Below are positions 1-64,000 of a stretch of 64,000 bases of DNA, piece by piece. The position numbers were made by a program, and so were the translations under genes. The stretch is from assembly GCA_017619935.1 (NCBI GenBank), contig JAFZRJ010000014.1:124001-188000 (forward strand). Reading direction: 5' to 3'. This DNA comes from Muribaculaceae bacterium (GTDB lineage: Bacteria > Bacteroidota > Bacteroidia > Bacteroidales > Muribaculaceae). Numbering within the stretch: position 1 is the stretch's first letter; each line of letters starts with the position of its first letter. The notes under the pieces were generated by a model, which worked only from the letters and a program-made list of their open reading frames with translations, ran no database searches and was not told where the DNA came from.

Positions 1-249
1 GAATACACCGGACGGCAGCGACATTTCTATCTGCTTGTCGACAGCACCACCTGGAAACGCGACACGGTACATTGTTACCTGGTGCACAACGTGTTCAACG
101 ATACCACCTATCACTGGCGGGATTTCTATGCCTCGTTCTACGTGGGCTCACTGTGGAAAAGGAATCCCAAACAAGTGCTGAGGGTACACATCAACGACGT
201 TTTGCGCCCCGACGTCACTTATCGTGACTTCGCAAAAACAACCCAATGA
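1..249 (+). CDS. C-terminal end of an unrecognised protein (partial)
   Basis: The reading frame is open from the first base of the window to a TGA at 247-249 and gives 82 residues. It is rich in aromatic and charged residues, with several Tyr, Trp and His, and shows no motif I recognise. The 5' part lies outside the window, so size and function cannot be judged. It ends 23 bases before the DUF3467 gene, so it may head the same transcript as that gene and cysS. That the frame is coding is supported by its length without stops and by codon choice like its neighbours. Confidence 0.6.
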   Translation, partial: EYTGRQRHFYLLVDSTTWKRDTVHCYLVHNVFNDTTYHWRDFYASFYVGSLWKRNPKQVLRVHINDVLRPDVTYRDFAKTTQ

Positions 250-272
250 TTTACATTTAAAACCAACGTATT

Positions 273-593
273 ATGGCAAACGAAAAACAAAACCAACAAA
301 TCCAAATCGAGGTGCCTGCCGACCAGATGCAGGGACGCTACGCTAACCTCGCCGTTATCACTCACGGACCCAACGACTTTTTCCTCGACATGATTCTCAT
401 GGCTCCCAACACCCCCAAGGCCCGTGTGCAGAGCCGCATCATCATGACTCCGGAGAATGCCAAGCAACTGCTCATCGCCCTCAACGAGAACATCAGCAAG
501 TATGAACAGACATTCGGCGAAATCAAGCAACGCAAACCCGCCGGAGCCAATCCTCAAATCATGGACTTCCCCTTGCCCAAAGGACAAGCCTAA
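273..593 (+). CDS. DUF3467 domain protein
   Basis: This 106-residue protein resembles the DUF3467 family, small conserved Bacteroidetes proteins of unknown function. The sequence has a Gln-rich start, then the family's typical layout: a Tyr-Ala-Asn segment near residue 24, a Phe-Phe-Leu-Asp segment near 38, and a region near 57-75 (arginines, then MTPENAKQLLIAL), which is probably helical. There is no signal peptide or membrane segment, so it is probably cytoplasmic. It lies 18 bases upstream of cysS on the same strand. No ribosome-binding sequence is visible; the ATG is preceded by an A+T-rich stretch as is usual in this group. Confidence 0.8.
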   Translation: MANEKQNQQIQIEVPADQMQGRYANLAVITHGPNDFFLDMILMAPNTPKARVQSRIIMTPENAKQLLIALNENISKYEQTFGEIKQRKPAGANPQIMDFPLPKGQA

Positions 594-611
594 ACACAAT
601 CATTATCAGCG

Positions 612-2090
612 ATGAAACATCCTTTATTCATCTATAACACGCTCACCCGGCGCAAGGAGCACTTCGTGCCTCTGAACGAGGACCGCGTGGGCATGTACGT
701 TTGCGGACCCACCGTCTATGGTGACCCACATTTGGGCCACGCCCGTCCCTCCATCACTTTCGACATCCTGTTCCGCTATCTCCAGCAACTGGGTTACAAA
801 GTGAGATATGTGCGCAACATTACCGATGTGGGACATCTGGAGCATGATGCCGACGAAGGAGAAGACAAGATTGCCAAAAAGGCGCGTCTGGAACAACTTG
901 AGCCTATGGAAATCGCCCAGTTCTACACCCGGCGTTACCACATGGCAATGGATGCGCTCAACGTGCTGCCTCCCAGCATCGAGCCTCATGCCACAGGACA
1001 CATCATTGAGCAGGAAGAGCTGGTCAAGGAAATTTTGGCCAACGGCTACGCCTACGAGAGCAACGGCAGCGTGTACTTTGACGTGGAAAAATACAACCGT
1101 GACCACCACTACGGCAAACTCAGCGGGCGCAACCTTGAGGAAGTGAAAAACGCCAGCCGGGAGTTGGACGGCGTTGGAGAAAAGCACAACCAGGCCGACT
1201 TTGCCCTGTGGAAGAAAGCGCAACCCGAACACATCATGCGCTGGCCATCGCCCTGGAGCGACGGATTCCCCGGTTGGCACTGCGAGTGCACCGCCATGGG
1301 GCGCAAGTATCTGGGCAACCACTTCGACATCCACGGCGGTGGCATGGACTTGGTATTCCCCCACCATGAGTGTGAAATAGCGCAAGCCGTCGCCAGTCAA
1401 GGCGATGACATGGTCCACTACTGGATGCACAACAACATGATTACCATCAACGGGCAGAAGATGGGCAAGTCGCTCGGAAATTTCATCACCCTGGAGCAAT
1501 TCTTCAACGGCGACCATGCTGCGCTCACGCAGGCCTATAGCCCGATGACCATACGCTTTTTCATTCTTCAAGCGCATTATCGTGGCACCGCCGATTTCTC
1601 AAACGATGCCCTGCAAGCCGCCGAAAAGGCTTACGAGCGCATGATGGACGGATGGCACCGACTGCTGGCGCTGAAAGCCGCTCCGTCTTCCAGCATCACA
1701 CTTGAAGACTACGCAACACGCTGCGCCGAAGCGATGAACGACGATCTGAACACCCCGGTGGTGATTGCCACGCTGTTCGACGCCTGCCGTGTCATCAATC
1801 AGGTCAATGACGGAAGCGCCACGCTTTCACAAGCCGACATTGACTCGCTCAAGCAACTGTTCACCACCTATCTGTTCAACGTGCTCGGATTGCGCGACAA
1901 TGCCAGTGGCGAGGGTAACGGCATCGACCTCACCCCTTACCAAAAAGCCGTGGAACTGCTGCTGGAGGTGAGGCGCAACGCTAAAGCCGCCAAGGACTGG
2001 GGCACCAGCGACCTCATTCGTGACCGACTTGCCGAAGCTGGCTTCGACATCAAGGACACCAAGGACGGTGTGGAGTGGAAAGTGCGCTAA
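612..2090 (+). CDS. cysS: cysteinyl-tRNA synthetase
   Basis: This 492-residue class I aminoacyl-tRNA synthetase attaches cysteine to tRNA-Cys in the cytoplasm. The sequence shows the N-terminal CGPTVYG segment, the HIGH-type motif as HLGH, the zinc-site residues in WHCECTAMG and HHECEIAQ, and the KMSKS motif as KMGKS followed by LGN. Length is close to the usual for bacterial CysS. The C-terminal part is the helical anticodon-binding region. It lies between the DUF3467 gene and a glycosyltransferase gene, with short gaps, and is probably co-transcribed with them. No anomalies are seen. Confidence 0.97.
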
Positions 2091-2110
2091 CTCATAACGA
2101 TGATTTCTAG

Positions 2111-3094
2111 ATGGCTGAACAACTGGTAACGGTAATTGTACCTGTATATAACGTGGAACAATATCTTTCGCGATGCTTGGAAAGCGTCGTGAACCAGACT
2201 TATCGCCATCTGGAAATTATCGTGGTGGACGACGGCAGCACCGACGGCAGTGGAAAATTGTGCGACCAGTGGGCCGAACGCGACCCGCGCATCCGTGTCA
2301 TACACAAGAACAACGGCGGACTCAGCGACGCACGCAACGCCGCCCTTGATGTCATGACGGGAACGCTGGTGATGATGGTGGACAGCGACGACTGGCTGCA
2401 CACCAGCGCCATCGAGCACTTGTATAAACTGATGCGCACAACCGATGCCGACATCGCCGTGGGCGAATGGACCGAACTCAATAACGACCCCGCCACCCCG
2501 GCACGGACAACGACGCCACTGACCGAGATTGGACAACATTCGTTCAAAGTCTATGACCGACAACAGACCCTGCAGGACATCTTCTACCAGAAGTCGCTGA
2601 ACCATTCCTCCTGTGGCCGGCTGTTCAAGGCCTCGTTTTTCGACGACATTCGTTATCCGGTGGGGAAACTTTACGAAGACCTCGCCATCGCCTATCCGCT
2701 TTACGGCAAGACCTCTCGGGTGGTGCAAAGTACCGAACCCCTATATAACTACATGCACCGTCCGTCCAGCATTTTGGGAACCTTCACGCGTCAGCGCACC
2801 GACGTGCTGGACATTCTCGACGCGCTGGAGCGGCAAGTGGCCACCCAAGAGCCACAACTGCTGCCCGCTGTGGACAGCCGCCGCCTGAGTGCCCACTTCA
2901 ACATCCTGCTCCTGAGTCCGCAAACCGCCGAATACCGCGACGTGACCGACCGATGCTGGCACGTCATCAAGCAATTGCGCTGGCGGTGCCTGACCGACAA
3001 AAACGTGAGAATGAAGAACAAAATGGGCATTCTCGCCTCATACATGGGCAAGCATTTGTTCACGCAACTTTTTAAAAATAAACAAGTCAATTAA
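2111..3094 (+). CDS. GT2 family glycosyltransferase
   Basis: This 327-residue protein is a family 2 (GT-A fold) glycosyltransferase, which transfers a sugar from a nucleotide sugar to a cell-surface glycan acceptor. The first 120 residues show the family features: VTVIVPVYNVEQYL near the start, then VVDDGSTDGS, a GGLSDARNA segment, and the DSDDW metal-binding motif near residue 94. The C-terminal third is unassigned. No membrane segment is evident, so it probably acts at the inner face of the membrane. It follows cysS by 20 bases. Acceptor and sugar cannot be read from the sequence. Confidence 0.9.
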   Translation: MAEQLVTVIVPVYNVEQYLSRCLESVVNQTYRHLEIIVVDDGSTDGSGKLCDQWAERDPRIRVIHKNNGGLSDARNAALDVMTGTLVMMVDSDDWLHTSAIEHLYKLMRTTDADIAVGEWTELNNDPATPARTTTPLTEIGQHSFKVYDRQQTLQDIFYQKSLNHSSCGRLFKASFFDDIRYPVGKLYEDLAIAYPLYGKTSRVVQSTEPLYNYMHRPSSILGTFTRQRTDVLDILDALERQVATQEPQLLPAVDSRRLSAHFNILLLSPQTAEYRDVTDRCWHVIKQLRWRCLTDKNVRMKNKMGILASYMGKHLFTQLFKNKQVN

Positions 3095-3099
3095 TAATT

Positions 3100-3150
3100 A
3101 TGTCGCAATATCGGCAACGATATCATCTTTTCGTTGTAACTTTGCGACAT
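3100..3150. repeat. Inverted repeat around the promoter of the coiled-coil gene
   Basis: ATGTCGCAA at 3100-3108 is repeated inverted as TTGCGACAT at 3142-3150. The right arm overlaps the end of the -7 box. A second smaller dyad, ATCG-gcaa-CGAT, lies just inside the left arm. This could be an operator or chance. Confidence 0.4.
3137..3144 (+). promoter_or_regulatory. TAnnTTTG -7 box for the coiled-coil gene
   Basis: TAACTTTG, a perfect match to the Bacteroidetes TAnnTTTG box, lies 28 bases before the ATG at 3173. Confidence 0.7.
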
Positions 3151-3172
3151 CATCACTAAAAAACAATTTGCT

Positions 3173-3709
3173 ATGAAAAAAATGATCACCTTATTGGCAT
3201 GCGCCGCTCTGCTTTGTGGCAGTGCTATAACAGCCCAGGCCACCGCTGTGGCAACTCCTCAACACGTCGTGCTCACACAAGAGCAAATTGACGCCCAAAA
3301 GAAAGCCCTCAAGGAACAGGAAAAACTGCTTAAACAGCAGAAAGAAGCCGAGAAGGCCGCTATGAAACAACGCAAGGAGGTTGAGAAAGCGCGCAAAGAG
3401 GCCGAAAAGGAAGCCAAAAAACAGGCCAAAGAGGCTAAAAAAGCTGAGAAAGAAGCAAAAAAACAAGCCAAAGAGGCCGAGAAAGCCCGCAAGGAAGCGA
3501 AAAAGCGCGAAGATGCCCGCAAGACCATTGAAAGCGAAAGCAAAAACATAGAGCAGTATCGCCGCGAATTGTCCGAAGAGCAGGCCAAACTACACACCAT
3601 GGGCACCCTCAATGAGCAAGTCAAGCAGCAAAAGAAGATTGACAAACTCAACAAAAAAATTGAGAAGTGCAACAAGAACATTGAAAAGGCTCAAAAGAAG
3701 TTGGATTAA
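3173..3709 (+). CDS. exported lysine/glutamate/alanine-rich coiled-coil protein
   Basis: I do not recognise a named family. Residues 1-24 form a classic signal peptide (two lysines, hydrophobic core, AQA end), so the protein should reach the periplasm. From about residue 37 to the end it is almost entirely Lys, Glu, Ala and Gln, with repeated KKQAKEAEK-like units that predict one long charged helix or coiled coil. Total length is 178 residues. A TAnnTTTG promoter box lies just upstream, so it is transcribed separately from the glycosyltransferase gene before it. A periplasmic spacer or envelope-binding role is possible, but nothing in the sequence proves it. Confidence 0.8.
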   Translation: MKKMITLLACAALLCGSAITAQATAVATPQHVVLTQEQIDAQKKALKEQEKLLKQQKEAEKAAMKQRKEVEKARKEAEKEAKKQAKEAKKAEKEAKKQAKEAEKARKEAKKREDARKTIESESKNIEQYRRELSEEQAKLHTMGTLNEQVKQQKKIDKLNKKIEKCNKNIEKAQKKLD

Positions 3710-3731
3710 TTCTTAGGCCTCAACTACCATC

Positions 3732-4370
3732 ATGGCTCGTAGGAAATGGTATGTAGTGTGGAACGGCACCGAAACGGGCGTTTGCGACTCTTGGGCCGAG
3801 TGCGAATCGCGCGTCAAGGGATTTCCTAACGCACAGTATAAGTCGTTCAATACCCAAGAAGAGGCCGTTATGGCTTTTCGCGAGGGTAACGCCGACCGTG
3901 GCTTGATTCGTTCCATAGCACGGGCGCCTAAAGCCTTTGTCAACTACGAAGCCTTCCCCGAAATTGTGCGCGACAGCATCGCTGTCGATGGTGCTTGCAG
4001 TGGAAACCCGGGCCTGATGGAGTATCGCGGTGTGGATGTCATGACCGGAGCCGAAATCTTCAGACAAGGGCCGTTCCGTGACGCCACCAACAACGTGGGC
4101 GAGTTTCTGGCACTTGTGCATGCCCTAGCATTCTTCTATAACACCGCCAACGACCACACCGCCATCTATAGCGACAGCCGCACAGCCATCGCTTGGGTGC
4201 GTGACCGCAAATGCAAAAGCAAACTTGACCGCACCGACCATAACGAAAAGGTCTTTGAACTGATAGGGCGCGCCGAAGTTTGGCTGAGCACACACACTTG
4301 GCAAAACCGCATCATTAAGTGGGAAACCAGCAAATGGGGTGAAATTCCCGCCGATTTTGGGCGCAAATAA
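3732..4370 (+). CDS. ribonuclease HI with N-terminal viroplasmin (hybrid-binding) domain
   Basis: This 212-residue enzyme cuts the RNA strand of RNA-DNA hybrids during replication and repair. Residues 3-48 form the viroplasmin-type hybrid-binding domain (WYVVWNG start, KSFNTQEEA region). The RNase H fold follows from about residue 82, with the acidic active-site residues D86 in SIAVDGACSGNPG, E124 in NVGEFLAL and D148 in YSDSRTA; D208 near the C-terminus is the likely fourth. The length fits this two-domain class. It starts 22 bases after the coiled-coil gene and 18 bases before a glycosyltransferase gene, all on one strand. Confidence 0.92.
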   Translation: MARRKWYVVWNGTETGVCDSWAECESRVKGFPNAQYKSFNTQEEAVMAFREGNADRGLIRSIARAPKAFVNYEAFPEIVRDSIAVDGACSGNPGLMEYRGVDVMTGAEIFRQGPFRDATNNVGEFLALVHALAFFYNTANDHTAIYSDSRTAIAWVRDRKCKSKLDRTDHNEKVFELIGRAEVWLSTHTWQNRIIKWETSKWGEIPADFGRK

Positions 4371-4388
4371 ATCATTCTACTCTTTTAG

Positions 4389-5630
4389 ATGAACATTCTG
4401 GTGGTGAATCGGAGCGATAGGTTGGGGGGTGCGGCTATTGTCACCTCTCGGCTTATGAAAGGCCTCAACGACTTGGGGGCTCAAGCCCGAATGCTGGTCA
4501 TCAACAAGTTGGGCGACGACGACCATGTGGCCGTCGCTGGAAGCAAGTGGGCGAACCGTTACCATTTTTTGGCCGAGAGGCTGGCCATTTTTTGTCAAAA
4601 CGGCTTCAACCGAAACACCCTTTTTAAAATAGACACCGCCACCCACGGACTGAATCTCGCCCGACACCCCTGGGTGAAACAGGCCGACATCATCGTGCTC
4701 GGTTGGGTGAATCAAGGTATGCTTTCGCTAAAAAACGTGGAGCAACTTGCCAACCTGGGCAAACCGCTCGTGTGGGTCATGCACGACATGTGGAACGGTA
4801 CCGGCATCTGCCACCATGCAGGTCAGTGCCACGCCTATGAAAACACTTGTGGCAAGTGCCCGCTCACGGGTAAACAGGGTCGCGACATCTCCACCGTCAC
4901 ACAAAGGCGCAAACAGGCGCTCTACGACAAGGCCAACATCCACTTTGTGGCGGTAAGCAACTGGTTGGCCCGCAAGTGCCGTGAGAGCAGCGCGATGAGC
5001 AAATGCGACATCAGTGTGATTGCCAACGCATTTCCCGTCGAAGATTTTTCGCCCCAACGCTTGCCGAATGCCGATTATGGCATTAATCCCGAAAAAAAAT
5101 TGCTGGTAATGGGTGCCGCACGGCTTGATGACTCGGTCAAAGGATTTGACCAACTCATTGCCGTCACGCAGCATATTGCCCAACACAAGCCACTGTTGGC
5201 CGACAAACTGCACTTGCTGCTCTTTGGCGCCATCAGGGATAAAAACCTGCTCAACGACATCGCATTGCCCTACACCTACCTAGGCAAGGTGGACAATGCT
5301 GCCGAAGTCTATGCTCACGCCGATGTGGTGCTCTCCACATCGCTCTACGAGACGCTGCCGGGCACACTCATCGAGGGCCAGGCCAGCGGATGCGTGCCAG
5401 TGACTTTCGGCGAAGGCGGACAGGCCGACATCGTGGACCACATGACGACAGGCTATATCGCCCAATATCTGGACCCCGAAAGTTTCGCAAGTGGCATTGA
5501 GTGGGCCATCGACACCAACATTTCACGCCAGATGTTGCACGAGGAGGTCGCGCGCAAGTTTGCCGCCTCCAAGATTGCCCGGCAGCACCTGGACCTGTAC
5601 ACATCACTTCTCGACAAAAAATTAACCTAA
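4389..5630 (+). CDS. GT4-type glycosyltransferase
   Basis: This 413-residue protein resembles GT-B fold, family 4 glycosyltransferases of the surface-polysaccharide type. Residues 1-25 carry a typical start (MNILVVNRSDRLGGAA), and the C-terminal domain has the nucleotide-sugar region, including VVLSTSLYETLPGTLIEGQA followed by GCVPVTF, with the conserved glutamates near residues 318 and 326. A cysteine cluster near 145-160 (HHAGQC, TCGKCP) is seen in related WcaC-like enzymes. No membrane segment is present. It sits between RNase HI and a radical SAM gene without a dedicated polysaccharide cluster, so the acceptor is unknown. Confidence 0.88.
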   Translation: MNILVVNRSDRLGGAAIVTSRLMKGLNDLGAQARMLVINKLGDDDHVAVAGSKWANRYHFLAERLAIFCQNGFNRNTLFKIDTATHGLNLARHPWVKQADIIVLGWVNQGMLSLKNVEQLANLGKPLVWVMHDMWNGTGICHHAGQCHAYENTCGKCPLTGKQGRDISTVTQRRKQALYDKANIHFVAVSNWLARKCRESSAMSKCDISVIANAFPVEDFSPQRLPNADYGINPEKKLLVMGAARLDDSVKGFDQLIAVTQHIAQHKPLLADKLHLLLFGAIRDKNLLNDIALPYTYLGKVDNAAEVYAHADVVLSTSLYETLPGTLIEGQASGCVPVTFGEGGQADIVDHMTTGYIAQYLDPESFASGIEWAIDTNISRQMLHEEVARKFAASKIARQHLDLYTSLLDKKLT

Positions 5631-5649
5631 TAATTGAATCAATCACATC

Positions 5650-6429
5650 ATGCAGACCGTACTTTTTCATAGCACCATCTTTGGACCCATCCATAGCCGA
5701 CGGTTGGGTATCTCACTAGGAATCAACCTTATGCCTAACGACGGGAAAGTGTGTTCGTTCGACTGTCTCTACTGTGAGGCCGGATTTAACGCACAGGGGC
5801 ACGGCCACGACAGCATTCCCAGCCGCGAGAGTGTGAAACGGCAACTCAAAAAGAAACTTGAAACTATGAAAGAAGCCGGCGAAGGGTTGGATGTCATCAC
5901 GTTCTCGGGCAATGGCGAGCCCACTCTTCACCCGCATTTCAACGAGGTGGTGCATGATGTCATCATGTTACGCGACCGATACTACCCCGAGGCCAAGGTG
6001 AGCGTACTGAGCAACGCCACCATGGCAGGGAAAAAGAGTGTGATGGAAGCCCTCAAACTCGTTGACAACAACATCCTCAAACTGGATTCGGCCGTTGCAG
6101 CGACAATGACAGCGCTCAACCGCCCCACCTCACCCCATGTGATTCCGCAAGGTGTCATTGTCGACCTCAAGCAATACCAGGGACAATGCATCGTGCAGAC
6201 CATGATGCTCCGTGGCGACTACGACGGCCACCACATTGACAACACCACGCCCGCCGAAGTGGAGGCGCTCATCGAGGCATATCGCGAGATTGAGCCACGC
6301 GAAATCATGCTCTACTCCATCGACCGCAAGACACCGGCCGAAGGCCTCATCAAGATTGAAATGGATGAACTCAAAGCTATCGGACAACACATTCAAGACA
6401 GCACCGGCATACCCGTCCAAGTCAACTGA
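5650..6429 (+). CDS. radical SAM protein
   Basis: This 259-residue protein is a radical SAM enzyme that binds a [4Fe-4S] cluster and cleaves S-adenosylmethionine. The cluster motif is C-x3-C-x2-C at about residues 35-42 (CSFDCLYC). The SAM-binding glycine segment follows as TFSGNGEPTLHP. The rest is a short TIM-barrel-like core without a SPASM or other added cluster domain. The substrate is not evident. It follows the glycosyltransferase gene by 19 bases and precedes a secreted LRR protein; the neighbours do not suggest a pathway. Confidence 0.88.
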   Translation: MQTVLFHSTIFGPIHSRRLGISLGINLMPNDGKVCSFDCLYCEAGFNAQGHGHDSIPSRESVKRQLKKKLETMKEAGEGLDVITFSGNGEPTLHPHFNEVVHDVIMLRDRYYPEAKVSVLSNATMAGKKSVMEALKLVDNNILKLDSAVAATMTALNRPTSPHVIPQGVIVDLKQYQGQCIVQTMMLRGDYDGHHIDNTTPAEVEALIEAYREIEPREIMLYSIDRKTPAEGLIKIEMDELKAIGQHIQDSTGIPVQVN

Positions 6430-6493
6430 CGCCCATCTGAATCAACAAACCATAATTATCCTACCATTAATCATTAACATCCAATATTCACCC

Positions 6494-9304
6494 ATGAACA
6501 GAACCATTCACCTCATAGGCTTCATACTGCTGTGCATCATCAGCACCAATGCCACCAACTTCAGTTACAATGGACTGAATTACAGTGTATGGACGACCAA
6601 TACCGTGGCCATCATGCCAGCCGACGACGGCACGACCTACAGTGGCCTCACCACCAGCAATTTCAGTGAAATGGTTGAGTACAATGGAAAAACCTATACT
6701 GTGGCCGGTGTTTATGACCAAGCGTTCAACAAAGCTTCATTCAATGGTCGCATTACATTGCCCGCAACGGTCACTACTATCGGGCAATTTGCTTTTTATG
6801 CAGCCACCGGCGAAGGAGTGACTCTAGGCGAGAACGTCACCTCTATCGCTGAAAACGCCTTTGCCGGCAACAAGTTCTCGCAAGGCGTCTTCGTCAACGC
6901 CTCCAACCCCTCCTACGCCAACCTCACCGATAGCGACGGCACCAATTCCAATGGTGTACTGGTGACCAAGGACAAGAAAACCTTGCTCACTTTCCCTGGC
7001 GGAAAAAAGCAATCCAGTTGGAGTGGCACCACCGCCCTGTCGAGTTATACCATACCCAGCTTCATTACTGAGATTGGAGACTTTGCCTTTTATCGCAACG
7101 AGGGATTGTCAACTATCACAATTCCTAACGGCGTCACCCGCATAGGTCGCGCTGCATTTCTGGAGTGTCTTGATTATTCCAGCATCACCATTCCTGCCTC
7201 GGTCACCAAACTGGACGACGCGGCTTTCCAAGGTTGCGTGAACTGTACGCGTCTGACTTTCAACACCCGTCAGCTCACCGTCATTCCAAGTAACGCTTTC
7301 TTTTGCCTGGTATCGCTGAAATCAGTGACGATTCCCGAAGGGGTGAAAACCATCGGCGAGAATGCATTCGCCAGCTGCGAACAACTCAGCGCCATCAATC
7401 TGTCAAGCACTGTCGAGGATATTGGACAAAGTTGTTTCATGGGCGACCCCATCACCAGCATTGACCTCAAAAACGTGAAGACATTGGCCTATATGAGTTT
7501 TGCCCGTTGTGAAAGTCTCACCACCATCACAGGCGGAAGTCAACTTGATTTCATCGACAATGCCGCCTTTGTACGCTGTGATGCGCTGACCAACGTCAAC
7601 TTTCCCGAGGGTGTAAAAACCTTCTTCGGCAACACCTTCTTCCGTTGTGCCTCGCTGCGGAGCCTCACCTTGCCCACCTCACTACAGTGCATCGGAGTGA
7701 ATCCTGTCACAGGTTGTGAGCAACTAAGCACGTTGAACGTGGCCAGTGGTAGTCCGTATTTCAAAATTATTGACGGCGCCCTGTACGCCACGCGAGGATC
7801 TATCGACGTGGGTGTGGCACCCAACGCTAACGGTGACCCCGACCAACCCACCGCATTGGTATCGGTACCATCGGCCATCGCCAAGAAAACGCTTGACGTG
7901 CCCGAGGGTGTTACAACGCTGGGAAAACAGTCGGTGCGAGAAGTGGAGCTGACACGCATCTCACTGCCCTCGACCCTCACCGCTATCCGCGACTTTGCCT
8001 TTGGTGACGTTTACACACTCAAGAAAGTGACTTGCAAAGCTCTCACACCTCCCAGTGGTGGCGACATTGAGAACGGCAACTATATCTTCGAGGAAGACGT
8101 GTTCAACGATGCCACGCTCTTTGTTCCCCAAGAAGCCATTGACACCTACCGCAACCATATCATTTGGGGGCGCTTCAAAAACATTCAGGACTTAGAAAGC
8201 GACGTGGTTCCGGTGGATTCGACTACCAAGTTCCCATACGTCGTGGAAAACAACTACACGTTCTACTTCCGCGTCATCGCCGACGATGAGGTGGAATACA
8301 TCGCTCCGAGCGACTATGACCCCGACCTAGGTCCCTACAGCGGTGTTTACCGATATGAGACCCCCGAGACAGTAGAATACAATGACAAGACTTATCGCGT
8401 GACCACTGTGGGCGAAGGCGCTTTCAAAGATGCCACCATCCATGGTGGAAATGACTACACCAACCTGATTTGGCTCAACAATGTGCAGACCATCAAGGCC
8501 AATGCCTTCAGTGGGTGGCACATCAACTGGCTGGGATTGAACTCCATCACTGATGTCGACCCCACAGCCTTCCGCGGAAACAAGATTAACCGCATGACCA
8601 TTTTCGGTGGCGACTTCGGCTACTCGCCCGACAACAACGGCAACTACAACGGCAGTGCCATGAGCGGCGACATCTACAAGATGGTAGATGGCAAGAAAGT
8701 GCTGTGGGGATGGGGCGGAGACCGCCGCACCAACGCTTGGATGAACGGCAATATGAGCATCACAACAGCCTGGACATTCAACTATGACGAAATCGGTGCT
8801 TATGCACTTGCCGACAACGAAAACCTGACTAGTGTCACCATCGAGGGTGCCTCAAAGATTGGACAAGAAGCTCTGGCGGGCATGACTGCCTTGCAGACGC
8901 TTGTCCTTCCGGCACAACTTACCGAAATTGGCACCGACGCCTTCAAGGGGGTGACCACACTCACTAGCCTCACGGTCAATGCAGTGAATCCTCCCGCTGG
9001 CGGTGTATTTGAAGATGCCGTCTATGAAGCCTTAAAGGATAAACTTGTGGTTCCTGCCGGTAGCGAAAATGCCTACAAAGCCGACCGTAACTGGGGCAAA
9101 TTCTACACAGGTTATACTCCCCCTGCCGTAACCGGCGACCTCAATGGCGACGGCGTGGTGGATGTGGCCGACGTCAACATCTGCATCAACATCATTCTGG
9201 AATTGAACAACAATCCCGATGTCAAGGCGCTCGCCGACCTTAACGGCGATGGCGTGGTGGACATCAGCGACGTGAATGCTATCATCAACATCATCTTGCA
9301 GTAA
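6494..9304 (+). CDS. secreted BspA-type LRR_5 protein with C-terminal dockerin
   Basis: I place the start at the ATG at 6494, because it opens a signal peptide (MNRTIHLIGFILLCIISTNA); the frame is open further upstream but overlaps the radical SAM gene. The 936-residue product carries many LRR_5 (BspA-like) repeats with the pattern ITIPxxVTxIGxxAFxxC, in two blocks around residues 60-580 and 690-860. The last 57 residues are two calcium-binding dockerin repeats (GDLNGDGVVDVADVN and ADLNGDGVVDISDVN), which normally dock to a cohesin. A surface or secreted binding protein is likely; the ligand is unknown. It is followed by a strong hairpin. Confidence 0.9.
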   Translation: MNRTIHLIGFILLCIISTNATNFSYNGLNYSVWTTNTVAIMPADDGTTYSGLTTSNFSEMVEYNGKTYTVAGVYDQAFNKASFNGRITLPATVTTIGQFAFYAATGEGVTLGENVTSIAENAFAGNKFSQGVFVNASNPSYANLTDSDGTNSNGVLVTKDKKTLLTFPGGKKQSSWSGTTALSSYTIPSFITEIGDFAFYRNEGLSTITIPNGVTRIGRAAFLECLDYSSITIPASVTKLDDAAFQGCVNCTRLTFNTRQLTVIPSNAFFCLVSLKSVTIPEGVKTIGENAFASCEQLSAINLSSTVEDIGQSCFMGDPITSIDLKNVKTLAYMSFARCESLTTITGGSQLDFIDNAAFVRCDALTNVNFPEGVKTFFGNTFFRCASLRSLTLPTSLQCIGVNPVTGCEQLSTLNVASGSPYFKIIDGALYATRGSIDVGVAPNANGDPDQPTALVSVPSAIAKKTLDVPEGVTTLGKQSVREVELTRISLPSTLTAIRDFAFGDVYTLKKVTCKALTPPSGGDIENGNYIFEEDVFNDATLFVPQEAIDTYRNHIIWGRFKNIQDLESDVVPVDSTTKFPYVVENNYTFYFRVIADDEVEYIAPSDYDPDLGPYSGVYRYETPETVEYNDKTYRVTTVGEGAFKDATIHGGNDYTNLIWLNNVQTIKANAFSGWHINWLGLNSITDVDPTAFRGNKINRMTIFGGDFGYSPDNNGNYNGSAMSGDIYKMVDGKKVLWGWGGDRRTNAWMNGNMSITTAWTFNYDEIGAYALADNENLTSVTIEGASKIGQEALAGMTALQTLVLPAQLTEIGTDAFKGVTTLTSLTVNAVNPPAGGVFEDAVYEALKDKLVVPAGSENAYKADRNWGKFYTGYTPPAVTGDLNGDGVVDVADVNICINIILELNNNPDVKALADLNGDGVVDISDVNAIINIILQ

Positions 9305-9309
9305 ACAGA

Positions 9310-9356
9310 TTCTCGGAGCTCTCTGAGACCTCTGAGTTCTCCGAGAGCTCCGAGAA
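9310..9356. terminator. Bidirectional hairpin built of 9-nt CTCNGAGNN units
   Basis: A 14-bp perfect stem (9310-9323 with 9343-9356) lies between the convergent LRR and M28 genes. The stretch 9312-9356 is also five tandem 9-nt units of the form CTCNGAGNN, each with a palindromic core. Confidence 0.75.
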
Positions 9357-9373
9357 AAGTACTGGCCCCGTCA

Positions 9374-10351
9374 CTAGAAGTTGTAAATGATATTGGAGAG
9401 CGTTTGCCCAACGGCTTTGAGAGTTACGGGGTCGATGGCATCGAGGGTGTCGTGTGTGGTGTGCCATCCGTCAAAGAATCCATCGCCACGCATGTCGATG
9501 ATGTCAATGCAAGGGATGCCAGCCTTGTTCACCACCACATGGTCGTCGGTCACACCACCGCCGCCATCCTGAACGAAGAACTGCCCAAAACCTGCATCTT
9601 GTGCGGTTTCCCACACCAGAGTCACCACACTGGGAGCATTATACTGTGAGTAGTATTCAGGAGCGAACCGTGCACCATGTGCCCCCACCATGTCGAGCAA
9701 AATGCCGAATGACGGAGCATAACTGTCGCCCATGAACGACCTGAAATCACGTGCCCAAGCCTGTGTACCCAGCGCCCAACTGTCCTCATTGTCGTAATCG
9801 CCCCAGTCCTCGACATCCACCAGCAGCAAATCCACGCCTATGGCGGGGCGGTTCTCGTGCATGATTCGCGCCAACTCAAGAATGACAGCCGTTCCACTGG
9901 CGGCATCATTAGCCCCCATGACAGACTCTTTATGCTTGGTTGGGTCCTCGTCCTTATCGGCCCATGGACGGCAATCCCAGTGAGCCAGCAACAAGATGCG
10001 CTGGGTGGCGTCGGGATTGATGACACCTACCATGTTTTGCGCCGTCAGATTTTTGCCGTCAAAGGTGGTTACATTCACCTGCTGCACATGCACCGTGTCG
10101 CAAAACTGGTTCAGGCGTGACTGAATATATTGAGCGCATGCGGTATGAGCGGGGGTCTGCGGCACACGCGGACCGAACTCGCATTGCGCTTGCAAAAAAT
10201 GATAAGCGCTGTCGGCGACAAACTCCACAAATTGTTGAGCCGCACCGTTATCCGAAGACCCGGAATTTGTGTTCACTGTGCGTCCATTGCACGACAATGT
10301 CATCGCAACGAAAGCCATGTTGGCCAAGAACAAAGTCATTTTCATCAGCAT
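9374..10351 (-). CDS. M28 family zinc peptidase / glutaminyl cyclase-like protein
   Basis: This 325-residue exported protein belongs to the M28 fold shared by aminopeptidases and glutaminyl-peptide cyclotransferases. An N-terminal hydrophobic segment ends in TLSC near residue 20, possibly a lipoprotein site. The zinc ligands appear in order: LAHWDCRPWAD, GANDAASG, the VDVEDWG acidic segment, DMVGAHGARF, and DDHVVVNKAGIP near the C-terminus. The WD/DED pattern resembles glutaminyl cyclases as much as peptidases, so substrate is left open. It is downstream of secG on the same strand and converges with the LRR gene. Confidence 0.85.
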   Translation of the reverse strand: MLMKMTLFLANMAFVAMTLSCNGRTVNTNSGSSDNGAAQQFVEFVADSAYHFLQAQCEFGPRVPQTPAHTACAQYIQSRLNQFCDTVHVQQVNVTTFDGKNLTAQNMVGVINPDATQRILLLAHWDCRPWADKDEDPTKHKESVMGANDAASGTAVILELARIMHENRPAIGVDLLLVDVEDWGDYDNEDSWALGTQAWARDFRSFMGDSYAPSFGILLDMVGAHGARFAPEYYSQYNAPSVVTLVWETAQDAGFGQFFVQDGGGGVTDDHVVVNKAGIPCIDIIDMRGDGFFDGWHTTHDTLDAIDPVTLKAVGQTLSNIIYNF

Positions 10352-10370
10352 GGGGCATTAAACCAAAATA

Positions 10371-10405
10371 GCACGCACACGAGCAACAGGTGCGTGTGTG
10401 CGTGC
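10371..10405 (-). terminator. Hairpin downstream of secG
   Basis: The 10-bp stem GCACGCACAC / GTGTGCGTGC (10371-10380 with 10396-10405) is followed on the minus strand by a short T-rich tract. It probably ends or attenuates the secG transcript before the M28 gene. Confidence 0.5.
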
Positions 10406-10434
10406 AAACTACCAATTATGAAACGATTCTACTA

Positions 10435-10785
10435 TTACTTCTGAGTCGGAGCCTCTTGAGCGGGAGCGGCTTGCTGAGCCTCACCACCCGTGGGGAAGGA
10501 AGGAGCCTGAGTCTCGGTCTGAGTTGGGAGTTTCTTCACTTGTGGTGCACCCTCAATCATAGTGGGCGATTTCACAAATGCGCACATGATGCTCAACACA
10601 CAGATAAAAATGGCGAGACCCCATGTGGCTTTCTCCACAAAGTCGGTGGTCTGCTTTACACCAGCAAACTGGTTGTAACCACTCATGTTAGAAGCCAAAC
10701 CTCCACCTTTTGATTTTTGGATCAGGACAACGCCCACCAACAAAATTGAGGCGATAAGAATCAAAATTGCAAATACAGTGTACAT
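10435..10785 (-). CDS. secG: preprotein translocase subunit SecG
   Basis: This 116-residue membrane protein is the small subunit of the SecYEG translocon. It has two transmembrane helices, at about residues 3-22 and 55-75, joined by the typical cytoplasmic segment VVLIQKSKGGGLASN. The C-terminal tail is Pro/Ala/Gln/Thr-rich, as in other Bacteroidetes SecG proteins. It lies downstream of the conserved unknown gene at 10802-11578, after 16 bases, and so is the last gene of the sigma-54 activator-lptE-unknown-secG run. Confidence 0.93.
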   Translation of the reverse strand: MYTVFAILILIASILLVGVVLIQKSKGGGLASNMSGYNQFAGVKQTTDFVEKATWGLAIFICVLSIMCAFVKSPTMIEGAPQVKKLPTQTETQAPSFPTGGEAQQAAPAQEAPTQK

Positions 10786-10801
10786 CGATACAAATTATTT
10801 G

Positions 10802-11578
10802 TTAAATGTTATTTTTCTTTTGAATTAACACCAATTTTCGCAAAAATCGAATTTGGTCTGCAAAGTAAATACTTTTTTCTGGAAACTGCAAACTTAAAGT
10901 TTCAATAATTTCAAGTGCCTGCGAATATTTTTTTCTGGAGATATACATTTTTGCCAAACTTTCGGTGAGCATAGAGCTATCGACAAGCTCTGGTTTTTGC
11001 ACTTGATCGTTGGCAATTTCCTGCTTTTCTTCTTCATCAACATGACGGCGCGACGGGTCTTGGTCGGCCTGCAATTCCTGCACTTGATGCTGAGCAATGA
11101 ACTGGTTGATGAGCTCATCCTGCTCACTGGTCGCGCTCATGTCGGGTTGCCCCTGCTCGCTTTCCTGAGCGGCTAGCACATCGGCATAGTCGGGCGTCGG
11201 GTTAAAGATGGCCTGTTCCAGCGCCGCAATCTCCTTGGGGCTTGTACTGCCATAATTGTTGAGAAAGCGGTCGATGGTCGTGTCGGTATCAGGAGTGTCG
11301 GGCACAGTTTCCTCGGGATAGAAATGAGCGAAACTTTCCATGTTTTCGCCCAGCTGCGTGGCCAGCGCGCGACGGTCGGGGCTGGAGATGGCCAGCCGCG
11401 CCAACACATCTTCACGGTCGGGCGCATCGGGATTTCGCTTCAAGTAGAGCAGCAAGGGCACATTAAAATAGGGGTATTGTTCCATGACTTGCTGCAGCCA
11501 TTCACGGGTTACGGGACGATTCTCATCATCCAGCAACTGCCTTATCTCCTCCTTGAATGTCATCGTTTCGCCTGCCAT
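10802..11578 (-). CDS. conserved hypothetical protein, probably TPR-like
   Basis: I do not recognise a named family. The 258-residue product is helical, acidic and soluble, without signal peptide or membrane segment. Residues 1-60 form a helical N-terminal region (EEIRQLLDDENRPVTREWL), the middle is Gln/Asp/Glu-rich and probably disordered, and the last 60 residues look like a tetratricopeptide-type helix pair (LAKMYISRKKYSQALEIIETL). It sits between lptE (6 bases upstream) and secG, two envelope-biogenesis genes, so a link to envelope assembly is a guess from context. The start could also be the internal Met at residue 6. Confidence 0.75.
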   Translation of the reverse strand: MAGETMTFKEEIRQLLDDENRPVTREWLQQVMEQYPYFNVPLLLYLKRNPDAPDREDVLARLAISSPDRRALATQLGENMESFAHFYPEETVPDTPDTDTTIDRFLNNYGSTSPKEIAALEQAIFNPTPDYADVLAAQESEQGQPDMSATSEQDELINQFIAQHQVQELQADQDPSRRHVDEEEKQEIANDQVQKPELVDSSMLTESLAKMYISRKKYSQALEIIETLSLQFPEKSIYFADQIRFLRKLVLIQKKNNI

Positions 11579-11584
11579 AGTTCA

Positions 11585-12100
11585 TTACCAGTCACCGAGT
11601 GTCGCGTTAAAAATCAGGTCGGTAAGGTCCTTGCAAATCTGATTGCACAACTCGTCCTGCACATCGGTGAGCATCTCGCTGCTTGAGAAGTCGCGATAGG
11701 CCGAGAAGGACTCATCTTTCGACAAATTGGGGTTCTTGTTATTGATATACCTCACACGCACAGTAATGGTGAGACGCGTCTGACTTGCATAAGCATCCTC
11801 GCCCACGGCTTGTGGCGAGAGGTTGTAGCCGGTAATCTCGCCTTCCATGCGTAAGTCGGTATTGTTGTTGTCGATTACACGCAATCGTGTCTGCTGATCG
11901 ACCATATCAATCAACTTGTTCTCAAAAAGTTGCTGCAAAGGCGGATAAACCAGCGCGGCCCGAATGGGGAAGTCGCCAAATGAGATGGTCTTGTACACGC
12001 TATAGTCAATGGACGCACCATTGAACGTGTACTTGGGTATGCAGGCCGGCACCACCAGCAGCAACACCACGAGGGTCGCTATGACCGAAGCCCGTTTCAT
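11585..12100 (-). CDS. lptE: LptE family lipopolysaccharide-assembly lipoprotein
   Basis: This 171-residue protein resembles LptE, the outer-membrane lipoprotein that plugs LptD and helps insert lipopolysaccharide. The start is the ATG at 12098-12100, whose ATGA overlaps the stop of the sigma-54 activator; it opens a lipoprotein signal peptide ending in VPAC near residue 20. The frame also runs further upstream inside that gene, but those codons make no signal. The mature part has the mixed sheet-helix pattern of the family, with a C-terminal helix starting VQDELCNQICKDL. The four-base overlap suggests translational coupling. Confidence 0.85.
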   Translation of the reverse strand: MKRASVIATLVVLLLVVPACIPKYTFNGASIDYSVYKTISFGDFPIRAALVYPPLQQLFENKLIDMVDQQTRLRVIDNNNTDLRMEGEITGYNLSPQAVGEDAYASQTRLTITVRVRYINNKNPNLSKDESFSAYRDFSSSEMLTDVQDELCNQICKDLTDLIFNATLGDW

Positions 12101-13371
12101 CGCCGTTCCAAACCGTATTGCTTGATTTTGCGATATAACGTACGTTCGCTGATTTTCAGCTGTTCGGCAGTTTTCTTGCGACGGCCACCGTTGCGACACA
12201 AGGCGTCAACAATGGCTTCGCGCTCGGTTTCCTCCAATGTTTTCCCTTGTGGGTCCTGGTTAGGGTGCACTTCGTAGGCATGCACCTCATCGACGTGACC
12301 CAAGTCTTGCGGTTCAGCCATCCGCATAGCGGCAGAATGAGGTGTATCGTGCATGATGGTAGGAGCCGTATCGCGGCGATAATCCAACTGATGCACTTCA
12401 CGTTGCAGGTCGTTCAAGTTGGCCGACACCCGCGTGGCGGCACGAGTGTCACCGCCAATGGCGGCCTTCACCTCATCAATCTCTTGCTGCAGTTGTTTGA
12501 TGAGCATGAAGAGGACCTCTCGCTCCTGCGTGTAGTTAAACTGCCCCTTATCGACGGTGACAGGCAGACTTCGCTTTCCGGCATTAGGAAGGTACTGGTT
12601 CAGCGTCTCACGATCGACAGTGTTGCCAGCTTCAAACAGGGCCACTTGCTGCACCACACTCTTCAATTCACGCACATTGCCCGGCCAACGATATTCCATT
12701 AACGCCTGACGTGCGTCCTCGGTCAGTTCCACTTCGGGCGAATGGGTGGTATCGGCAAAGTCGTGCATAAACTTGCGTGTGAGCAACAGGATGTCGCGTC
12801 CGCGATCACGCAACGACGGCACATTGATGAGCACCGTCGACAAGCGGTAATACAAGTCCTCACGGAAACGACCGTCCTTCACGGCATCCTCCATATTTTT
12901 GTTGGTGGCTGCCACAATACGGATATTGGTTTTCTGCACCGTGCTGCTGCCCACCTTCATAAATTCACCACTTTCCAACACACGCAACAGACGTGCCTGG
13001 GTGCTGAGCGGCATCTCGCCCACTTCGTCCAAGAATATCGTCCCACCATTGGCCTCCTCAAAGTAGCCCTTGTGGTCGTTTGTTGCTCCGGTAAATGAGC
13101 CTTTGACATGGCCGAAGAGTTCGCTGTCAATAGTGCCTTCAGGTATCGCGCCACAGTTCACGGCAATGTATTTGCCATGCTTGCGCGGGCTGTTTTCATG
13201 GATGATTTTCGGGAAGAATTCCTTACCCGTGCCACTCTCGCCCACCACCAGCACCGAGAGGTCGTGGGGAGCGACGCGCAAAGCACGACCCACGGCCGAA
13301 ATCAAGGCCTGCGAGTCGCCAATGATAGAAAAGCGCTGTTTCACGCGCTGTATTTCGTTAGGTATTGCCAT
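12097..13371 (-). CDS. sigma-54-dependent transcriptional activator without receiver domain
   Basis: This 424-residue bacterial enhancer-binding protein uses ATP to open promoters held by sigma-54 RNA polymerase. The AAA+ domain has Walker A GESGTGKE (44-51), the sigma-54-contacting loop as GSFTGA (91-96, where GAFTGA is usual) and Walker B TIFLDE (111-116). A Fis-type helix-turn-helix fills the last 40 residues (AEQLKISERTLYRKIKQYG). There is no N-terminal receiver, GAF or PAS domain, so it is PspF-like in layout. A linker of about 100 residues, with a probable coiled coil near 290-310, separates the two domains. It overlaps lptE by four bases and has its own TAnnTTTG promoter. Confidence 0.93.
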   Translation of the reverse strand: MAIPNEIQRVKQRFSIIGDSQALISAVGRALRVAPHDLSVLVVGESGTGKEFFPKIIHENSPRKHGKYIAVNCGAIPEGTIDSELFGHVKGSFTGATNDHKGYFEEANGGTIFLDEVGEMPLSTQARLLRVLESGEFMKVGSSTVQKTNIRIVAATNKNMEDAVKDGRFREDLYYRLSTVLINVPSLRDRGRDILLLTRKFMHDFADTTHSPEVELTEDARQALMEYRWPGNVRELKSVVQQVALFEAGNTVDRETLNQYLPNAGKRSLPVTVDKGQFNYTQEREVLFMLIKQLQQEIDEVKAAIGGDTRAATRVSANLNDLQREVHQLDYRRDTAPTIMHDTPHSAAMRMAEPQDLGHVDEVHAYEVHPNQDPQGKTLEETEREAIVDALCRNGGRRKKTAEQLKISERTLYRKIKQYGLERR

Positions 13372-13396
13372 CTGCTTTACAATTTATTTCAACTTG

Positions 13397-13404
13397 CAAA
13401 GTTA
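13397..13404 (-). promoter_or_regulatory. TAnnTTTG -7 box for the sigma-54 activator operon
   Basis: TAACTTTG on the minus strand lies 25 bases before the ATG at 13371. Confidence 0.7.
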
Positions 13405-13442
13405 CAAATTTTTCATGGATAATCGGCAAAAATGTCAGGGAA

Positions 13443-14489
13443 CTATCGGCGGATGGTCACCTCGCCTCGCAGAGCATGCTCCAGTTCACGCTTGACAGCC
13501 GTCACGTCCAGCCCTGCGCCGAAGAGGTACATCAACTTGGTGATGGCAGCTTCGCTGGTAATGTCATGACCGCTGATGACTCCAGCGGCAGTAAGGCTAT
13601 TTCCAGTCTCGTAAAGGGTGTCGTTCACACCACCATCCACGCATTGGGTCACGTTCAGTATCAAAATGCCGCGGCCTACGGCTTCACGAATCAAGTCGGT
13701 AAACCAACTATCACTGGGCCCGTTGCCCGCTCCGAAAGTTTTCAGCACGATACCCTTGATGCCGGGCGTCTGCAACAGGTGGCGCAAGGTGCTCTGAGTG
13801 ATGCCCGGATGCAGTTCCAGAAACATGACATTGGGGTCGAGCGAGGTGCGCACCACAAGCGGTTCGCTCTGAGCAGGGCGATAGAGGCAATCGGTTTGGA
13901 AAGTGACCGACAGCCCGATGCGTGCCAACGGAGGGAAATTATTGCTCTTGAACGCGTTGAAGTTGTCGGCGCTCATCTTGGTGCTGCGATTGCCACGCCA
14001 TAGTGAGTTGTTGAACAAAATAGCCACTTCCTGCACCATGGCATCGCCCTTGTCGTCGATGGCGGCAGCCACTTGCAGAGCCGTAATCAGGTTTTCCTCG
14101 CCATCGGTACGAACTTCGCCAATAGGCAATTGCGAACCAGTGATAATGACAGGCTTACGCAAGTTTTCAAGCATAAAACTGAGGGCCGACGCCGTAAAAG
14201 CCATCGTGTCGGTTCCGTGCAGCACCACAAAGCCGTCGTAACTGTCGTAGTTTTTCTCAATGGCCTGAGCAATCTCGCTCCAGTGCTTGGGGCTCATGTT
14301 GGCGCTGTCGATGGGCGGGTTGAACTGGATGTTGTCGATGTCATAGCCCAGTTTTTTCACCTTGGGCACATTGTCAATCAGGTGTGAAAAGTCAAACGGT
14401 TGAAGCGCATGAGTTGAAGCATTTTCAATCATGCCAATCGTTCCGCCAGTATATATAATAAGAATGCGAGGACGTAATTTAGTAGTCAT
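13443..14489 (-). CDS. ansA: type I L-asparaginase
   Basis: This 348-residue cytoplasmic enzyme hydrolyses L-asparagine to aspartate and ammonia. It carries both conserved signatures: YTGGTIGM at residues 13-20, with the nucleophile threonine, and VLHGTDTMAFTAS, with the second Thr-Asp pair, near residue 91. VIITGSQLPIGEVRTDG follows, as in AnsA-type enzymes. No signal peptide is present, which favours the type I class over periplasmic type II. A -7 box lies 41 bases upstream, so it is probably a single transcription unit between the sigma-54 activator operon and the esterase. Confidence 0.93.
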   Translation of the reverse strand: MTTKLRPRILIIYTGGTIGMIENASTHALQPFDFSHLIDNVPKVKKLGYDIDNIQFNPPIDSANMSPKHWSEIAQAIEKNYDSYDGFVVLHGTDTMAFTASALSFMLENLRKPVIITGSQLPIGEVRTDGEENLITALQVAAAIDDKGDAMVQEVAILFNNSLWRGNRSTKMSADNFNAFKSNNFPPLARIGLSVTFQTDCLYRPAQSEPLVVRTSLDPNVMFLELHPGITQSTLRHLLQTPGIKGIVLKTFGAGNGPSDSWFTDLIREAVGRGILILNVTQCVDGGVNDTLYETGNSLTAAGVISGHDITSEAAITKLMYLFGAGLDVTAVKRELEHALRGEVTIRR

Positions 14490-14530
14490 AGAGTAAATAG
14501 TAGGTTAACTAGTAATAATATTTGCAGCCA

Positions 14531-14538
14531 CAAAATTA
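14531..14538 (-). promoter_or_regulatory. TAnnTTTG -7 box for the asparaginase gene
   Basis: TAATTTTG on the minus strand, 41 bases upstream of the ATG at 14489. Confidence 0.6.
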
Positions 14539-14686
14539 AACAAAAATCTTGAAAATCACATAGCATTGTGCCATTGATAACAATTTTTATTTTTTGATGC
14601 TCACCTGATGGTCCATCATCAACCGCCACGCTCCGTCAATATCGGCCTTGGTCATCTCGCGCAATTCTTCCACCGAATGCCCTTTC

Positions 14687-15541
14687 TCACTGTTTGAAGG
14701 CCTTGCTGAAGAAGAGCAAATGATAGTCCAACGCATTGACCCAGTAGGTCCAGGTGTGGGCGCCGGGACGAATGATGAAATCGTGCTGAATGCCATGCTG
14801 GAGCAGGGCCTCATGCAAATTGATGTTGATTTCATAGAAAAAGTCGTCGGTCCCATCATCGATAATGATATGTTGCCCCGGTTTCAACGTGGGCACCAAG
14901 CTAATGACCGAATGCGACTGCCACACCTGCTCGTTACCGTCGTAGCTGCCCAACCGTTCATCAATGTGCCATTTCCCGGGATATCTGGAGATATCCACCC
15001 CACCGCTCATGCTACCACACGAGCCGAACACATCGGGATGCCGCCAGCCATTCCACAACGCTCCGTGGCCGCCCATACTCAGTCCCGTTATCGCACGCAT
15101 GGCCGGAGTGGCAACAGTGCGGTAGTGAGCATCGACATAATCGACCAGTTCCTTGGAAATGAAGGTCTCAAATTGGAACGTGGGGTCGACAGGAGAGTCA
15201 AAGTACCAACTGTCCTGCCCGTCGGGACAAACGATAAACGTGGCATAATGGCTAGCAAGACTGTCGAGGTTGGCTTTCTTGGGCCAGTCGCGGTAACTCC
15301 CGTAAGCGCCGTGAAGCAGATACAGCACCGGATAGCGTTCATCAGGTTTGGAGGTATCGAAATATTGTTGGGGGACAATCACCACGGTGGTGATGTCGCG
15401 CCCCATCTTGGCAGCATTCACCTGAACGGTGTCGGCCTGTGGCTTCGTTTTACAACAATGGTGGTCACACACCGGGGTTGCCGCCCACATCGCAACGCAG
15501 CCCAACAGCAGAGCCGAAAATAGCAAGTTGAATCTTTTCAT
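14687..15541 (-). CDS. secreted alpha/beta-hydrolase esterase (esterase D/CE1-like)
   Basis: This 284-residue exported protein belongs to the putative-esterase branch of the alpha/beta hydrolase fold. A signal peptide ends near residue 21 (VAMWAA). The nucleophile elbow is GLSMGGHG, the oxyanion region is YLLHGAYGSYRDW, and the catalytic histidine is likely in RPGAHTWTYW near the C-terminus. Feruloyl or acetyl-xylan esterases of this fold are common in gut Bacteroidales, but the substrate cannot be told. Its start overlaps the tadA stop by one base (TAATG). About 30 coding-like codons follow its stop in another frame. Confidence 0.88.
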   Translation of the reverse strand: MKRFNLLFSALLLGCVAMWAATPVCDHHCCKTKPQADTVQVNAAKMGRDITTVVIVPQQYFDTSKPDERYPVLYLLHGAYGSYRDWPKKANLDSLASHYATFIVCPDGQDSWYFDSPVDPTFQFETFISKELVDYVDAHYRTVATPAMRAITGLSMGGHGALWNGWRHPDVFGSCGSMSGGVDISRYPGKWHIDERLGSYDGNEQVWQSHSVISLVPTLKPGQHIIIDDGTDDFFYEININLHEALLQHGIQHDFIIRPGAHTWTYWVNALDYHLLFFSKAFKQ

Positions 15542-15990
15542 TATCTTTTGTTCTTAAAAAAATCCGTCATCAGTTGGACGCACTCATTGGCCAACACCCC
15601 ACCCTCAACCACGGTTTTCTTGTGGAATGGTTGGTCGCAGAAGATGTGGTAGCCACGTTTGTCGTCAGCAGCCCCATACACCACGCGGCTCACTTGGCTC
15701 CACCCTAGAGCGCCAGCACACATCAGGCACGGCTCAACGGTCACATATAGTGTGCAGTCGGTGAGGTATTTACCACCCAGGGTCCCCGCTGCGGCAGTGA
15801 TGGCCTGCATCTCGGCATGAGCGGTGACATCGGTGAGCCGTTCGGTCAGGTTGTGTCCCCTCGCCACGATGCGGCCACGGCACACCACAACCGCCCCGAT
15901 GGGCACTTCGTCGCACTCCATCGCCTTGTGCGCCTCATCGAGCGCCACCCGCATCCACCGTTCATCCTCCTTCGTCATAGTTTCTATCAT
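15541..15990 (-). CDS. tadA: tRNA adenosine(34) deaminase / nucleoside deaminase
   Basis: This 149-residue zinc enzyme deaminates adenosine, most likely A34 of tRNA-Arg to inosine. The zinc and catalytic residues are in THAEMQAI (H and E) and the VEPCLMCAGA motif (P-C-x-x-C). Other nucleoside deaminases share the fold, so exact substrate is inferred from length and motif spacing. The ATG at 15990 overlaps the methyltransferase stop as ATGA; the internal Met at 15978 (MTKEDERW) is a possible original start. It is followed directly by the esterase gene. Confidence 0.88.
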   Translation of the reverse strand: MIETMTKEDERWMRVALDEAHKAMECDEVPIGAVVVCRGRIVARGHNLTERLTDVTAHAEMQAITAAAGTLGGKYLTDCTLYVTVEPCLMCAGALGWSQVSRVVYGAADDKRGYHIFCDQPFHKKTVVEGGVLANECVQLMTDFFKNKR

Positions 15991-17372
15991 ATTTCTAAGG
16001 TCTCTTTAATAAGAGACACCCCAATCTTCTCAACAATGCCAGTTACTAGAGCATTGCCCATCAGAAAGGCCCTTCTTGTGTCACTTACACCAAATGTGTG
16101 ATTATCGGGGAACATGTTTAATCGTTCCAGTTCAATCGGAATCAATCGGCGATAGCGACCCGAAGGTGTGATAACTATATGCTTGAATCGAGAGGGGCTG
16201 TTACCTCCTTCTCCAGTTATTATTGTTCTAGATGGTTTATTAAGGTAATCAGGGAAAGCCATACTGCCTTCGCTGTAATCATATTCATAACCAGTTGCTT
16301 TATTAACTCGCTTTATTTTTTTACTACTTTTGAGATATTCCCATTTTTCTATTTCTTTATCATCAATAAAAAACTCTTTAGGAATATTCTTTTCACTTTC
16401 TAAGATTTGGCCTAAAGTCAGTTTGGGACCATTGTATTTTGCACTAGTATTGATGGAATAAACTTGTCTATTAATTATGATTCCAGTATTCTCAAACGGG
16501 CTATTTTTTACCCCTTTATTGAAATTGGCTGAAACCGTCGGTAAATCTCCATCTATGGTGAACGTGTGCCATTTATCTGAATAGTTGATGTAAATAGGCA
16601 AGGCATCAGCAATAGTTCCATTAAATAACAACCAGTCCTTTGGGTCACTAATTCTTTGGCCGATTGTGGAACTTGCTTTATAACCCAAAATATAGGTTCT
16701 TTTCCGTCTTTGTGGCATGCCGTATTCGGCAGCATTAACAACTCTCCACTCCACGATGTAACCTAAATCGGACAAAGAGGCCAAAATAATGGCAAAATCA
16801 CGACCACGTTGTGTCGCAGGTGATTTCAGCAAACGATCAACATTTTCAAAAAACAAATAATCAGGTTGATGCTTGCAATCATGCAAAATGCGATAAATCT
16901 GCCACCACAAAACACCCTTTTTCCCCTCAATACCACCTGACCGATTTAGTGTAGTTGCAACTGAGTAGTCTTGACAAGGGAATCCACCTACAAGCAAATC
17001 ACAATCGGGAATTTCCGACACATCAACAGTGGCAATATCCACATTGGAATGTCCCTCTGAGCCAAAACGCTTACAATAAACAATGCTTGCATCTTGTCGT
17101 TTTGTTGAAGGCTCCCACTGGTTGTTCCAAACAGTACAATACCGTTTGGATGCTCGCTCTAAACCGATACGAAAGCCACCTACTCCTGCAAATAATTCAA
17201 CCACTCTGATATCGCCTCGTTTTGCTGTAACTGCTTCAGGTGAAAAAAGTTCCAATTGCCTATAATGCGGAACTGTTTTTCTGCAATAATCTGCAATAGC
17301 CTCACAAAGGACATAGCCCTCTGAAGAAGCGTCAGTATATGGTTTTATCTGCTTGTTTCCCTTGTTTTTCAT
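15987..17372 (-). CDS. C5 cytosine-specific DNA methyltransferase, predicted GATC partner
   Basis: This 461-residue enzyme methylates cytosine C5 in DNA and should protect the host from the restriction enzyme encoded just upstream. All key motifs are visible: I as FAGVGGF (61-67), IV as FPCQDYS with catalytic C133, VI as ENV (176-178), VIII as QRRKRTYILGY, IX near RRLIPIELERLNMFP, and X as GNALVTGIVEKIG. The region between VIII and IX is the target-recognition part. The gene is clearly more A+T-rich than its neighbours, a sign of transfer. GATC specificity is inferred from the Sau3AI-like partner, not from this gene. It starts three bases after the partner stop. Confidence 0.95.
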   Translation of the reverse strand: MKNKGNKQIKPYTDASSEGYVLCEAIADYCRKTVPHYRQLELFSPEAVTAKRGDIRVVELFAGVGGFRIGLERASKRYCTVWNNQWEPSTKRQDASIVYCKRFGSEGHSNVDIATVDVSEIPDCDLLVGGFPCQDYSVATTLNRSGGIEGKKGVLWWQIYRILHDCKHQPDYLFFENVDRLLKSPATQRGRDFAIILASLSDLGYIVEWRVVNAAEYGMPQRRKRTYILGYKASSTIGQRISDPKDWLLFNGTIADALPIYINYSDKWHTFTIDGDLPTVSANFNKGVKNSPFENTGIIINRQVYSINTSAKYNGPKLTLGQILESEKNIPKEFFIDDKEIEKWEYLKSSKKIKRVNKATGYEYDYSEGSMAFPDYLNKPSRTIITGEGGNSPSRFKHIVITPSGRYRRLIPIELERLNMFPDNHTFGVSDTRRAFLMGNALVTGIVEKIGVSLIKETLEI

Positions 17373-17375
17373 AGA

Positions 17376-18818
17376 TTAAAAATTGTTGTGTTGCTGAATA
17401 ATTTCAGTTACATACTCGGAATTGAACCAATAACAATATTTTTGAACCATTCCACCATTCGGATTATATGCAAGATCCTTGGCATTTCTTCCTTTTGGGC
17501 GAACATGAAATTTACGATGCATACGTTTATTCCAAAAATATCGTGGTGAAATCTCATTATTAAGAACATGTTCACGGATATTATCCCAATACATTTCTGC
17601 AGTATCAATATCTTGGGGCGGCATCGTCCAGAAAAATGCAGTTTTTAATTCCAAATTGTCCAAATCAAATTCATTTTGTCGTTGTCCATTTGGCTGTTGG
17701 AATTGAACAAACAAAAATCTGCTGGTAAAAATTTCATATAAACGAGAATCAAGCCATTCATCGTTATCAAAAACCTCTTCGTAATCAATATTTTCAAATG
17801 ATGTGTCTTCCTTTACTCGGCCATTAGAATAACTTGTTACGGTTTTCAGTCTGATACCCGACTTCTGAAACTCCTCTGAATTGTTTACATTGTTCTCAAT
17901 GGTTTTTGCACTTTTTCCCGCAGCAATTTTATTGGCTATTATGGCTATCCTATTTTTAGCTTTTGACGGCTGAACTCCCAACCTATTGCATATTTCCAAA
18001 TAACTAAGCCCTATAAATGGACGAAAGCGCCCTATTATAACTTCTTCAAAAGAACCAGTCTTTAATTCCTCAATATCAACCAGGCTCTGTGTTGGTTGGG
18101 ATAAATCAATATTACTGACAGCACTCTCTCCTTGTTGTTTAACAAAAGCCAAAACTGTACGCATATAGGCAGGCTTCAAAGAAAAAGCACGCCTAGGGGC
18201 CAAGACACATGAAAAGGGTTGTTTACGCGGATTTTCGTTTTTTTGCCCCTTTCTACAGGCCGCAAGATAATCAGTGTCGCCTTCAGAAAGAAGGTGGGCT
18301 TCTCCACGACGGATTTTTTCCACAATTCTTTCAAAATCGTGGCGAATAATTTGCAAATCTTTTTCGGGTATTTTCCAAATAACGGTATAAATGAATTTTA
18401 AGTCCCACTTGCTGACATCTTTTTCATAGAGGTAAAAAATGAGCAACATGATTTGACACTTGATATAAAACAATGAGGTTTCAAAAGTCTCATTTACAAC
18501 CGTTTCATAATCAATCATATCGCAAACCAGACGCTCTTTGATTTGCAATTCGCCGGAAATCAACCGTTTTAATCCTGTGCCTTTCAACTCTAATCCGGCT
18601 TCTTTAAAATCAGGGCCAGGGTCAGAATTAATAGGGTATTGGAAAAATAATTCCTCCAACATTTGTTCCAACCCACCCTTACCTTGACCTTGAAGACGTG
18701 ACGCTTGCACAATGTCGTCACCTACAATTTCACGCAATGAATGGCCAATCAATTTTTTGCTGTATTCAAAAATTGAGGCAATACTCGTTTTATCATATGC
18801 AGGCCGAAGATTATCCAT
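17376..18818 (-). CDS. Sau3AI-like type II restriction endonuclease (predicted GATC)
   Basis: This 480-residue protein resembles Sau3AI, a MutH-fold enzyme that cuts GATC, in length and in both halves. The N-terminal domain carries the active site as D70, E77 and K79 in PDFKEAGLELKGTG, the D-x6-E-x-K spacing of MutH and Sau3AI. KERLVCDMIDYE and a LSEGDTDYLAACRKG segment also match my memory of Sau3AI. The C-terminal half ends with the HVRPKGRN-type segment and a motif near KYCYWFNSEYV, corresponding to Sau3AI's C-terminal domain. It is A+T-rich and precedes its methyltransferase by three bases. Confidence 0.9.
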   Translation of the reverse strand: MDNLRPAYDKTSIASIFEYSKKLIGHSLREIVGDDIVQASRLQGQGKGGLEQMLEELFFQYPINSDPGPDFKEAGLELKGTGLKRLISGELQIKERLVCDMIDYETVVNETFETSLFYIKCQIMLLIFYLYEKDVSKWDLKFIYTVIWKIPEKDLQIIRHDFERIVEKIRRGEAHLLSEGDTDYLAACRKGQKNENPRKQPFSCVLAPRRAFSLKPAYMRTVLAFVKQQGESAVSNIDLSQPTQSLVDIEELKTGSFEEVIIGRFRPFIGLSYLEICNRLGVQPSKAKNRIAIIANKIAAGKSAKTIENNVNNSEEFQKSGIRLKTVTSYSNGRVKEDTSFENIDYEEVFDNDEWLDSRLYEIFTSRFLFVQFQQPNGQRQNEFDLDNLELKTAFFWTMPPQDIDTAEMYWDNIREHVLNNEISPRYFWNKRMHRKFHVRPKGRNAKDLAYNPNGGMVQKYCYWFNSEYVTEIIQQHNNF

Positions 18819-18848
18819 TGTTTCATTAATGACAGGTTTTGCATTTCG

Positions 18849-20012
18849 TCATAGTCGCACTTTCTGGACGTAGTCGCCTACGATGACGATGTAGACACGA
18901 TTGGTGGGCAAGCCGTCGATGAAGCAGTCAAGCGTGGGATGCTGGTAGTAGAGCCGGCCTGCACCATCGTAAACCGAGGTCCATGTCCCATTGTTGTCGC
19001 CACTGATATAGATGGCACCGCCTTCGGCAATGATAGTGGGATGCCATTTCTCAGCAAGCATCTCATCGGCGGGTGCGGCGGGTGCCAAATTGCAGGCCAA
19101 AACATCTTCGCTCTCGGCAATCATATTGGTGGCGGCAATGGCGCATTGCTGTTCCACCTCGGGCGTAGCAAAAAAGTAATTGTCGGCGGCGGTGAGCGCC
19201 ATCAGATAACCGTAATGGTCATAAACGCTAAAAGCCATGTTGTCGCTCAAGCGTACACGCGTCCAACCATCGTCCAACGTTTCCATTTCCAGCGACGAGC
19301 GGTCAAGATAGATGTCATCGTTGGTCCACAGCGAGAAAGTGTCGCTGTCACCCCACACCTCGCTGGAGGTGTAGGCTTTGACGGCATGATTATCGCTCAC
19401 AATGAGATCAATTCCACTCATCGCCAAGAAATTCTTTTCACCCAACACTTCGGGTGGCTCGGGGGCGGCACAATAGATTTCAAAGAGATTGAAACAATCT
19501 TCAAAAGCGTCCTCTCCCACCATGAGCAGCGATGTCGGCAAGTAAACGGTGTGCAACTGCACGCACTCGTGGAACGCCCCTTCGCCTATCTCGGTCACCC
19601 CCTCGGGGATGGCTATGTTGGCGATGGCTGTACCTGCCAGCATGCGTGGCGAGACCTCCTGCAGGTATAACGGCAAAGTGACGCTCGTGAGCTGGTCACA
19701 ACCAGCAAACGCCTCGGCTCCGATGCGGGTCACGGTGTTGGGAATCTGCACCTGGGTCACCCGCGACTGGCTGAACGCGCCATCGGCAATAGCGGCCACG
19801 GTATAGTTGGCCCCGTCGCAATAAACCTGCTCGGGAATGAGTTGGACGCCTTCATAGACGCTTTCCATCCCGTCCCAAGCGGGCGCCACGGCCACTTCGT
19901 AGTCGTTCACGATATCGTAGTAAAAACCTCCACTGGTGAAATCCCATGCTTGCGCCATCAGCGGCAATGCCATGGCCAAGCCCATCATCCATCTATGTAT
20001 CATCGTTTTCAT
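18849..20012 (-). CDS. secreted BspA-type LRR_5 protein with C-terminal sorting-like tail
   Basis: This 387-residue protein has a signal peptide (ending MAQA near residue 22) and a short run of LRR_5 repeats at about residues 70-175, with units such as VTQVQIPNTVTRIGAEAF and LTSVTLPLYLQEV. Residues 180-380 form a less repetitive domain. The last 35 residues (RVYIVIVGDYVQKVRL at the end) look like a short type-A type IX secretion sorting tail, unlike the dockerin tail of the protein at 6494. It lies between murF-alr and the restriction genes, on the same strand. Confidence 0.85.
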   Translation of the reverse strand: MKTMIHRWMMGLAMALPLMAQAWDFTSGGFYYDIVNDYEVAVAPAWDGMESVYEGVQLIPEQVYCDGANYTVAAIADGAFSQSRVTQVQIPNTVTRIGAEAFAGCDQLTSVTLPLYLQEVSPRMLAGTAIANIAIPEGVTEIGEGAFHECVQLHTVYLPTSLLMVGEDAFEDCFNLFEIYCAAPEPPEVLGEKNFLAMSGIDLIVSDNHAVKAYTSSEVWGDSDTFSLWTNDDIYLDRSSLEMETLDDGWTRVRLSDNMAFSVYDHYGYLMALTAADNYFFATPEVEQQCAIAATNMIAESEDVLACNLAPAAPADEMLAEKWHPTIIAEGGAIYISGDNNGTWTSVYDGAGRLYYQHPTLDCFIDGLPTNRVYIVIVGDYVQKVRL

Positions 20013-20021
20013 TGTTGTTTC

Positions 20022-22511
20022 CTATTCGCGATAATAAACTCTTTTGACCCGTGGCGAGATGCTTGTGAGTATCTCGTAAGGAATCGTTCCCCGAACATTG
20101 CTGAGATTCTCAACAGGAATGTGTTCGCCGAAGATTTCCACATGGTCGCCCACGGCGCATTCCACATCGGTCACATCAATCATCACGGCATCCATGCACA
20201 CATTGCCCACCGTGGGACACAACGCGCCGTTGACCCACATGCTGGTGCGCCCGTTGCCGAAGTGACGGTCAAAGCCATCGGCATATCCCAGCGTAACCGT
20301 AGCAATGCGCGAATCACGGGTAAGCACTCCCTTGCGGCCATAACCGATGGTGGTGCCCGCCGGCAACTCCTTGAGGGAAATAATCACCGAGTGGAGCGAT
20401 GCCACGGGTTGCAATGCGGCCTCGCTGCCATCGAAGAGCGTGGCTATGCCGTAAAGCCCGATACCAATGCGCACCATGTCGTACTGGTGCTCGGGGAAGC
20501 GCACGATGCCGCTCGTGTTGAGGATGTGGCGCAACAGATGGTGTTCGTAGGCAGCTTGCAACACTTCGCAGCACTCGTCGAAATAGTCAAACTGCTCCTG
20601 TGTGTAAGCATCCTGTCCGGGTTCATCGGCAACGCACAAGTGAGAGAACACCGATACGGGACACAACACATCCTGCCCCTTGAGCAAAGCAATCAGCTCG
20701 GGCAGTTGCTCACGCCTGAAGCCCAAACGATGCATACCCGAATCAATCTTGAGATGCACTGGGAAATCGCGCACACCGCACTTGCGGCCTTCACGAATCA
20801 AACCCTGACATTCCTCCAGGCTGTACACTTCCGGTTCCAGCCGATGCACAAACATGGCTTTGTAATTGACCGCACTGGGATTGAGCACCACAATGGGCAT
20901 GGCGATGCCCGCCCGGCGCAGGGCAACGCCCTCGTCGTGAACGGCCACGGCCAGATAGTCGGCGCCACGGTCCTGAAGGGTCTTCGCCACTTCATAGCTT
21001 CCGGTTCCGTAGCCACTGGCTTTCACCATCGCCATCGTGCGGGTGGTGGGTTTGACCAGCGACTTGAAGAACTTGAAGTTGTGCGCCAGCGCATTCAGGT
21101 CAACCTCCATCACCGTTTGGTGGCGTTTGGCCTCCAGCATATCGATGATTTGGTCAAATTCAAATTCGGGCGCACCCTTGACCAACACTGTCTCATTGTC
21201 GAAGTCGCCTTGCGTCATGGCGGCTATCAATTCTTGCGTAGTGGCAAAAAAGCGTGACGTGGGCAACGAGTCAAAATACTTGGCATAATGACACATTTCG
21301 GCTCCCACGCCCAACAAGCGCCGCACGCCTTTGCCACGCAACAGTTCACTGGTGCGGATATAGAGTTCATCGCCAGTGTAGGCCTCGGGCTTGAGGTCAC
21401 TCAGGATGACCGTGCTGCCCCGCGACCCTGCACGGCGCATCATAAAGTTCAATGCAGGAGTAAGCGAATTATAGTCGCTGCTGTAGCCGTCAGCGATGAT
21501 GGTACAGTCGTTGATACCCTCAATCACGTTGATACGGGTGCCCACCGGCGTCAGCTCGCGCATACGCTCCTCGATATCGGTCGGGTCCACACCCATCAGG
21601 AGCATCACCGCCAGACAGGTGATGGCGTTTTCCACATCACGATCGGCGTCAAAAGGCACCACAACCGTTCCTTGATGCGACTGGAAGGTGTACTGAATAG
21701 TGGTGCGGTGGTCATCGCGACGGATTTCTTCCACCTGCAAGGCGGCCTTTTGCCCCTTGGTGCTCCAAGCCAGTTCCTGCGCCACATCCACCTCCAACAA
21801 TGGCGCGATGGCATTGGTGACCAAGTGGTCGTCGGCCGGATAAACGATGCTCTCGCAGCTATAGAGGATTTTGGCTTTTTCCTGAGCCTTTTCGGTCATG
21901 GAAGCAAAGCCGTCGTCGTGCTCCGAGCCAATGTTGGTAATCACACCTATTGTGGGACGTATCATGGCCTGCAAACGCGCCATCTCGCCAGTGGTCGAAA
22001 TACCCGCCTCAATGATAGCCAGCGTGGTGGAGTCTTCAATATCCCACAACGACAGGGGTACTCCGATTTGTGAGTTATAACTGCGCGGCGAGCGCACGAT
22101 GCGATAGTCGCTCTTCAACAACTGGTAGAGCCACTCCTTGACGGTAGTCTTTCCTCGGCTGCCGGTGATGCCTATCACGGGGATGTCGAATCGACGGCGG
22201 TGATAGGTGGCCACCGTCTGCAACGCATCCATCGTGTTGTCGACCAACAAGAAATTGGCCAATCCCACCAAGCCCGATGGGATGTCGTGCATGCTTTCAA
22301 CGACAAAGTTACGCACACCCTGCTCGTAAAGCGGCTGCACATAGTGGTGGCCGTCGTTGTTGGTCGTGCGCAGCGCAAAGAAGAGGGACTCTTGCGCGTA
22401 GGTGAGCGAGCGCGAGTCGGTCAGCAACTGACTGATGACGGCTTCCCCGTCGTAGAGCCTCGACTCATCGATGCGCAAGGCGCCTGCTATTTCTTTTATC
22501 GTATATTTCAT
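20022..22511 (-). CDS. murF-alr: bifunctional MurF / alanine racemase
   Basis: This 829-residue fusion joins UDP-MurNAc-tripeptide:D-Ala-D-Ala ligase to alanine racemase, an arrangement known in Bacteroidetes. Residues 1-455 are MurF, with the ATP loop GITGSRGKTTVKEW near 116 and the Mur ligase Glu/His region TNIGSEHDD. From about residue 460 the racemase begins (VMEVDLNALAHNFKFF); the PLP lysine is in MVKASGYGTG, and the second catalytic tyrosine lies in a TIGYGRKG segment near residue 733. One product thus makes D-alanine and uses the dipeptide in cell-wall precursor synthesis. It ends 10 bases before the BspA gene. Confidence 0.95.
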   Translation of the reverse strand: MKYTIKEIAGALRIDESRLYDGEAVISQLLTDSRSLTYAQESLFFALRTTNNDGHHYVQPLYEQGVRNFVVESMHDIPSGLVGLANFLLVDNTMDALQTVATYHRRRFDIPVIGITGSRGKTTVKEWLYQLLKSDYRIVRSPRSYNSQIGVPLSLWDIEDSTTLAIIEAGISTTGEMARLQAMIRPTIGVITNIGSEHDDGFASMTEKAQEKAKILYSCESIVYPADDHLVTNAIAPLLEVDVAQELAWSTKGQKAALQVEEIRRDDHRTTIQYTFQSHQGTVVVPFDADRDVENAITCLAVMLLMGVDPTDIEERMRELTPVGTRINVIEGINDCTIIADGYSSDYNSLTPALNFMMRRAGSRGSTVILSDLKPEAYTGDELYIRTSELLRGKGVRRLLGVGAEMCHYAKYFDSLPTSRFFATTQELIAAMTQGDFDNETVLVKGAPEFEFDQIIDMLEAKRHQTVMEVDLNALAHNFKFFKSLVKPTTRTMAMVKASGYGTGSYEVAKTLQDRGADYLAVAVHDEGVALRRAGIAMPIVVLNPSAVNYKAMFVHRLEPEVYSLEECQGLIREGRKCGVRDFPVHLKIDSGMHRLGFRREQLPELIALLKGQDVLCPVSVFSHLCVADEPGQDAYTQEQFDYFDECCEVLQAAYEHHLLRHILNTSGIVRFPEHQYDMVRIGIGLYGIATLFDGSEAALQPVASLHSVIISLKELPAGTTIGYGRKGVLTRDSRIATVTLGYADGFDRHFGNGRTSMWVNGALCPTVGNVCMDAVMIDVTDVECAVGDHVEIFGEHIPVENLSNVRGTIPYEILTSISPRVKRVYYRE

Positions 22512-22556
22512 GTCTCGTGAGGTGTTACTTCATTAAAATTTTGGATGTCAATCCTG

Positions 22557-23516
22557 TTAGTCCGTATCCAAACGGAGATAGGGGTACTCCTTCTTCAAGT
22601 TACGCAATACCGCTTGCGTGTCGGCATTAAATCGCTCCACAGCCTCACGCGACGCACTCATGGGGCGGTGCTGCAAGCGCTTGTTCACTCGTTCGCATCG
22701 GGCGATGGCCTGTGCCGAGCGGTCGTCAAAATAAGTAGCCTGGAATGACTGCCAAATATATTCCACCGCCACTTCGCTGGGATGCACCATGTCGGTGGCA
22801 TAAAAACGATAGTCGCGCAAGTCATCGAGCATAATCTCATAGGACGGAAAATAACTGGTAAATTCAGGGAAAGCGGTCACCACCTCATTCACCGCCACTC
22901 GCAGCGCCGCCTTGCTGAGCGAATTGACGTCCAAGCCATCGGCAATGTGACGTATAGGGCTCACCGTGAAAATGACGTGCGCTGCTGGATTAAAACGGTG
23001 AAAAGCCTCCACCATGCCACACAGTTCGCGGGCCATTTCCTCCACACTTGCCATACTTCGCGAGAATTCATGCTGCGGCACCTTGTGGCAGTTAGCCACC
23101 ACCTCGCCCGTGGTTTTCAACCGATAGACCATGGCAGTGCCCAGTGTCACAATCAGCACTTGGCACGATTGCAGACGCTGGTGCGACGCGTTGATGCGGG
23201 CATTCATCCGCTCCAGCGTCGCTTGCTTGTCGGGCAAGGAATAGCGCGAATGGAAAGCATAACTGTTCCACACGCCGTTTTGCGAGAACAAGGTGTTACC
23301 GGCTATAGGCTCAGCGGCAATCAGGCGCGACACTCCGGCAGCGATGCTGAACGGGTTGAACAATGTGCCGAACGGGTTCACATCAACCTGCATCATGGCA
23401 TTACGCATCTTCATGCCGATGTTGTCGCTGAAACACGAGCCCACCAACACCACCTCATCACTGTGGTGCAGCAAACCCTGATTCTCAGCCATCCTTATGG
23501 TCGTCCTGAATTCCAT
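22557..23516 (-). CDS. GSCFA domain protein
   Basis: This 319-residue protein carries the GSCFA domain, named for the motif visible here as VGSCFSDNIG near residue 27; the family is related to GDSL/SGNH-type hydrolases, and the Ser and later Asp-x-x-His (ATDMVHPSEVAVEYIW) fit that fold. The substrate is unknown. I chose the ATG at 23514-23516 because it lies 20 bases after a TAATTTTG box and removes 17 unlikely leader residues. It is the first gene of the minus-strand run leading into murF-alr, 45 bases away. Confidence 0.88.
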   Translation of the reverse strand: MEFRTTIRMAENQGLLHHSDEVVLVGSCFSDNIGMKMRNAMMQVDVNPFGTLFNPFSIAAGVSRLIAAEPIAGNTLFSQNGVWNSYAFHSRYSLPDKQATLERMNARINASHQRLQSCQVLIVTLGTAMVYRLKTTGEVVANCHKVPQHEFSRSMASVEEMARELCGMVEAFHRFNPAAHVIFTVSPIRHIADGLDVNSLSKAALRVAVNEVVTAFPEFTSYFPSYEIMLDDLRDYRFYATDMVHPSEVAVEYIWQSFQATYFDDRSAQAIARCERVNKRLQHRPMSASREAVERFNADTQAVLRNLKKEYPYLRLDTD

Positions 23517-23536
23517 ATCGTTTTGATATAAGCAAG

Positions 23537-23544
23537 CAAAATTA
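23537..23544 (-). promoter_or_regulatory. TAnnTTTG -7 box for the GSCFA-murF run
   Basis: TAATTTTG on the minus strand ends 20 bases before the ATG at 23516. Confidence 0.65.
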
Positions 23545-23595
23545 ATGCTTTCGCATGAAACGACCAAAAAATTTTGTCATTTCAGCCGAAATGGC

Positions 23596-23603
23596 TAACT
23601 TCG
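23596..23603 (+). promoter_or_regulatory. -7 box variant (TAACTTCG) for the DUF3298 gene
   Basis: TAACTTCG, one base from TAnnTTTG, lies 24 bases before the ATG at 23628. The adjoining CATTTC-agcc-GAAATG dyad may be part of control. Confidence 0.4.
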
Positions 23604-23627
23604 CACGTCAAACCAGTGTAACTTTTT

Positions 23628-24560
23628 ATGAGCAAGCGTTCACTACTCATTATCATCCTCCTGCTCACAATAGTTGATATTGTGGCCGCTTTCTGGTATC
23701 TGGCAGCACGCATCGAGGCCAGCGGCAGTAGCCGTGACATCTTCGAGATTGTGCCCGACACCACAGTGGCCGAGATGGCCGACACCCTCACCGAGACCAA
23801 TGTGCCCGACTCGTTCATGATGGCAGAGCAACACGCCTACTACGTGAGTCAGCAACCCGCCATCAAGGGTGACAACAGCACTTACTTTTATTGCGTCAAA
23901 CGGGTAAAGGTGCGCTGGCCCAAGAGTGTGAACGGCAGTTCTCGGATGGGACAACTCGAGCACGCCATGCTGGAGAAAATGTTCCCCATGGTGGGTAATG
24001 ACCTGGAACAGTCCATCAACATGTTTTTAGGACAGCCATCCTTTAACTCGACCCACGAACTGGCTTATAATAAAATTGATTTCCTGCCCGCATCGGCGTC
24101 ATCCTACAGCAACCGGAGCGATATTGTCGCGTTCCCCGTGATGACCTCGATGAGGCTGTTGGTCATGGGCATTGAGAAATACGTTTTCAATGGCATTGAA
24201 ACCATCACGAGCACCGCCTACGTCCACTACGACCGAGGCACGCACCGCTTGCTGGAAAAGAAAGACATTTTTGCCGAGAAAGATGTCGTGATTCTGGGCA
24301 TCATCAACGCCAAAATTGACCAACTGAATCGGGAAAAAGGCTCACAACTGCAACACGCCTCCACCATGCCCGAGTTCCAGGCCAAAGCCAAGGGCATCAG
24401 TTTCCACTTCCCCACTGGCATCATTGCCGCGCCCAACGAAGGCCCGATTGAAGTTTTCGTGGATTACCCCAAAATTAAGCCCGCTTTGACCACCAGTTTC
24501 AAGCGGCTCGTCGCCGAAAACACGGGATTCTGGGACTACAAGCACGTCACCATCGACTGA
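23628..24560 (+). CDS. DUF3298 (RsiV-like) domain protein, membrane-anchored
   Basis: This 310-residue protein has one N-terminal hydrophobic segment (residues 5-24, LLIIILLLTIVDIVAAFWYL) and then a periplasmic region. Its C-terminal half resembles DUF3298, the fold found in RsiV-like proteins: VHYDRGTHRLLEKKDIF followed, near the end, by the FHFPTGIIAAPNEGPIEVF segment. RsiV itself binds lysozyme, but no anti-sigma domain is seen here, so function is open. It stands alone on the plus strand between two minus-strand groups. Confidence 0.8.
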   Translation: MSKRSLLIIILLLTIVDIVAAFWYLAARIEASGSSRDIFEIVPDTTVAEMADTLTETNVPDSFMMAEQHAYYVSQQPAIKGDNSTYFYCVKRVKVRWPKSVNGSSRMGQLEHAMLEKMFPMVGNDLEQSINMFLGQPSFNSTHELAYNKIDFLPASASSYSNRSDIVAFPVMTSMRLLVMGIEKYVFNGIETITSTAYVHYDRGTHRLLEKKDIFAEKDVVILGIINAKIDQLNREKGSQLQHASTMPEFQAKAKGISFHFPTGIIAAPNEGPIEVFVDYPKIKPALTTSFKRLVAENTGFWDYKHVTID

Positions 24561-24623
24561 TTCCTCAAAAAAATCCGCAAAAAACGCTTGACAGCGATAC
24601 CGCCGCCAACGGATACCCTTGTG

Positions 24624-25589
24624 TTACAGGACAAACATCTGTGAGGTGGTGAAACGTGGCAAGGCATAGACCTGCACGTCACGGCCACGCTGGTCGGGAG
24701 CATTGCTGCCGTCGCCCACCGTGAGTCCCTGGTCTTGCAGGGCCCTTGTCATGGCGTAACAGGCTATTTCGGGTCGGTTGTTGTCGTTGCTCAAGTGGCA
24801 CAAAAACACATAGCGTAACCCTTCGTGATAATGGCTCGCCACAAATTGGGCAGTTACGGCGTTGTCGAGGTGCCCACGTTCACCGCGCACACGATTTTTC
24901 AGGTACTCAGGATAGGTGCCGCAACGCAGCATCTCGCTGTCATAGTTGCTCTCGACCATCAAGTAATGAGCTTGCTGCATATAAAACTCGGCACGGCTGG
25001 TGATGACTCCCATATCGGTCGCCACAACAAAGTTGCGCTCCCCTATCACGATATTGAACCCCATGTTGTCGGTGCCGTCGTGCGAGGTGTCGAAGGCGGT
25101 GATGGTCATACCCGCCAACTTGAACGGGATTTCTTTATAAATGGGGTCATGAAATTCCTTGAGACGTGACGAGATGCTGTGACGGCGCAGCAGGCCGAGG
25201 AGCAACTTGGGCGTGCAAAACACACGCAGATGTTTGTACTTACGCACATAAGCGTAAACATATCGCACATGATCCTGATGGTCGTGGGTGAGGATGACGC
25301 CCTTCACCGACTGCGGTGACACGCCGTTTCGTTGCAAGTCATCGAACACATGGTCGATGTCAACGCCGGCATCAATGAGAATACCGCTCTTGAATGTTCC
25401 CAAATAGGCGCTATTGCCGCTGCTGCCACTGCCGAAACTCATAAAGATGAAATCGGTAGGGCGTTCGCCCTCGCGGCTCGTTTCGGGCGCAGCCGACTTC
25501 ATGGGTTCTACCGCTGTGTCGTCAAAGTCAAATTTTATATATTCACTTGCGTGATGTTTATGTTTTTGATAGTCTCTGTTCATTGCCAA
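24624..25589 (-). CDS. MBL-fold metallohydrolase, YycJ/WalJ-like
   Basis: This 321-residue protein is a metallo-beta-lactamase-fold hydrolase. The metal motif is THDHQDH near residue 101, with further ligands in TSHDGTDNMG, the ATDMG segment and the VESNYDSEM segment. The opening of the domain, FGSGSSGNSAYLG near residue 52, and overall layout match the YycJ/WalJ group, putative nucleases linked in other bacteria to cell-wall or DNA metabolism. About 45 charged, probably disordered residues precede the domain. The start could be Met1 or Met3. It converges with the DUF3298 gene. Confidence 0.85.
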   Translation of the reverse strand: MAMNRDYQKHKHHASEYIKFDFDDTAVEPMKSAAPETSREGERPTDFIFMSFGSGSSGNSAYLGTFKSGILIDAGVDIDHVFDDLQRNGVSPQSVKGVILTHDHQDHVRYVYAYVRKYKHLRVFCTPKLLLGLLRRHSISSRLKEFHDPIYKEIPFKLAGMTITAFDTSHDGTDNMGFNIVIGERNFVVATDMGVITSRAEFYMQQAHYLMVESNYDSEMLRCGTYPEYLKNRVRGERGHLDNAVTAQFVASHYHEGLRYVFLCHLSNDNNRPEIACYAMTRALQDQGLTVGDGSNAPDQRGRDVQVYALPRFTTSQMFVL

Positions 25590-25613
25590 TGGTATTGAAA
25601 TTGCGTGTGTTTT

Positions 25614-26321
25614 TCATTTGTAAAGCAGATAGATGGTCGGCACCTTTGCCAGCACAGGTGGTTGAGCGGCCCATTGCTTGATGGTGCGAGTCACGATGTG
25701 CTCACCGGCTCCCGTGATATCGCTCGCCACACACAACTTCAAACCCGGCGGCAAATGCTTGAGCATATCGGCTATGAGGGTGTTGTTGCGATAAGGTGTT
25801 TCTATAAATATCTGTGTTTGGTTCTCGTGCAAAATGCGATGCTCCATCTCCTTGAATTTTCGGACACGGGCTGAAGCATCAATGGGCAAGTAACCCACAA
25901 AAGCAAAACTCTGTCCGTTAAAGCCCGACCCCATCAGCCCCAACAAGATGCTTGACGGGCCCACGAGCGGTTTCACGAGCAGACCTTTGCTCTGGGCGAT
26001 GGCCACCAAATCGGCCCCCGGGTCGGCGACGGCAGGACAGCCCGCCTCGCTGATGACGCCCATGGGGTGCCCTTGTTCCAAGGGTTGCAGATAGGACGCC
26101 ACCCGCTCTATTGGCGTGTGCTCGTTCAACTCGTAAAACGTGAGCGTATCGATGTCTATCTCGCGATCACACTTCTTGAGAAACCGACGGGCCGACCTCA
26201 CATTCTCCACCACAAAGTGCTTGATTTCACGCACAAGCGCAAAATTGTATTGCGGCAGCACCTGCGTGAGGTCACCGTCGCTCAACTGTGCGGGAATGAG
26301 ATATAAAGCCGGGTCAACCAT
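25614..26321 (-). CDS. RsmI-family SAM-dependent methyltransferase
   Basis: This 235-residue protein has the tetrapyrrole-methylase fold of RsmI, which methylates 2'-O of C1402 in 16S rRNA. Visible motifs are MGVISEAGCPAVADPGADLV, LVGPSSILLGLMGSGFNGQSF and IFIETPYRNNTL. The N-terminus lacks the usual GTLYVVATPIGN start and reads ALYLIPAQL instead, so it is the shorter Bacteroidetes variant, and the exact target is not certain. Its promoter box lies 22 bases upstream. Confidence 0.85.
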   Translation of the reverse strand: MVDPALYLIPAQLSDGDLTQVLPQYNFALVREIKHFVVENVRSARRFLKKCDREIDIDTLTFYELNEHTPIERVASYLQPLEQGHPMGVISEAGCPAVADPGADLVAIAQSKGLLVKPLVGPSSILLGLMGSGFNGQSFAFVGYLPIDASARVRKFKEMEHRILHENQTQIFIETPYRNNTLIADMLKHLPPGLKLCVASDITGAGEHIVTRTIKQWAAQPPVLAKVPTIYLLYK

Positions 26322-26343
26322 AACTCGTTTTGCGTTGAATTTG

Positions 26344-26351
26344 CAAAGTTA
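26344..26351 (-). promoter_or_regulatory. TAnnTTTG -7 box for the RsmI-family gene
   Basis: TAACTTTG on the minus strand, 22 bases upstream of the ATG at 26321. Confidence 0.65.
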
Positions 26352-26499
26352 CTCCATTTTAACGACAAACTGAAAAAGATAGTATATTTTTTCCATTTTT
26401 TGTTCATCGGTTTTGCCTTGAAAAGCCATTCACGGCTCTTGAACTTGAATCGGGTGAAACGATTTTTCAAGATATTGGTGAAGTGTCAAAAATATTGAT

Positions 26500-26507
26500 T
26501 AATTTTG
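26500..26507 (+). promoter_or_regulatory. TAnnTTTG -7 box for phoH
   Basis: TAATTTTG lies 28 bases before the ATG at 26536. Confidence 0.65.
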
Positions 26508-26535
26508 TGCCTAGATTTTGTATAGAACATATTAC

Positions 26536-27498
26536 ATGATAGAAAGGCACATCATTATTGACAATGTTGATCCCGTCACGTTTTATGGCGTGAACAACTG
26601 CAACATCTCACTGATCCGCAACCTTTTCCCTAAACTGCGCATGGCAGCGCGTGGCAGCGTCATCACCGTCATCGGCGATGATGAGGAAACAGCGACCTGC
26701 GAAACCAAAATCAAGGAACTGGCCGCCTATTGCGCCGAGTTCAATGCCCTGCCCGAAGACGTGATTATCGACACCATCAAGGGCACACCCCCCAAACCCT
26801 TACACATGGACGGCGTTATTATCTACGGGGTGAACGGGAAACCCATTCAGGGGCGCACGCCCAACCAACAACTGCTGGTAAAAACCTTCGGGATGAACGA
26901 CCTCACCTTCGCATTGGGACCCGCTGGCACCGGCAAGACCTATCTGGCCGTCGCGCTCGCCGTACGGGCACTCAAAAACCGTGAGGTGCGTAAAATCATC
27001 CTTTCGCGACCCGCTGTGGAAGCCGGAGAGAAACTTGGATTCCTGCCTGGTGACATGAAGGACAAAATCGACCCCTATCTGCAACCCCTCTACGACGCAT
27101 TGGAAGACATGATTCCGCAAGCCAAACTCAAGGAATACATGGAAAACAACGTCATCCAAATCGCCCCTTTGGCGTTCATGCGCGGACGCACACTCAACGA
27201 CGCCATCGTCGTTCTTGACGAAGCACAGAACACTACGGTGCACCAAATCAAGATGTTCCTCACCCGACTGGGTATGGGGTCGAAAATGATTGTCACCGGC
27301 GATACCACACAAATCGACTTGCCCCGCTCAACAGCCAGCGGACTCATCCACGCGCTGCGTGTGCTCAAAGGCGTGAAAGGCATCGGCAAGGTGGAATTTG
27401 AGAAAAAAGACATTGTGCGGCACCAACTCGTACAACGCATCGTGGAAGCCTATGAGCGATTCCATGAGACGGATGACAACGACACCGAAAATTCTTAA
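26536..27498 (+). CDS. PhoH family ATPase
   Basis: This 320-residue protein belongs to the PhoH/PhoL family of ATPases, which in other bacteria are linked to RNA metabolism with YbeY. The ATP site is GPAGTGKTYLA near residue 138, with Walker B in AIVVLDEAQN and a VTGDTTQIDLP segment. Residues 1-100 form the KH-like N-terminal part. The frame begins upstream at a TTG at 26518, but the ATG at 26536 is better placed after the promoter box. It is followed by purC after 33 bases. Confidence 0.92.
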   Translation: MIERHIIIDNVDPVTFYGVNNCNISLIRNLFPKLRMAARGSVITVIGDDEETATCETKIKELAAYCAEFNALPEDVIIDTIKGTPPKPLHMDGVIIYGVNGKPIQGRTPNQQLLVKTFGMNDLTFALGPAGTGKTYLAVALAVRALKNREVRKIILSRPAVEAGEKLGFLPGDMKDKIDPYLQPLYDALEDMIPQAKLKEYMENNVIQIAPLAFMRGRTLNDAIVVLDEAQNTTVHQIKMFLTRLGMGSKMIVTGDTTQIDLPRSTASGLIHALRVLKGVKGIGKVEFEKKDIVRHQLVQRIVEAYERFHETDDNDTENS

Positions 27499-27531
27499 CC
27501 ATCAACCCATTTCACACATAATTCCCTAACA

Positions 27532-28476
27532 ATGACTCTCACTAAAACCGATTTCAATTTCCCAGGTCAGCGCGGTGTCTATCATGGCAAAGTGCGCGAC
27601 GTGTATAACATTAACGACGACCTGCTGGTCATGGTAGCGACCGACCGCATCAGCGCTTTCGACGTCATCCTTCCCAAAGGTATTCCCGGCAAGGGGCAAG
27701 TGCTCAACCAGATTGCAGCCAAGTTTCTTGATGCCACCGCCGACATCGTGCCAAACTGGAAACTGGCCACCCCCGACCCCATGGTGACCGTGGGACTGCG
27801 GTGTGAAGGTTTCCCTGTCGAAATGATTATCCGCGGTTACCTCACCGGCAGTGCATGGCGCGAATACAAAAAAGGATGTCGCCTGCTGTGCGGTGTTCCC
27901 CTACCCGACGGCATGCGGGAAAACGAGCGCTTCCCCGAGCCCATCATCACCCCCACCACCAAGGCTGAAGAGGGACACGACGAGAACATCTCACGGGAGG
28001 AAATCATCGCGCAAGGACTGGTGAGCGAGGAAGACTACAAAGTGATGGAGCGATACACCCGCGCCCTCTTCGCGCGTGGCAGCGAGATTGCAGCCAGCAA
28101 AGGGCTTATTCTGGTCGATACCAAGTATGAATTCGGCAAGCGCGACGGCAAGGTGCTGCTCATGGATGAGATTCACACCCCCGACTCCAGCCGATATTTC
28201 TATGCCGACGGCTATGAGGAACGCTTCGCCAAGGGCGAACCTCAACGGCAACTCAGCAAGGAATTTGTGCGCCAGTGGCTCATCGACCACAACTTCATGG
28301 GACAAGCCGGACAACAAGTGCCCGAGATGACCGACGAATACTGCCAAAGCGTGGCCGACCGGTACATTGAACTTTACGAGCATATTACCGGCGAACCGTT
28401 CCAACCGGCCATTGACGCCGACCTCGCAGGCCGCATCGAGAAAGCCGTAACGACCTATCTCGCGACGGCACGTTGA
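27532..28476 (+). CDS. purC: SAICAR synthetase (phosphoribosylaminoimidazole-succinocarboxamide synthase)
   Basis: This 314-residue enzyme joins aspartate to CAIR in purine synthesis, using ATP. Conserved stretches are visible: [26 protein letters not shown] at the start (shown in parts: GKVRDVY and TDRISAFD), VRGYLTGS-type segment as [10 protein letters not shown], and LVDTKYEFG followed by [12 protein letters not shown]. The length fits the longer, yeast-like PurC class that Bacteroidetes carry. A hairpin with a T tract follows its stop, so it ends the phoH-purC unit. Confidence 0.95.
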
Positions 28477-28503
28477 CAACGCCGAACTTTCGGTAACATC
28501 ATA

Positions 28504-28548
28504 ATACTGGCGCACAGCCCTAGAGCTATGCGCCAGTATATTTTTTTC
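28504..28548 (+). terminator. Rho-independent terminator after purC
   Basis: An 11-bp perfect stem, ATACTGGCGCA / TGCGCCAGTAT (28504-28514 with 28529-28539), is followed by a seven-T run. On the minus strand the other side is not T-rich enough to serve DUF805 as clearly. Confidence 0.85.
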
Positions 28549-28571
28549 ATCTAAAAACTGATGTTACTGTT

Positions 28572-29120
28572 TTAGACTTGGGGAGGCATCTGCTGCGGGG
28601 GCATCTGCGGTTGAGGCATTTGACCCATTTGGTTGGGGATGTACTTGGGCGACTCACCATATTGGTTGGCCTGAGGTTGTCCATCGGGGATGCACATCAA
28701 CAGAGGAATGAGACCGCCAATACCACAGACAAGGAAGAGCCAGCACAAGTTGCCGCTCTTGCCCGTGTCGTGCAGACGACGAACCATAGCTGCCAGTTGA
28801 GGGATGAACAGAATCAGTGCAATGATACTCCAAACAACGCACAACAGAATGATTGTGTTGGTAGGATCTTGTGCTTCAATGGCCGAGATGTCACCACCAC
28901 CTAAAGCCACACCAATGCCTTCGTTAATCAACGCTTGTTTCTTTGCCATCAATGAGTTCATTGGGATGTAGAAAATGCAATTGACGATGCAACCCAACAG
29001 ATAGAACCACCAGAACTCAGAGCGACGAGCGCGTCCTTTAAAGTTCGCATACTTCTGGAAGCAGGTCTTGATTGCTTCAACAAAACCCATCATGGGCTTC
29101 ACTTGATAATTTCCTTGCAT
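28572..29120 (-). CDS. DUF805 membrane protein
   Basis: This 182-residue inner-membrane protein belongs to DUF805. The family start is clear: a short soluble part, then FKGRARRSEFWWFYL near residue 28 and a first membrane helix after it. Two more hydrophobic segments lie near residues 85-108 and 125-145 (LCWLFLVCGIGGLIPLLM). The C-terminal tail is rich in Pro, Gln and Met (PQPQMPPQQMPPQV). Function is unknown. It has its own promoter box and faces the purC terminator. Confidence 0.88.
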   Translation of the reverse strand: MQGNYQVKPMMGFVEAIKTCFQKYANFKGRARRSEFWWFYLLGCIVNCIFYIPMNSLMAKKQALINEGIGVALGGGDISAIEAQDPTNTIILLCVVWSIIALILFIPQLAAMVRRLHDTGKSGNLCWLFLVCGIGGLIPLLMCIPDGQPQANQYGESPKYIPNQMGQMPQPQMPPQQMPPQV

Positions 29121-29168
29121 AACAAATAATAATTAAGTGAATAAAAATGTTTCAAAAAAGATTTTTTG

Positions 29169-29176
29169 CAAAATTA
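29169..29176 (-). promoter_or_regulatory. TAnnTTTG -7 box for the DUF805 gene
   Basis: TAATTTTG on the minus strand, 48 bases upstream of the ATG at 29120. Confidence 0.55.
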
Positions 29177-29261
29177 CTAAAAAATAAAACATTCGCAACT
29201 ATTTCGCTCAAAAAAAATCAAAAAATATTAATTTTCACTTTTCAGCGTTCATTCTATGGTT

Positions 29262-29315
29262 GTGGCAACACTACTCTCGGCCCAAGACTCCAGGCCACAC
29301 TTGCAGTATTGCCAC
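29262..29315. repeat. Intergenic inverted repeat
   Basis: GTGGCAACACT (29262-29272) pairs with AGTATTGCCAC (29305-29315) with one mismatch around a 32-base loop. No gene overlaps it. It may fold in RNA, but neither strand shows a clear terminator tract. Confidence 0.35.
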
Positions 29316-29328
29316 CCACTCAAAAATA

Positions 29329-29360
29329 GTGGCGCGGCTCTCATGCGAGGGTCGCGCCAC
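29329..29360 (-). terminator. Terminator after the large secreted protein
   Basis: An 8-bp stem, GTGGCGCG / CGCGCCAC (29329-29336 with 29353-29360), is followed on the minus strand by TATTTTTG. It ends the transcript of the gene at 29393-35359. Confidence 0.75.
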
Positions 29361-29392
29361 CTATCACTTAAGGCTTGTCGCCTAAAGGTTCA

Positions 29393-32300
29393 TCACTTAA
29401 CGACTTTCTTGGTCGAAACAGTGCCATCGGTGTAGCGGGTCACTACGATGTTGATGCCTTCGAAGGGCTTGTCGCTCTTCATGCCTGCAGCATTGTAGTA
29501 TTCCACACTTTCCACATTTCCGTACACCTTCAAGTCTGCAGTGCCGGTGGTGATATCGTTAGATACCGAACCGCTCACAGGCACGATGGTGTAGTTGGAT
29601 GCGCTGTCCATGTCGCTCTTCTTCACACGGCGTGGAGCACCCTCGGCAGGATCTTCCTCTACCTCGGGTTCCCAAGCCTCCTTGAGCATCACAATAGCCT
29701 TGAGGACTACTTGCTGACCAATAAATGTGTCATTGTTCAAGTCATCGCCGATGTACTTATTGTCAATCATCAAGATTTGACCAGGATCGCAGGTGCCGGT
29801 GGTGCCGGAGAAGGCCTGCAGATGGCCATCCTTGTAGTAGCCAGTCACCTCGGCCAAGCAGTTGCCAGGAACATCGATGAACGTAGCCGTTGACAAATTG
29901 ATGGTTTCAAGCACAGCCTCTTCGCTGCTTTCACCCGCCACTGGAGTAGCCGTGAGTGTAATCACAGGATTAATGTCGAGGTCGGTCAACGTACCACGCA
30001 CATTCTTCACGCTGTTCACACCGTTCAACGCGTCACGCATCTCGGCGGTAAACGTTGTGCCAACCCAGTTACCCTGATTGTCGGTAAGAATTGCAGTACC
30101 ATCGGTTTCAACGACAGCCACAATCAGTTCGTCACTAATCAAGTACTCAACACCCACTGCGCCATTCAGGGCCTCGGCCAGAGTCACAACGAACGCCGAA
30201 GCACTGAGGACAACGTCCTTGGTCATGTCTTCGGTAATGTCGAGTGTCTCGGTGTAAGTGTCATAACCTTCGGCTGTGACAGTCATAGTGTAACCCTCAC
30301 CCGCTTGGATGATATTCACACTGTACTGACCATCCGCATTGGTCATGCCTTCATAGAGTTTGCCGTCCTGAGTGAACTCAACCTTGGCACCCTCCACGGG
30401 ATTGGTGCCGTCGGTTACGGTACCGCTCACCACAGCAAGCTCACTTTCAATGTAGAGCTTCAAACTGGGCAACTGGCTTGATGCCACACCTGTAACTGAA
30501 GCCATTGTTGTCTCATAATCGTCGACTTCACCATCGGAAGCAAATCTCAGCATTTGGCCAGCAACACTATTATAATAGAATTGGATATAATTTGTTTGCC
30601 ATTCGCCATAAGTTGCGGTAACGAATTCAAGGCTGTTGCCACTGTAAATGATAGGCGAAGAGAGTTCCAGCAACATTTCTCCACCAGCTGCGGGAATCAA
30701 ACTAATTACGCTACTATTCTCATACACCTTATTAAAGCCTTCGTCCGAACTGTAAATCGTGGGACCGCTCACAGCGGTAGCCTCGGTATTACGTGCCCAC
30801 ACGTTGAAGTCGAGATCTTTCGTGCGAGCATTGCTCTTCAGCAAGAAGGCAATCTTCGTAATCTTGTCACCCTGTTTTACACCAGCGGCAGCAAGTTGCT
30901 CGGCAGTGTAAAGCATACGAGTAAAGGTATGTTCATAATAACTCGAGATGACACTTTCGTTCCTAGAAATAGCTTCAGTAAGTGAAGTTCCTTCGTTAAC
31001 AATCACGCCACTGACTGCGCTTTCCTCGGCCACGGTCACGTTGATAACCTGCGAAGCCACCACATAGTCACCAATGCGTGCTTCGGCTTGGACAGCGATA
31101 GTACCAGCAGCATGCGGCATGTAGGTCAACACGAAGTCGGCACTGCCGTCAACAGTCTTGGTCACGGTAGCCACATCCTCGCCATCAACGGTGAGCACGA
31201 TGTCGTAGTCTTCTGCGTCAATCAGGTTGCGCAGCGTTCCTGTGAAGGTACTCTCCTTGTTCACCATACCCTCGGTAGGACCAGTGAACGATTCGAAGAA
31301 CGCGTCGTGTTCAATCACTGCACGTTCGCCACCATAGATGTCGTCGAGGTAGCACCCCAGCATGGTAAACTTGAAGTAATAAGTACCAGCCTCGGGCAGA
31401 GCGAAGGTATGATTGACATACTTGCTCGACTCGGTCGCCACATCACCCAGACTAGTCCAGGTAGCGCGGTCGGTCGAATAATATGCCTGTACCGAACCGG
31501 CGTAGAGTTGACGATAAGTGGTGAAATGCACATCCAGGCCTGTTTCCTGAGTAAATTCAATAGCAGGCGAAATCAAACTTGCTGGATTGGCCGAAGCACT
31601 CGCAGCATAAACGTAAGCAGCCTTCTGGTTGTAATCAGTTGCATTGGGACGCGATGGGAAAGTAACGCCCTCATCCACAATCCAACCATTGTCAAGGTCA
31701 TCCTCAAAGTCCTCAAGGAATGTGGTCTCGGCCAGAGCGGCTGCGCGAGCTTCAACGGCCAGAGCTGCGCCATTGGTGGTGATATTGGCAATCACACCAT
31801 CGATTTCGGCAGGAGCAGTCACGATAAGCGTAATTACATCACTCACTTCGCCCACAGCAACTGTGCCACTGGCAGCGTCAACGGTGACGCCATCGACGGG
31901 AACAACCGTATAGGTGAGGTCAGCAGTACCGTTCTTGTTACCCACCTTGAACTTCAGGTCACGAGAGCCTTTGAAGACACCCATATCCTGCTTCGTGTAG
32001 GCTGTAGTGCCATTCTCCATGAACAGCGTGGGCTTGGGAACGGCAGCTGTCACCGTCACATAACTGGTGTTGGCAACGGTATTCTTCATCGTTTCCTTCA
32101 CCGTGAAGCGAATGATTTGCGAAGGTTGGATGTTGGGAATTGTGTAATCAAATTCCAGTGCCTGCTCAACTTCAGCACCGACTGCAATATCCTGACCATC
32201 GAAGGTGGCAATCACCACAGTAGGATTATCGTAATCGGCCACAGTGAGCTGATAATCGGCTGCGTCAACAGCGCTCAGGCCCTGGTTCTTGACCTTGGCG

Positions 32301-35300
32301 TTAATGGTAAAGTGGGCAGTAGTGCCATCGGCAACCACCGTCTCGGCTCCATTAGTAGCCGATACCATGGCGATTTCCTTCTCGGCGCTCACCTCATCGG
32401 CGGCGAAGAAGTCCATAGCGCCGTAACGCATCAAAATGGCCACCTTGCTGGTCTCAGCCAGGTTGAATGTGCCGTAACTCCAGGTGCCATCGGTCGTCAA
32501 AGCGGGATCCCATTCAACGGCGATTTCATCGCTTTGGATGGTGCCATCTTCTCCGACAGGATAAACCTTGAATGAGTCATAGGTGCTACTTTGAGTATAA
32601 CGACCCATAATGAACACGTTGCCCTTCACCGCCGGTGAAATCAACCAGTAATAATAGTTGTTGTACGATGAGCGGTCGAAGGCAATAGCCTTGTTACCGT
32701 CCACATTCATCACCGAGAAGGCGTCATCGTAAGCATACTGATAAGTAGGAGCAATGCTGGGAGTGACTGTTGAAGTACGCACCGATTTCCATCCCGAAGG
32801 AATCTTGGCATCGATAGTGATACCGTTGAAGTTTTCTTGATAACCGGTGGGTGTTTCCAAACCCTTACCTGTCAATTCCACCGTCTGCTCACCGGCCTCA
32901 CCGCAGTTGACGGTGAGTGTGGCGGTGAAGTTGCCACCAGCAGTGGGGGCAAAGGTCACGGGGATGGTGAGTGCTTCATTAGCAGCCACCTCTCCACCTG
33001 TTGCTGTGGTCGAGAATGGAGCATTGAGGGCAGTCACCGCAGCGGTGAAGGCATTTGAACCCGTATTACGCAGGGTGATATTGGTCTCCTTGCTGTCGCC
33101 TACCAGCACCGTACCGAAGTCATAAGACGTGGGAGTCAAGGCAGCGCCGTAAGCAGCTGGCTCTTGATACCTGATCTCCACCTTGGGCAGGAATTGCTGT
33201 GCACTATAGGCATAACCTGAAGTGTAGGTTTGCGTTTCGCCATAGTATCTTGAAGAATAGCTGCTGGTTCCAGCCTCAGTAACCTCGGTGGCGATAGCCA
33301 AGTTACCACCATTATAGTGGAATGGCACATCAAAGGCCCAAACTATTTCGTTATTCTCGTTCTGATTCTCGACATAGCCTTCCACCACTGTAGTGAACAC
33401 GTCATCGGAATACTGAGTGAGGCTGCTTACCGTGGTGGATTCCACCTCGGCCAACTTCACTTTGAGTTTGCCGCCACTATGCATAATGGCTTGGGCAAAG
33501 AACTTGAGTTGAACGATGTCTTGTCCTGTAAGACCTGCAAGTTTCTCTGCCGGATACACAAAGAGCGTGTTGGCACCAGTTTGGTTATATCTACCACCAT
33601 AAACAGGCAGATTATAGTTAGTGCTCGTGCCGTCACAGATTGTTATCAAGCGGTCACAAACACCAGCCAATGACACGCTGAAAACGCCTTCGTCACCAAA
33701 CCCGCCGTCAATGGTCAAAGTGCCCGTGTAGTTTCCAACAGCCGACGGATTAAACGTCACTGGAATATTGACCGATTGACCCGATGCCAGTTCAGCCGGG
33801 GTGTAAGTGGTGCTGAATGGAGCCGTCAAGCCGCTCACCGTGGGGGTGACGGCCGTTGCACCGGTATTGGTCACCTTCACATTGAGCGTCTTGGTGCCAT
33901 TCACGATTAATGTGCCGAACTCAAGTGCCTCCAAGTCCACGGTCATGGCAGTGCCCGTAGGCTCGACATAGGTGATTTTCACCTTGGGCAGGAACTGAGC
34001 AGTTACTTCATTTCTGCCTTGGTAACAAGCCGAAGCATGGTCCGTCGACTCGCCGTACCAATACAGAGTCTGATAACTGCCGCCCGTATTCACATAAGTT
34101 CCGAAAGCCAGGTGGCCGCCACTGTAGATGACTGGCGTATTAAACTCAAAGGTCAACTCTTTACCTTCGGGGGTCAAGGCACCTCTCCACACTTCGGTGA
34201 GGCCGGTGACAGTCGCTGAAGTCGCACCCTCATTTTCAACTATACCAGCATAGAACGAGAGGTCACCACCAGAAAGTGTGATATCGTTAGTAGCGTAGAA
34301 CGTCACACCGGTGATTTGTTTACCCACCAGCGAAGCAAGTTTGAATGACGGATAAACGAAACGGTTCGTCTTACCCTGACTATCGTAATAGTAACCATAG
34401 ACAGGGACTCCTTCATTTGTTGCCAACGAACCCGTCGTGCCGTCGCAAAGGGTAATCGCCATCTCACCGGCACCGCTGAGCGACACGTTGAATGTGCCTG
34501 CCCCGCCACAGTCGATGGTCATCGCACCCGTGAAATCACCCACCTCAGTGGGGTGGAACGTCACGGGAATAGTGGCTGTTTCTCCCGAAGCCAGCGCAGC
34601 TGAGCTATAAGTGGTGCTGAATGGGGCTGCCAGACCGCTTACCGTGGGGGTGATGGACTGTAGGCCATTGTTTTTCACCGTCACGTTCAGCGTGTTGCTG
34701 GTGTTCACTCCCTGTGAGCCGAAAGCGAGACTCTCTGTCGAAACTTTTGCCCCATATTCGGGTTTCTCGCCCGGCGTGTAGGTGAACGTGGTCTTGGGAA
34801 TGAAGTTGCGTTGGTTGACTGGAACAGAAGACAATGAACTGGTGTTGTGACCTTGCACCGAAGCACCTGACACCGTCTGACCATAGAAACTGACAGTCGC
34901 ATAGCCACCCTTCACGGTGTTGTATACACCAATGAGCAGGTTTCCACCGCCATATTCATAAGGCGTGGTGAACGTAACGTTCAATTCGTTGCTAGACACC
35001 GAAAGTGCTCCTTCATAAACATCAGTTGCTCCATCAGTGCCTTGATAAGAACTCAACGTGGTGCCTTCGATTTCTTTTACAAATACTTGGAAATTGGCAT
35101 CGCCCCAATCTGCAGAAGCAGTGTTGAGGTACCATTTTAGGCCAGAAATGGTTCCATTGGCCATGTCGGCTAGGTCATCAGCCGGGATAACGTACTCGCA
35201 TTTCAAGTACGCATCGGCGTAGTAGCCATAGATTGGTACAAACCCATTGGTCGTGGTGCCGTCATACACGGTGAGGGTCTCGGCCCTCGCTCCAATGAAT

Positions 35301-35359
35301 GAAGTCAGCACGCAGAACAACAAGCATAGTCGTAAAAAGATTGTTTGTCTCATACGCAT
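29393..35359 (-). CDS. 1988-residue secreted multidomain protein with choice-of-anchor domains and C-terminal sorting tail
   Basis: Residues 1-26 are a signal peptide (ends GARA). Then come three tandem units of about 270 residues: each has a beta-sandwich beginning with a CDGT/YDGT motif and YGYY-type segment, followed by a choice-of-anchor D (ASH-like) module; the first pair spans about 27-200 and 201-298. A choice-of-anchor J/cleaved-adhesin-type domain follows near 825-1000, then CARDB-like modules, a second J domain (FLEDFEDDLDNGW), a fourth unit variant, a carboxypeptidase-regulatory-like domain (VVSGTVTDGTNPVEGAKV), a beta domain, and a C-terminal tail near YNAAGMKSDKPFEGINIVV typical of type A type IX secretion signals. 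It is probably displayed or secreted; no catalytic site is seen. Confidence 0.88.
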   Translation of the reverse strand: MRMRQTIFLRLCLLFCVLTSFIGARAETLTVYDGTTTNGFVPIYGYYADAYLKCEYVIPADDLADMANGTISGLKWYLNTASADWGDANFQVFVKEIEGTTLSSYQGTDGATDVYEGALSVSSNELNVTFTTPYEYGGGNLLIGVYNTVKGGYATVSFYGQTVSGASVQGHNTSSLSSVPVNQRNFIPKTTFTYTPGEKPEYGAKVSTESLAFGSQGVNTSNTLNVTVKNNGLQSITPTVSGLAAPFSTTYSSAALASGETATIPVTFHPTEVGDFTGAMTIDCGGAGTFNVSLSGAGEMAITLCDGTTGSLATNEGVPVYGYYYDSQGKTNRFVYPSFKLASLVGKQITGVTFYATNDITLSGGDLSFYAGIVENEGATSATVTGLTEVWRGALTPEGKELTFEFNTPVIYSGGHLAFGTYVNTGGSYQTLYWYGESTDHASACYQGRNEVTAQFLPKVKITYVEPTGTAMTVDLEALEFGTLIVNGTKTLNVKVTNTGATAVTPTVSGLTAPFSTTYTPAELASGQSVNIPVTFNPSAVGNYTGTLTIDGGFGDEGVFSVSLAGVCDRLITICDGTSTNYNLPVYGGRYNQTGANTLFVYPAEKLAGLTGQDIVQLKFFAQAIMHSGGKLKVKLAEVESTTVSSLTQYSDDVFTTVVEGYVENQNENNEIVWAFDVPFHYNGGNLAIATEVTEAGTSSYSSRYYGETQTYTSGYAYSAQQFLPKVEIRYQEPAAYGAALTPTSYDFGTVLVGDSKETNITLRNTGSNAFTAAVTALNAPFSTTATGGEVAANEALTIPVTFAPTAGGNFTATLTVNCGEAGEQTVELTGKGLETPTGYQENFNGITIDAKIPSGWKSVRTSTVTPSIAPTYQYAYDDAFSVMNVDGNKAIAFDRSSYNNYYYWLISPAVKGNVFIMGRYTQSSTYDSFKVYPVGEDGTIQSDEIAVEWDPALTTDGTWSYGTFNLAETSKVAILMRYGAMDFFAADEVSAEKEIAMVSATNGAETVVADGTTAHFTINAKVKNQGLSAVDAADYQLTVADYDNPTVVIATFDGQDIAVGAEVEQALEFDYTIPNIQPSQIIRFTVKETMKNTVANTSYVTVTAAVPKPTLFMENGTTAYTKQDMGVFKGSRDLKFKVGNKNGTADLTYTVVPVDGVTVDAASGTVAVGEVSDVITLIVTAPAEIDGVIANITTNGAALAVEARAAALAETTFLEDFEDDLDNGWIVDEGVTFPSRPNATDYNQKAAYVYAASASANPASLISPAIEFTQETGLDVHFTTYRQLYAGSVQAYYSTDRATWTSLGDVATESSKYVNHTFALPEAGTYYFKFTMLGCYLDDIYGGERAVIEHDAFFESFTGPTEGMVNKESTFTGTLRNLIDAEDYDIVLTVDGEDVATVTKTVDGSADFVLTYMPHAAGTIAVQAEARIGDYVVASQVINVTVAEESAVSGVIVNEGTSLTEAISRNESVISSYYEHTFTRMLYTAEQLAAAGVKQGDKITKIAFLLKSNARTKDLDFNVWARNTEATAVSGPTIYSSDEGFNKVYENSSVISLIPAAGGEMLLELSSPIIYSGNSLEFVTATYGEWQTNYIQFYYNSVAGQMLRFASDGEVDDYETTMASVTGVASSQLPSLKLYIESELAVVSGTVTDGTNPVEGAKVEFTQDGKLYEGMTNADGQYSVNIIQAGEGYTMTVTAEGYDTYTETLDITEDMTKDVVLSASAFVVTLAEALNGAVGVEYLISDELIVAVVETDGTAILTDNQGNWVGTTFTAEMRDALNGVNSVKNVRGTLTDLDINPVITLTATPVAGESSEEAVLETINLSTATFIDVPGNCLAEVTGYYKDGHLQAFSGTTGTCDPGQILMIDNKYIGDDLNNDTFIGQQVVLKAIVMLKEAWEPEVEEDPAEGAPRRVKKSDMDSASNYTIVPVSGSVSNDITTGTADLKVYGNVESVEYYNAAGMKSDKPFEGINIVVTRYTDGTVSTKKVVK

Positions 35360-35442
35360 AAGGATTAGTTAATAAAATAATTGGATTATTGCTATCTATA
35401 AAATTGGCTAATGGTTTTTCTCATACTAATTATTACCGCCGA

Positions 35443-35450
35443 CAAATTTA
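35443..35450 (-). promoter_or_regulatory. TAnnTTTG -7 box for the large secreted protein
   Basis: TAAATTTG on the minus strand, 83 bases before the ATG at 35359, implying a leader of about 75 bases. Confidence 0.5.
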
Positions 35451-35590
35451 CGCATAATTTTTCTATCTGCCAACTAAATTAATGATTTATAAGAAATTTT
35501 GCCCCCGCCGATGGCTATCGACAGAGGCACAATAAGACTTGAACCTCGACACGTTTCAAAGCTCAAGTCGTTAATGATGTGGCAACGGGA

Positions 35591-35920
35591 CTAGTGTTGC
35601 AGCTTGGGATTGGTGAGGTGGCGTGTGGCGTCGCGATGGGTTTTCTTGTCGAAGTTGCGTTCAATGGCTTCGGTGAGATTCACTCCCGTCTGGTTGGCGA
35701 GGCAAGTAACCACCCAGATGACATCGGCCAACTCATCGCCAAGGTCGCGCCCGGCATCCGACGGTTTTTCACTCTGGTCGCCATAGCGGCGGGCCATGAT
35801 TCGCGCCACCTCACCCACCTCTTCGGTGAGGATGGCCATATTGGTCAGTGGGCTGAAGTAGCGTACTCCGACGGTGCCAATCCACTCATCTACGCGCTGT
35901 TGTAATTCTTCTATAGTCAT
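35591..35920 (-). CDS. MazG-like nucleotide pyrophosphohydrolase
   Basis: This 109-residue protein is a single-domain MazG-type (all-alpha NTP pyrophosphatase) enzyme, expected to hydrolyse nucleoside triphosphates to monophosphates. The metal-binding pattern is E-x-x-E followed by E/D-x-x-D: ILTEEVGEVARIM near residue 31 and LGDELADVIWVV near residue 61. The length fits the MazG-like dimer class. Preferred nucleotide is unknown. It is 12 bases downstream of the unknown membrane-anchored gene and likely co-transcribed with it. Confidence 0.88.
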   Translation of the reverse strand: MTIEELQQRVDEWIGTVGVRYFSPLTNMAILTEEVGEVARIMARRYGDQSEKPSDAGRDLGDELADVIWVVTCLANQTGVNLTEAIERNFDKKTHRDATRHLTNPKLQH

Positions 35921-35932
35921 ATTCTTTCTTCA

Positions 35933-36514
35933 TTAAAACCAGGAGATGACGCGCGCCAAGAGCGACTTGCTGTCGTCCCTGAGCAAGGTGGACATCATCG
36001 TGTTCCAGTCGTCGGCATCGTTCACGGTGCCCAACAAGCCCCCGTTCGACGGGAAAGCCACGCTGTCGTTAAGTGTGTGTGTCACCGTGGGGATGCGTGT
36101 CGCCAACAAGGTGTTGGACAACCGCTCGCCTTTGCGGTAGTCACGCCCCAACTGCTTGAAGTCGTCACCGCCGATGTAATAAAGCCGCTGGCCGTTGTTA
36201 GCCAGATAAATGCGGCGCAACGGCTGCTGCCGCAAGTCCTGGGCGCACTGGAACATACAGCGCGTGACATCGAAACGGTCGAAGTCGCGCTCTCCGGCAC
36301 GTCCGATGTCGAACACGAGCACCGAATCGGAAAACCACGGGCGACGCACGGTGATGTTGATGCCGGCATTGTCGGGATCAAGAGCCGTGAGGCGCTCCTG
36401 GTCAATTACCGTTCGGCCCTGGCCCACACTGTGCCACCCCCACCAGACGAGGCCGGCCAGCGCCACCACGGCGAGCGTGACGCGCACAATGCGTTGGTTG
36501 ATAACGATGGTCAT
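35933..36514 (-). CDS. unrecognised membrane-anchored protein
   Basis: I do not recognise this 193-residue product. It has an N-terminal hydrophobic segment (residues 9-27, VRVTLAVVALAGLVWWGWH), so it is probably anchored in the inner membrane with the rest in the periplasm. The remainder is mixed sheet and helix, with two Cys in a TRCMFQCAQD segment near residue 86. It shares strand and short spacing with the MazG-type gene, but nothing links their functions. Confidence 0.75.
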   Translation of the reverse strand: MTIVINQRIVRVTLAVVALAGLVWWGWHSVGQGRTVIDQERLTALDPDNAGINITVRRPWFSDSVLVFDIGRAGERDFDRFDVTRCMFQCAQDLRQQPLRRIYLANNGQRLYYIGGDDFKQLGRDYRKGERLSNTLLATRIPTVTHTLNDSVAFPSNGGLLGTVNDADDWNTMMSTLLRDDSKSLLARVISWF

Positions 36515-36555
36515 CTTCTGTTTCTATAGTTAATCGCAAATGAATTTGTGGTTTA

Positions 36556-36731
36556 GGTGGGTTTTATAAATTAACTTGAGATGTTTTTGATTTGTTTTCG
36601 AGCAGATGCGTGGCTAAAGTCGATGTGGCATAGCGGGCTATGTCGCAAGACTTTAACACAGCAGATACCGAAAAAGAAACAAAAACAGCCAAGAGCCTAT
36701 TTTACGTAATTTTTAATTTATAGAACCTACC
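36556..36731. mobile_element. 176-bp palindromic MITE-like element flanked by TTTA repeats
   Basis: Terminal inverted repeats of 19 bases agree except at two positions (GGTRGGTTYTATAAATTAA read inward from each end). The interior is also palindromic: GTTTTTGATTTGTTTTCG pairs with a right-arm copy, TAAAGTC pairs with GACTTTA, and CATAGC-gg-gCTATG forms the tip near 36628-36642. The direct repeat TTTA at 36552-36555 and 36732-36735 flanks it, as expected for a target duplication. No ORF is inside. Copies elsewhere could not be checked. Confidence 0.65.
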
Positions 36732-36804
36732 TTTAGACTACAACATCTGTGCCAAAGTTTAAGATACAAGTCAATTTTTTGGAACTCACTTTAATTATTT
36801 TTTG

Positions 36805-36812
36805 TAATTTTG
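36805..36812 (+). promoter_or_regulatory. TAnnTTTG -7 box for lgt
   Basis: TAATTTTG lies 27 bases before the ATG at 36840. An upstream in-frame start at 36810 would fall inside this box, which favours 36840. Confidence 0.75.
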
Positions 36813-36839
36813 CGACACTATCTTTCACAACGAAGTATC

Positions 36840-37715
36840 ATGCTCGACTTTATCACATGGACCGTGAGTCCAAATTTATATGACGGTTTTGTGACCGTGC
36901 GCTGGTATGGCTTGATGTTTGCCATCGGCTTTCTCATTGGCTATGAGGTAGTTTACCGCATCTTCAAGCATGAAGGAGCCCCCGAGCGATGGCTGGGCAG
37001 CCTGTTCATCTATGTGGTGATTGCCACCATCGTGGGCGCGAGACTGGGCCATGTGTTCTTCTACGACTGGGCCTATTACAAAGATCACCTGGGAGAAATC
37101 TTCAAGGTGTGGGAAGGCGGACTGGCGAGCCACGGCGGCACAGCGGGCATCCTGCTGGCCGTGTGGATTTTCAGCAAACACATCACCAAGCGACCCATGC
37201 TGTGGACACTCGACCGCCTGGTGGTGCCGGTGGGACTCGTGGCGGCGCTGATTCGCATCGGTAACCTGATGAATCACGAAATCTACGGATGCGCCACTGA
37301 CCTTCCGTGGGCCTTCAATTTTGTGCAAAACGTGTCCCAATGGATGCAAGGTGCCGACCCCATCTTTACCGCTCCGTCGCACCCCACGCAGATTTACGAA
37401 GCGCTGTGTTACCTGGCCACTTTCGGCATCTGCATGTGGATGTACTGGAAGCGTCGCGCACAGGAGCGCGAAGGGCTCATCTTCGGCATGTTCATGCTGG
37501 GCATCTTCGTGCCACGCTTCTTCATCGAGTTCATCAAAAACGTGCAGGAACCGTGGGAAATCGCCATGCGAGAGACATGGGGCCTCGACCAGGGTCAACT
37601 CCTGAGCCTGCCCTTCATCATCCTGGGCGTGTGGCTCATCATCAGGGCCATGCGGCGCCCGCGCGTACCGCTTGAATATCCCGACCGCTTCCCCGACGAG
37701 AAGAAGGACAAATGA
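36840..37715 (+). CDS. lgt: prolipoprotein diacylglyceryl transferase
   Basis: This 291-residue inner-membrane enzyme transfers diacylglycerol from phosphatidylglycerol to the lipobox cysteine of prolipoproteins. Seven hydrophobic segments are visible, and the signature GNLMNHEIYG (the family's GN-x-x-N-x-E region) lies near residue 140, with the SHGG motif of helix 2 (LASHGGTAGI) near 96. The C-terminus ends in a charged tail. It follows its own promoter and is preceded by the MITE-like element. Confidence 0.95.
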   Translation: MLDFITWTVSPNLYDGFVTVRWYGLMFAIGFLIGYEVVYRIFKHEGAPERWLGSLFIYVVIATIVGARLGHVFFYDWAYYKDHLGEIFKVWEGGLASHGGTAGILLAVWIFSKHITKRPMLWTLDRLVVPVGLVAALIRIGNLMNHEIYGCATDLPWAFNFVQNVSQWMQGADPIFTAPSHPTQIYEALCYLATFGICMWMYWKRRAQEREGLIFGMFMLGIFVPRFFIEFIKNVQEPWEIAMRETWGLDQGQLLSLPFIILGVWLIIRAMRRPRVPLEYPDRFPDEKKDK

Positions 37716-37789
37716 CCGTTTTCAACGAGAAATTGACGCACTGCACGAATTATCATCACATCGGTGCTTGACGGAACAAAAAATATGAG

Positions 37790-37797
37790 TACATTTG
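37790..37797 (+). promoter_or_regulatory. TAnnTTTG -7 box for the isochorismatase-family gene
   Basis: TACATTTG, with TTGAC about 20 bases upstream, lies 89 bases before the ATG at 37887. A sigma-54 motif follows it. Confidence 0.6.
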
Positions 37798-37820
37798 CAC
37801 GCCCGATTCGACAGAATGAA

Positions 37821-37840
37821 TTTGGCATGTTTTTTGCAAT
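37821..37840 (+). promoter_or_regulatory. Sigma-54 (-24/-12) promoter motif
   Basis: TTTGGCATGTTTTTTGCAAT has GG (37824-37825) and GC (37836-37837) separated by exactly 10 bases, with TGGCA and TTGCA context. The GC lies 49 bases before the ATG at 37887. It closely matches the motif at 53984. Confidence 0.65.
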
Positions 37841-37886
37841 ATGAGCAACGAACTTTATCAACCTAATAACTAACTTAATTAGAGAA

Positions 37887-38438
37887 ATGAACAAACTTAA
37901 CAAACCCGCAATTCTCGTCGTTGACATGCTCAATGACTTCGTGACTGGTGCTCTTGGCTGCGACCGAGCTCGTGAAATCGTTCCCGCTACCGCTGCTCTG
38001 CTCGACGCGGCTCGCGAGGCTGGTGTTCCCGTGATCTTCTGCAACGACTGCCACATCAAGGACATTGACCGTGAGTTGAAACTCTGGGGTGACCACGCCA
38101 TCAAGGGCACACCCGGTGCCGATGTAATTCCCGAGCTCAACCTCTGCGACAAGGACTATGTGGTGCCCAAACGTCGTTACAGCGGCTTCTTCCAAACCGA
38201 CCTCGACATTCTGTTGAAAGAACTCGGCGTACAAACAGTTATCATCTCCGGTCTGCACACCCACATGTGCTGCCGTCACACCTCGGCCGACGCTTACTGC
38301 CTGGGGTACGACGTCGTCGTCGCCAAGGAAGCCACCAACGCCTTCACCGAGGAGGACTACCAGGGTGGACTTGCCTACCTCAAGACCTGCTACGGCGCTG
38401 ACGCCTACACCAACAAGGAACTGATTAAGATGTTCTAA
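37887..38438 (+). CDS. isochorismatase-family cysteine hydrolase (nicotinamidase-like)
   Basis: This 183-residue protein belongs to the isochorismatase-like cysteine hydrolases, which include nicotinamidase. The catalytic triad is likely D13 in VVDMLNDF, the lysine in DYVVPKRRYSGF, and the cysteine in GLHTHMCCRHTSADAY. Length and the metal-binding region (FCNDCHIKD) fit a nicotinamidase or related amidase. Its 5' region holds both a TAnnTTTG box and a sigma-54 motif, so nitrogen- or stress-linked control is possible. A terminator follows. Confidence 0.85.
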   Translation: MNKLNKPAILVVDMLNDFVTGALGCDRAREIVPATAALLDAAREAGVPVIFCNDCHIKDIDRELKLWGDHAIKGTPGADVIPELNLCDKDYVVPKRRYSGFFQTDLDILLKELGVQTVIISGLHTHMCCRHTSADAYCLGYDVVVAKEATNAFTEEDYQGGLAYLKTCYGADAYTNKELIKMF

Positions 38439-38464
38439 ACGAACTTCAAATATTCTTATCTAGT

Positions 38465-38506
38465 GAGGAGGATGTGCCAGTGGGCTGACACATCCTCCTC
38501 CTTTTA
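38465..38506 (+). terminator. Terminator after the isochorismatase-family gene
   Basis: A perfect 12-bp stem (GAGGAGGATGTG / CACATCCTCCTC, 38465-38476 with 38489-38500) is followed by CTTTT. It separates this gene from the restriction operon. Confidence 0.8.
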
Positions 38507-38600
38507 ACCCATATTGGGTTTTATAATTCCTTATTTTTGGCTTTCCCTCTCTTCGGCTGCCATGCTTATGGTACTCATCTGTTCCATGTAGCACGCCTAT

Positions 38601-41600
38601 TTACAAGCCAAAGTACTTCTCAAAGAATGCTTGTATCTTCTCAATGACAGCCAACTTCTTTTGATGCCTATTTCCACCGCCACCAAATCTTGACATTGGC
38701 GGCAGAATCTTATCGATGTCGGTGCCTGTGGTTCTGACCTGGCCGTCTCTGAGAGCGTTTTCAATAAACTTCCTCGTTTCCGACTCCTTCAACTTCTCTT
38801 CCTTAATGATGTTGGAGAGGTCTTCTTCCTTCTTCTGTTTGACGAAATCTTCCCATGCGCCATCGACATCTTCGCCAATATTGACAGCATCTACGAAACT
38901 CTCAATGAGTTCTTTCTTGCTTCGCAGGTTCATACTTGCGCCAACAGCCTTGTTGATGCTTACCAGCAACTCTTTATTCTTGCAGTTGCTGTCATGGTAT
39001 TGCTTCACCAACATGAGGATGTAGTCGATGTTGATTTCAACTTGTCTGATGAGTTCTGTCTCGAAGATTAGGTCATCATTGATGATTTCCTTATCAGTAT
39101 TATTTTTCTTCCTCCACTTGTCGCGCAAATCAAGGTAGTGGCTCTGGTAGTCCTGCATCTGACCATCTGTGAGCAACTCCTTGCCCTCAAACTGGTCAAA
39201 TGACTGTAGCACATTGATGGACTTCAACAGGCTACCAAACAGTCCAATAAACCGCCTTTCCTCTTGTTCGCCCATTGCTGGTTTTCCGTCAGGAAACTCG
39301 TTTATCAGTTGTTGTACCAACTCTGTATAGCCATAGCAATGTTTGCCCTTCGTGGTGTCATAGCCATTATAGTAAGAGTTAAAGTCTTTCAGAAGGACAA
39401 TACTGCTGGCATCTTTGTCGCCAAACAATGCAATGGCATCATCAGTCTCTTTTTGAAGATTTCGGAAACACACGATGTTGCCAAATGTCTTGATGGAGTT
39501 CAGAATTCTGTTAGTCCTGCTATATCCTTGGATGAGTCCATGCTGTCGGAGGTTCTTATCTACGAACAGGGTGTTGAGCGTAGTCGCATCGAATCCAGTG
39601 AGGAACATATTCACCACAATCAAGAGGTCAACCTGCCTGTTCTTCATCCTCAACGACAAGTCCTTATAGTAGTTCTGGAACTTGTCATTGCTGGTGTCAT
39701 AGTTGGTGTTGAACATCTGGTTGTAGTCCTTGATGGCGCCATCGAGGAAGTCTCTGCTCTGCTGGTCAAGGCTGGTGGTACTTTCAGGGTTTTCCTCCGC
39801 CAGAATGCCATCTATCTCTTCCTCATTCGCTCCGTAGGAGTAGATTGTAGCAATCTTCAATCTCTGGGCTTCTGGTAGTGCTGCTTGCTGTTTCTTGAAC
39901 TCATTGTAGTATGCCTTTGCCATTGGAATGGAAGCCACGGCAAACATGGCGTTGAACCCAAGCAGTTTCTGGACAGTCTTTTGCTCCTTTACCTCCTTGC
40001 CTCGGCCAGCACTTGCCACCTCACCAATGTTTTGGGTGGCTCTGAACGAGTAGTATGAAGTCCTCTTGGTTTTCTGGTCAAAGTGCTCTAGGATATACTT
40101 TACGACCGCCTCAACTCGCTCTGGAGCCGAAAATACCTTCTCCCTATCAATGGCTGAAATCTGCTTATCTTGAATCGCATCCTTCTGCTTTAGGGTGTTG
40201 ACATAATCGATTCTGAACGGCAACACATTCTCATCGTTGATGGCGTCAACAATGGTGTAGGTGTGCAGTTTGTCGCCAAAGGCCTGTTGGGTGGTTTTCA
40301 GTTTTACGTTGCCGCCACTACTGGCATTGGCCGCAAATATGGGTGTGCCAGTGAAGCCAAAAAGGTGGTACTTTTTAAAGTACTTTGTTATTGCTGTGTG
40401 CATCTCACCGAAATTGCTACGGTGGCACTCATCAAAGATGATGACAACCCTTTTTTGGAATACCTCATGCCCTTTGTTCTTCTGCACAAAGATAGAGAGT
40501 TTCTGGATGGTTGTGATGATTATCTTATAGTTGTGGTAGGCTCCGTTCTTGTCCTTATTCTCCAACTGCCGTTGTAGCACTGCCGTGGATGAGTTGCTGT
40601 CAGCGGCCCCTTCCTCAAACCTGTTGTACTCTTTCATGGTCTGGTAGTCGAGGTCTTTCCTGTCAACGACAAACAGTACCTTGTCAATGAAATCCAACCT
40701 TGATGCCAGTTGCGCGGTCTTGAAAGAGGTAAGCGTCTTGCCACTGCCTGTCGTGTGCCAGATGTAGCCACCACCCTCAATCTTGCCATACTGCTTGTAG
40801 TTGTTGGCGATGTTGATTCGTTGGATGATTCTTTCAGTGGCTGCAATCTGGTATGGCCGCATCACCATCAACATTCGTTCTGTCGTAAACACGCAGTACT
40901 TTGTGAGCACGTTCAGCAAACTGTGCTTGGAAAGGAAAGTCTTGGCGAAGTCAATGAGGTCAAGGATGGGCTTGTTGTTGCTGTCGGTCCAGAATGATGA
41001 GAACTCGAAGGAGTTGCTTGTTCTCTTTGACTTGCTTTTGCTTCCTTGATGCTGTTCTTTCAGGTGATTGGCTCGGGTGGTGTTGGAATAGTACTTGGTG
41101 TTTGTGCCATTGCTGATGATGAAAATCTGCACATACTCATACAGGCCGCATCCAGCCCAGAAACTGTCCCTCTGGTATCGGTTTATCTGATTGAATGCTT
41201 CTTTGAGTTGAACACCCCTTCTTTTCAGTTCCACATGAACCAAAGGCAGACCGTTCACCAGAATGGTGACATCATATCTGGTGTCATGGCTCCCTGCTTT
41301 CTCTTCATATTGGTTGATGACTTGCAGATAGTTGTTGTGGATATTTCTCTTGTCAATCAGATAGATGTTCTTGCTCTCGCCAGAATCGCGTTTGAGCACC
41401 TGAATATAGTCCTCTTGAATTTTGGCGGTTTTGGCTTCTATACCATCATTCTTGTTGGCTAGGTTTTCTCTGAAAAACCTTTCCCATTCAGCATCGGTGA
41501 AGACATAGTTGTTGAGTTTCTGTAACTGCACTCTGAGGTTGTCCACGAGGTCTTTTTCCTCGTGGATGGGCAGATACTCATAGCCTTGTTCCGTGAGGGT

Positions 41601-41720
41601 CTTGATGAAGTCCTTTTCGAGCATGGCTTCGCTCTGAAATTTGTCAAGCCTGCCATACTCAGTTTCAAACTCACTGACTACGGTATATTCTTCGTTCTCA
41701 GCAATGATGTTGTATGCCAT
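38601..41720 (-). CDS. hsdR: type I restriction enzyme subunit R
   Basis: This 1039-residue protein is the ATP-driven translocase and nuclease subunit of a type I restriction system. The N-terminal nuclease motif is D with VHVELKRRG near residue 174 (D-x-n-E-x-K). The SF2 motor shows HTTGSGKTLTSF (Walker A), FDECHRSNFGEM (DECH box), FTGTPI, and later an RTNRI motif. The C-terminal helical part ends near GGGNRHQKK. Size and motifs resemble the EcoR124I (type IC) group. It is the last gene of the hsdM-hsdS-hsdR operon, 8 bases after hsdS. Confidence 0.96.
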   Translation of the reverse strand: MAYNIIAENEEYTVVSEFETEYGRLDKFQSEAMLEKDFIKTLTEQGYEYLPIHEEKDLVDNLRVQLQKLNNYVFTDAEWERFFRENLANKNDGIEAKTAKIQEDYIQVLKRDSGESKNIYLIDKRNIHNNYLQVINQYEEKAGSHDTRYDVTILVNGLPLVHVELKRRGVQLKEAFNQINRYQRDSFWAGCGLYEYVQIFIISNGTNTKYYSNTTRANHLKEQHQGSKSKSKRTSNSFEFSSFWTDSNNKPILDLIDFAKTFLSKHSLLNVLTKYCVFTTERMLMVMRPYQIAATERIIQRINIANNYKQYGKIEGGGYIWHTTGSGKTLTSFKTAQLASRLDFIDKVLFVVDRKDLDYQTMKEYNRFEEGAADSNSSTAVLQRQLENKDKNGAYHNYKIIITTIQKLSIFVQKNKGHEVFQKRVVIIFDECHRSNFGEMHTAITKYFKKYHLFGFTGTPIFAANASSGGNVKLKTTQQAFGDKLHTYTIVDAINDENVLPFRIDYVNTLKQKDAIQDKQISAIDREKVFSAPERVEAVVKYILEHFDQKTKRTSYYSFRATQNIGEVASAGRGKEVKEQKTVQKLLGFNAMFAVASIPMAKAYYNEFKKQQAALPEAQRLKIATIYSYGANEEEIDGILAEENPESTTSLDQQSRDFLDGAIKDYNQMFNTNYDTSNDKFQNYYKDLSLRMKNRQVDLLIVVNMFLTGFDATTLNTLFVDKNLRQHGLIQGYSRTNRILNSIKTFGNIVCFRNLQKETDDAIALFGDKDASSIVLLKDFNSYYNGYDTTKGKHCYGYTELVQQLINEFPDGKPAMGEQEERRFIGLFGSLLKSINVLQSFDQFEGKELLTDGQMQDYQSHYLDLRDKWRKKNNTDKEIINDDLIFETELIRQVEINIDYILMLVKQYHDSNCKNKELLVSINKAVGASMNLRSKKELIESFVDAVNIGEDVDGAWEDFVKQKKEEDLSNIIKEEKLKESETRKFIENALRDGQVRTTGTDIDKILPPMSRFGGGGNRHQKKLAVIEKIQAFFEKYFGL

Positions 41721-41728
41721 AGTTATGC

Positions 41729-42955
41729 TTATGCTTTCTTCTTGAAGGATAATAGTTTGTCTCTGTAATACTCATATTGCTGCTTCCTTGCCTCTATCTC
41801 TGCTGGAAGGCCTTGAGAGAGGTCATTGACAAGGGTGTCAAATCGGTCAAGGGTGGATGCAATCCTTTCTTGTTCTTTTATAGAGGGAATAGGCACTGTG
41901 AAATTAGCAATATCTTTCATGCTGATATGTGGTATGGCACCATGTGTCTTTTTTTTATCAACATAATTGGGAAACCAATTATTAATACAATGAAATATAT
42001 AATTGATATTGACAACGGAAGACCTTATTCTTGCGACTCGCTGGACGAGCAAAAGAGGTAGATGTTCCTCCTTAACCATGCCAAAACTCTTTCCCACCAA
42101 TGAACCATCCATAGAAATCACAATATCATTCTCATTGACTATGTATTTGTCTAATCCTTCTGAACTTTTCCAAAATCTGTCATCAGTGTCATTGAAACAC
42201 AACTGCCCTCTTTTGATATTAACACCTCTCATAAGTCTGACTCCATAGTCTGTAAATTGAGTGCTATTAAAAGGGAACCCCGACAATAAGTCTGTCACAT
42301 CTCCTAATTTTGTCCATTTAACATCGCTCCTACCTTCGAATGAGAGCAGTTTGTCTCTATAATATTGATATTGTTGTTGTCTTGCTTGCAGCTCCGCTTG
42401 CAGCTCCGCTTGCAGCTCCGCTTGCAGCTCGGTGAATGTGTCTAATATCTTAACTATCTCCTCTTGGACGGGAAGTGGTGGAACAGGAATAAGGTAGTTC
42501 TTTACTATTTGAGCATTAATGTTATTCTGACTTCCTTGTCCCAAAGATTTTATATTTTCATACTCATTGCAAACACAATAATACACGAATTTATAATGTG
42601 CCTTGTGAGGATTTATTTGGAGATTGCAACATGCTTGGTTTGTTGTAAGTGGAATCTTGTTGATACAAACTTTTCCAGCAGTTGCACCATACATTGCAAC
42701 AATAACGCAGTTCTCTGGTATAATCTTTGCTGATGAGTTTATTACGGCCTCTTCTGTTATCTTGATTTCAGTACCATATACATCCTTCCAATCAACTTCT
42801 TGAGTTCTTAACCAAGGGATATTGCCTGTGAAATAGTCTCCCTTCCCCCTTGAAGGTGTTCCACCTGAACAGACCTTATCACACACATCAACTAATTTCA
42901 CCCACTCCACCCCGTCTGGACAGTATTGCTGTATCAGTTCATCAATCTTGCTCAT
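41729..42955 (-). CDS. hsdS: type I restriction specificity subunit with ELQA repeats
   Basis: This 408-residue subunit sets the DNA target. Two target-recognition domains (about residues 1-170 and 210-375) are joined by a helical spacer that carries four ELQA repeats just before RQQQYQYYRDKLLSFEG; the C-terminal copy of this conserved region is RKQQYEYYRDKLLSFKKK. The ELQA run is encoded by four 12-bp units (42384-42431). The layout is that of type IC HsdS, in which repeat number fixes the gap between the two half-sites. Target sequence cannot be read. It starts three bases after hsdM. Confidence 0.95.
   Translation of the reverse strand: MSKIDELIQQYCPDGVEWVKLVDVCDKVCSGGTPSRGKGDYFTGNIPWLRTQEVDWKDVYGTEIKITEEAVINSSAKIIPENCVIVAMYGATAGKVCINKIPLTTNQACCNLQINPHKAHYKFVYYCVCNEYENIKSLGQGSQNNINAQIVKNYLIPVPPLPVQEEIVKILDTFTELQAELQAELQAELQARQQQYQYYRDKLLSFEGRSDVKWTKLGDVTDLLSGFPFNSTQFTDYGVRLMRGVNIKRGQLCFNDTDDRFWKSSEGLDKYIVNENDIVISMDGSLVGKSFGMVKEEHLPLLLVQRVARIRSSVVNINYIFHCINNWFPNYVDKKKTHGAIPHISMKDIANFTVPIPSIKEQERIASTLDRFDTLVNDLSQGLPAEIEARKQQYEYYRDKLLSFKKKA
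42384..42431 (-). repeat. Four 12-bp repeats in hsdS (ELQA)
   Basis: Four consecutive units of GCTTGCAGCTCC (plus-strand sense) are present, the fourth differing in its last base. Each encodes ELQA on the minus strand, so copy-number change keeps the frame but alters spacer length. Confidence 0.9.
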
Positions 42956-42958
42956 GGC

Positions 42959-44515
42959 TTACAACTCCTTAATGATTTCATCAATCTGTTTCCTGAGTTC
43001 ATTCTCATGAGCCACAATCTGAGCCAGTCTGACATTCAGTTCAACAATATCTACCTTCTCTCTGGTGTCTTCTTGCTCAACATAAGAAGAGACAGAGAGG
43101 TTGTAACCACCTTCTGCTATGGTGCCGTTGCTCACAAGTTTGCATAGATACTGCACATCATCCCTGTCGGCAAACATCTGCACAATGTGTTCAATGTTGT
43201 CGGGTGTGAGTTTATTATTGTTGGTAATCTTGACACACTCCTTGCTGGCATCGACGAAAAGTGTATTGTTGTCCTTCTTTGACTTCTTCAGCACCATGAT
43301 GCAAGTGGCAATGCTGGTTCCATAGAAAAGATTGTCGGGCAACTGGATGATACAGTCCACATAGTTGTTGTCAATGAGATACTGGCGAATCTTCTTTTCT
43401 GCGCCACCTCGATACATCACACCTGGGAAACACACAATGGCAGCCGTGCCATTGGTCGCAAGCCATGAGAGCGAGTGCATGATGAAAGCGAGGTCTGCCT
43501 TAGACTTCGGCGCAAGCACACCAGCAGGTGCAAATCGCGGGTCGTTGATGAGGGTGATGTCATCATCACCTTTCCACTTGATGCTGTAAGGTGGATTTGA
43601 GACGATGACCTCAAAAGGCTCGTCATCCCAGTGCATTGGGGATATAAGCGTGTCCTCACAGGCAATGTCGAACTTGTCGTAGTCAATGTCGTGGAGGAAC
43701 ATATTGATGCGGCAAAGGTTGTAGGTGGTGAGGTTGATTTCTTGGCCAAAAAAGCCTTGCCTCACGTTCTCCTTGCCCAGAATCTTGGCTGCTTTCAACA
43801 ACAGAGAGCCCGAACCACAAGCAGGGTCATATACCTTGTTGACTTCAGTCTTGCCCAACGTAGCCAGTTTAGTGAGCAATTCTGACACCTCTTGAGGAGT
43901 ATAGAATTCTCCACCACTCTTGCCCGCGTTGCTGGCGTACATTGTCATCAAGTACTCATAGGCATCACCAAAAGCATCGATGGTATTGTCTTGGTAGTCC
44001 CCAAGATTCATTTGCTCGATGCCATGAAGCAACTTGACGAGTTTCTCGTTTCGCTTGACAACAGTGGCACCCAGTTTGTTGGAGTTGACATCAAGGTCGG
44101 CAAACAACCCGTTGAAGTCGTCCTCGCTCTCTGTTCCTTTGGCACTGGCTTCGATGGCCGTGAATATGCGTTCAAGGGTTTCGTTGAGGTTATCATCCTT
44201 ATCGCAGACCTTGCAGACATTGGCGAACAGTTGGCTTGGAAGAATGAAGAAACCCTTCACGTTGACCATCTCTTCTCTTGCATCCTCTGCAATGGAATCA
44301 TCAAGGTCAGCAAAGTTGAAGTCATGGTTTCCACTGTCCCACTCCCCCTTGTTGATGTAGTTGGTGATGTTTTCGCTGATATAACGGTAGAAGAGCATAC
44401 CTAGGATATAAGACTTAAAGTCCCATCCATCCACGCTGCCCCTCATCTCATCTGCAATCGCCCAGATGGTCCTGTGGAGTTCTGCTCTTTCCATTTCCTT
44501 TTTGTTGTCTGCCAT
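42959..44515 (-). CDS. hsdM: type I DNA methyltransferase subunit M
   Basis: This 518-residue subunit methylates adenine at the target and forms the M2S core. Motif I is DPACGSGSLLL near residue 210 and motif IV is SNPPYS near residue 300. The N-terminal helical domain is typical of EcoR124I-type HsdM. I chose the ATG at 44513-44515, since it starts the normal MADNKKEM sequence and lies 38 bases after a -7 box; the frame extends upstream through that promoter. It overlaps no neighbour and leads the hsd operon. Confidence 0.96.
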   Translation of the reverse strand: MADNKKEMERAELHRTIWAIADEMRGSVDGWDFKSYILGMLFYRYISENITNYINKGEWDSGNHDFNFADLDDSIAEDAREEMVNVKGFFILPSQLFANVCKVCDKDDNLNETLERIFTAIEASAKGTESEDDFNGLFADLDVNSNKLGATVVKRNEKLVKLLHGIEQMNLGDYQDNTIDAFGDAYEYLMTMYASNAGKSGGEFYTPQEVSELLTKLATLGKTEVNKVYDPACGSGSLLLKAAKILGKENVRQGFFGQEINLTTYNLCRINMFLHDIDYDKFDIACEDTLISPMHWDDEPFEVIVSNPPYSIKWKGDDDITLINDPRFAPAGVLAPKSKADLAFIMHSLSWLATNGTAAIVCFPGVMYRGGAEKKIRQYLIDNNYVDCIIQLPDNLFYGTSIATCIMVLKKSKKDNNTLFVDASKECVKITNNNKLTPDNIEHIVQMFADRDDVQYLCKLVSNGTIAEGGYNLSVSSYVEQEDTREKVDIVELNVRLAQIVAHENELRKQIDEIIKEL

Positions 44516-44553
44516 GGGGTCTCTTTGTTTTTCTGTTGTTAAGAATGTCACCG

Positions 44554-44561
44554 CAAAGATA
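44554..44561 (-). promoter_or_regulatory. TAnnTTTG -7 box for the hsd operon
   Basis: TATCTTTG on the minus strand, with TTGCC about 20 bases upstream as a -33 candidate, lies 38 bases before the hsdM ATG. Confidence 0.65.
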
Positions 44562-44613
44562 GTAAAAATGATTGAAATAAGGCAATCTCTAAGGGCTCTT
44601 GCCATTTTTTTTG

Positions 44614-44621
44614 TACTTTTG
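44614..44621 (+). promoter_or_regulatory. TAnnTTTG -7 box for the rhuM remnant
   Basis: TACTTTTG lies 20 bases before the ATG at 44642, divergent to the hsd promoter. Confidence 0.6.
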
Positions 44622-44641
44622 TGCCATCAACCCACTTGAAT

Positions 44642-44926
44642 ATGGAATCACGAAAGAATATGCCTACACCATCCAGTTCGGCGATAGAAATTTTCACCAC
44701 CGAGGACGGCAACACCCAGTTGCAAGTGAAACTGGAAAATGATACCGTTTGGCTAAACACTCACCAAATGGCTATACTGTTTAATCGCGAAGAATCAAAC
44801 ATTCGGCGACATGTCATAAATGTTTTCAAAGAGAGAGAACTCACCACTGAGAATAACGTGCATTTTTTACACGTTAATGGGATTAAAAAACCTGTACCGT
44901 TTTACAACCTTGATGTAACCATATGA
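44642..44926 (+). pseudogene. Truncated RhuM-family gene
   Basis: The 94 residues match the N-terminal part of RhuM-family proteins, which often accompany type I restriction systems: an FTTEDGNTQLQVKLENDTVW segment and LNTHQMAILFNREESNIRRHV are typical. It stops at TGA right after FYNLDVTI, where full-length members continue (usually SVGYRVKS) for some 200 residues. In the same frame after the TGA, 27 more codons run to a TAA that overlaps the alaX start (44927-45010). This tail does not look like RhuM to me. Internal deletion or fusion is likely; the intact promoter suggests the short product may still be made. Confidence 0.8.
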
Positions 44927-45010
44927 TTATCAGCAACTGTAAAGGAATGCTTACAAGTTCAAATTGAAGGAAATAGAATTGTCAGCTTAATCAATCAGAA
45001 CAACCCATAA
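44927..45010 (+). pseudogene. 27-codon 3' remnant of an unknown gene joined to alaX
   Basis: In frame with the rhuM fragment after its TGA, these codons read LSATVKECLQVQIEG and onward to NQNNP, ending in a TAA that overlaps the alaX ATG (TAATG). The tight junction is what a real upstream gene would show, so it may be the 3' end of a host gene interrupted by the restriction island. It could also be chance. Confidence 0.35.
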
Positions 45011-45465
45011 TGGAACCGGTCATTAACGAGCACAACAAACGAGAGTTTCCGCCGATGCACACGGCAGAGCACATTTTGAACGCGACTATGGTGAAGATGT
45101 TCGGCTGCGGTAGGCATGTGAACGCCCACGTGGAACGCACCAAGTCGAAACTGGACTACGATTTTACGCGCCCCCTCACCGATGAGGAGCAACGCGACAT
45201 CGAGGCACGGGTGAACGAGGTGATTGCCGCCGACCTGCCCGTGACCGAAGAATTCGCTACTCAAAGCGAGGTGGCACACCGATTTGTCTTGGAACGGTTG
45301 CCAGAAGGGGCGAGCGACACCGTGCGCATCGTGCATGTGGGCGACTACGATGAGTGCTTGTGTGCTGGCGACCACGTGAGCCACACCGGCGAGATTGGCG
45401 CCTTTCGCATCAGCAGCACGCGCTACCAGGACGGCAAACTGCGCATCGTGTTCCGCCTCGGTTAA
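45010..45465 (+). CDS. alanyl-tRNA editing protein AlaX
   Basis: This 151-residue free-standing editing domain resembles AlaX, which removes serine or glycine from mischarged tRNA-Ala. The zinc motif is HTAEH (residues 17-21) with the second half in ECLCAGDHVSHTG near residue 117 (C and H). It lacks the synthetase core, so it is the short trans-editing class. It overlaps the preceding remnant by one base (TAATG) and converges with the transporter gene, overlapping it by four bases. Confidence 0.88.
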   Translation: MEPVINEHNKREFPPMHTAEHILNATMVKMFGCGRHVNAHVERTKSKLDYDFTRPLTDEEQRDIEARVNEVIAADLPVTEEFATQSEVAHRFVLERLPEGASDTVRIVHVGDYDECLCAGDHVSHTGEIGAFRISSTRYQDGKLRIVFRLG

Positions 45466-46436
45466 TGCTGTGCTTGCCGGGCCTCGCGGGCGCGGCGCTC
45501 ATGCCATATTTCCAAGCTGTTGATGGCGTTCTGCCACAGGATGTAGCAGCCTGGTCCCACCGAACACAGTGGGTTGAGATAGGTATAGGCAATCCACACG
45601 GCAAAGGCGGTGTTTTTCTGCCCCAGCCCCTGGCCGCTCTCGATGGTGGTGCCGAAAAAGTGCCCCACATACCGCCCCAACGCGAACTGCACCAAGCACA
45701 GCACCATCGAGATGGCCGCGATGGTGAGCACGAAGCCCGTTGTGGTGCCGGCATGAACGATGTACTTCACCGTCGAGCCGGTGACGATGGAAAGCGAAAT
45801 GCCCCACATGTAGAACGACAAATCCTCGATGCTCACAATCCATGCATGCAGCCGGCGCAGGTAGTGCTTCACCACATAGGCGGCAGCCATGGGTACCAGC
45901 AGCACCATGCACACCTTGTAGAGGATGGTGAGAAACGCCTGAACAAACGAGATGTCCACCCCACGGTCGATCATGGGAAACACCGTGGGAACCAGCAGGG
46001 CCGTCACAAAGTTGGAGATGAACGTGTAGGTCGTCATCGTCTCAAGGTCGCCACCCAACTTTGCGGTGACCACCGCAGCGGCCGCCGCTCCCGGAGCGAT
46101 GATGCACGTGAGAATTCCCTCCATGAGAATCAGGTCGTTGCCGGCGATGTCCATCGACAGAATCAGCCCCGCCACCAGCGCAACGAGCAGCACCTGCAAC
46201 AAAGTAATCCACCAGTGCCATGCCGCAGGCCGCATCTTGTGAAAATCCACCTTACAAAACGTGGTGAACAGTATCATGCCCATGAAAAACGGAAAGATGG
46301 TGTCAAATATAGGATCGAAAAAACGTGCCGCGTCGTCGAGTGCGGGCGTGTAGGCAAATATCTGATACATCACTGTGCCCGTCACGATAGCGCAAGGCAA
46401 CGTCCAGTTTTTCAAGAAGTTAATAATCGTTCTCAT
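45462..46436 (-). CDS. BASS-like (bile acid:sodium symporter family) membrane transporter
   Basis: This 324-residue protein has about nine to ten hydrophobic segments and the general look of the BASS/arsenite-type transporter fold. The stretch IIAPGAAAAAVVTAKLGG near residue 112 and GQGLGQKNTAFAVWIAY near 276 resemble the two family repeats. The substrate cannot be told; organic anions are usual for the family. The tail is basic. It lies 9 bases downstream of the helicase gene and may be co-transcribed with it. Confidence 0.7.
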   Translation of the reverse strand: MRTIINFLKNWTLPCAIVTGTVMYQIFAYTPALDDAARFFDPIFDTIFPFFMGMILFTTFCKVDFHKMRPAAWHWWITLLQVLLVALVAGLILSMDIAGNDLILMEGILTCIIAPGAAAAAVVTAKLGGDLETMTTYTFISNFVTALLVPTVFPMIDRGVDISFVQAFLTILYKVCMVLLVPMAAAYVVKHYLRRLHAWIVSIEDLSFYMWGISLSIVTGSTVKYIVHAGTTTGFVLTIAAISMVLCLVQFALGRYVGHFFGTTIESGQGLGQKNTAFAVWIAYTYLNPLCSVGPGCYILWQNAINSLEIWHERRAREARQAQH

Positions 46437-46445
46437 CTCTTGTCA

Positions 46446-48329
46446 CTATTGTTGAAGTTGATGCACATACCGATACAGGCGGGCGTAAAACGGATGGCGT
46501 GTGAGCGTGGCGGTGTCGCCCAGTATGAGGAGTTTCATGCGGGCGCGGGTGATAGCTACGTTCATGCGGCGCAAGTCGCGCAGGAACCCAATCTGCCCCT
46601 CGCTGTTGGCCCTCACCAGCGAAATGACAATCACATCGCGCTCCTGGCCCTGGAAGCCATCGACCGTATTCACGGTGATGGCATGGCGCAACGGCTTGAA
46701 GAAATCGTTCCGGCGCAACATACGGCGCAAATACTGCACTTGTGCGCGATAGGGTGAAATGATGCCCACGTCGATGCGCTCGTCCAGCACACGCTGACGG
46801 CCCACACGTTCGAAATACTGCTCCAGCGTGTCCAGCGTGAGTTGCGCCTCGGCGCGATTGATGCGCCCGCCGTTCTCCCCCACCACTTCTTCCTCGCTGC
46901 CTTCCAGTTCGCTGGTGTCAATCCAAGTGATGGGCGTGTCCAAATCCAGGATGCCACGATGTTTCACCTCGGGCGCACTCTCCACCTGTCCGCCATAAAA
47001 CCACTCGCTGGAAAACCGCAAGATTTCATCGTTCATGCGATACTGCACTTTCAGCAGGGTCACCACTTGCGGATTGGAGCCCACGATGCGTTCCATGAGC
47101 GTATGTCCCAGCCCTCCGCGCAGGGCCTCCACACTTTTCACAGTGGGCGGCAACTGGCAGTGGTCGCCGGCAAATATCACGCGGTTGGCCTTGCGGATGG
47201 CTATCCAGCAGGCGGCCTCCAGCGCTTGGGCGGCCTCGTCGATAAACAAGGTGGCGAACTTCATGCCGTCGAGCACACGGCTCGCGCTGCCCGCCAGGGT
47301 GCAGGCGAAGACCCTCGCCTGCCCGAAGATGTCGTTGTGGATGCGTAATTCCAGTTCCGTGATTCGCTCCTTGAGGCGGTCCACCTTCTGATGATAAGAT
47401 TCCGAGCCTCGGCGTGAGCCACGCACCTCGCGCAGCGCCTTGCGCATGCTCCATAACTGCGGATAGTCGGGGTGCGCCTCGAAGCGCCGTTCATAGGTCT
47501 GCGAGAGCATCCTGTCGTTCACCCGTGTGGGGTTCCCGATGCGCAACACGTCGATGCCCCGCTCCATGAGCCGCTCGCTGATCCAATCGACCGCCATGTT
47601 GCTCTGCGCGCACACCAGCACTTGGTTCTCGCGCCGCAACGTCTCGTAGATGGCTTCGACCAACGTGGTAGTCTTGCCCGTTCCCGGCGGGCCGTGCACC
47701 ACCGCCACATCCTTGGCCCAGAGCACCTCGTTCACCGACTGCTCTTGTGTAGCGTTGAGCCAGGGAAAGCGCATGGGGTCGAAAGTGAATTTGTGAGTTT
47801 TGCCCGGATTGTAAAACAGATCACGAAGTTCGGCCAGACGATTGCCCTTGGCGTTCGCCACCCGTGTGAGCGCATCCATCATCAGGCGGTAAGTGGTCTC
47901 GTCCAGCGCCAGTTGCACTCCAGCCAAGTCGGCTTGGGCGATGGCCGACACCGCCGCCTCGTCGGGCATAATCACTACCATGCGAGTGGCTTCGGCATAA
48001 CTCACCGTTCCCGTAAATTCAAAATAAGTGATGTCGTCCATGCCGCTCTTGCGAAAGAACATCACCTGACGACCATACTCAAAATTGTGTTCCACCGTGT
48101 CGTCATCGTCGGCCAATGTAGCACCTCCGCGATGAATCTCCACGACAAACTGGTTGAGCGAGTTATAGTAACTGCGCCCAACAGCAATGGGATACCAGCA
48201 GTCGCCGCGACGCACCTTGCGCTCGATGCCGATAGACTCGGTGAGCCGGCGGAACTCCTCGCGCTCGTGGTCCCATTCCAGTTGAAGCAACTGCCGCTGC
48301 CGTGACAATTCCAGTGTGGGAGACAACAT
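46446..48329 (-). CDS. Upf1/IGHMBP2-type SF1 helicase
   Basis: This 627-residue protein is an SF1B (Upf1-like) DNA/RNA helicase. Motif I is GPPGTGKTTTL near residue 215, motif II is DEAAQA near 365, motif III AGDHCQLPPTV, and late motifs YRMNDEI, TVDGFQGQERDVI and NVAITRARMKL. An N-terminal beta domain precedes the motor, as in the SMUBP-2/IGHMBP2 group. Substrate and role in bacteria are unclear; repair or RNA metabolism is usual. A TAATTTCG box lies 20 bases upstream. Confidence 0.92.
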   Translation of the reverse strand: MLSPTLELSRQRQLLQLEWDHEREEFRRLTESIGIERKVRRGDCWYPIAVGRSYYNSLNQFVVEIHRGGATLADDDDTVEHNFEYGRQVMFFRKSGMDDITYFEFTGTVSYAEATRMVVIMPDEAAVSAIAQADLAGVQLALDETTYRLMMDALTRVANAKGNRLAELRDLFYNPGKTHKFTFDPMRFPWLNATQEQSVNEVLWAKDVAVVHGPPGTGKTTTLVEAIYETLRRENQVLVCAQSNMAVDWISERLMERGIDVLRIGNPTRVNDRMLSQTYERRFEAHPDYPQLWSMRKALREVRGSRRGSESYHQKVDRLKERITELELRIHNDIFGQARVFACTLAGSASRVLDGMKFATLFIDEAAQALEAACWIAIRKANRVIFAGDHCQLPPTVKSVEALRGGLGHTLMERIVGSNPQVVTLLKVQYRMNDEILRFSSEWFYGGQVESAPEVKHRGILDLDTPITWIDTSELEGSEEEVVGENGGRINRAEAQLTLDTLEQYFERVGRQRVLDERIDVGIISPYRAQVQYLRRMLRRNDFFKPLRHAITVNTVDGFQGQERDVIVISLVRANSEGQIGFLRDLRRMNVAITRARMKLLILGDTATLTRHPFYARLYRYVHQLQQ

Positions 48330-48348
48330 CTTATCAGTAAATATCGTG

Positions 48349-48356
48349 CGAAATTA
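48349..48356 (-). promoter_or_regulatory. -7 box variant (TAATTTCG) for the helicase gene
   Basis: TAATTTCG on the minus strand, one base from TAnnTTTG, 20 bases before the ATG at 48329. Confidence 0.45.
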
Positions 48357-48400
48357 GTAAAAATATACCTTACAATGATTGCCGAGTCATAAATATTTTG

Positions 48401-48408
48401 TAACTTTG
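48401..48408 (+). promoter_or_regulatory. TAnnTTTG -7 box for tRNA-Tyr
   Basis: TAACTTTG lies 19 bases before the mature tRNA 5' end. Confidence 0.75.
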
Positions 48409-48427
48409 CGGCACATTTCATCACTGA

Positions 48428-48513
48428 GGGTAGATTCCAGAGTGGCCAAATGGGGCAGACTGTAAATCTGCTGCGTCATCGCTTCGGTGGTTCGAATCCA
48501 TCTCTACCCACCA
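48428..48513 (+). tRNA. tRNA-Tyr (GTA)
   Basis: Acceptor arms GGGTAGA (48428-48434) and TCTACCC (48503-48509) pair fully, with discriminator A and an encoded CCA at 48511-48513. The anticodon GTA is at 48462-48464. The long variable arm marks the class II type expected for tyrosine. The T arm has GGTTCGAATCC. Confidence 0.97.
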
Positions 48514-48517
48514 GCAA

Positions 48518-48556
48518 ACAGGTGTGAGTCCCATCACGGATTCACACCTGTTTTAT
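48518..48556 (+). terminator. Terminator after tRNA-Tyr
   Basis: A 10-bp stem (ACAGGTGTGA / TCACACCTGT, 48518-48527 with 48542-48551) is followed by TTTT. It lies five bases past the CCA end. Confidence 0.8.
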
Positions 48557-48581
48557 TCATCCATTATAATGTGTAGTGTCG

Positions 48582-49034
48582 TTATTCGCGAAGGCGGGAG
48601 TCGATGATGATGGTGACCGGGCCGTCGTTAATGAGTTCGACTTGCATATTGGCACCGAACACTCCTTTCTTCACTTCGGCGCCTGTCAACTCCTGTAATT
48701 GAGCGCAATAGCCGTCATAGAGCGGAACGGCTAAATCGTGGCCGGCGGCATGGATGTAACTGGGACGGTTACCCTTCTTGGTGCTGGCATTCAGCGTGAA
48801 CTGGCTCACAGCCAACACTTCGCCACCAACATCCATCACACTGCGGTTCATCACACCAGCCTCGTCGTCAAAGATGCGCAGTGTCGATGTCTTGGCAGCC
48901 AGCCACTTCACGTCATCGATGGTGTCGCCTTCACGAACTCCGACCAGAACCATCAATCCCTGCCCTATTTCACTGTAAATTTTGCCGCCGATGCTCACCG
49001 ACGCCCGTTTCACACGCTGTATGACCAGTCTCAT
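48582..49034 (-). CDS. dtd: D-aminoacyl-tRNA deacylase
   Basis: This 150-residue enzyme removes D-amino acids (and glycine) from wrongly charged tRNA. The family motifs are clear: MRLVIQRV at the start, VSQFTLNAST (SQFTL) near residue 77 and the cross-subunit motif, which reads NDGPVTIIIDS (NxGPVT type) near residue 136. The length fits bacterial Dtd. It overlaps the uvrC stop by four bases, so translation is probably coupled. Confidence 0.95.
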   Translation of the reverse strand: MRLVIQRVKRASVSIGGKIYSEIGQGLMVLVGVREGDTIDDVKWLAAKTSTLRIFDDEAGVMNRSVMDVGGEVLAVSQFTLNASTKKGNRPSYIHAAGHDLAVPLYDGYCAQLQELTGAEVKKGVFGANMQVELINDGPVTIIIDSRLRE

Positions 49035-50848
49035 GCTTGTTGATTTAATGCGTTAATGATTAGTTTTGCTTTCACAGGCCCGACGACGGCTGCAAGTTCA
49101 TCGACCGAGGCTTGACGGATGCGTTTTACGCTCTTGAACTGCTTGAGCAACAACACCTTGGTAGCTGGACCGACGCCCTTGATACCGTCGAGCACCGAAG
49201 CCACCTGCTTCTTCCCACGCTGCTTGCGGTGATGCGTGATGGCAAAACGGTGCGCCTCGTCGCGCAAGCGCTGAATCACGCGAAGCGTTTCGCTGTTTTT
49301 GTCGATATACAGCGGCACGCTGTCGTGAGGGAAATAAATCTCGTTCAGTTGCTTGGCGATGCCAATGGCGGCCACCTGGTTCTCCACGCCCAGGCCACGA
49401 AGCGCCTCTACCGCCACACTCAGTTGGCCCTTACCGCCATCCACTACCAGCAACTGCGGCAACTCCTCCCCTTCCTGCAACAGCCGGGAGTAACGCCGCG
49501 TGATGACCTCGCTCATCGACGCATAATCGTCGGCACCTTCAACGGTCTTGATGTTGAAATGGCGGTAGTCCTTTTTGCTAGGCTTGGCGTTGCGAAACAC
49601 CACGCAACTGGCCACTGGCGAAGAACCGGAAATATTGGAATTGTCGAAGCATTCGATGTGGCGCGGGAGCGTGGTGAGGTGCAGATCGCGTTGCATGGTG
49701 GTCAAGGTGCGGGTGACCCGCTGCTCAGGGTTGAGCTTCTCCATGCGGTTCAACTTGTCGGTGATGTACTGCCGCGCATTCTTGACGGCGATGTCGAGCA
49801 ATTTACGCTTGTCGCCCCGCATGGGGACGGCAAACTCCAGACCATCAAACTCCACGTCGGGCAGGACGTTGACCACCACTTCGCGAACACGGTCGGCCTT
49901 GTAAGTCTCGGCAAACCGGTGACGGATTTCCTGAAAGCCCAGCGACATTAGTTCTTCGTCGGTCTCCCCCACCCCTCGCATCTTATATTCCAGCGTAAAG
50001 CTCTGAACCACCGAGCCATTACGCACATGCATATAGTGGATGCAAGCCGACGAATCCTCGTCACGCACCAACCCGAACACGTCTATATTGTGTATCGTAG
50101 GGCTCACTATCGCCGAGCGAACTCGCAGTTTCTCGACAGCCAAATATTTGCGTTTCAATTCGTTAGCCTCTTCGAAACGCAGCTCGGCAGCCATGTGTTC
50201 CATCTCGGATTTCAGGTAGTCGCTCACCGACTTGGTGTCGCCATTCAGTATCGACTTCACCTCATCGATATAACGGCCGTAAACCTCAGGCTCCACCAAC
50301 CCACGGCAACAACCCTCGCAACGCTTGATGTGAAACTGCAGACAAAGGCGGTGCTTCTGTTGCTCGATTGTTTCACGTGAAACATGGTGCGAGCAGTTGC
50401 GTATCGGGTAAATCCTCGCAATGGTATCGAGGATGACGTGGGCGGTCTCTGCCTTAGGATAAGGTCCATAGTATTTCGCCCCCTTGCGTAAGGCGTCGCG
50501 CGTCATGAACACACGGGGATACAACTCCTTGGTGACGCATATCCAGGGGTAAGACTTGTCGTCCTTCAGGAGCACGTTGTAGCGAGGCTGGAACTCCTTG
50601 ATCAGGCTATTTTCGAGGTCAAGCGCCTCCTCCTCGTTGTTGACTACCGTGTATTGAAGGTCATGGATATTTTTGACCAGGATATTGGTCCGCACCACCT
50701 GGTGCACTTTGTTGAAATAGGATGAGACACGACGCTTCAAGTTCTTCGCCTTGCCCACATAGATGATGACGCCATCACGACTGTAATAGCGATAGACACC
50801 TGGCGACTCGGGCAGCAAACTTATTTTTAGTTTCAGCTCGTCGGTCAT
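49031..50848 (-). CDS. uvrC: excinuclease ABC subunit C
   Basis: This 605-residue subunit makes both incisions in nucleotide-excision repair. The GIY-YIG domain is at the N-terminus (PGVYRYYSRDGVIIYVGKAK), followed by a UVR segment near residue 205 (LRFEEANELKRK), the RNase H-like C-terminal nuclease (ECFDNSNISGSSPVASCVVF), and helix-hairpin-helix motifs at the end (LDGIKGVGPATKVLLLKQF). Length is normal. A perfect parS site lies inside the gene at 50369-50384. Confidence 0.97.
   Translation of the reverse strand: MTDELKLKISLLPESPGVYRYYSRDGVIIYVGKAKNLKRRVSSYFNKVHQVVRTNILVKNIHDLQYTVVNNEEEALDLENSLIKEFQPRYNVLLKDDKSYPWICVTKELYPRVFMTRDALRKGAKYYGPYPKAETAHVILDTIARIYPIRNCSHHVSRETIEQQKHRLCLQFHIKRCEGCCRGLVEPEVYGRYIDEVKSILNGDTKSVSDYLKSEMEHMAAELRFEEANELKRKYLAVEKLRVRSAIVSPTIHNIDVFGLVRDEDSSACIHYMHVRNGSVVQSFTLEYKMRGVGETDEELMSLGFQEIRHRFAETYKADRVREVVVNVLPDVEFDGLEFAVPMRGDKRKLLDIAVKNARQYITDKLNRMEKLNPEQRVTRTLTTMQRDLHLTTLPRHIECFDNSNISGSSPVASCVVFRNAKPSKKDYRHFNIKTVEGADDYASMSEVITRRYSRLLQEGEELPQLLVVDGGKGQLSVAVEALRGLGVENQVAAIGIAKQLNEIYFPHDSVPLYIDKNSETLRVIQRLRDEAHRFAITHHRKQRGKKQVASVLDGIKGVGPATKVLLLKQFKSVKRIRQASVDELAAVVGPVKAKLIINALNQQA
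50369..50384. other. Perfect ParB-binding parS site
   Basis: TGTTTCACGTGAAACA is identical to the 16-base parS consensus of chromosomal ParB. It lies within uvrC and coincides with the codons of HVSRET. A 16-base palindrome is unlikely by chance in 64 kb. Confidence 0.85.
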
Positions 50849-50882
50849 GACCTCACAATTTCAAGGCAAGATGCCGCTAGCA

Positions 50883-51425
50883 TCACACCCCATCGAAATC
50901 AAACAGCGTGGTGACCTCGATATCGGCAGGCAACACCGCACGACCATTCAGTCCTGTGAGGCCGCATAGGAAGTTGATGTAAATCATCTTCGGATTCATC
51001 GACTTCACCAGCTCGTAGGCAGCAAGCATGGTGCCACCGGTCGCCAGCAAGTCGTCGTGGATGACCACCACATCATCGGCGGTGATGGCATCGCTGTGAA
51101 TTTCGATGGTGTCGGTGCCATATTCCTTTTCATAAGACTTCTTGATGGTCTCGGCCGGCAGTTTGCCAGGCTTGCGAATGGGCACGAAACCAGCGCCCAA
51201 ACATGCCGCCAATAGCGAGCCACCGATAAAACCGCGCGACTCTATGCCCACCACCTTTGTCACACCACGGTCCTTGTACAGTTCCTCCATGGCGTCGGCC
51301 ATAACGGTCAAGGCCTCTGGGTCCTTAAACGCCGTGGTCAAGTCCTTAAACTGAATACCCTTGACGGGAAAATCGGGAATGTTGCGCACCAGCGCCTTTA
51401 CTGCTTCAAGTTTTTTCTTTTCCAT
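50883..51425 (-). CDS. apt: adenine phosphoribosyltransferase
   Basis: This 180-residue enzyme salvages adenine to AMP using PRPP. The PRPP motif VVVIHDDLLATGGTMLAA lies near residue 122, and the family start (IPDFPVKGIQFKDLT) and ESRGFIGG segment are present. Length is typical. It lies 34 bases upstream of uvrC and 43 bases after mnmG on the same strand, with a parS-like site in the mnmG-apt gap. Confidence 0.95.
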   Translation of the reverse strand: MEKKKLEAVKALVRNIPDFPVKGIQFKDLTTAFKDPEALTVMADAMEELYKDRGVTKVVGIESRGFIGGSLLAACLGAGFVPIRKPGKLPAETIKKSYEKEYGTDTIEIHSDAITADDVVVIHDDLLATGGTMLAAYELVKSMNPKMIYINFLCGLTGLNGRAVLPADIEVTTLFDFDGV

Positions 51426-51444
51426 TTGTATCGTATGATGTTAA

Positions 51445-51460
51445 TGTTTCACGTGGAACA
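51445..51460. other. parS-like site with one mismatch
   Basis: TGTTTCACGTGGAACA matches the parS 16-mer at 15 positions. It lies in the short gap between mnmG and apt, 1,061 bases past the perfect site. Confidence 0.75.
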
Positions 51461-51468
51461 ATGGCCCG

Positions 51469-53346
51469 TCATCTTCCCAACAGCAACAACAAAATATTGA
51501 TGTCGCTGGGCGAGATACCGGGTATGCGGGACGCCTGCCCCACCGTTTCAGGGTCTATTCTCTCCAATTTCTGGCGGGCTTCTATGCTGATTTGCGTGAG
51601 ATTGGCATAGTCCAATTTGCCGCGCAGCACCACCGAATCAAGCCGCGAAATGCGGTCGGCAACCAACTTTTCACGCTCAATGTAGCCGCTGTATTTGATT
51701 TTGATTTCAGCCGCCTCGATGATTTCATCACGGCGCTCCTCCTCTATCCGGTCTAAAACGGAAGACAATTCAGGCAATAATTGCGCCAAAACCAGCAAAC
51801 CCAGTTGTGGACGGAGGATGAGATCGTATAGTTTCACGCCCTGACGGAGCGGTGAAATTTCGTGTTCTTCCAAATAGGCGTTAACCGACTCGGGCTTCAC
51901 CGAGAATGATTTTGCAAAATCAATGATTTCATCAATTTGCTGCGATTTGCGCTGCATCAATTCATAACGACGGTCATCAACAAGCCCTAATTTTCGGCCT
52001 AGAGGCGTGAGACGCATATCGGCATCGTCCTGCCGCAGCAGAATGCGATGTTCGGCCCGTGAAGTGAACATACGGTAAGGCTCATCAACGCCTTTTGTTA
52101 CCAAATCGTCAATCAACACGCCGATGTAAGCCTCATCGCGCGCCAGAGTGACTGGCGGCAGGTCGTGCACTTGGCGATGTGCATTGATGCCAGCCAACAA
52201 ACCTTGTCCGGCAGCCTCCTCATAACCTGTGGTGCCATTGACCTGGCCAGCGAAAAATAGCCGCTTGACCAACTTGGTTTCCAACGTGTGTTCCAGTTGA
52301 GTGGGATCGAAAAAGTCGTATTCAATGGCGTAGCCAGGTCGATAAATCTGCACATGACGCAATGCCGGAATCTTCTGCAACGCGCCCAACTGCGCCTCCC
52401 ACGGGAGCGAAGATGAGAAGCCATTCAGGTACATCTCATGCGTTTCCTCCCCTTCGGGTTCTATAAATAATTGGTGCGAATCGCGGTCGGCAAACGTAAC
52501 GATTTTGGTCTCAATACTAGGACAATAACGCGGGCCTACACTCTGAATCTGGCCATTATATAGCGGCGAGTCGTTGAGCGACGCGCGCAACACGTCGTGA
52601 GCCTCGGCATTGGTATAAACAATCCAGCAATTTCGCTGACGCAACTCGGTGTGCACATCGGGAAGGAACGAAAAATGGTGGAAATCATGCTCACCCTCCT
52701 GTACCGTGGCTTGGGAATAGTCGATGCTACGCCCGTCGATACGGACCGGCGTACCCGTTTTCATGCGTCCGGAGGTAAAACCCAGGTTGATGAGTTGCTC
52801 GGTCAACCCGTGCGAAGCCGGTTCGGCCACCCTGCCGCCTTGCACTTGCGCACGGCCGACGTGCATAAGTCCGTTGAGGAAGGTGCCGGCTGTCAGTATC
52901 ACCGACTTGGCCCCAAATTCCACACCCAGAGCCGTTTTTACACCCACAACTACCCCATTGTCAAGGACCAACTCATTGACCGAATCCTGCCACAAGTATA
53001 AGTTGGGCGTGTTTTCCAGAATGCGTCGCCACTCCACGCTATACCGCATGCGATCGGCCTGTGCTCGTGGGCTCCACATGGCGGGACCCTTGCTGCGGTT
53101 GAGCATACGGAACTGGATGGTGGAACGGTCGGTGACAATTCCCATCATTCCGCCAAGCGCATCTATTTCCCTAACAATCTGTCCCTTAGCAATTCCTCCG
53201 ACAGCCGGGTTACAACTCATTTGCGCCACCTTGTTCATATCGATGGTGACCAATAGGGTAGTGGAGCCCAGTCGTGCTGCTGCGCAAGCGGCCTCACAAC
53301 CGGCATGGCCGGCGCCTATCACTATGACATCGTAATCCCGAATCAT
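51469..53346 (-). CDS. mnmG: tRNA uridine 5-carboxymethylaminomethyl synthesis enzyme MnmG (GidA)
   Basis: This 625-residue FAD protein, with MnmE, installs cmnm5 on the wobble uridine of several tRNAs. The FAD motif is VIVIGAGHAGCEAA near residue 7; PAVGGIAKGQIVREIDALGG follows, and the second signature reads GQVNGTTGYEEAAGQG. I chose the ATG at 53344-53346, whose ATGA overlaps the ybeY stop; the frame runs eight residues further but without need. The gene is often near the origin in bacteria, which fits the parS sites beside it. Confidence 0.96.
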   Translation of the reverse strand: MIRDYDVIVIGAGHAGCEAACAAARLGSTTLLVTIDMNKVAQMSCNPAVGGIAKGQIVREIDALGGMMGIVTDRSTIQFRMLNRSKGPAMWSPRAQADRMRYSVEWRRILENTPNLYLWQDSVNELVLDNGVVVGVKTALGVEFGAKSVILTAGTFLNGLMHVGRAQVQGGRVAEPASHGLTEQLINLGFTSGRMKTGTPVRIDGRSIDYSQATVQEGEHDFHHFSFLPDVHTELRQRNCWIVYTNAEAHDVLRASLNDSPLYNGQIQSVGPRYCPSIETKIVTFADRDSHQLFIEPEGEETHEMYLNGFSSSLPWEAQLGALQKIPALRHVQIYRPGYAIEYDFFDPTQLEHTLETKLVKRLFFAGQVNGTTGYEEAAGQGLLAGINAHRQVHDLPPVTLARDEAYIGVLIDDLVTKGVDEPYRMFTSRAEHRILLRQDDADMRLTPLGRKLGLVDDRRYELMQRKSQQIDEIIDFAKSFSVKPESVNAYLEEHEISPLRQGVKLYDLILRPQLGLLVLAQLLPELSSVLDRIEEERRDEIIEAAEIKIKYSGYIEREKLVADRISRLDSVVLRGKLDYANLTQISIEARQKLERIDPETVGQASRIPGISPSDINILLLLLGR

Positions 53347-53780
53347 GGCAAACAAACATTTGGTGGACACATCGCGAGAGCCGCATCCTCATGGCTTTCC
53401 ATGATTTCACGCTCCCCAGGTCCCTTGTCATTTATTCCGCACAGGTGCAACACGCCGTGAATCACCACTCGCAACAGTTCCTCGGCATAGTCGTGGCCGA
53501 AAAGTTGGGCGTTGCTCTTGACGGTGTCCAGCGAAATCACCATGTCGCCACTCACGCGGTGGCTATTGCTGTAGTCGAAGGTGATGATGTCGGTATAATA
53601 GTCGTGTTGCAAAAATTGTTCATTCACCTTTAATATATATTCATCGTTACAGAACACATAGGTGAGTGTGCCCACGACCCTGTCATGGGCATGAACAACA
53701 TCTTCAATCCAACGGGCAAGTTTCTGCTCGTCGAAATGTGGCAGTTCAACATTTTCAGCCTGTAAACCGATGTGCGGCAT
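53343..53780 (-). CDS. ybeY: endoribonuclease YbeY
   Basis: This 145-residue metal-dependent RNase works in 16S rRNA 3'-end maturation and ribosome quality control. The family's H-G-x-L-H-L-x-G motif is HGVLHLCGINDKGPGE near residue 109. The usual third histidine is replaced here (NDK instead of YDH), as I recall for Bacteroidetes members. The start is 20 bases after a TAATTTTG box. It is the first gene of the ybeY-mnmG pair. Confidence 0.93.
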   Translation of the reverse strand: MPHIGLQAENVELPHFDEQKLARWIEDVVHAHDRVVGTLTYVFCNDEYILKVNEQFLQHDYYTDIITFDYSNSHRVSGDMVISLDTVKSNAQLFGHDYAEELLRVVIHGVLHLCGINDKGPGEREIMESHEDAALAMCPPNVCLP

Positions 53781-53799
53781 GAATCAACTAATTTGCACA

Positions 53800-53807
53800 C
53801 AAAATTA
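53800..53807 (-). promoter_or_regulatory. TAnnTTTG -7 box for ybeY-mnmG
   Basis: TAATTTTG on the minus strand, 19 bases before the ATG at 53780. Confidence 0.7.
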
Positions 53808-53983
53808 GTAAATATATCATTAGGATTCAAATTTATCACCACATTTGAATTTTTTGGCGAGAAAAAAGGACAAACGAAAGAATGCGGTAACACGCAGTCA
53901 TTCAGACAGAAAACAAGAATTTAAGCGCCTGAGAATTCAAAATTCGGACAGTATCCGTGTCGATTATCAATAATTCTGCCTGT

Positions 53984-54003
53984 TTTGGCATACTATTTGC
54001 AAT
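53984..54003 (+). promoter_or_regulatory. Sigma-54 (-24/-12) promoter motif for nfeD-SPFH
   Basis: TTTGGCATACTATTTGCAAT has GG (53987-53988) and GC (53999-54000) exactly 10 bases apart. It shares TTTGGCAT and TTTGCAATAT with the site at 37821. The GC is 142 bases before the nfeD ATG. Confidence 0.65.
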
Positions 54004-54110
54004 ATAATTTAACAAACATTTTCAAAGCGAAACAACTCGGCGGGCAACGACTGTTTTTTACAAATTACGGGTAATTGTGGTTTCGATTTGGAGAGTAAAA
54101 ATATAATTCG

Positions 54111-54118
54111 TAATTTTG
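54111..54118 (+). promoter_or_regulatory. TAnnTTTG -7 box for nfeD
   Basis: TAATTTTG lies 24 bases before the ATG at 54143, after the sigma-54 motif. Confidence 0.7.
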
Positions 54119-54142
54119 AACACTTGAAAAATTCCTACTATT

Positions 54143-54598
54143 ATGATTGAATATTTTTTAAACAACTTATGGCAGTTTTGGGCCATTCTCGGCATTCTGG
54201 GTCTCATCCTTGAATTGTCGTCGGGAGATTTTTTCATCGTGTGTTTTTCAATCGGCGCCTGCTTCTCGCTCATTGCAGCTCTGCTGGGCCTCAATTTCAC
54301 CACACAAGTCGTAATCTTCGCTATCGCATCGGCCTTGAGCCTGTGGCTCGTGCGTCCCGCCATGATCAAGAAACTGCACAAAGATAAAGATGTGCGCTTG
54401 AGCAACGCCGACGCCCTGATAGGGCAGGAGGGACGTGTGAGCGAAGAAATCGATGCCAACGGGCATGGCCGCGTAGCCATCGACGGCGACGATTGGAAAG
54501 CTGTCAGCGTCAACGGCGAGGCCATCGCCAAGGGCACCCGCGTGCGAGTGGTAAAACGCGAAAGCATCATCATCACCGTCGAAGTCGTTGAACCGTAA
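54143..54598 (+). CDS. NfeD family membrane protein
   Basis: This 151-residue protein is a short NfeD: three hydrophobic segments fill residues 5-80 (LWQFWAILGILGLILELSS, FSIGACFSLIAALLGL, ATASALSLWLV-type), followed by the C-terminal OB-fold domain (ALIGQEGRVSEEIDANGHGRVAIDG). NfeD proteins pair with SPFH proteins in membrane organisation or stress response, and an SPFH gene follows here after 68 bases. The 5' region carries both a housekeeping and a sigma-54 promoter motif. Confidence 0.9.
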   Translation: MIEYFLNNLWQFWAILGILGLILELSSGDFFIVCFSIGACFSLIAALLGLNFTTQVVIFAIASALSLWLVRPAMIKKLHKDKDVRLSNADALIGQEGRVSEEIDANGHGRVAIDGDDWKAVSVNGEAIAKGTRVRVVKRESIIITVEVVEP

Positions 54599-54666
54599 TA
54601 GGGTAGGGCTAGCCCACCTCCCGGTAAACCATTTGATTATCTAACTATTCTAACTTATAACCCACT

Positions 54667-55623
54667 ATGGATTTTCTTTCAATTTTTCTGATTGCACTCG
54701 TTGTGCTCGTACTCATCATCGTAAAGATGAGTCTGGTTATCATCCCTCAATCCGAGACACGCATCATCGAACGTCTCGGTAAGTACTATGCCACTCTCAA
54801 ACCTGGCATCAACATCATTATCCCCTTCATCGACCGCGCAAAAACCATCGTGGCGATGACCGGTGGCCGCTATCACTACACGAATTCCATCGACCTGCGC
54901 GAACAAGTCTATGACTTCGACAAGCAGAACGTGATTACAAAAGATAACGTGCAGACGCAAATCAACGCGTTGCTCTATTTCCAAATTGTAGATCCGTTCA
55001 AGGCAGTGTATGAAATCAACAATCTGCCCAACGCTATCGAAAAACTCACCCAGACCACACTGCGTAACATCATCGGCGAACTGGAACTTGACGAGACACT
55101 CACCTCGCGTGACACCATCAACACCAAACTGCGCGCAGTGCTCGACGACGCCACCAACAAGTGGGGCATCAAGGTGAACCGCGTGGAGCTGCAGGACATC
55201 ACGCCGCCGCAAAGCGTGCTGCAAGCCATGGAGAAGCAGATGCAGGCTGAGCGTAACAAACGCGCCACCATCCTCACCAGCGAGGGACAGAAGGCCGCAG
55301 CCATCCTTCAGTCGGAAGGACAGAAGACTGCCCGCATCAACCAAGCTGAGGCCGACAAGCAGACCGAGATTCTGCGCGCCGAAGGCGAGGCACAAGCCCG
55401 CATCCGCAAAGCCGAGGCCGAGGCCGTCGCCATCGAGAAGGTGACCGAGGCCGTGGGCAAGAGCACCAATCCCGCCAACTACTTGCTGGCTCAGAAGTAC
55501 ATCAGCATGCTGGAACAAGTGTCGAGCGGTACGCAAACCAAGACCGTGTTCCTGCCGTTCGAGGCTTCAAACATGCTTGGCTCGATAGGCGGCATCAAGG
55601 AGCTGTTCAAGGAGCAGCAGTAG
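54667..55623 (+). CDS. SPFH/Band 7 protein (paraslipin/stomatin-like)
   Basis: This 318-residue protein has one N-terminal membrane helix (residues 3-24) and an SPFH domain (IPQSETRIIERLGKYYATLKPG onward, read in parts), followed by a coiled-coil tail rich in Glu, Ala and Lys (QKAAAILQSEGQKTARINQAEADK region). The GxxxP/Q-type core resembles QmcA/paraslipin. It probably forms membrane-bound oligomers with NfeD. It ends at a strong bidirectional terminator. Confidence 0.92.
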   Translation: MDFLSIFLIALVVLVLIIVKMSLVIIPQSETRIIERLGKYYATLKPGINIIIPFIDRAKTIVAMTGGRYHYTNSIDLREQVYDFDKQNVITKDNVQTQINALLYFQIVDPFKAVYEINNLPNAIEKLTQTTLRNIIGELELDETLTSRDTINTKLRAVLDDATNKWGIKVNRVELQDITPPQSVLQAMEKQMQAERNKRATILTSEGQKAAAILQSEGQKTARINQAEADKQTEILRAEGEAQARIRKAEAEAVAIEKVTEAVGKSTNPANYLLAQKYISMLEQVSSGTQTKTVFLPFEASNMLGSIGGIKELFKEQQ

Positions 55624-55660
55624 AGCGGGAGACACCTGCTAGAGACAGCCCCTAAAGTAA

Positions 55661-55700
55661 AAAGAGGTCAGGAAGACAAGTTCCTGACCTCTTTTGTTTT
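55661..55700. terminator. Bidirectional terminator between the SPFH gene and glnA
   Basis: A perfect 14-bp stem (AAAGAGGTCAGGAA / TTCCTGACCTCTTT, 55661-55674 with 55681-55694) has a 6-base loop. It is flanked by A-rich and T-rich tracts, so it serves both convergent genes. Confidence 0.9.
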
Positions 55701-55717
55701 CATCTCTTGCGATGCCT

Positions 55718-57226
55718 TTATCCGCAGTGGAAATAGCGCTGAACTAGTTGTTGCAGTTCTTCGGGCTTGTCCTGCACATCTGCGCGCAGGGTGCGGTCGT
55801 TGAACTCGCGCAAAGCGGCTTCAATGCCATTAATCATATCAGGACTGAACACTTCGTGTTCCTCAAATACCTTGCGGTACTGCTCCAGACAATCGGCACT
55901 GGCGACACAACTGTCGGGCAGTTGGGCCAACGTGTTCATGACCTGCTCATTGGCCTTGTCGTGGATATTCACATTGACGTAGGTCTTTTCGGCTACCTCA
56001 AGTGCATTGTCCATTTCAAAACCATGACGGCAAGCCACGCACAATCCGGCAATCAGTTGGTAAATGTCGGCTGAGCCATCGGGCGAGCGCATCTCAACGG
56101 TCTGTTTGATGGTGGTGTCAAAGTTGCTGGTACCCTTTTCTTGCGGATTGGTCAAGGCGCACATATCTACGCCCGAAGTCCAACCTAGGGGCACACGCAC
56201 GAGCACCGAGCGGTTACGGTCGCCCCAGCACACGTTGGTGGGAGCCTCCTGATGGGGCACCAGACGGAAATAACTCATGGGGTTCTTATTGCCAAAAGCG
56301 GTGATGGCTGGCGCCACATCCATCATTCCGGCAATCATCCGGCGAGCATCATCACTGAGCTTGCCGTCCTTGATCATCATGTTCTTGCCGTCTTTCATCA
56401 TGCGCATGTGGATGTGCAAACCGCTACCGGCCTTTCCCACCGTGATTTTAGGCGCGAAGGTCACATTGAGACCCATTTCGTAGGCCAAATTGCGAATAAT
56501 CCACTTCGCCAACATGAGTTGGTCGGCGGCATCCTCGGCTGGAACGGGCAAAAATTCGATTTCGTTCTGCTCGTAGGTGAGGCCGTCCTGCACAAAGTTG
56601 CCCACCTCGCTATGACCGTACTTGATTTGACCACCGGCCTGAGCAATGTATTTCATGCACAGTTGACGGAAGTCATTAGCCTTGGCATAGGGCGCGCTCT
56701 CGTGATAGCCACGCTGGTCGATGGCGGGGAACTGCTCATCGTCGTCGAAGATGACATAATATTCAAGTTCGCCCATGGCGTGGAATTCCATTCCAGTCAC
56801 TTTGCGGAAAGCCTTGCAAGCCTTGTGCAATGTTTGTTCGGGAGAACTGGCAAGCGGATTACCATCCTTGTCAAAATAGGAGCACAACATACTCAACGTG
56901 GGCACCTCGGCAAATGGATCGACGAATGCCGTACTGTAACGCGGTAACACATACAGGTCGCTGCTGCCAGCCTGGATAAACTTGAACAGACTTGACCCGT
57001 CAACGCGCTCACCGCAAGTGATAATTGTCTCAAGATAGTCAAGGTCGTTGATGACGAAATTCAAAGTCTTCAGCTTGCCGTCACCACCGGGATACATGAA
57101 ATTGATCATGCGGATGTCATTTTCCCGCACGAAGCGCACGATATCGGCACGAGTGAACTCGCACGAAGGCTTTTGCAGGAAATCCACAACGGGGTTAGCA
57201 TTGTGAATGAGATGTTTATTTTCCAT
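55718..57226 (-). CDS. glnA: glutamine synthetase
   Basis: This 502-residue enzyme makes glutamine from glutamate, ammonia and ATP. Visible landmarks are GERVDGSSLFKFIQAGSSD near residue 71, the E-rich site in FHAMGELEYYVIF, the ATP/substrate segment GKAGSGLHIHMRM, and VPHQEAPTNVCWGDRNRS with the second catalytic region. It is longer than 440-residue GSI enzymes and fits the Bacteroidetes GlnA group. A TAATTTTG box lies 54 bases upstream. Confidence 0.94.
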   Translation of the reverse strand: MENKHLIHNANPVVDFLQKPSCEFTRADIVRFVRENDIRMINFMYPGGDGKLKTLNFVINDLDYLETIITCGERVDGSSLFKFIQAGSSDLYVLPRYSTAFVDPFAEVPTLSMLCSYFDKDGNPLASSPEQTLHKACKAFRKVTGMEFHAMGELEYYVIFDDDEQFPAIDQRGYHESAPYAKANDFRQLCMKYIAQAGGQIKYGHSEVGNFVQDGLTYEQNEIEFLPVPAEDAADQLMLAKWIIRNLAYEMGLNVTFAPKITVGKAGSGLHIHMRMMKDGKNMMIKDGKLSDDARRMIAGMMDVAPAITAFGNKNPMSYFRLVPHQEAPTNVCWGDRNRSVLVRVPLGWTSGVDMCALTNPQEKGTSNFDTTIKQTVEMRSPDGSADIYQLIAGLCVACRHGFEMDNALEVAEKTYVNVNIHDKANEQVMNTLAQLPDSCVASADCLEQYRKVFEEHEVFSPDMINGIEAALREFNDRTLRADVQDKPEELQQLVQRYFHCG

Positions 57227-57280
57227 TCTCTAAATTGATGATATTAAAAGGTTATAGTATTAATTTTCAATTTGGGCTGG

Positions 57281-57288
57281 CAAAATTA
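57281..57288 (-). promoter_or_regulatory. TAnnTTTG -7 box for glnA
   Basis: TAATTTTG on the minus strand, 54 bases before the ATG at 57226. Confidence 0.6.
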
Positions 57289-57476
57289 GTGCAAGTTGAG
57301 CGCAATGGCAAGAAAAAGGCAAACAAAAATTCATTTTTGGTTTGACAATACCCATACATTGCCGAAACGCCGCCTATTTTGGCGCGAAATGCAACATAAG
57401 TGCACACCAATCAAAAGTTTTCTGAAGTGAACCCATCCACGATACTTTTTATCGCTATCAATTGTCAATATTTTTG

Positions 57477-57484
57477 TAATTTTG
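57477..57484 (+). promoter_or_regulatory. TAnnTTTG -7 box for the LOG gene
   Basis: TAATTTTG, with TTG at 57462 as a -33 candidate, ends 8 bases before the ATG at 57493, giving a very short leader. Confidence 0.6.
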
Positions 57485-57492
57485 CAGCCGAA

Positions 57493-58077
57493 ATGGAAAC
57501 CAGAGGACAAATATGCGTGTTCGCGGCATCCAGCCAGCGCATCGACGAGCGATACATGACTGCCGCCCGCGAACTGGGTCAACTCATGGCCGAGCGTGGC
57601 TGGGTCTGCGTGAATGGTGCCGGCGGCTTCGGCTTGATGAAGGCCGTTACCGACGGCGTGCTCGATGCTGGAGGCCATGTGACCGGTGTCATCCCCAAGT
57701 TCATGGTTGACAACGGATGGTGCTACGACCGTTTGCCCGAAGTCCTCATCACCGCCGACATGCACGAGCGCAAACAGCAGATGCAAGAACGCAGCGACGC
57801 CATCATCGCGTTGCCCGGTGGCTGTGGAACGCTGGAAGAACTTCTGGAGGTCATCACCTGGCGACAACTGGGTATCACCACCAAACCCATCATCCTGCTC
57901 AACACCCTAGGATTCTTTGACCCACTGGTCACCATGCTGGAACAATGTGTGGAACAGGGGTTCATGAAGCGCACCCACTCGTCGCTCTGGACCGTTGCCG
58001 CCACGCCGCGTGAGGCGCTCGACGCCATCGAGAGCCAACTCAGCCAGGGTTTGCCTCAAGCCGAAAGCAAGTATTAA
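57493..58077 (+). CDS. LOG family protein (cytokinin/nucleotide 5'-phosphoribohydrolase)
   Basis: This 194-residue protein belongs to the LOG family, which splits nucleoside 5'-monophosphates to base and ribose phosphate. The signature PGGCGTLEEL lies near residue 111 with the E-x-x-x-x-W/R segment after it (EVITWRQLG). ICVFAASS marks the Rossmann start. I chose the ATG at 57493 because the longer frame runs through the promoter box. It leads the DUF4271-hemD-rnpA block. Confidence 0.9.
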   Translation: METRGQICVFAASSQRIDERYMTAARELGQLMAERGWVCVNGAGGFGLMKAVTDGVLDAGGHVTGVIPKFMVDNGWCYDRLPEVLITADMHERKQQMQERSDAIIALPGGCGTLEELLEVITWRQLGITTKPIILLNTLGFFDPLVTMLEQCVEQGFMKRTHSSLWTVAATPREALDAIESQLSQGLPQAESKY

Positions 58078-58101
58078 CCGTCCAATGAACTGAAAACTGC
58101 C

Positions 58102-58989
58102 ATGCCCGTCAACCCCGCGCAACACATCACAAGCCAGCCATCGGCCACGGCCGACACCAGCACCGCCTCGGTGGGTGTTGACAGCAATGCCTTGCAGTTG
58201 CATCCGCAGTACCTTGACGGTTTCCCCGACAGCGCCACTTGCGACACCACGATAGCCTCGATGAGTTCATTGCCCACGATGGAAATGGTCGAAGGCCAAG
58301 AGCCGCAACCATTCAGCCAAAGTCCGTTGCACGACACCAGTTGCATGGGACTTATGCTCGCCGGCCTGCTGCTCATCGTGATAAGTTACCGCTCTGGCTA
58401 TAAGTATCTTGAGAACTTGGCGCACAACATGTTCTCCATACGCCGTCGTGAGAATCTTTTTGAAGATCACACCGTGAACGAGACGCAGATTCTCACCGCG
58501 CTCATCATCAACACTTGCATCATGGAAGGCCTGCTTATGTACTTGGGCGTTGACACGTGGGTACCTTCGCTGCACAGTTCGCTGCACAGCAAGGTATTCC
58601 TGCACACAGGCGTGTTTTCACTCATTGCACTAATCTTTTATTTCGCCCAACTGGGCGCTTACAACGTCATCGGCCACGTGTTCAGCGACAGCATCAACAG
58701 CAAACTGTGGATTGACGGGTTTAACGCATCACAATCGCTGCTGGGACTCCTCTTGTTTCCAGTTGTCAGTGTGGCGCTTATCATGCCGACGATGGTAAAT
58801 ACAATGTTAATTTGTGCAATTTCTCTTTATTTTTGCGCCCGAATTGTTTTTATTTGTAAAGGATTCAGAATTTTTTATAGCAATCTGCCATCACTTGTCT
58901 ATTTTATTTTGTACCTTTGCGCCGTCGAAATTGTACCCTTGGTACTTTTAAGTTCCGGCATAGTGTTTTTATGCCACTTGCTACAATAG
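58102..58989 (+). CDS. DUF4271 membrane protein
   Basis: This 295-residue protein resembles DUF4271, a Bacteroidetes-only family found next to hemD. About 85 soluble, low-complexity residues precede at least five hydrophobic segments (GLMLAGLLLIVISYRSG, ILTALIINTCIMEGLLMYLG, VFSLIALIFYFAQLGAY, and two more). Function is unknown. Its last 170 bases are A+T-rich and hold two -7 boxes reading toward hemD. It starts 24 bases after the LOG gene. Confidence 0.85.
   Translation: MPVNPAQHITSQPSATADTSTASVGVDSNALQLHPQYLDGFPDSATCDTTIASMSSLPTMEMVEGQEPQPFSQSPLHDTSCMGLMLAGLLLIVISYRSGYKYLENLAHNMFSIRRRENLFEDHTVNETQILTALIINTCIMEGLLMYLGVDTWVPSLHSSLHSKVFLHTGVFSLIALIFYFAQLGAYNVIGHVFSDSINSKLWIDGFNASQSLLGLLLFPVVSVALIMPTMVNTMLICAISLYFCARIVFICKGFRIFYSNLPSLVYFILYLCAVEIVPLVLLSSGIVFLCHLLQ
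58828..58835 (+). promoter_or_regulatory. Internal -7 box (TATTTTTG)
   Basis: TATTTTTG followed by CGCC lies inside the DUF4271 gene, 180 bases before hemD. It may add transcription of hemD. Confidence 0.35.
58912..58919 (+). promoter_or_regulatory. Internal -7 box (TACCTTTG) for hemD
   Basis: TACCTTTG followed by CGCC, with TTG about 17 bases upstream, lies 96 bases before the hemD ATG, inside the end of DUF4271. Confidence 0.5.
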
Positions 58990-59015
58990 GTTATTACAGG
59001 TAAATACGTAAGAAC

Positions 59016-59780
59016 ATGAAAAGAATTTTGGTTTCTCAACCAAAACCAAAGACTGAGAAGTCACCTTATTATGACATCGAAAAGAAATATGATGTGGAAA
59101 TCATATTTCGGCCATTCATTAAGGTGGAAGGCCTTTCAGCTAAAGAGTTCCGTCAGCAACGACTGATGATTCCCGATTACACAGCTGTTATTTTCACTGC
59201 TCGCACGGCTATTGACCACTTTTTCCGTCTGTGCAAAGAGACACGCTACACCGTGCCCGACACTCAAAAGTATTTTTGCGTGAGCGAAGCGGTGGCCAAT
59301 TATCTTCAAAAATACATTATTTATCGCAAGCGCAAGATTTTCTTTGCCGAAAGCGGAAAGTTGGAGGACTTGGTACCACTGATTCAGAAGCACAACAAGG
59401 AAACCTACATGATGGCTGTCTCTGACGTACACAACGACCAGCCCAATGCTCTGGATGAGCACGGCATCACCTATGTCAAGGCCATTATGTATCGCACCGT
59501 GAGCAATGATTTCGGGCCCGACGAACCCCTGGACTACGACATGCTTTGCTTCTTCAGCCCCGCTGGAGTGAAGTCGCTGATGACCAACTTCCCCGACTTC
59601 AAGCAAGACAAAATAGCCATCGCCGCCATGGGCAACAGCACCGTGGAAGCGGTAAAGGATGCTGGACTGAAATTGGACGCGACCATCACTCCTGAGACTC
59701 CTTCAATGCCTGCAGCCATTGAAAAGTATCTCAAGAAAAAGAAAGTTCCACTCCGAAAAACTGAACCTGAACAGGATTAA
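59016..59780 (+). CDS. hemD: uroporphyrinogen-III synthase
   Basis: This 254-residue protein resembles HemD, which closes and rearranges hydroxymethylbilane to uroporphyrinogen III. The two-domain pattern is visible: a start with VSQPKPKTEKSPYYD, a YTAVIFTARTAIDHFF segment in the first domain and DMLCFFSPAGVKSLM near residue 174 in the second, with AIAAMGNSTVEAVKDAG at the end. HemD sequences vary greatly, so the call also rests on its place between DUF4271 and rnpA. The tail is Lys/Glu-rich. Confidence 0.85.
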   Translation: MKRILVSQPKPKTEKSPYYDIEKKYDVEIIFRPFIKVEGLSAKEFRQQRLMIPDYTAVIFTARTAIDHFFRLCKETRYTVPDTQKYFCVSEAVANYLQKYIIYRKRKIFFAESGKLEDLVPLIQKHNKETYMMAVSDVHNDQPNALDEHGITYVKAIMYRTVSNDFGPDEPLDYDMLCFFSPAGVKSLMTNFPDFKQDKIAIAAMGNSTVEAVKDAGLKLDATITPETPSMPAAIEKYLKKKKVPLRKTEPEQD

Positions 59781-59804
59781 CAGAGCAATTATATTTCTAT
59801 TTGT

Positions 59805-59839
59805 AGAATTGGGGCAACCCTATGGGTTATCCCAATTCT
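59805..59839. terminator. Hairpin between hemD and rnpA
   Basis: AGAATTGGG-gc-AACCC pairs with GGGTT-at-CCCAATTCT around a three-base loop (59805-59820 with 59824-59839). Only one true mismatch interrupts the 16-bp stem. The T tract after it is weak, so termination or RNA processing are both possible. Confidence 0.6.
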
Positions 59840-59889
59840 CGTTTATACCCGAATCCGTCATTAGGCCGACACCGATTAAATGCAATTAC

Positions 59890-59897
59890 TATTTTTG
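59890..59897 (+). promoter_or_regulatory. Candidate -7 box (TATTTTTG) for rnpA
   Basis: TATTTTTG lies 50 bases before the rnpA ATG and would give an ordinary leader. Confidence 0.4.
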
Positions 59898-59930
59898 GGC
59901 ATAATCAGATTCTAATTCTCAATTATTTTG

Positions 59931-59938
59931 TACTTTTG
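59931..59938 (+). promoter_or_regulatory. -7 box (TACTTTTG) for rnpA
   Basis: TACTTTTG ends only 9 bases before the ATG at 59948, so its transcript would be almost leaderless. Confidence 0.5.
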
Positions 59939-59947
59939 TCGCTTGAA

Positions 59948-60370
59948 ATGCAAGGATTGAGATTATATAAATCCGAAAAACTGTGTAGCCGCACCGCCGT
60001 GAAACTCCTGTTTGACACTGGAGAAAACCTTGTGGCCTATCCGTTGCGTGTGGTTTACAAGCTTCATGAGGCCGACACAGCGCAGGCTCGGTTCCTCATC
60101 ACCATTCCCAAGAAACGCATCCACCACGCTGTGGACCGCGTGCTGCTGCGTCGCCGCATACGAGAGTCCTACCGCCTGCACCGTCGCTCCTTGCTCCACC
60201 CGGCACTACAGTGCTCAGGTGTCGCCGCCGACTTGGCGTTTATCTATATCTCCAACGAAAAGATTGATTTCCATCACATTGAAGAAAAGATGAAGGTACT
60301 GCTCACACGCCTTGCCGACGCCGCCACACAAACGGGTGGGGAAGAGTTTCCTACATCGCCAAAGCCATGA
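59948..60370 (+). CDS. rnpA: ribonuclease P protein component
   Basis: This 140-residue basic protein helps the RNase P RNA mature tRNA 5' ends. The family motif is [16 protein letters not shown] near residue 68, preceded by [17 protein letters not shown]; the N-terminus ([10 protein letters not shown]) is also typical. I chose the ATG at 59948 because it begins with this known start; the frame is open upstream through the promoter. It overlaps yidD by four bases. Confidence 0.93.
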
Positions 60371-60585
60371 AAATTCTGTCAAAAATACTCATATTGCCCA
60401 TCCGCTTTTACCAGCGATTCATCTCGCCGCTGTTCCCCCCTGTGTGTCGTTTCACCCCCTCATGCAGCCAGTATGCTGTGGAGGCCATTCTCAAGCATGG
60501 GCCATTCCGAGGCACATGGCTGGCCATCAAGCGCATCCTGCGTTGCAACCCGTGGGGAGGCAGTGGATACGACCCCGTGCCATGA
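60367..60585 (+). CDS. yidD: membrane protein insertion efficiency factor YidD
   Basis: This 72-residue protein assists YidC-dependent membrane insertion. Its signature [21 protein letters not shown], given here in parts as [14 protein letters not shown], carries the three conserved cysteines, and [17 protein letters not shown] ends it as in most homologues. It overlaps rnpA and tatD, each by four bases, which implies coupled translation. Confidence 0.96.
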
Positions 60586-61220
60586 ACATTATTGACATAC
60601 ACACGCATCACGACACGGCACAGCAAGCCCTCATCAGCACTTCGCCCGACATCTTTTCGCCGAAAGAAGGTTGTTATTACTCGTTGGGTATTCACCCGTG
60701 GAACACGCTGGAGCCCTTTGAACTGTCATTCGACCGTCTGCACGCACTGGCACGACACCGGCAAGTAATCGCCATCGGCGAAACGGGACTTGACGCCCTG
60801 CGTGGAGCACCGCTCGACGTGCAACTCGCGCTGTTCAAGCAACACCTGGAACTGGCTTGTGAGGTGAACAAACCGCTCATCGTGCACTGCGTGAAGGCTT
60901 GGCAACCACTCATCAAGGCATGGCGCGAAACGGTGGCCCATGATCAGGTGAAGATGGCAATTCATGGCTTTCGTGGCAACATCAACGTGGCTCAAACGCT
61001 GATTAATGAAGGTTTTTATTTGAGTTTCGGCCCAAAATATAACCCTGAAACTCTGCTTGCCACTCCCAGCAATCGACTTTTGCTTGAAACCGACGATTCG
61101 ACGACGACCATAGAAGACGTGGTGGTCACCGTCGCCAAATCGCTTGGTGTCACACCTTCCAGCCTCATGGTGCAAGCAACCAACAACGCACGCACATTCC
61201 TCGGCTGCGACAAGCCATAA
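60582..61220 (+). CDS. TatD family hydrolase
   Basis: This 212-residue protein is a TatD-type metal-dependent hydrolase (DNase-like). Metal ligands are DIHTHHD at the start, GIHPWN near residue 36, GETGLD near 64, IVHCVKA near 104, and LLETDD near 164. It is shorter than the 260-residue TatD average, as in Bacteroidetes members. The ATG at 60582 overlaps yidD as ATGA; an upstream frame would overlap yidD fully and is rejected. Confidence 0.9.
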
Positions 61221-61264
61221 GCAACAATACGCCGAAATAGGGGAGGGGGCTCTTCCTAAATTTT

Positions 61265-61729
61265 CTAGGGGTTGAGGTCGGGGCGATGCTCGGCTATGGC
61301 GACATCACGTCGCCATTCATCGGGAATGCGAGCCGGGCTACCTGTATCCCAGTCGAAATATACCAAAACACTCTCGCACTCGCTTTTCACTTCGCCCGTC
61401 TCCACGTTCACCACCTGCTGCATCATGGTGAAACTCTTGTCGCCCATGTGCACAATCTGGGTGAGCACCTCCACGGTCTCGTTGAAGCGCGTCTGCGACA
61501 GGAACGAGCAATTCAGGTTGACAATCATGGCTTGTGGCTGCGGATGAGAGCCATCGGTTCCTTTTCCGCGCAACTTGACCAAGTAGTCATACCGGCCCAG
61601 GTCGTAAAGTTGGAAATAACTGTTATTGTTCAAGTGCCCCAGCATGTCAATGTCGTTGAAACGCATCTGCACAGGAGTGGAACAATAGAACGGATATTGG
61701 GCCTTGGGGCCATGCTCGGAATTGGACAT
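61265..61729 (-). CDS. acyl-CoA thioesterase (4HBT hot-dog fold)
   Basis: This 154-residue protein has the single hot-dog fold of YbgC/FcbC-type thioesterases. The key motif is MRFNDIDMLGHLNNNSYFQLYD near residues 22-43 (catalytic Asp in the first part, HLNN after it). The later part fits the beta-sheet of the fold (SFTMMQQVVNVETGEVKSE). The physiological acyl-CoA is unknown. It is 65 bases downstream of the dciA-like gene on the same strand. Confidence 0.88.
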   Translation of the reverse strand: MSNSEHGPKAQYPFYCSTPVQMRFNDIDMLGHLNNNSYFQLYDLGRYDYLVKLRGKGTDGSHPQPQAMIVNLNCSFLSQTRFNETVEVLTQIVHMGDKSFTMMQQVVNVETGEVKSECESVLVYFDWDTGSPARIPDEWRRDVAIAEHRPDLNP

Positions 61730-61794
61730 ATCGGGTAAAAATTATCGATTAAAACTCAGGTAATGTGCAAGGCGATTGCGAATTCGCACTTGTC

Positions 61795-62085
61795 TTACTG
61801 AAAAACAATTTCATGAATCACTTCACGTCCCATCCTCTCATTGATGCGCTGGATGATAGACGTGCGGTTGAGCATCATCTCATTACGCAACACCGCCGAC
61901 GACAACTTCACATACATCACGCCATTACGCACATCACGGCTCACGGTGTAGCGGTTGATGCCAGACCCCACAATTTCGGGCCACAATGCGCTGGCACCGT
62001 ACTCATCAAGTTGGTTGTCGAGTTGTTCTTCCTTCATGAAACCATCTATGATGTCGCCTATGCTTTTGGGGTGCGTGCGTTTCAC
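61795..62085 (-). CDS. DUF721 (DciA-like) protein
   Basis: This 96-residue protein resembles DUF721, the family of DciA, which loads the replicative helicase in many bacteria lacking DnaC. The sequence has the family pattern: SIGDIIDGFMKEEQLDNQL, then WPEIVGSGINRYT, then LYV/MYVKLSSAVLRNEM and the terminal helix. It overlaps the recF stop by four bases (ATGA), and this recF-DUF721 pairing is common in Bacteroidetes. Confidence 0.85.
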   Translation of the reverse strand: MKRTHPKSIGDIIDGFMKEEQLDNQLDEYGASALWPEIVGSGINRYTVSRDVRNGVMYVKLSSAVLRNEMMLNRTSIIQRINERMGREVIHEIVFQ

Positions 62086-63191
62086 TGGTTACCTCCTTTC
62101 GTAAGAGGGGTGCACACGCCGTCCACCACCTCATACATGCGGTGGTCGCTGGCGAGCCGCGACACGATACGGTCGATGTGGGCGCGGTTGGTGTCGGTAA
62201 TAAAAATCTGTCCGAACTGCTCGCTCGACACCACATCCACGATGCGCTCCACCCGCGAAGCGTCGAGTTTGTCGAAGATGTCATCAAGCAGCAGGATGGG
62301 TGTGGTGGGGGTGATATCCTTCAAGAAACTGAACTGCGCCAGCCGCAAGGCGATGGTATAGGTCTTGCACTGGCCCTGCGACCCCGTGCGACGCATGCTG
62401 TGGCCATTCAGCAGCAACTCGATGTCGTCGCGATGAACGCCACGGGTGGTGTAGCCCATCACCATGTCGCGCTCACGATTCTGCGCCAGCACTTGCTGCA
62501 TGTCCATGTCATTCAGCGAACTGACATATTGCAACTGCACTTGCTCCTGCTCTCCAGCCACCGCTTGATAATAGTGCAAGAAACGGGGTGTGAACGCCTC
62601 AATCCAGCGTGAACGCGCCTCGTGAATCACTCGGGCGGCACCGCACATCACCTGTTCGACCGTCTCATAGAGAATGGGGTCGCGCATTTCGCGGCGAATC
62701 ATGCTGTTACGTTGCTCCACAGCCTTACGGTAACGGATGAGCGCGTCGAGGTACTCGGCGTCGGTCTGAGAGATAATCTGGTCCATGAGGCGACGGCGTT
62801 CCTCGCCTGTGCCACGAATCAAGTCCCAGTCCATGGGCGAAATCATCACCAGCGGCAGTAACCCGATGTGCTGGCTCAAACGTTGGTATTCCTTGCCTCC
62901 CCGGCGAGCCACCTTGCGTTTTCCTCGCTGCAGCGAGATAGTGATGTCCTCCTCAGTGTCGCGACGTGTATATTGCCCCTGCAGCATCATGTAGGGTGCT
63001 TCGTGCATGATGGCCGAGTTGTCGGGCTGATTACTGCTGCTCTTGCAGAAACTCAGGTAATAGATGGCGTCGAGTATGTTGGTCTTTCCCATTCCATTAT
63101 TGCCGATGAGGCAGTTCACCCCCGGGGAAAACTGCAAGGCAGCCTCGGCGATGTTCTTGTAATTGAGAATAGAAAGAGTGTTCAGTCGCAT
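62082..63191 (-). CDS. recF: DNA replication and repair protein RecF
   Basis: This 369-residue SMC-like ATPase helps load RecA at gaps. Walker A is GNNGMGKTNILDAIYYLS near residue 33, the signature region is GSQGQCKTYTIALRLAQF, and Walker B is PILLLDDIFDKLD near residue 295. I chose the ATG at 63189-63191 (MRLNTLSILNYKN); an ATG nine bases upstream is also possible. A TAATTTTG box lies 29 bases before the chosen start. Confidence 0.95.
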   Translation of the reverse strand: MRLNTLSILNYKNIAEAALQFSPGVNCLIGNNGMGKTNILDAIYYLSFCKSSSNQPDNSAIMHEAPYMMLQGQYTRRDTEEDITISLQRGKRKVARRGGKEYQRLSQHIGLLPLVMISPMDWDLIRGTGEERRRLMDQIISQTDAEYLDALIRYRKAVEQRNSMIRREMRDPILYETVEQVMCGAARVIHEARSRWIEAFTPRFLHYYQAVAGEQEQVQLQYVSSLNDMDMQQVLAQNRERDMVMGYTTRGVHRDDIELLLNGHSMRRTGSQGQCKTYTIALRLAQFSFLKDITPTTPILLLDDIFDKLDASRVERIVDVVSSEQFGQIFITDTNRAHIDRIVSRLASDHRMYEVVDGVCTPLTKGGNQ

Positions 63192-63220
63192 GTCCAACAA
63201 TGGGTTTTATTTTTGCCATA

Positions 63221-63228
63221 CAAAATTA
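63221..63228 (-). promoter_or_regulatory. TAnnTTTG -7 box for recF
   Basis: TAATTTTG on the minus strand, 29 bases before the ATG at 63191. Confidence 0.65.
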
Positions 63229-63311
63229 CAATTATTCCGTCAGATGTTCAAAAAAATGTTGCGCTATAGGACTTTTTTGGCTCGCACCGCCGAAAATCGC
63301 GATTTTTGTCG

Positions 63312-63319
63312 TAACTTTG
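63312..63319 (+). promoter_or_regulatory. TAnnTTTG -7 box for pheT
   Basis: TAACTTTG lies 22 bases before the ATG at 63342. Confidence 0.7.
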
Positions 63320-63341
63320 CAGTTTGAATAAATCATTAACT

Positions 63342-64000
63342 ATGAATATATCTTATAAATGGCTTAAAAAGTTCATCGACACCGACCTCACTCCCGATGA
63401 GGTGAGCGTTGCTCTCACATCACTCGGACTGGAGGTGGGTTCGCTGGAACGTGTTGAAACTATCCGTGGCGGACTGCGAGGACTCGTTGTGGGACACGTG
63501 CTCACATGCATCGACCACCCTAATAGCGACCACTTGCACATCACCACCGTGGACCTGGGCGACGGTAACGACCCCGTACAGATCGTTTGCGGTGCCCCCA
63601 ACGTGGCAGCCAACCAAAAGGTGATTGTAGCCACACTGGGCACCAAACTCTACGACGGAGACCAAGAGTTCACCATCAAGCGCTCGAAAATGCGCGGGGA
63701 GGAATCGCTGGGCATGATTTGTGCCGAAGATGAAATCGGTGTTGGCAGCAGCCACGACGGTATCATCGTGCTGCCCGACGACACTCCCGTGGGTATGCCC
63801 GCAGCCGAGTATTACAAAGTTGACGACGACTGGCTCATTGAAGTGGACTTGACCCCTAACCGTATTGACGGAGGCTCACACTACGGTGTGGCACGCGACT
63901 TGAGCGCATGGTGCAAGCAAAATAACCGAAAAGGCACACTCATCAAACCTTCGGTGGGCGTTTTCAAAACCGACAGGACCGACGGCGGCATTCCCGTTGA
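63342..64000 (+). CDS. pheT: phenylalanyl-tRNA synthetase beta subunit (partial, 5' end)
   Basis: The first 219 codons are present and run off the window. They encode the N-terminal part of PheT: MNISYKWLKKFID, the tRNA-binding (OB) domain with VVGHVLTCIDHPNSDHL and VCGAPNVAANQKVIVA, a MRGEESLGMICAEDEIG segment, and the start of the B1/B5 region with VDLTPNRIDGGSHYGVARDL. With PheS it charges tRNA-Phe. A TAnnTTTG promoter precedes it. Confidence 0.96.
   Translation, partial: MNISYKWLKKFIDTDLTPDEVSVALTSLGLEVGSLERVETIRGGLRGLVVGHVLTCIDHPNSDHLHITTVDLGDGNDPVQIVCGAPNVAANQKVIVATLGTKLYDGDQEFTIKRSKMRGEESLGMICAEDEIGVGSSHDGIIVLPDDTPVGMPAAEYYKVDDDWLIEVDLTPNRIDGGSHYGVARDLSAWCKQNNRKGTLIKPSVGVFKTDRTDGGIPV

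Follow-up and report, generated by a model that had tools for sequence, protein, structure and literature searches.

The window analysed here, a 64-kb stretch from the genome of a Muribaculaceae bacterium, carries a run of minus-strand genes, dtd, uvrC, apt, mnmG (gidA) and ybeY, in which two parS palindromes are embedded (Table 1). A pattern scan of the window locates the exact 16-mer, TGTTTCACGTGAAACA, within uvrC, and a second copy that is one base off the consensus, TGTTTCACGTGGAACA, in the gap between mnmG and apt, the starts of the two sites being 1076 bp apart. This gap measures only 43 bp, leaving 8 bp between site 2 and the mnmG stop and 19 bp on its other side before the apt start. 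An earlier note, made from the sequence alone, had described both an exact and a single-mismatch parS and had assigned one to uvrC and the other to the apt-mnmG gap; the scan bears out the two sites, and the open reading frame coordinates together with the family matches bear out their placement. The GTG start given for mnmG is a mechanical call and may be too early.

Table 1 Features of the parS segment and of the candidate origin element (window positions, except where a contig is named)
Feature	Position	Strand	Remarks
dtd, downstream neighbour of uvrC	48582..49034	-	TIGR00256, 173.9 bits vs cut-off 101.5
uvrC, carries site 1	49031..50848	-	TIGR00194, 539.7 bits vs cut-off 285.45
parS site 1, exact palindrome	50369..50384	.	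inside uvrC, codons 155-160
apt, site 2 just upstream of start	50883..51425	-	TIGR01090, 194 bits vs cut-off 185.85
parS site 2, one base changed	51445..51460	.	mnmG-apt gap
mnmG (gidA), parS kept beside it	51469..53370	-	TIGR00136, 809.5 bits vs cut-off 524.85
ybeY, neighbour	53343..53780	-	TIGR00043, 97.5 bits vs cut-off 45
recF, context gene	62082..63200	-	TIGR00611, 315 bits vs cut-off 172
Candidate oriC element, model match	C18:211107-211282		this genome

An exact and a one-mismatch copy at this spacing are far beyond chance. Specifically, about 0.0007 places per window would be expected at up to one mismatch (arithmetic with equal base frequencies). At up to three mismatches the expectation rises to 0.48 per window, and the window holds one place besides the pair, at 17232 with three mismatches; three matches were reached in 1 of 100 shuffles. 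The earlier note had also proposed mapping the 16-mer over the genome, and at up to two mismatches the pair proves to be the sole occurrence in the whole assembly, which comprises 1,861,378 bases on 38 contigs, is 66% complete and could lack further sites. The reversed pattern occurs at three places at the same tolerance, and two-mismatch copies alone therefore mean little. Six other members of the genus (95-98% complete) each have two places at up to one mismatch, 1.1-1.3 kb apart on the same contig, and the reversed control gives one place in one of these six.

Beyond the genus, parS is kept beside mnmG. Searches anchored on parS find a place at up to one mismatch in 92 of 119 family genomes (this genome included), mostly one or two per genome, and none in the other 27, with the reversed control giving one place in 3 of the 119. 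Thirty of these parS loci were fetched, and 28 are at the locus described here, 26 adjoining mnmG and 2 showing only uvrC and dtd, while L007 and L014 lie elsewhere. The same association emerges when the search is anchored on mnmG, in a set for which parS was not selected: among the best 80 of 577 confirmed loci (named genomes, mostly Bacteroidales by title), 73 at up to two mismatches and 58 at up to one have a site between positions -40 and +600 relative to the mnmG 3' end, its median start is 13 bases past the matched mnmG end, and the reversed control gives 0 of 80, over 1.5 Mb. Seven of the 80 have no site at the mnmG 3' end (L037, L062, L066, L074, L075, L083 and L096); L066, L074 and L075 have no parS place anywhere in the locus, and L037 has one in uvrC.

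Across the phylum, the parS-anchored search finds a place at up to one mismatch in 69 of 80 genomes (this genome included; reversed control 3/80) and none in 11. Mnm​G lies within 1.5 kb in 25 of the 29 loci that this search yielded; in one further locus, L162, ybeY alone is seen, close to the end of a contig, and three (L154, L156 and L158) show neither mnmG nor ybeY. An mnmG-anchored draw of 31 phylum genomes gave a locus in 30, and this genome was dropped (n = 29). In this draw, 27 of the 29 at up to two mismatches and 25 at up to one have parS no more than 1.5 kb from mnmG, with a reversed control of 0/29 and with L232 and L239 having no site within that distance; the parS-anchored and mnmG-anchored draws overlap in genomes and are not independent. 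The side of mnmG varies, as several other families of the phylum have parS 5' of the gene, in the interval that separates it from ybeY. In one family, f16, mnmG has a parS site at either end, the two spaced by about 1.9 kb, in 5/5 genomes (L240, L242, L243, L244 and L245).

The earlier note had further placed this segment close to the origin of replication and had suggested GC skew as a guide. Skew is negative across the entire window, which fits an origin to its right. The cumulative GC skew of this genome reaches its minimum at position 211,001 of contig C18, beyond the right end of the window and about 36 kb from the parS sites, which start at 174,369 and 175,445 of the same contig, which supports the proposed location. 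C18 has mixed skew between about 196 and 228 kb, with a second minimum near 225,000 almost equal to the one at 211 kb. Single broad minus-to-plus turns are found in the complete chromosome of the relative G092 (20 windows of 20 kb) and in Bacteroides fragilis Q1F2 (20 windows and a further locus), with a few windows off the pattern: slightly positive at 660 kb and about zero from 2.8 Mb in G092, and +0.03 at 2,750 kb in Bacteroides fragilis. In fine tiles, the skew minimum and parS lie at 1,376,501 and 1,420,462 in G092, at 2,946,001 and 2,931,714 in the relative G057, and at 4,492,501 and 4,597,162 (second place 4,587,252) in Bacteroides fragilis. In these three genomes and the present one, the turn is thus 0.01 to 0.1 Mb from parS. 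From these patterns we infer that the segment is origin-proximal and that the skew turn marks a putative oriC.

Marker genes proved to be poorer guides. Of the genes invoked in the earlier note, recF is present in the window above its cut-off, the RnpA match falls under its family cut-offs, and the open reading frame at 60367-60585 is YidD-like by eye. The gene-based argument is weaker than it looks, because oriC commonly lies far from dnaA in Bacteroidetes, as stated in an excerpt of PMC4755523. The position of dnaA, which had been suggested as a second guide, was rejected as an origin marker for being far from the skew turn in both relatives measured: dnaA is near 782 kb in G092 and near 684 kb in G057, which is 594 kb and about 1.05 Mb, respectively, from the candidate oriC element described below (contigs taken as circular). 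In this genome, dnaA is on contig C4. A TrmH-like gene was likewise rejected as a marker, lying 73 kb (G057) and 128 kb (G092) off the skew turn, and gave way to the non-coding element described next.

At the skew turn lies a conserved, AT-rich, non-coding element (C18:211053-211467; L135:3053-3467), about 23 kb past the right end of the window, which is proposed here as a putative oriC. A first profile, built from five relatives (L274, L280, L282, L286 and L294), matches this genome as well as Bacteroides fragilis (4492882-4493351), G092 (1376766-1377157) and G057 (2944501-2944902), in each case at most 1.5 kb from the skew minimum; the five sequences were picked for resembling the gap of this genome, so that the match in this genome is not independent and the other three are less affected. 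Among 13 aligned stretches taken from in front of TrmH-like genes, only some resemble this genome in the part of the alignment listed. A second model of 178 positions, built from 21 sequences, matches 111 of 118 family genomes and 87 of the 90 good ones, once in 101 and twice in 10; with the training genomes excluded (16 of 118), the element is found in 95 of the 102 others.

The distance of the element from the local skew minimum, taken over a stretch of 20 to 120 kb around the element or parS, is 0.4 kb in G013, 0.6 kb in G010, 3.8 kb in G117, 5.8 kb in G054 and 25 kb in G096. Altogether, the element is at most about 6 kb from the minimum of the examined stretch in 8 of 9 genomes, G096 being the ninth and the whole chromosome having been sampled for two. 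The element is upstream of nadA in G057 and Bacteroides fragilis (nadA above its cut-off) and upstream of a TrmH-like gene in this genome and Bacteroides fragilis (RlmB and TrmH models, below cut-off); in G092 it follows a glucose-6-phosphate isomerase gene, about 3 kb from nadA. The G092 element is apparently split, into C1:1376955-1377128 and 1380041-1380156, about 3 kb apart. By the DnaA box consensus, the gap of this genome, which is 75% AT, contains one perfect box, and that of Bacteroides fragilis one near-box.

How these sites should be read depends in part on the copy within uvrC. Conceivably, only the mnmG-apt site is a true parS and the uvrC copy is a chance outcome of codons spelling VSRET; a single place at up to two mismatches is indeed the commonest state (51 of the best 80 of 577 named loci, with none in 3, two in 25 and three in 1), and 94 of 101 UvrC copies differ from parS by 6 to 14 bases in the aligned stretch. 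Yet all seven copies that have VSRET at codons 155-160 carry the exact 16-mer, and partial matches to VSRET, with three or four residues, are absent from the 101. This set comprises the copies covering these codons, with duplicates recognized over the first 600 bases and dropped. Of the seven, five come from this genome and genus members and were fetched via parS, and L035 and L037 were fetched via mnmG. The seven genes keep the codon at just 32 of 288 unchanged residues (M and W excluded), and their unchanged 16-base windows, 7 of 1800, all overlap the parS site, a count that is partly circular since these genes were picked for carrying it, whereas the 101-copy test chose by protein. One-mismatch second sites occur at the equivalent of uvrC codon 184 in the genus members G060 and G040 (L215 and L216) and in L034, and exact ones at the equivalent of codon 561 in L022 and L024. 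Such second sites appear as if gained anew, which sits poorly with chance codons and fits repeated, independent gain of a second parS near the first. The uvrC site thus looks selected as DNA, and the chance-codon explanation is very unlikely. Even less credible is a role of the palindromes as operators for some other DNA-binding protein, such as one regulating apt or mnmG. Site 2 is suitably placed for this, just ahead of the apt start, but the 16-mer occurs on either side of mnmG or within uvrC depending on lineage and so follows no single promoter, and it is retained in the Parabacteroides loci L044, L055 and L056, where no apt was found.

A separate issue is whether genuine parS sites here need imply a nearby origin, as parS might be tied to mnmG while the segment itself is not origin-proximal. 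G010 has its mnmG-apt parS at C11:424662, on a 1.78 Mb contig, and the element at C25:10438. This parS is at least 424 kb from either contig end and hence from the candidate origin element, a split that may reflect rearrangement, misassembly or parS following mnmG. In Bacteroides fragilis, moreover, about 104 kb separate the mnmG site from the skew minimum. Against this stand the distances from the nearest listed parS place to the best element match, which range from 2.7 to 64 kb with a median of 28.6 kb in 22 genomes that have both on one contig (70 genomes have listed parS places and 65 of them the element, 43 of these being unmeasurable), with short contigs biasing the values downward. The distance is 35.7 kb in this genome and 43.5 kb of 3.3 Mb in the complete chromosome of G092; in G023 the nearest parS place is not beside mnmG, and its other place is 63 kb from the element. 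A segment remote from the origin is accordingly improbable, though somewhat less so than chance codons in uvrC. A wider proposal, for which we see a small but appreciable chance, is that the centromere of the phylum follows mnmG rather than the origin: parS would stay on either side of mnmG, would arise again in uvrC wherever selection favours a second copy, and would stay after mnmG had left the origin (as in G010), in lineages without a canonical SMC.

The proteins that would act on these sites are encoded on another contig. This genome has one parB_part match, a 293-aa ParB on contig C36 with three Pfam ParB domains above cut-off. A gene for a 265-aa ParA-like ATPase adjoins it; the ATPase is under the cut-off of every family shown, ParA_partition being the best at 116.5 bits versus 180. 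Aligned with solved ParB and Noc chains and four relatives, this ParB has R173, F179, K184 and G201 in Caulobacter numbering. The numbering is our own placement, based on the alignment, the Caulobacter protein and the text of PMC7383237. According to an excerpt of that paper, two positions are absolutely conserved in ParB as R and G, both of which are present here, and position 184 is K or R in about 28% of ParB and K in Noc. The best solved-structure match of this ParB is a Noc. A Noc/NBS system was nevertheless rejected, as the two specificity positions, Q and R in Noc, are R and G in this protein.

Canonical SMC was also dropped as a partner of ParB: no match above the TIGR02168 cut-off was found in 5/5 genomes, the present incomplete one among them, and the weak matches cover the model partially, mostly its middle. 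An excerpt of PMC10197239 reports homologs of known condensins to be absent from two Bacteroidetes. With no canonical SMC above cut-off, condensin loading of the usual kind is unlikely, and the parS sites probably serve ParA-driven separation instead.

Taken together, we are highly confident that the pair is the chromosomal parS centromere of this genome, that is, a set of predicted ParB loading sites in an origin-proximal segment. The sites, their rarity and conservation, the parB gene beside a ParA-like one, the presence in ParB of residues typical of parS binders and the skew turn are computed results; ParB binding, clamp loading and segregation are inferred from known ParABS systems. By that analogy, a dimer of the ParB encoded beside the ParA-like ATPase would engage each palindrome, take up CTP and form a closed clamp that slides across apt, mnmG, uvrC and the DNA around them, after which ParA would separate the freshly replicated origin regions. 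A pair of loading sites spaced by about 1.1 kb would make loading more robust, and the replication origin would most likely lie about 36 kb rightward, outside the window. The side of mnmG would offer a fixed, testable centromere address for a phylum little studied in chromosome segregation. The candidate origin element would help to place origins in drafts where dnaA misleads, and the system would allow ParABS function to be tested without canonical SMC.

Literature searches on parS with mnmG/gidA, on parS in Bacteroidetes and on a conserved Bacteroidales origin gave, among the matches listed and judged by title and opening of the abstract, no report of the parS-mnmG link or of such an origin; a survey of parS in bacteria by Livny et al. 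in 2007, cited in PMC7022226, may contain part of these findings. Firmicutes and other bacteria have an origin-region gene cluster with mnmG, parA and parB. The present arrangement resembles this cluster in that mnmG and parS are close together near the predicted origin, and differs from it in having parAB on another contig and, in the relatives measured, dnaA far from the skew turn, with parS remaining beside mnmG. As in the chromosomal ParABS systems of Bacillus subtilis and Caulobacter (consensus from an excerpt of PMC10197239), the same 16-bp palindrome is present in few copies near the predicted origin, and a ParB with the R and G of parS binders adjoins a ParA-like gene. Unlike in these systems, parS is on C18 and parAB on C36, no canonical SMC exceeds its cut-off in the five genomes searched, and one site, within the coding sequence of uvrC, appears to be selected at the DNA level. 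The Noc/NBS system, as described in the excerpt of PMC7383237, involves a related protein, which is also the best structure match, with Q and R in place of the R and G found here. Further parallels are Muribaculum intestinale and Bacteroides caecimuris, whose origins were placed by parS and GC skew, with the comment that the origin need not coincide with dnaA, and in which likewise no known condensin was found; mnmG is not mentioned beside parS in that excerpt of PMC10197239. The pair is an ordinary chromosomal parS of a known kind, and the extension it offers is the link between parS and mnmG across the phylum, together with the conserved element at the skew turn.
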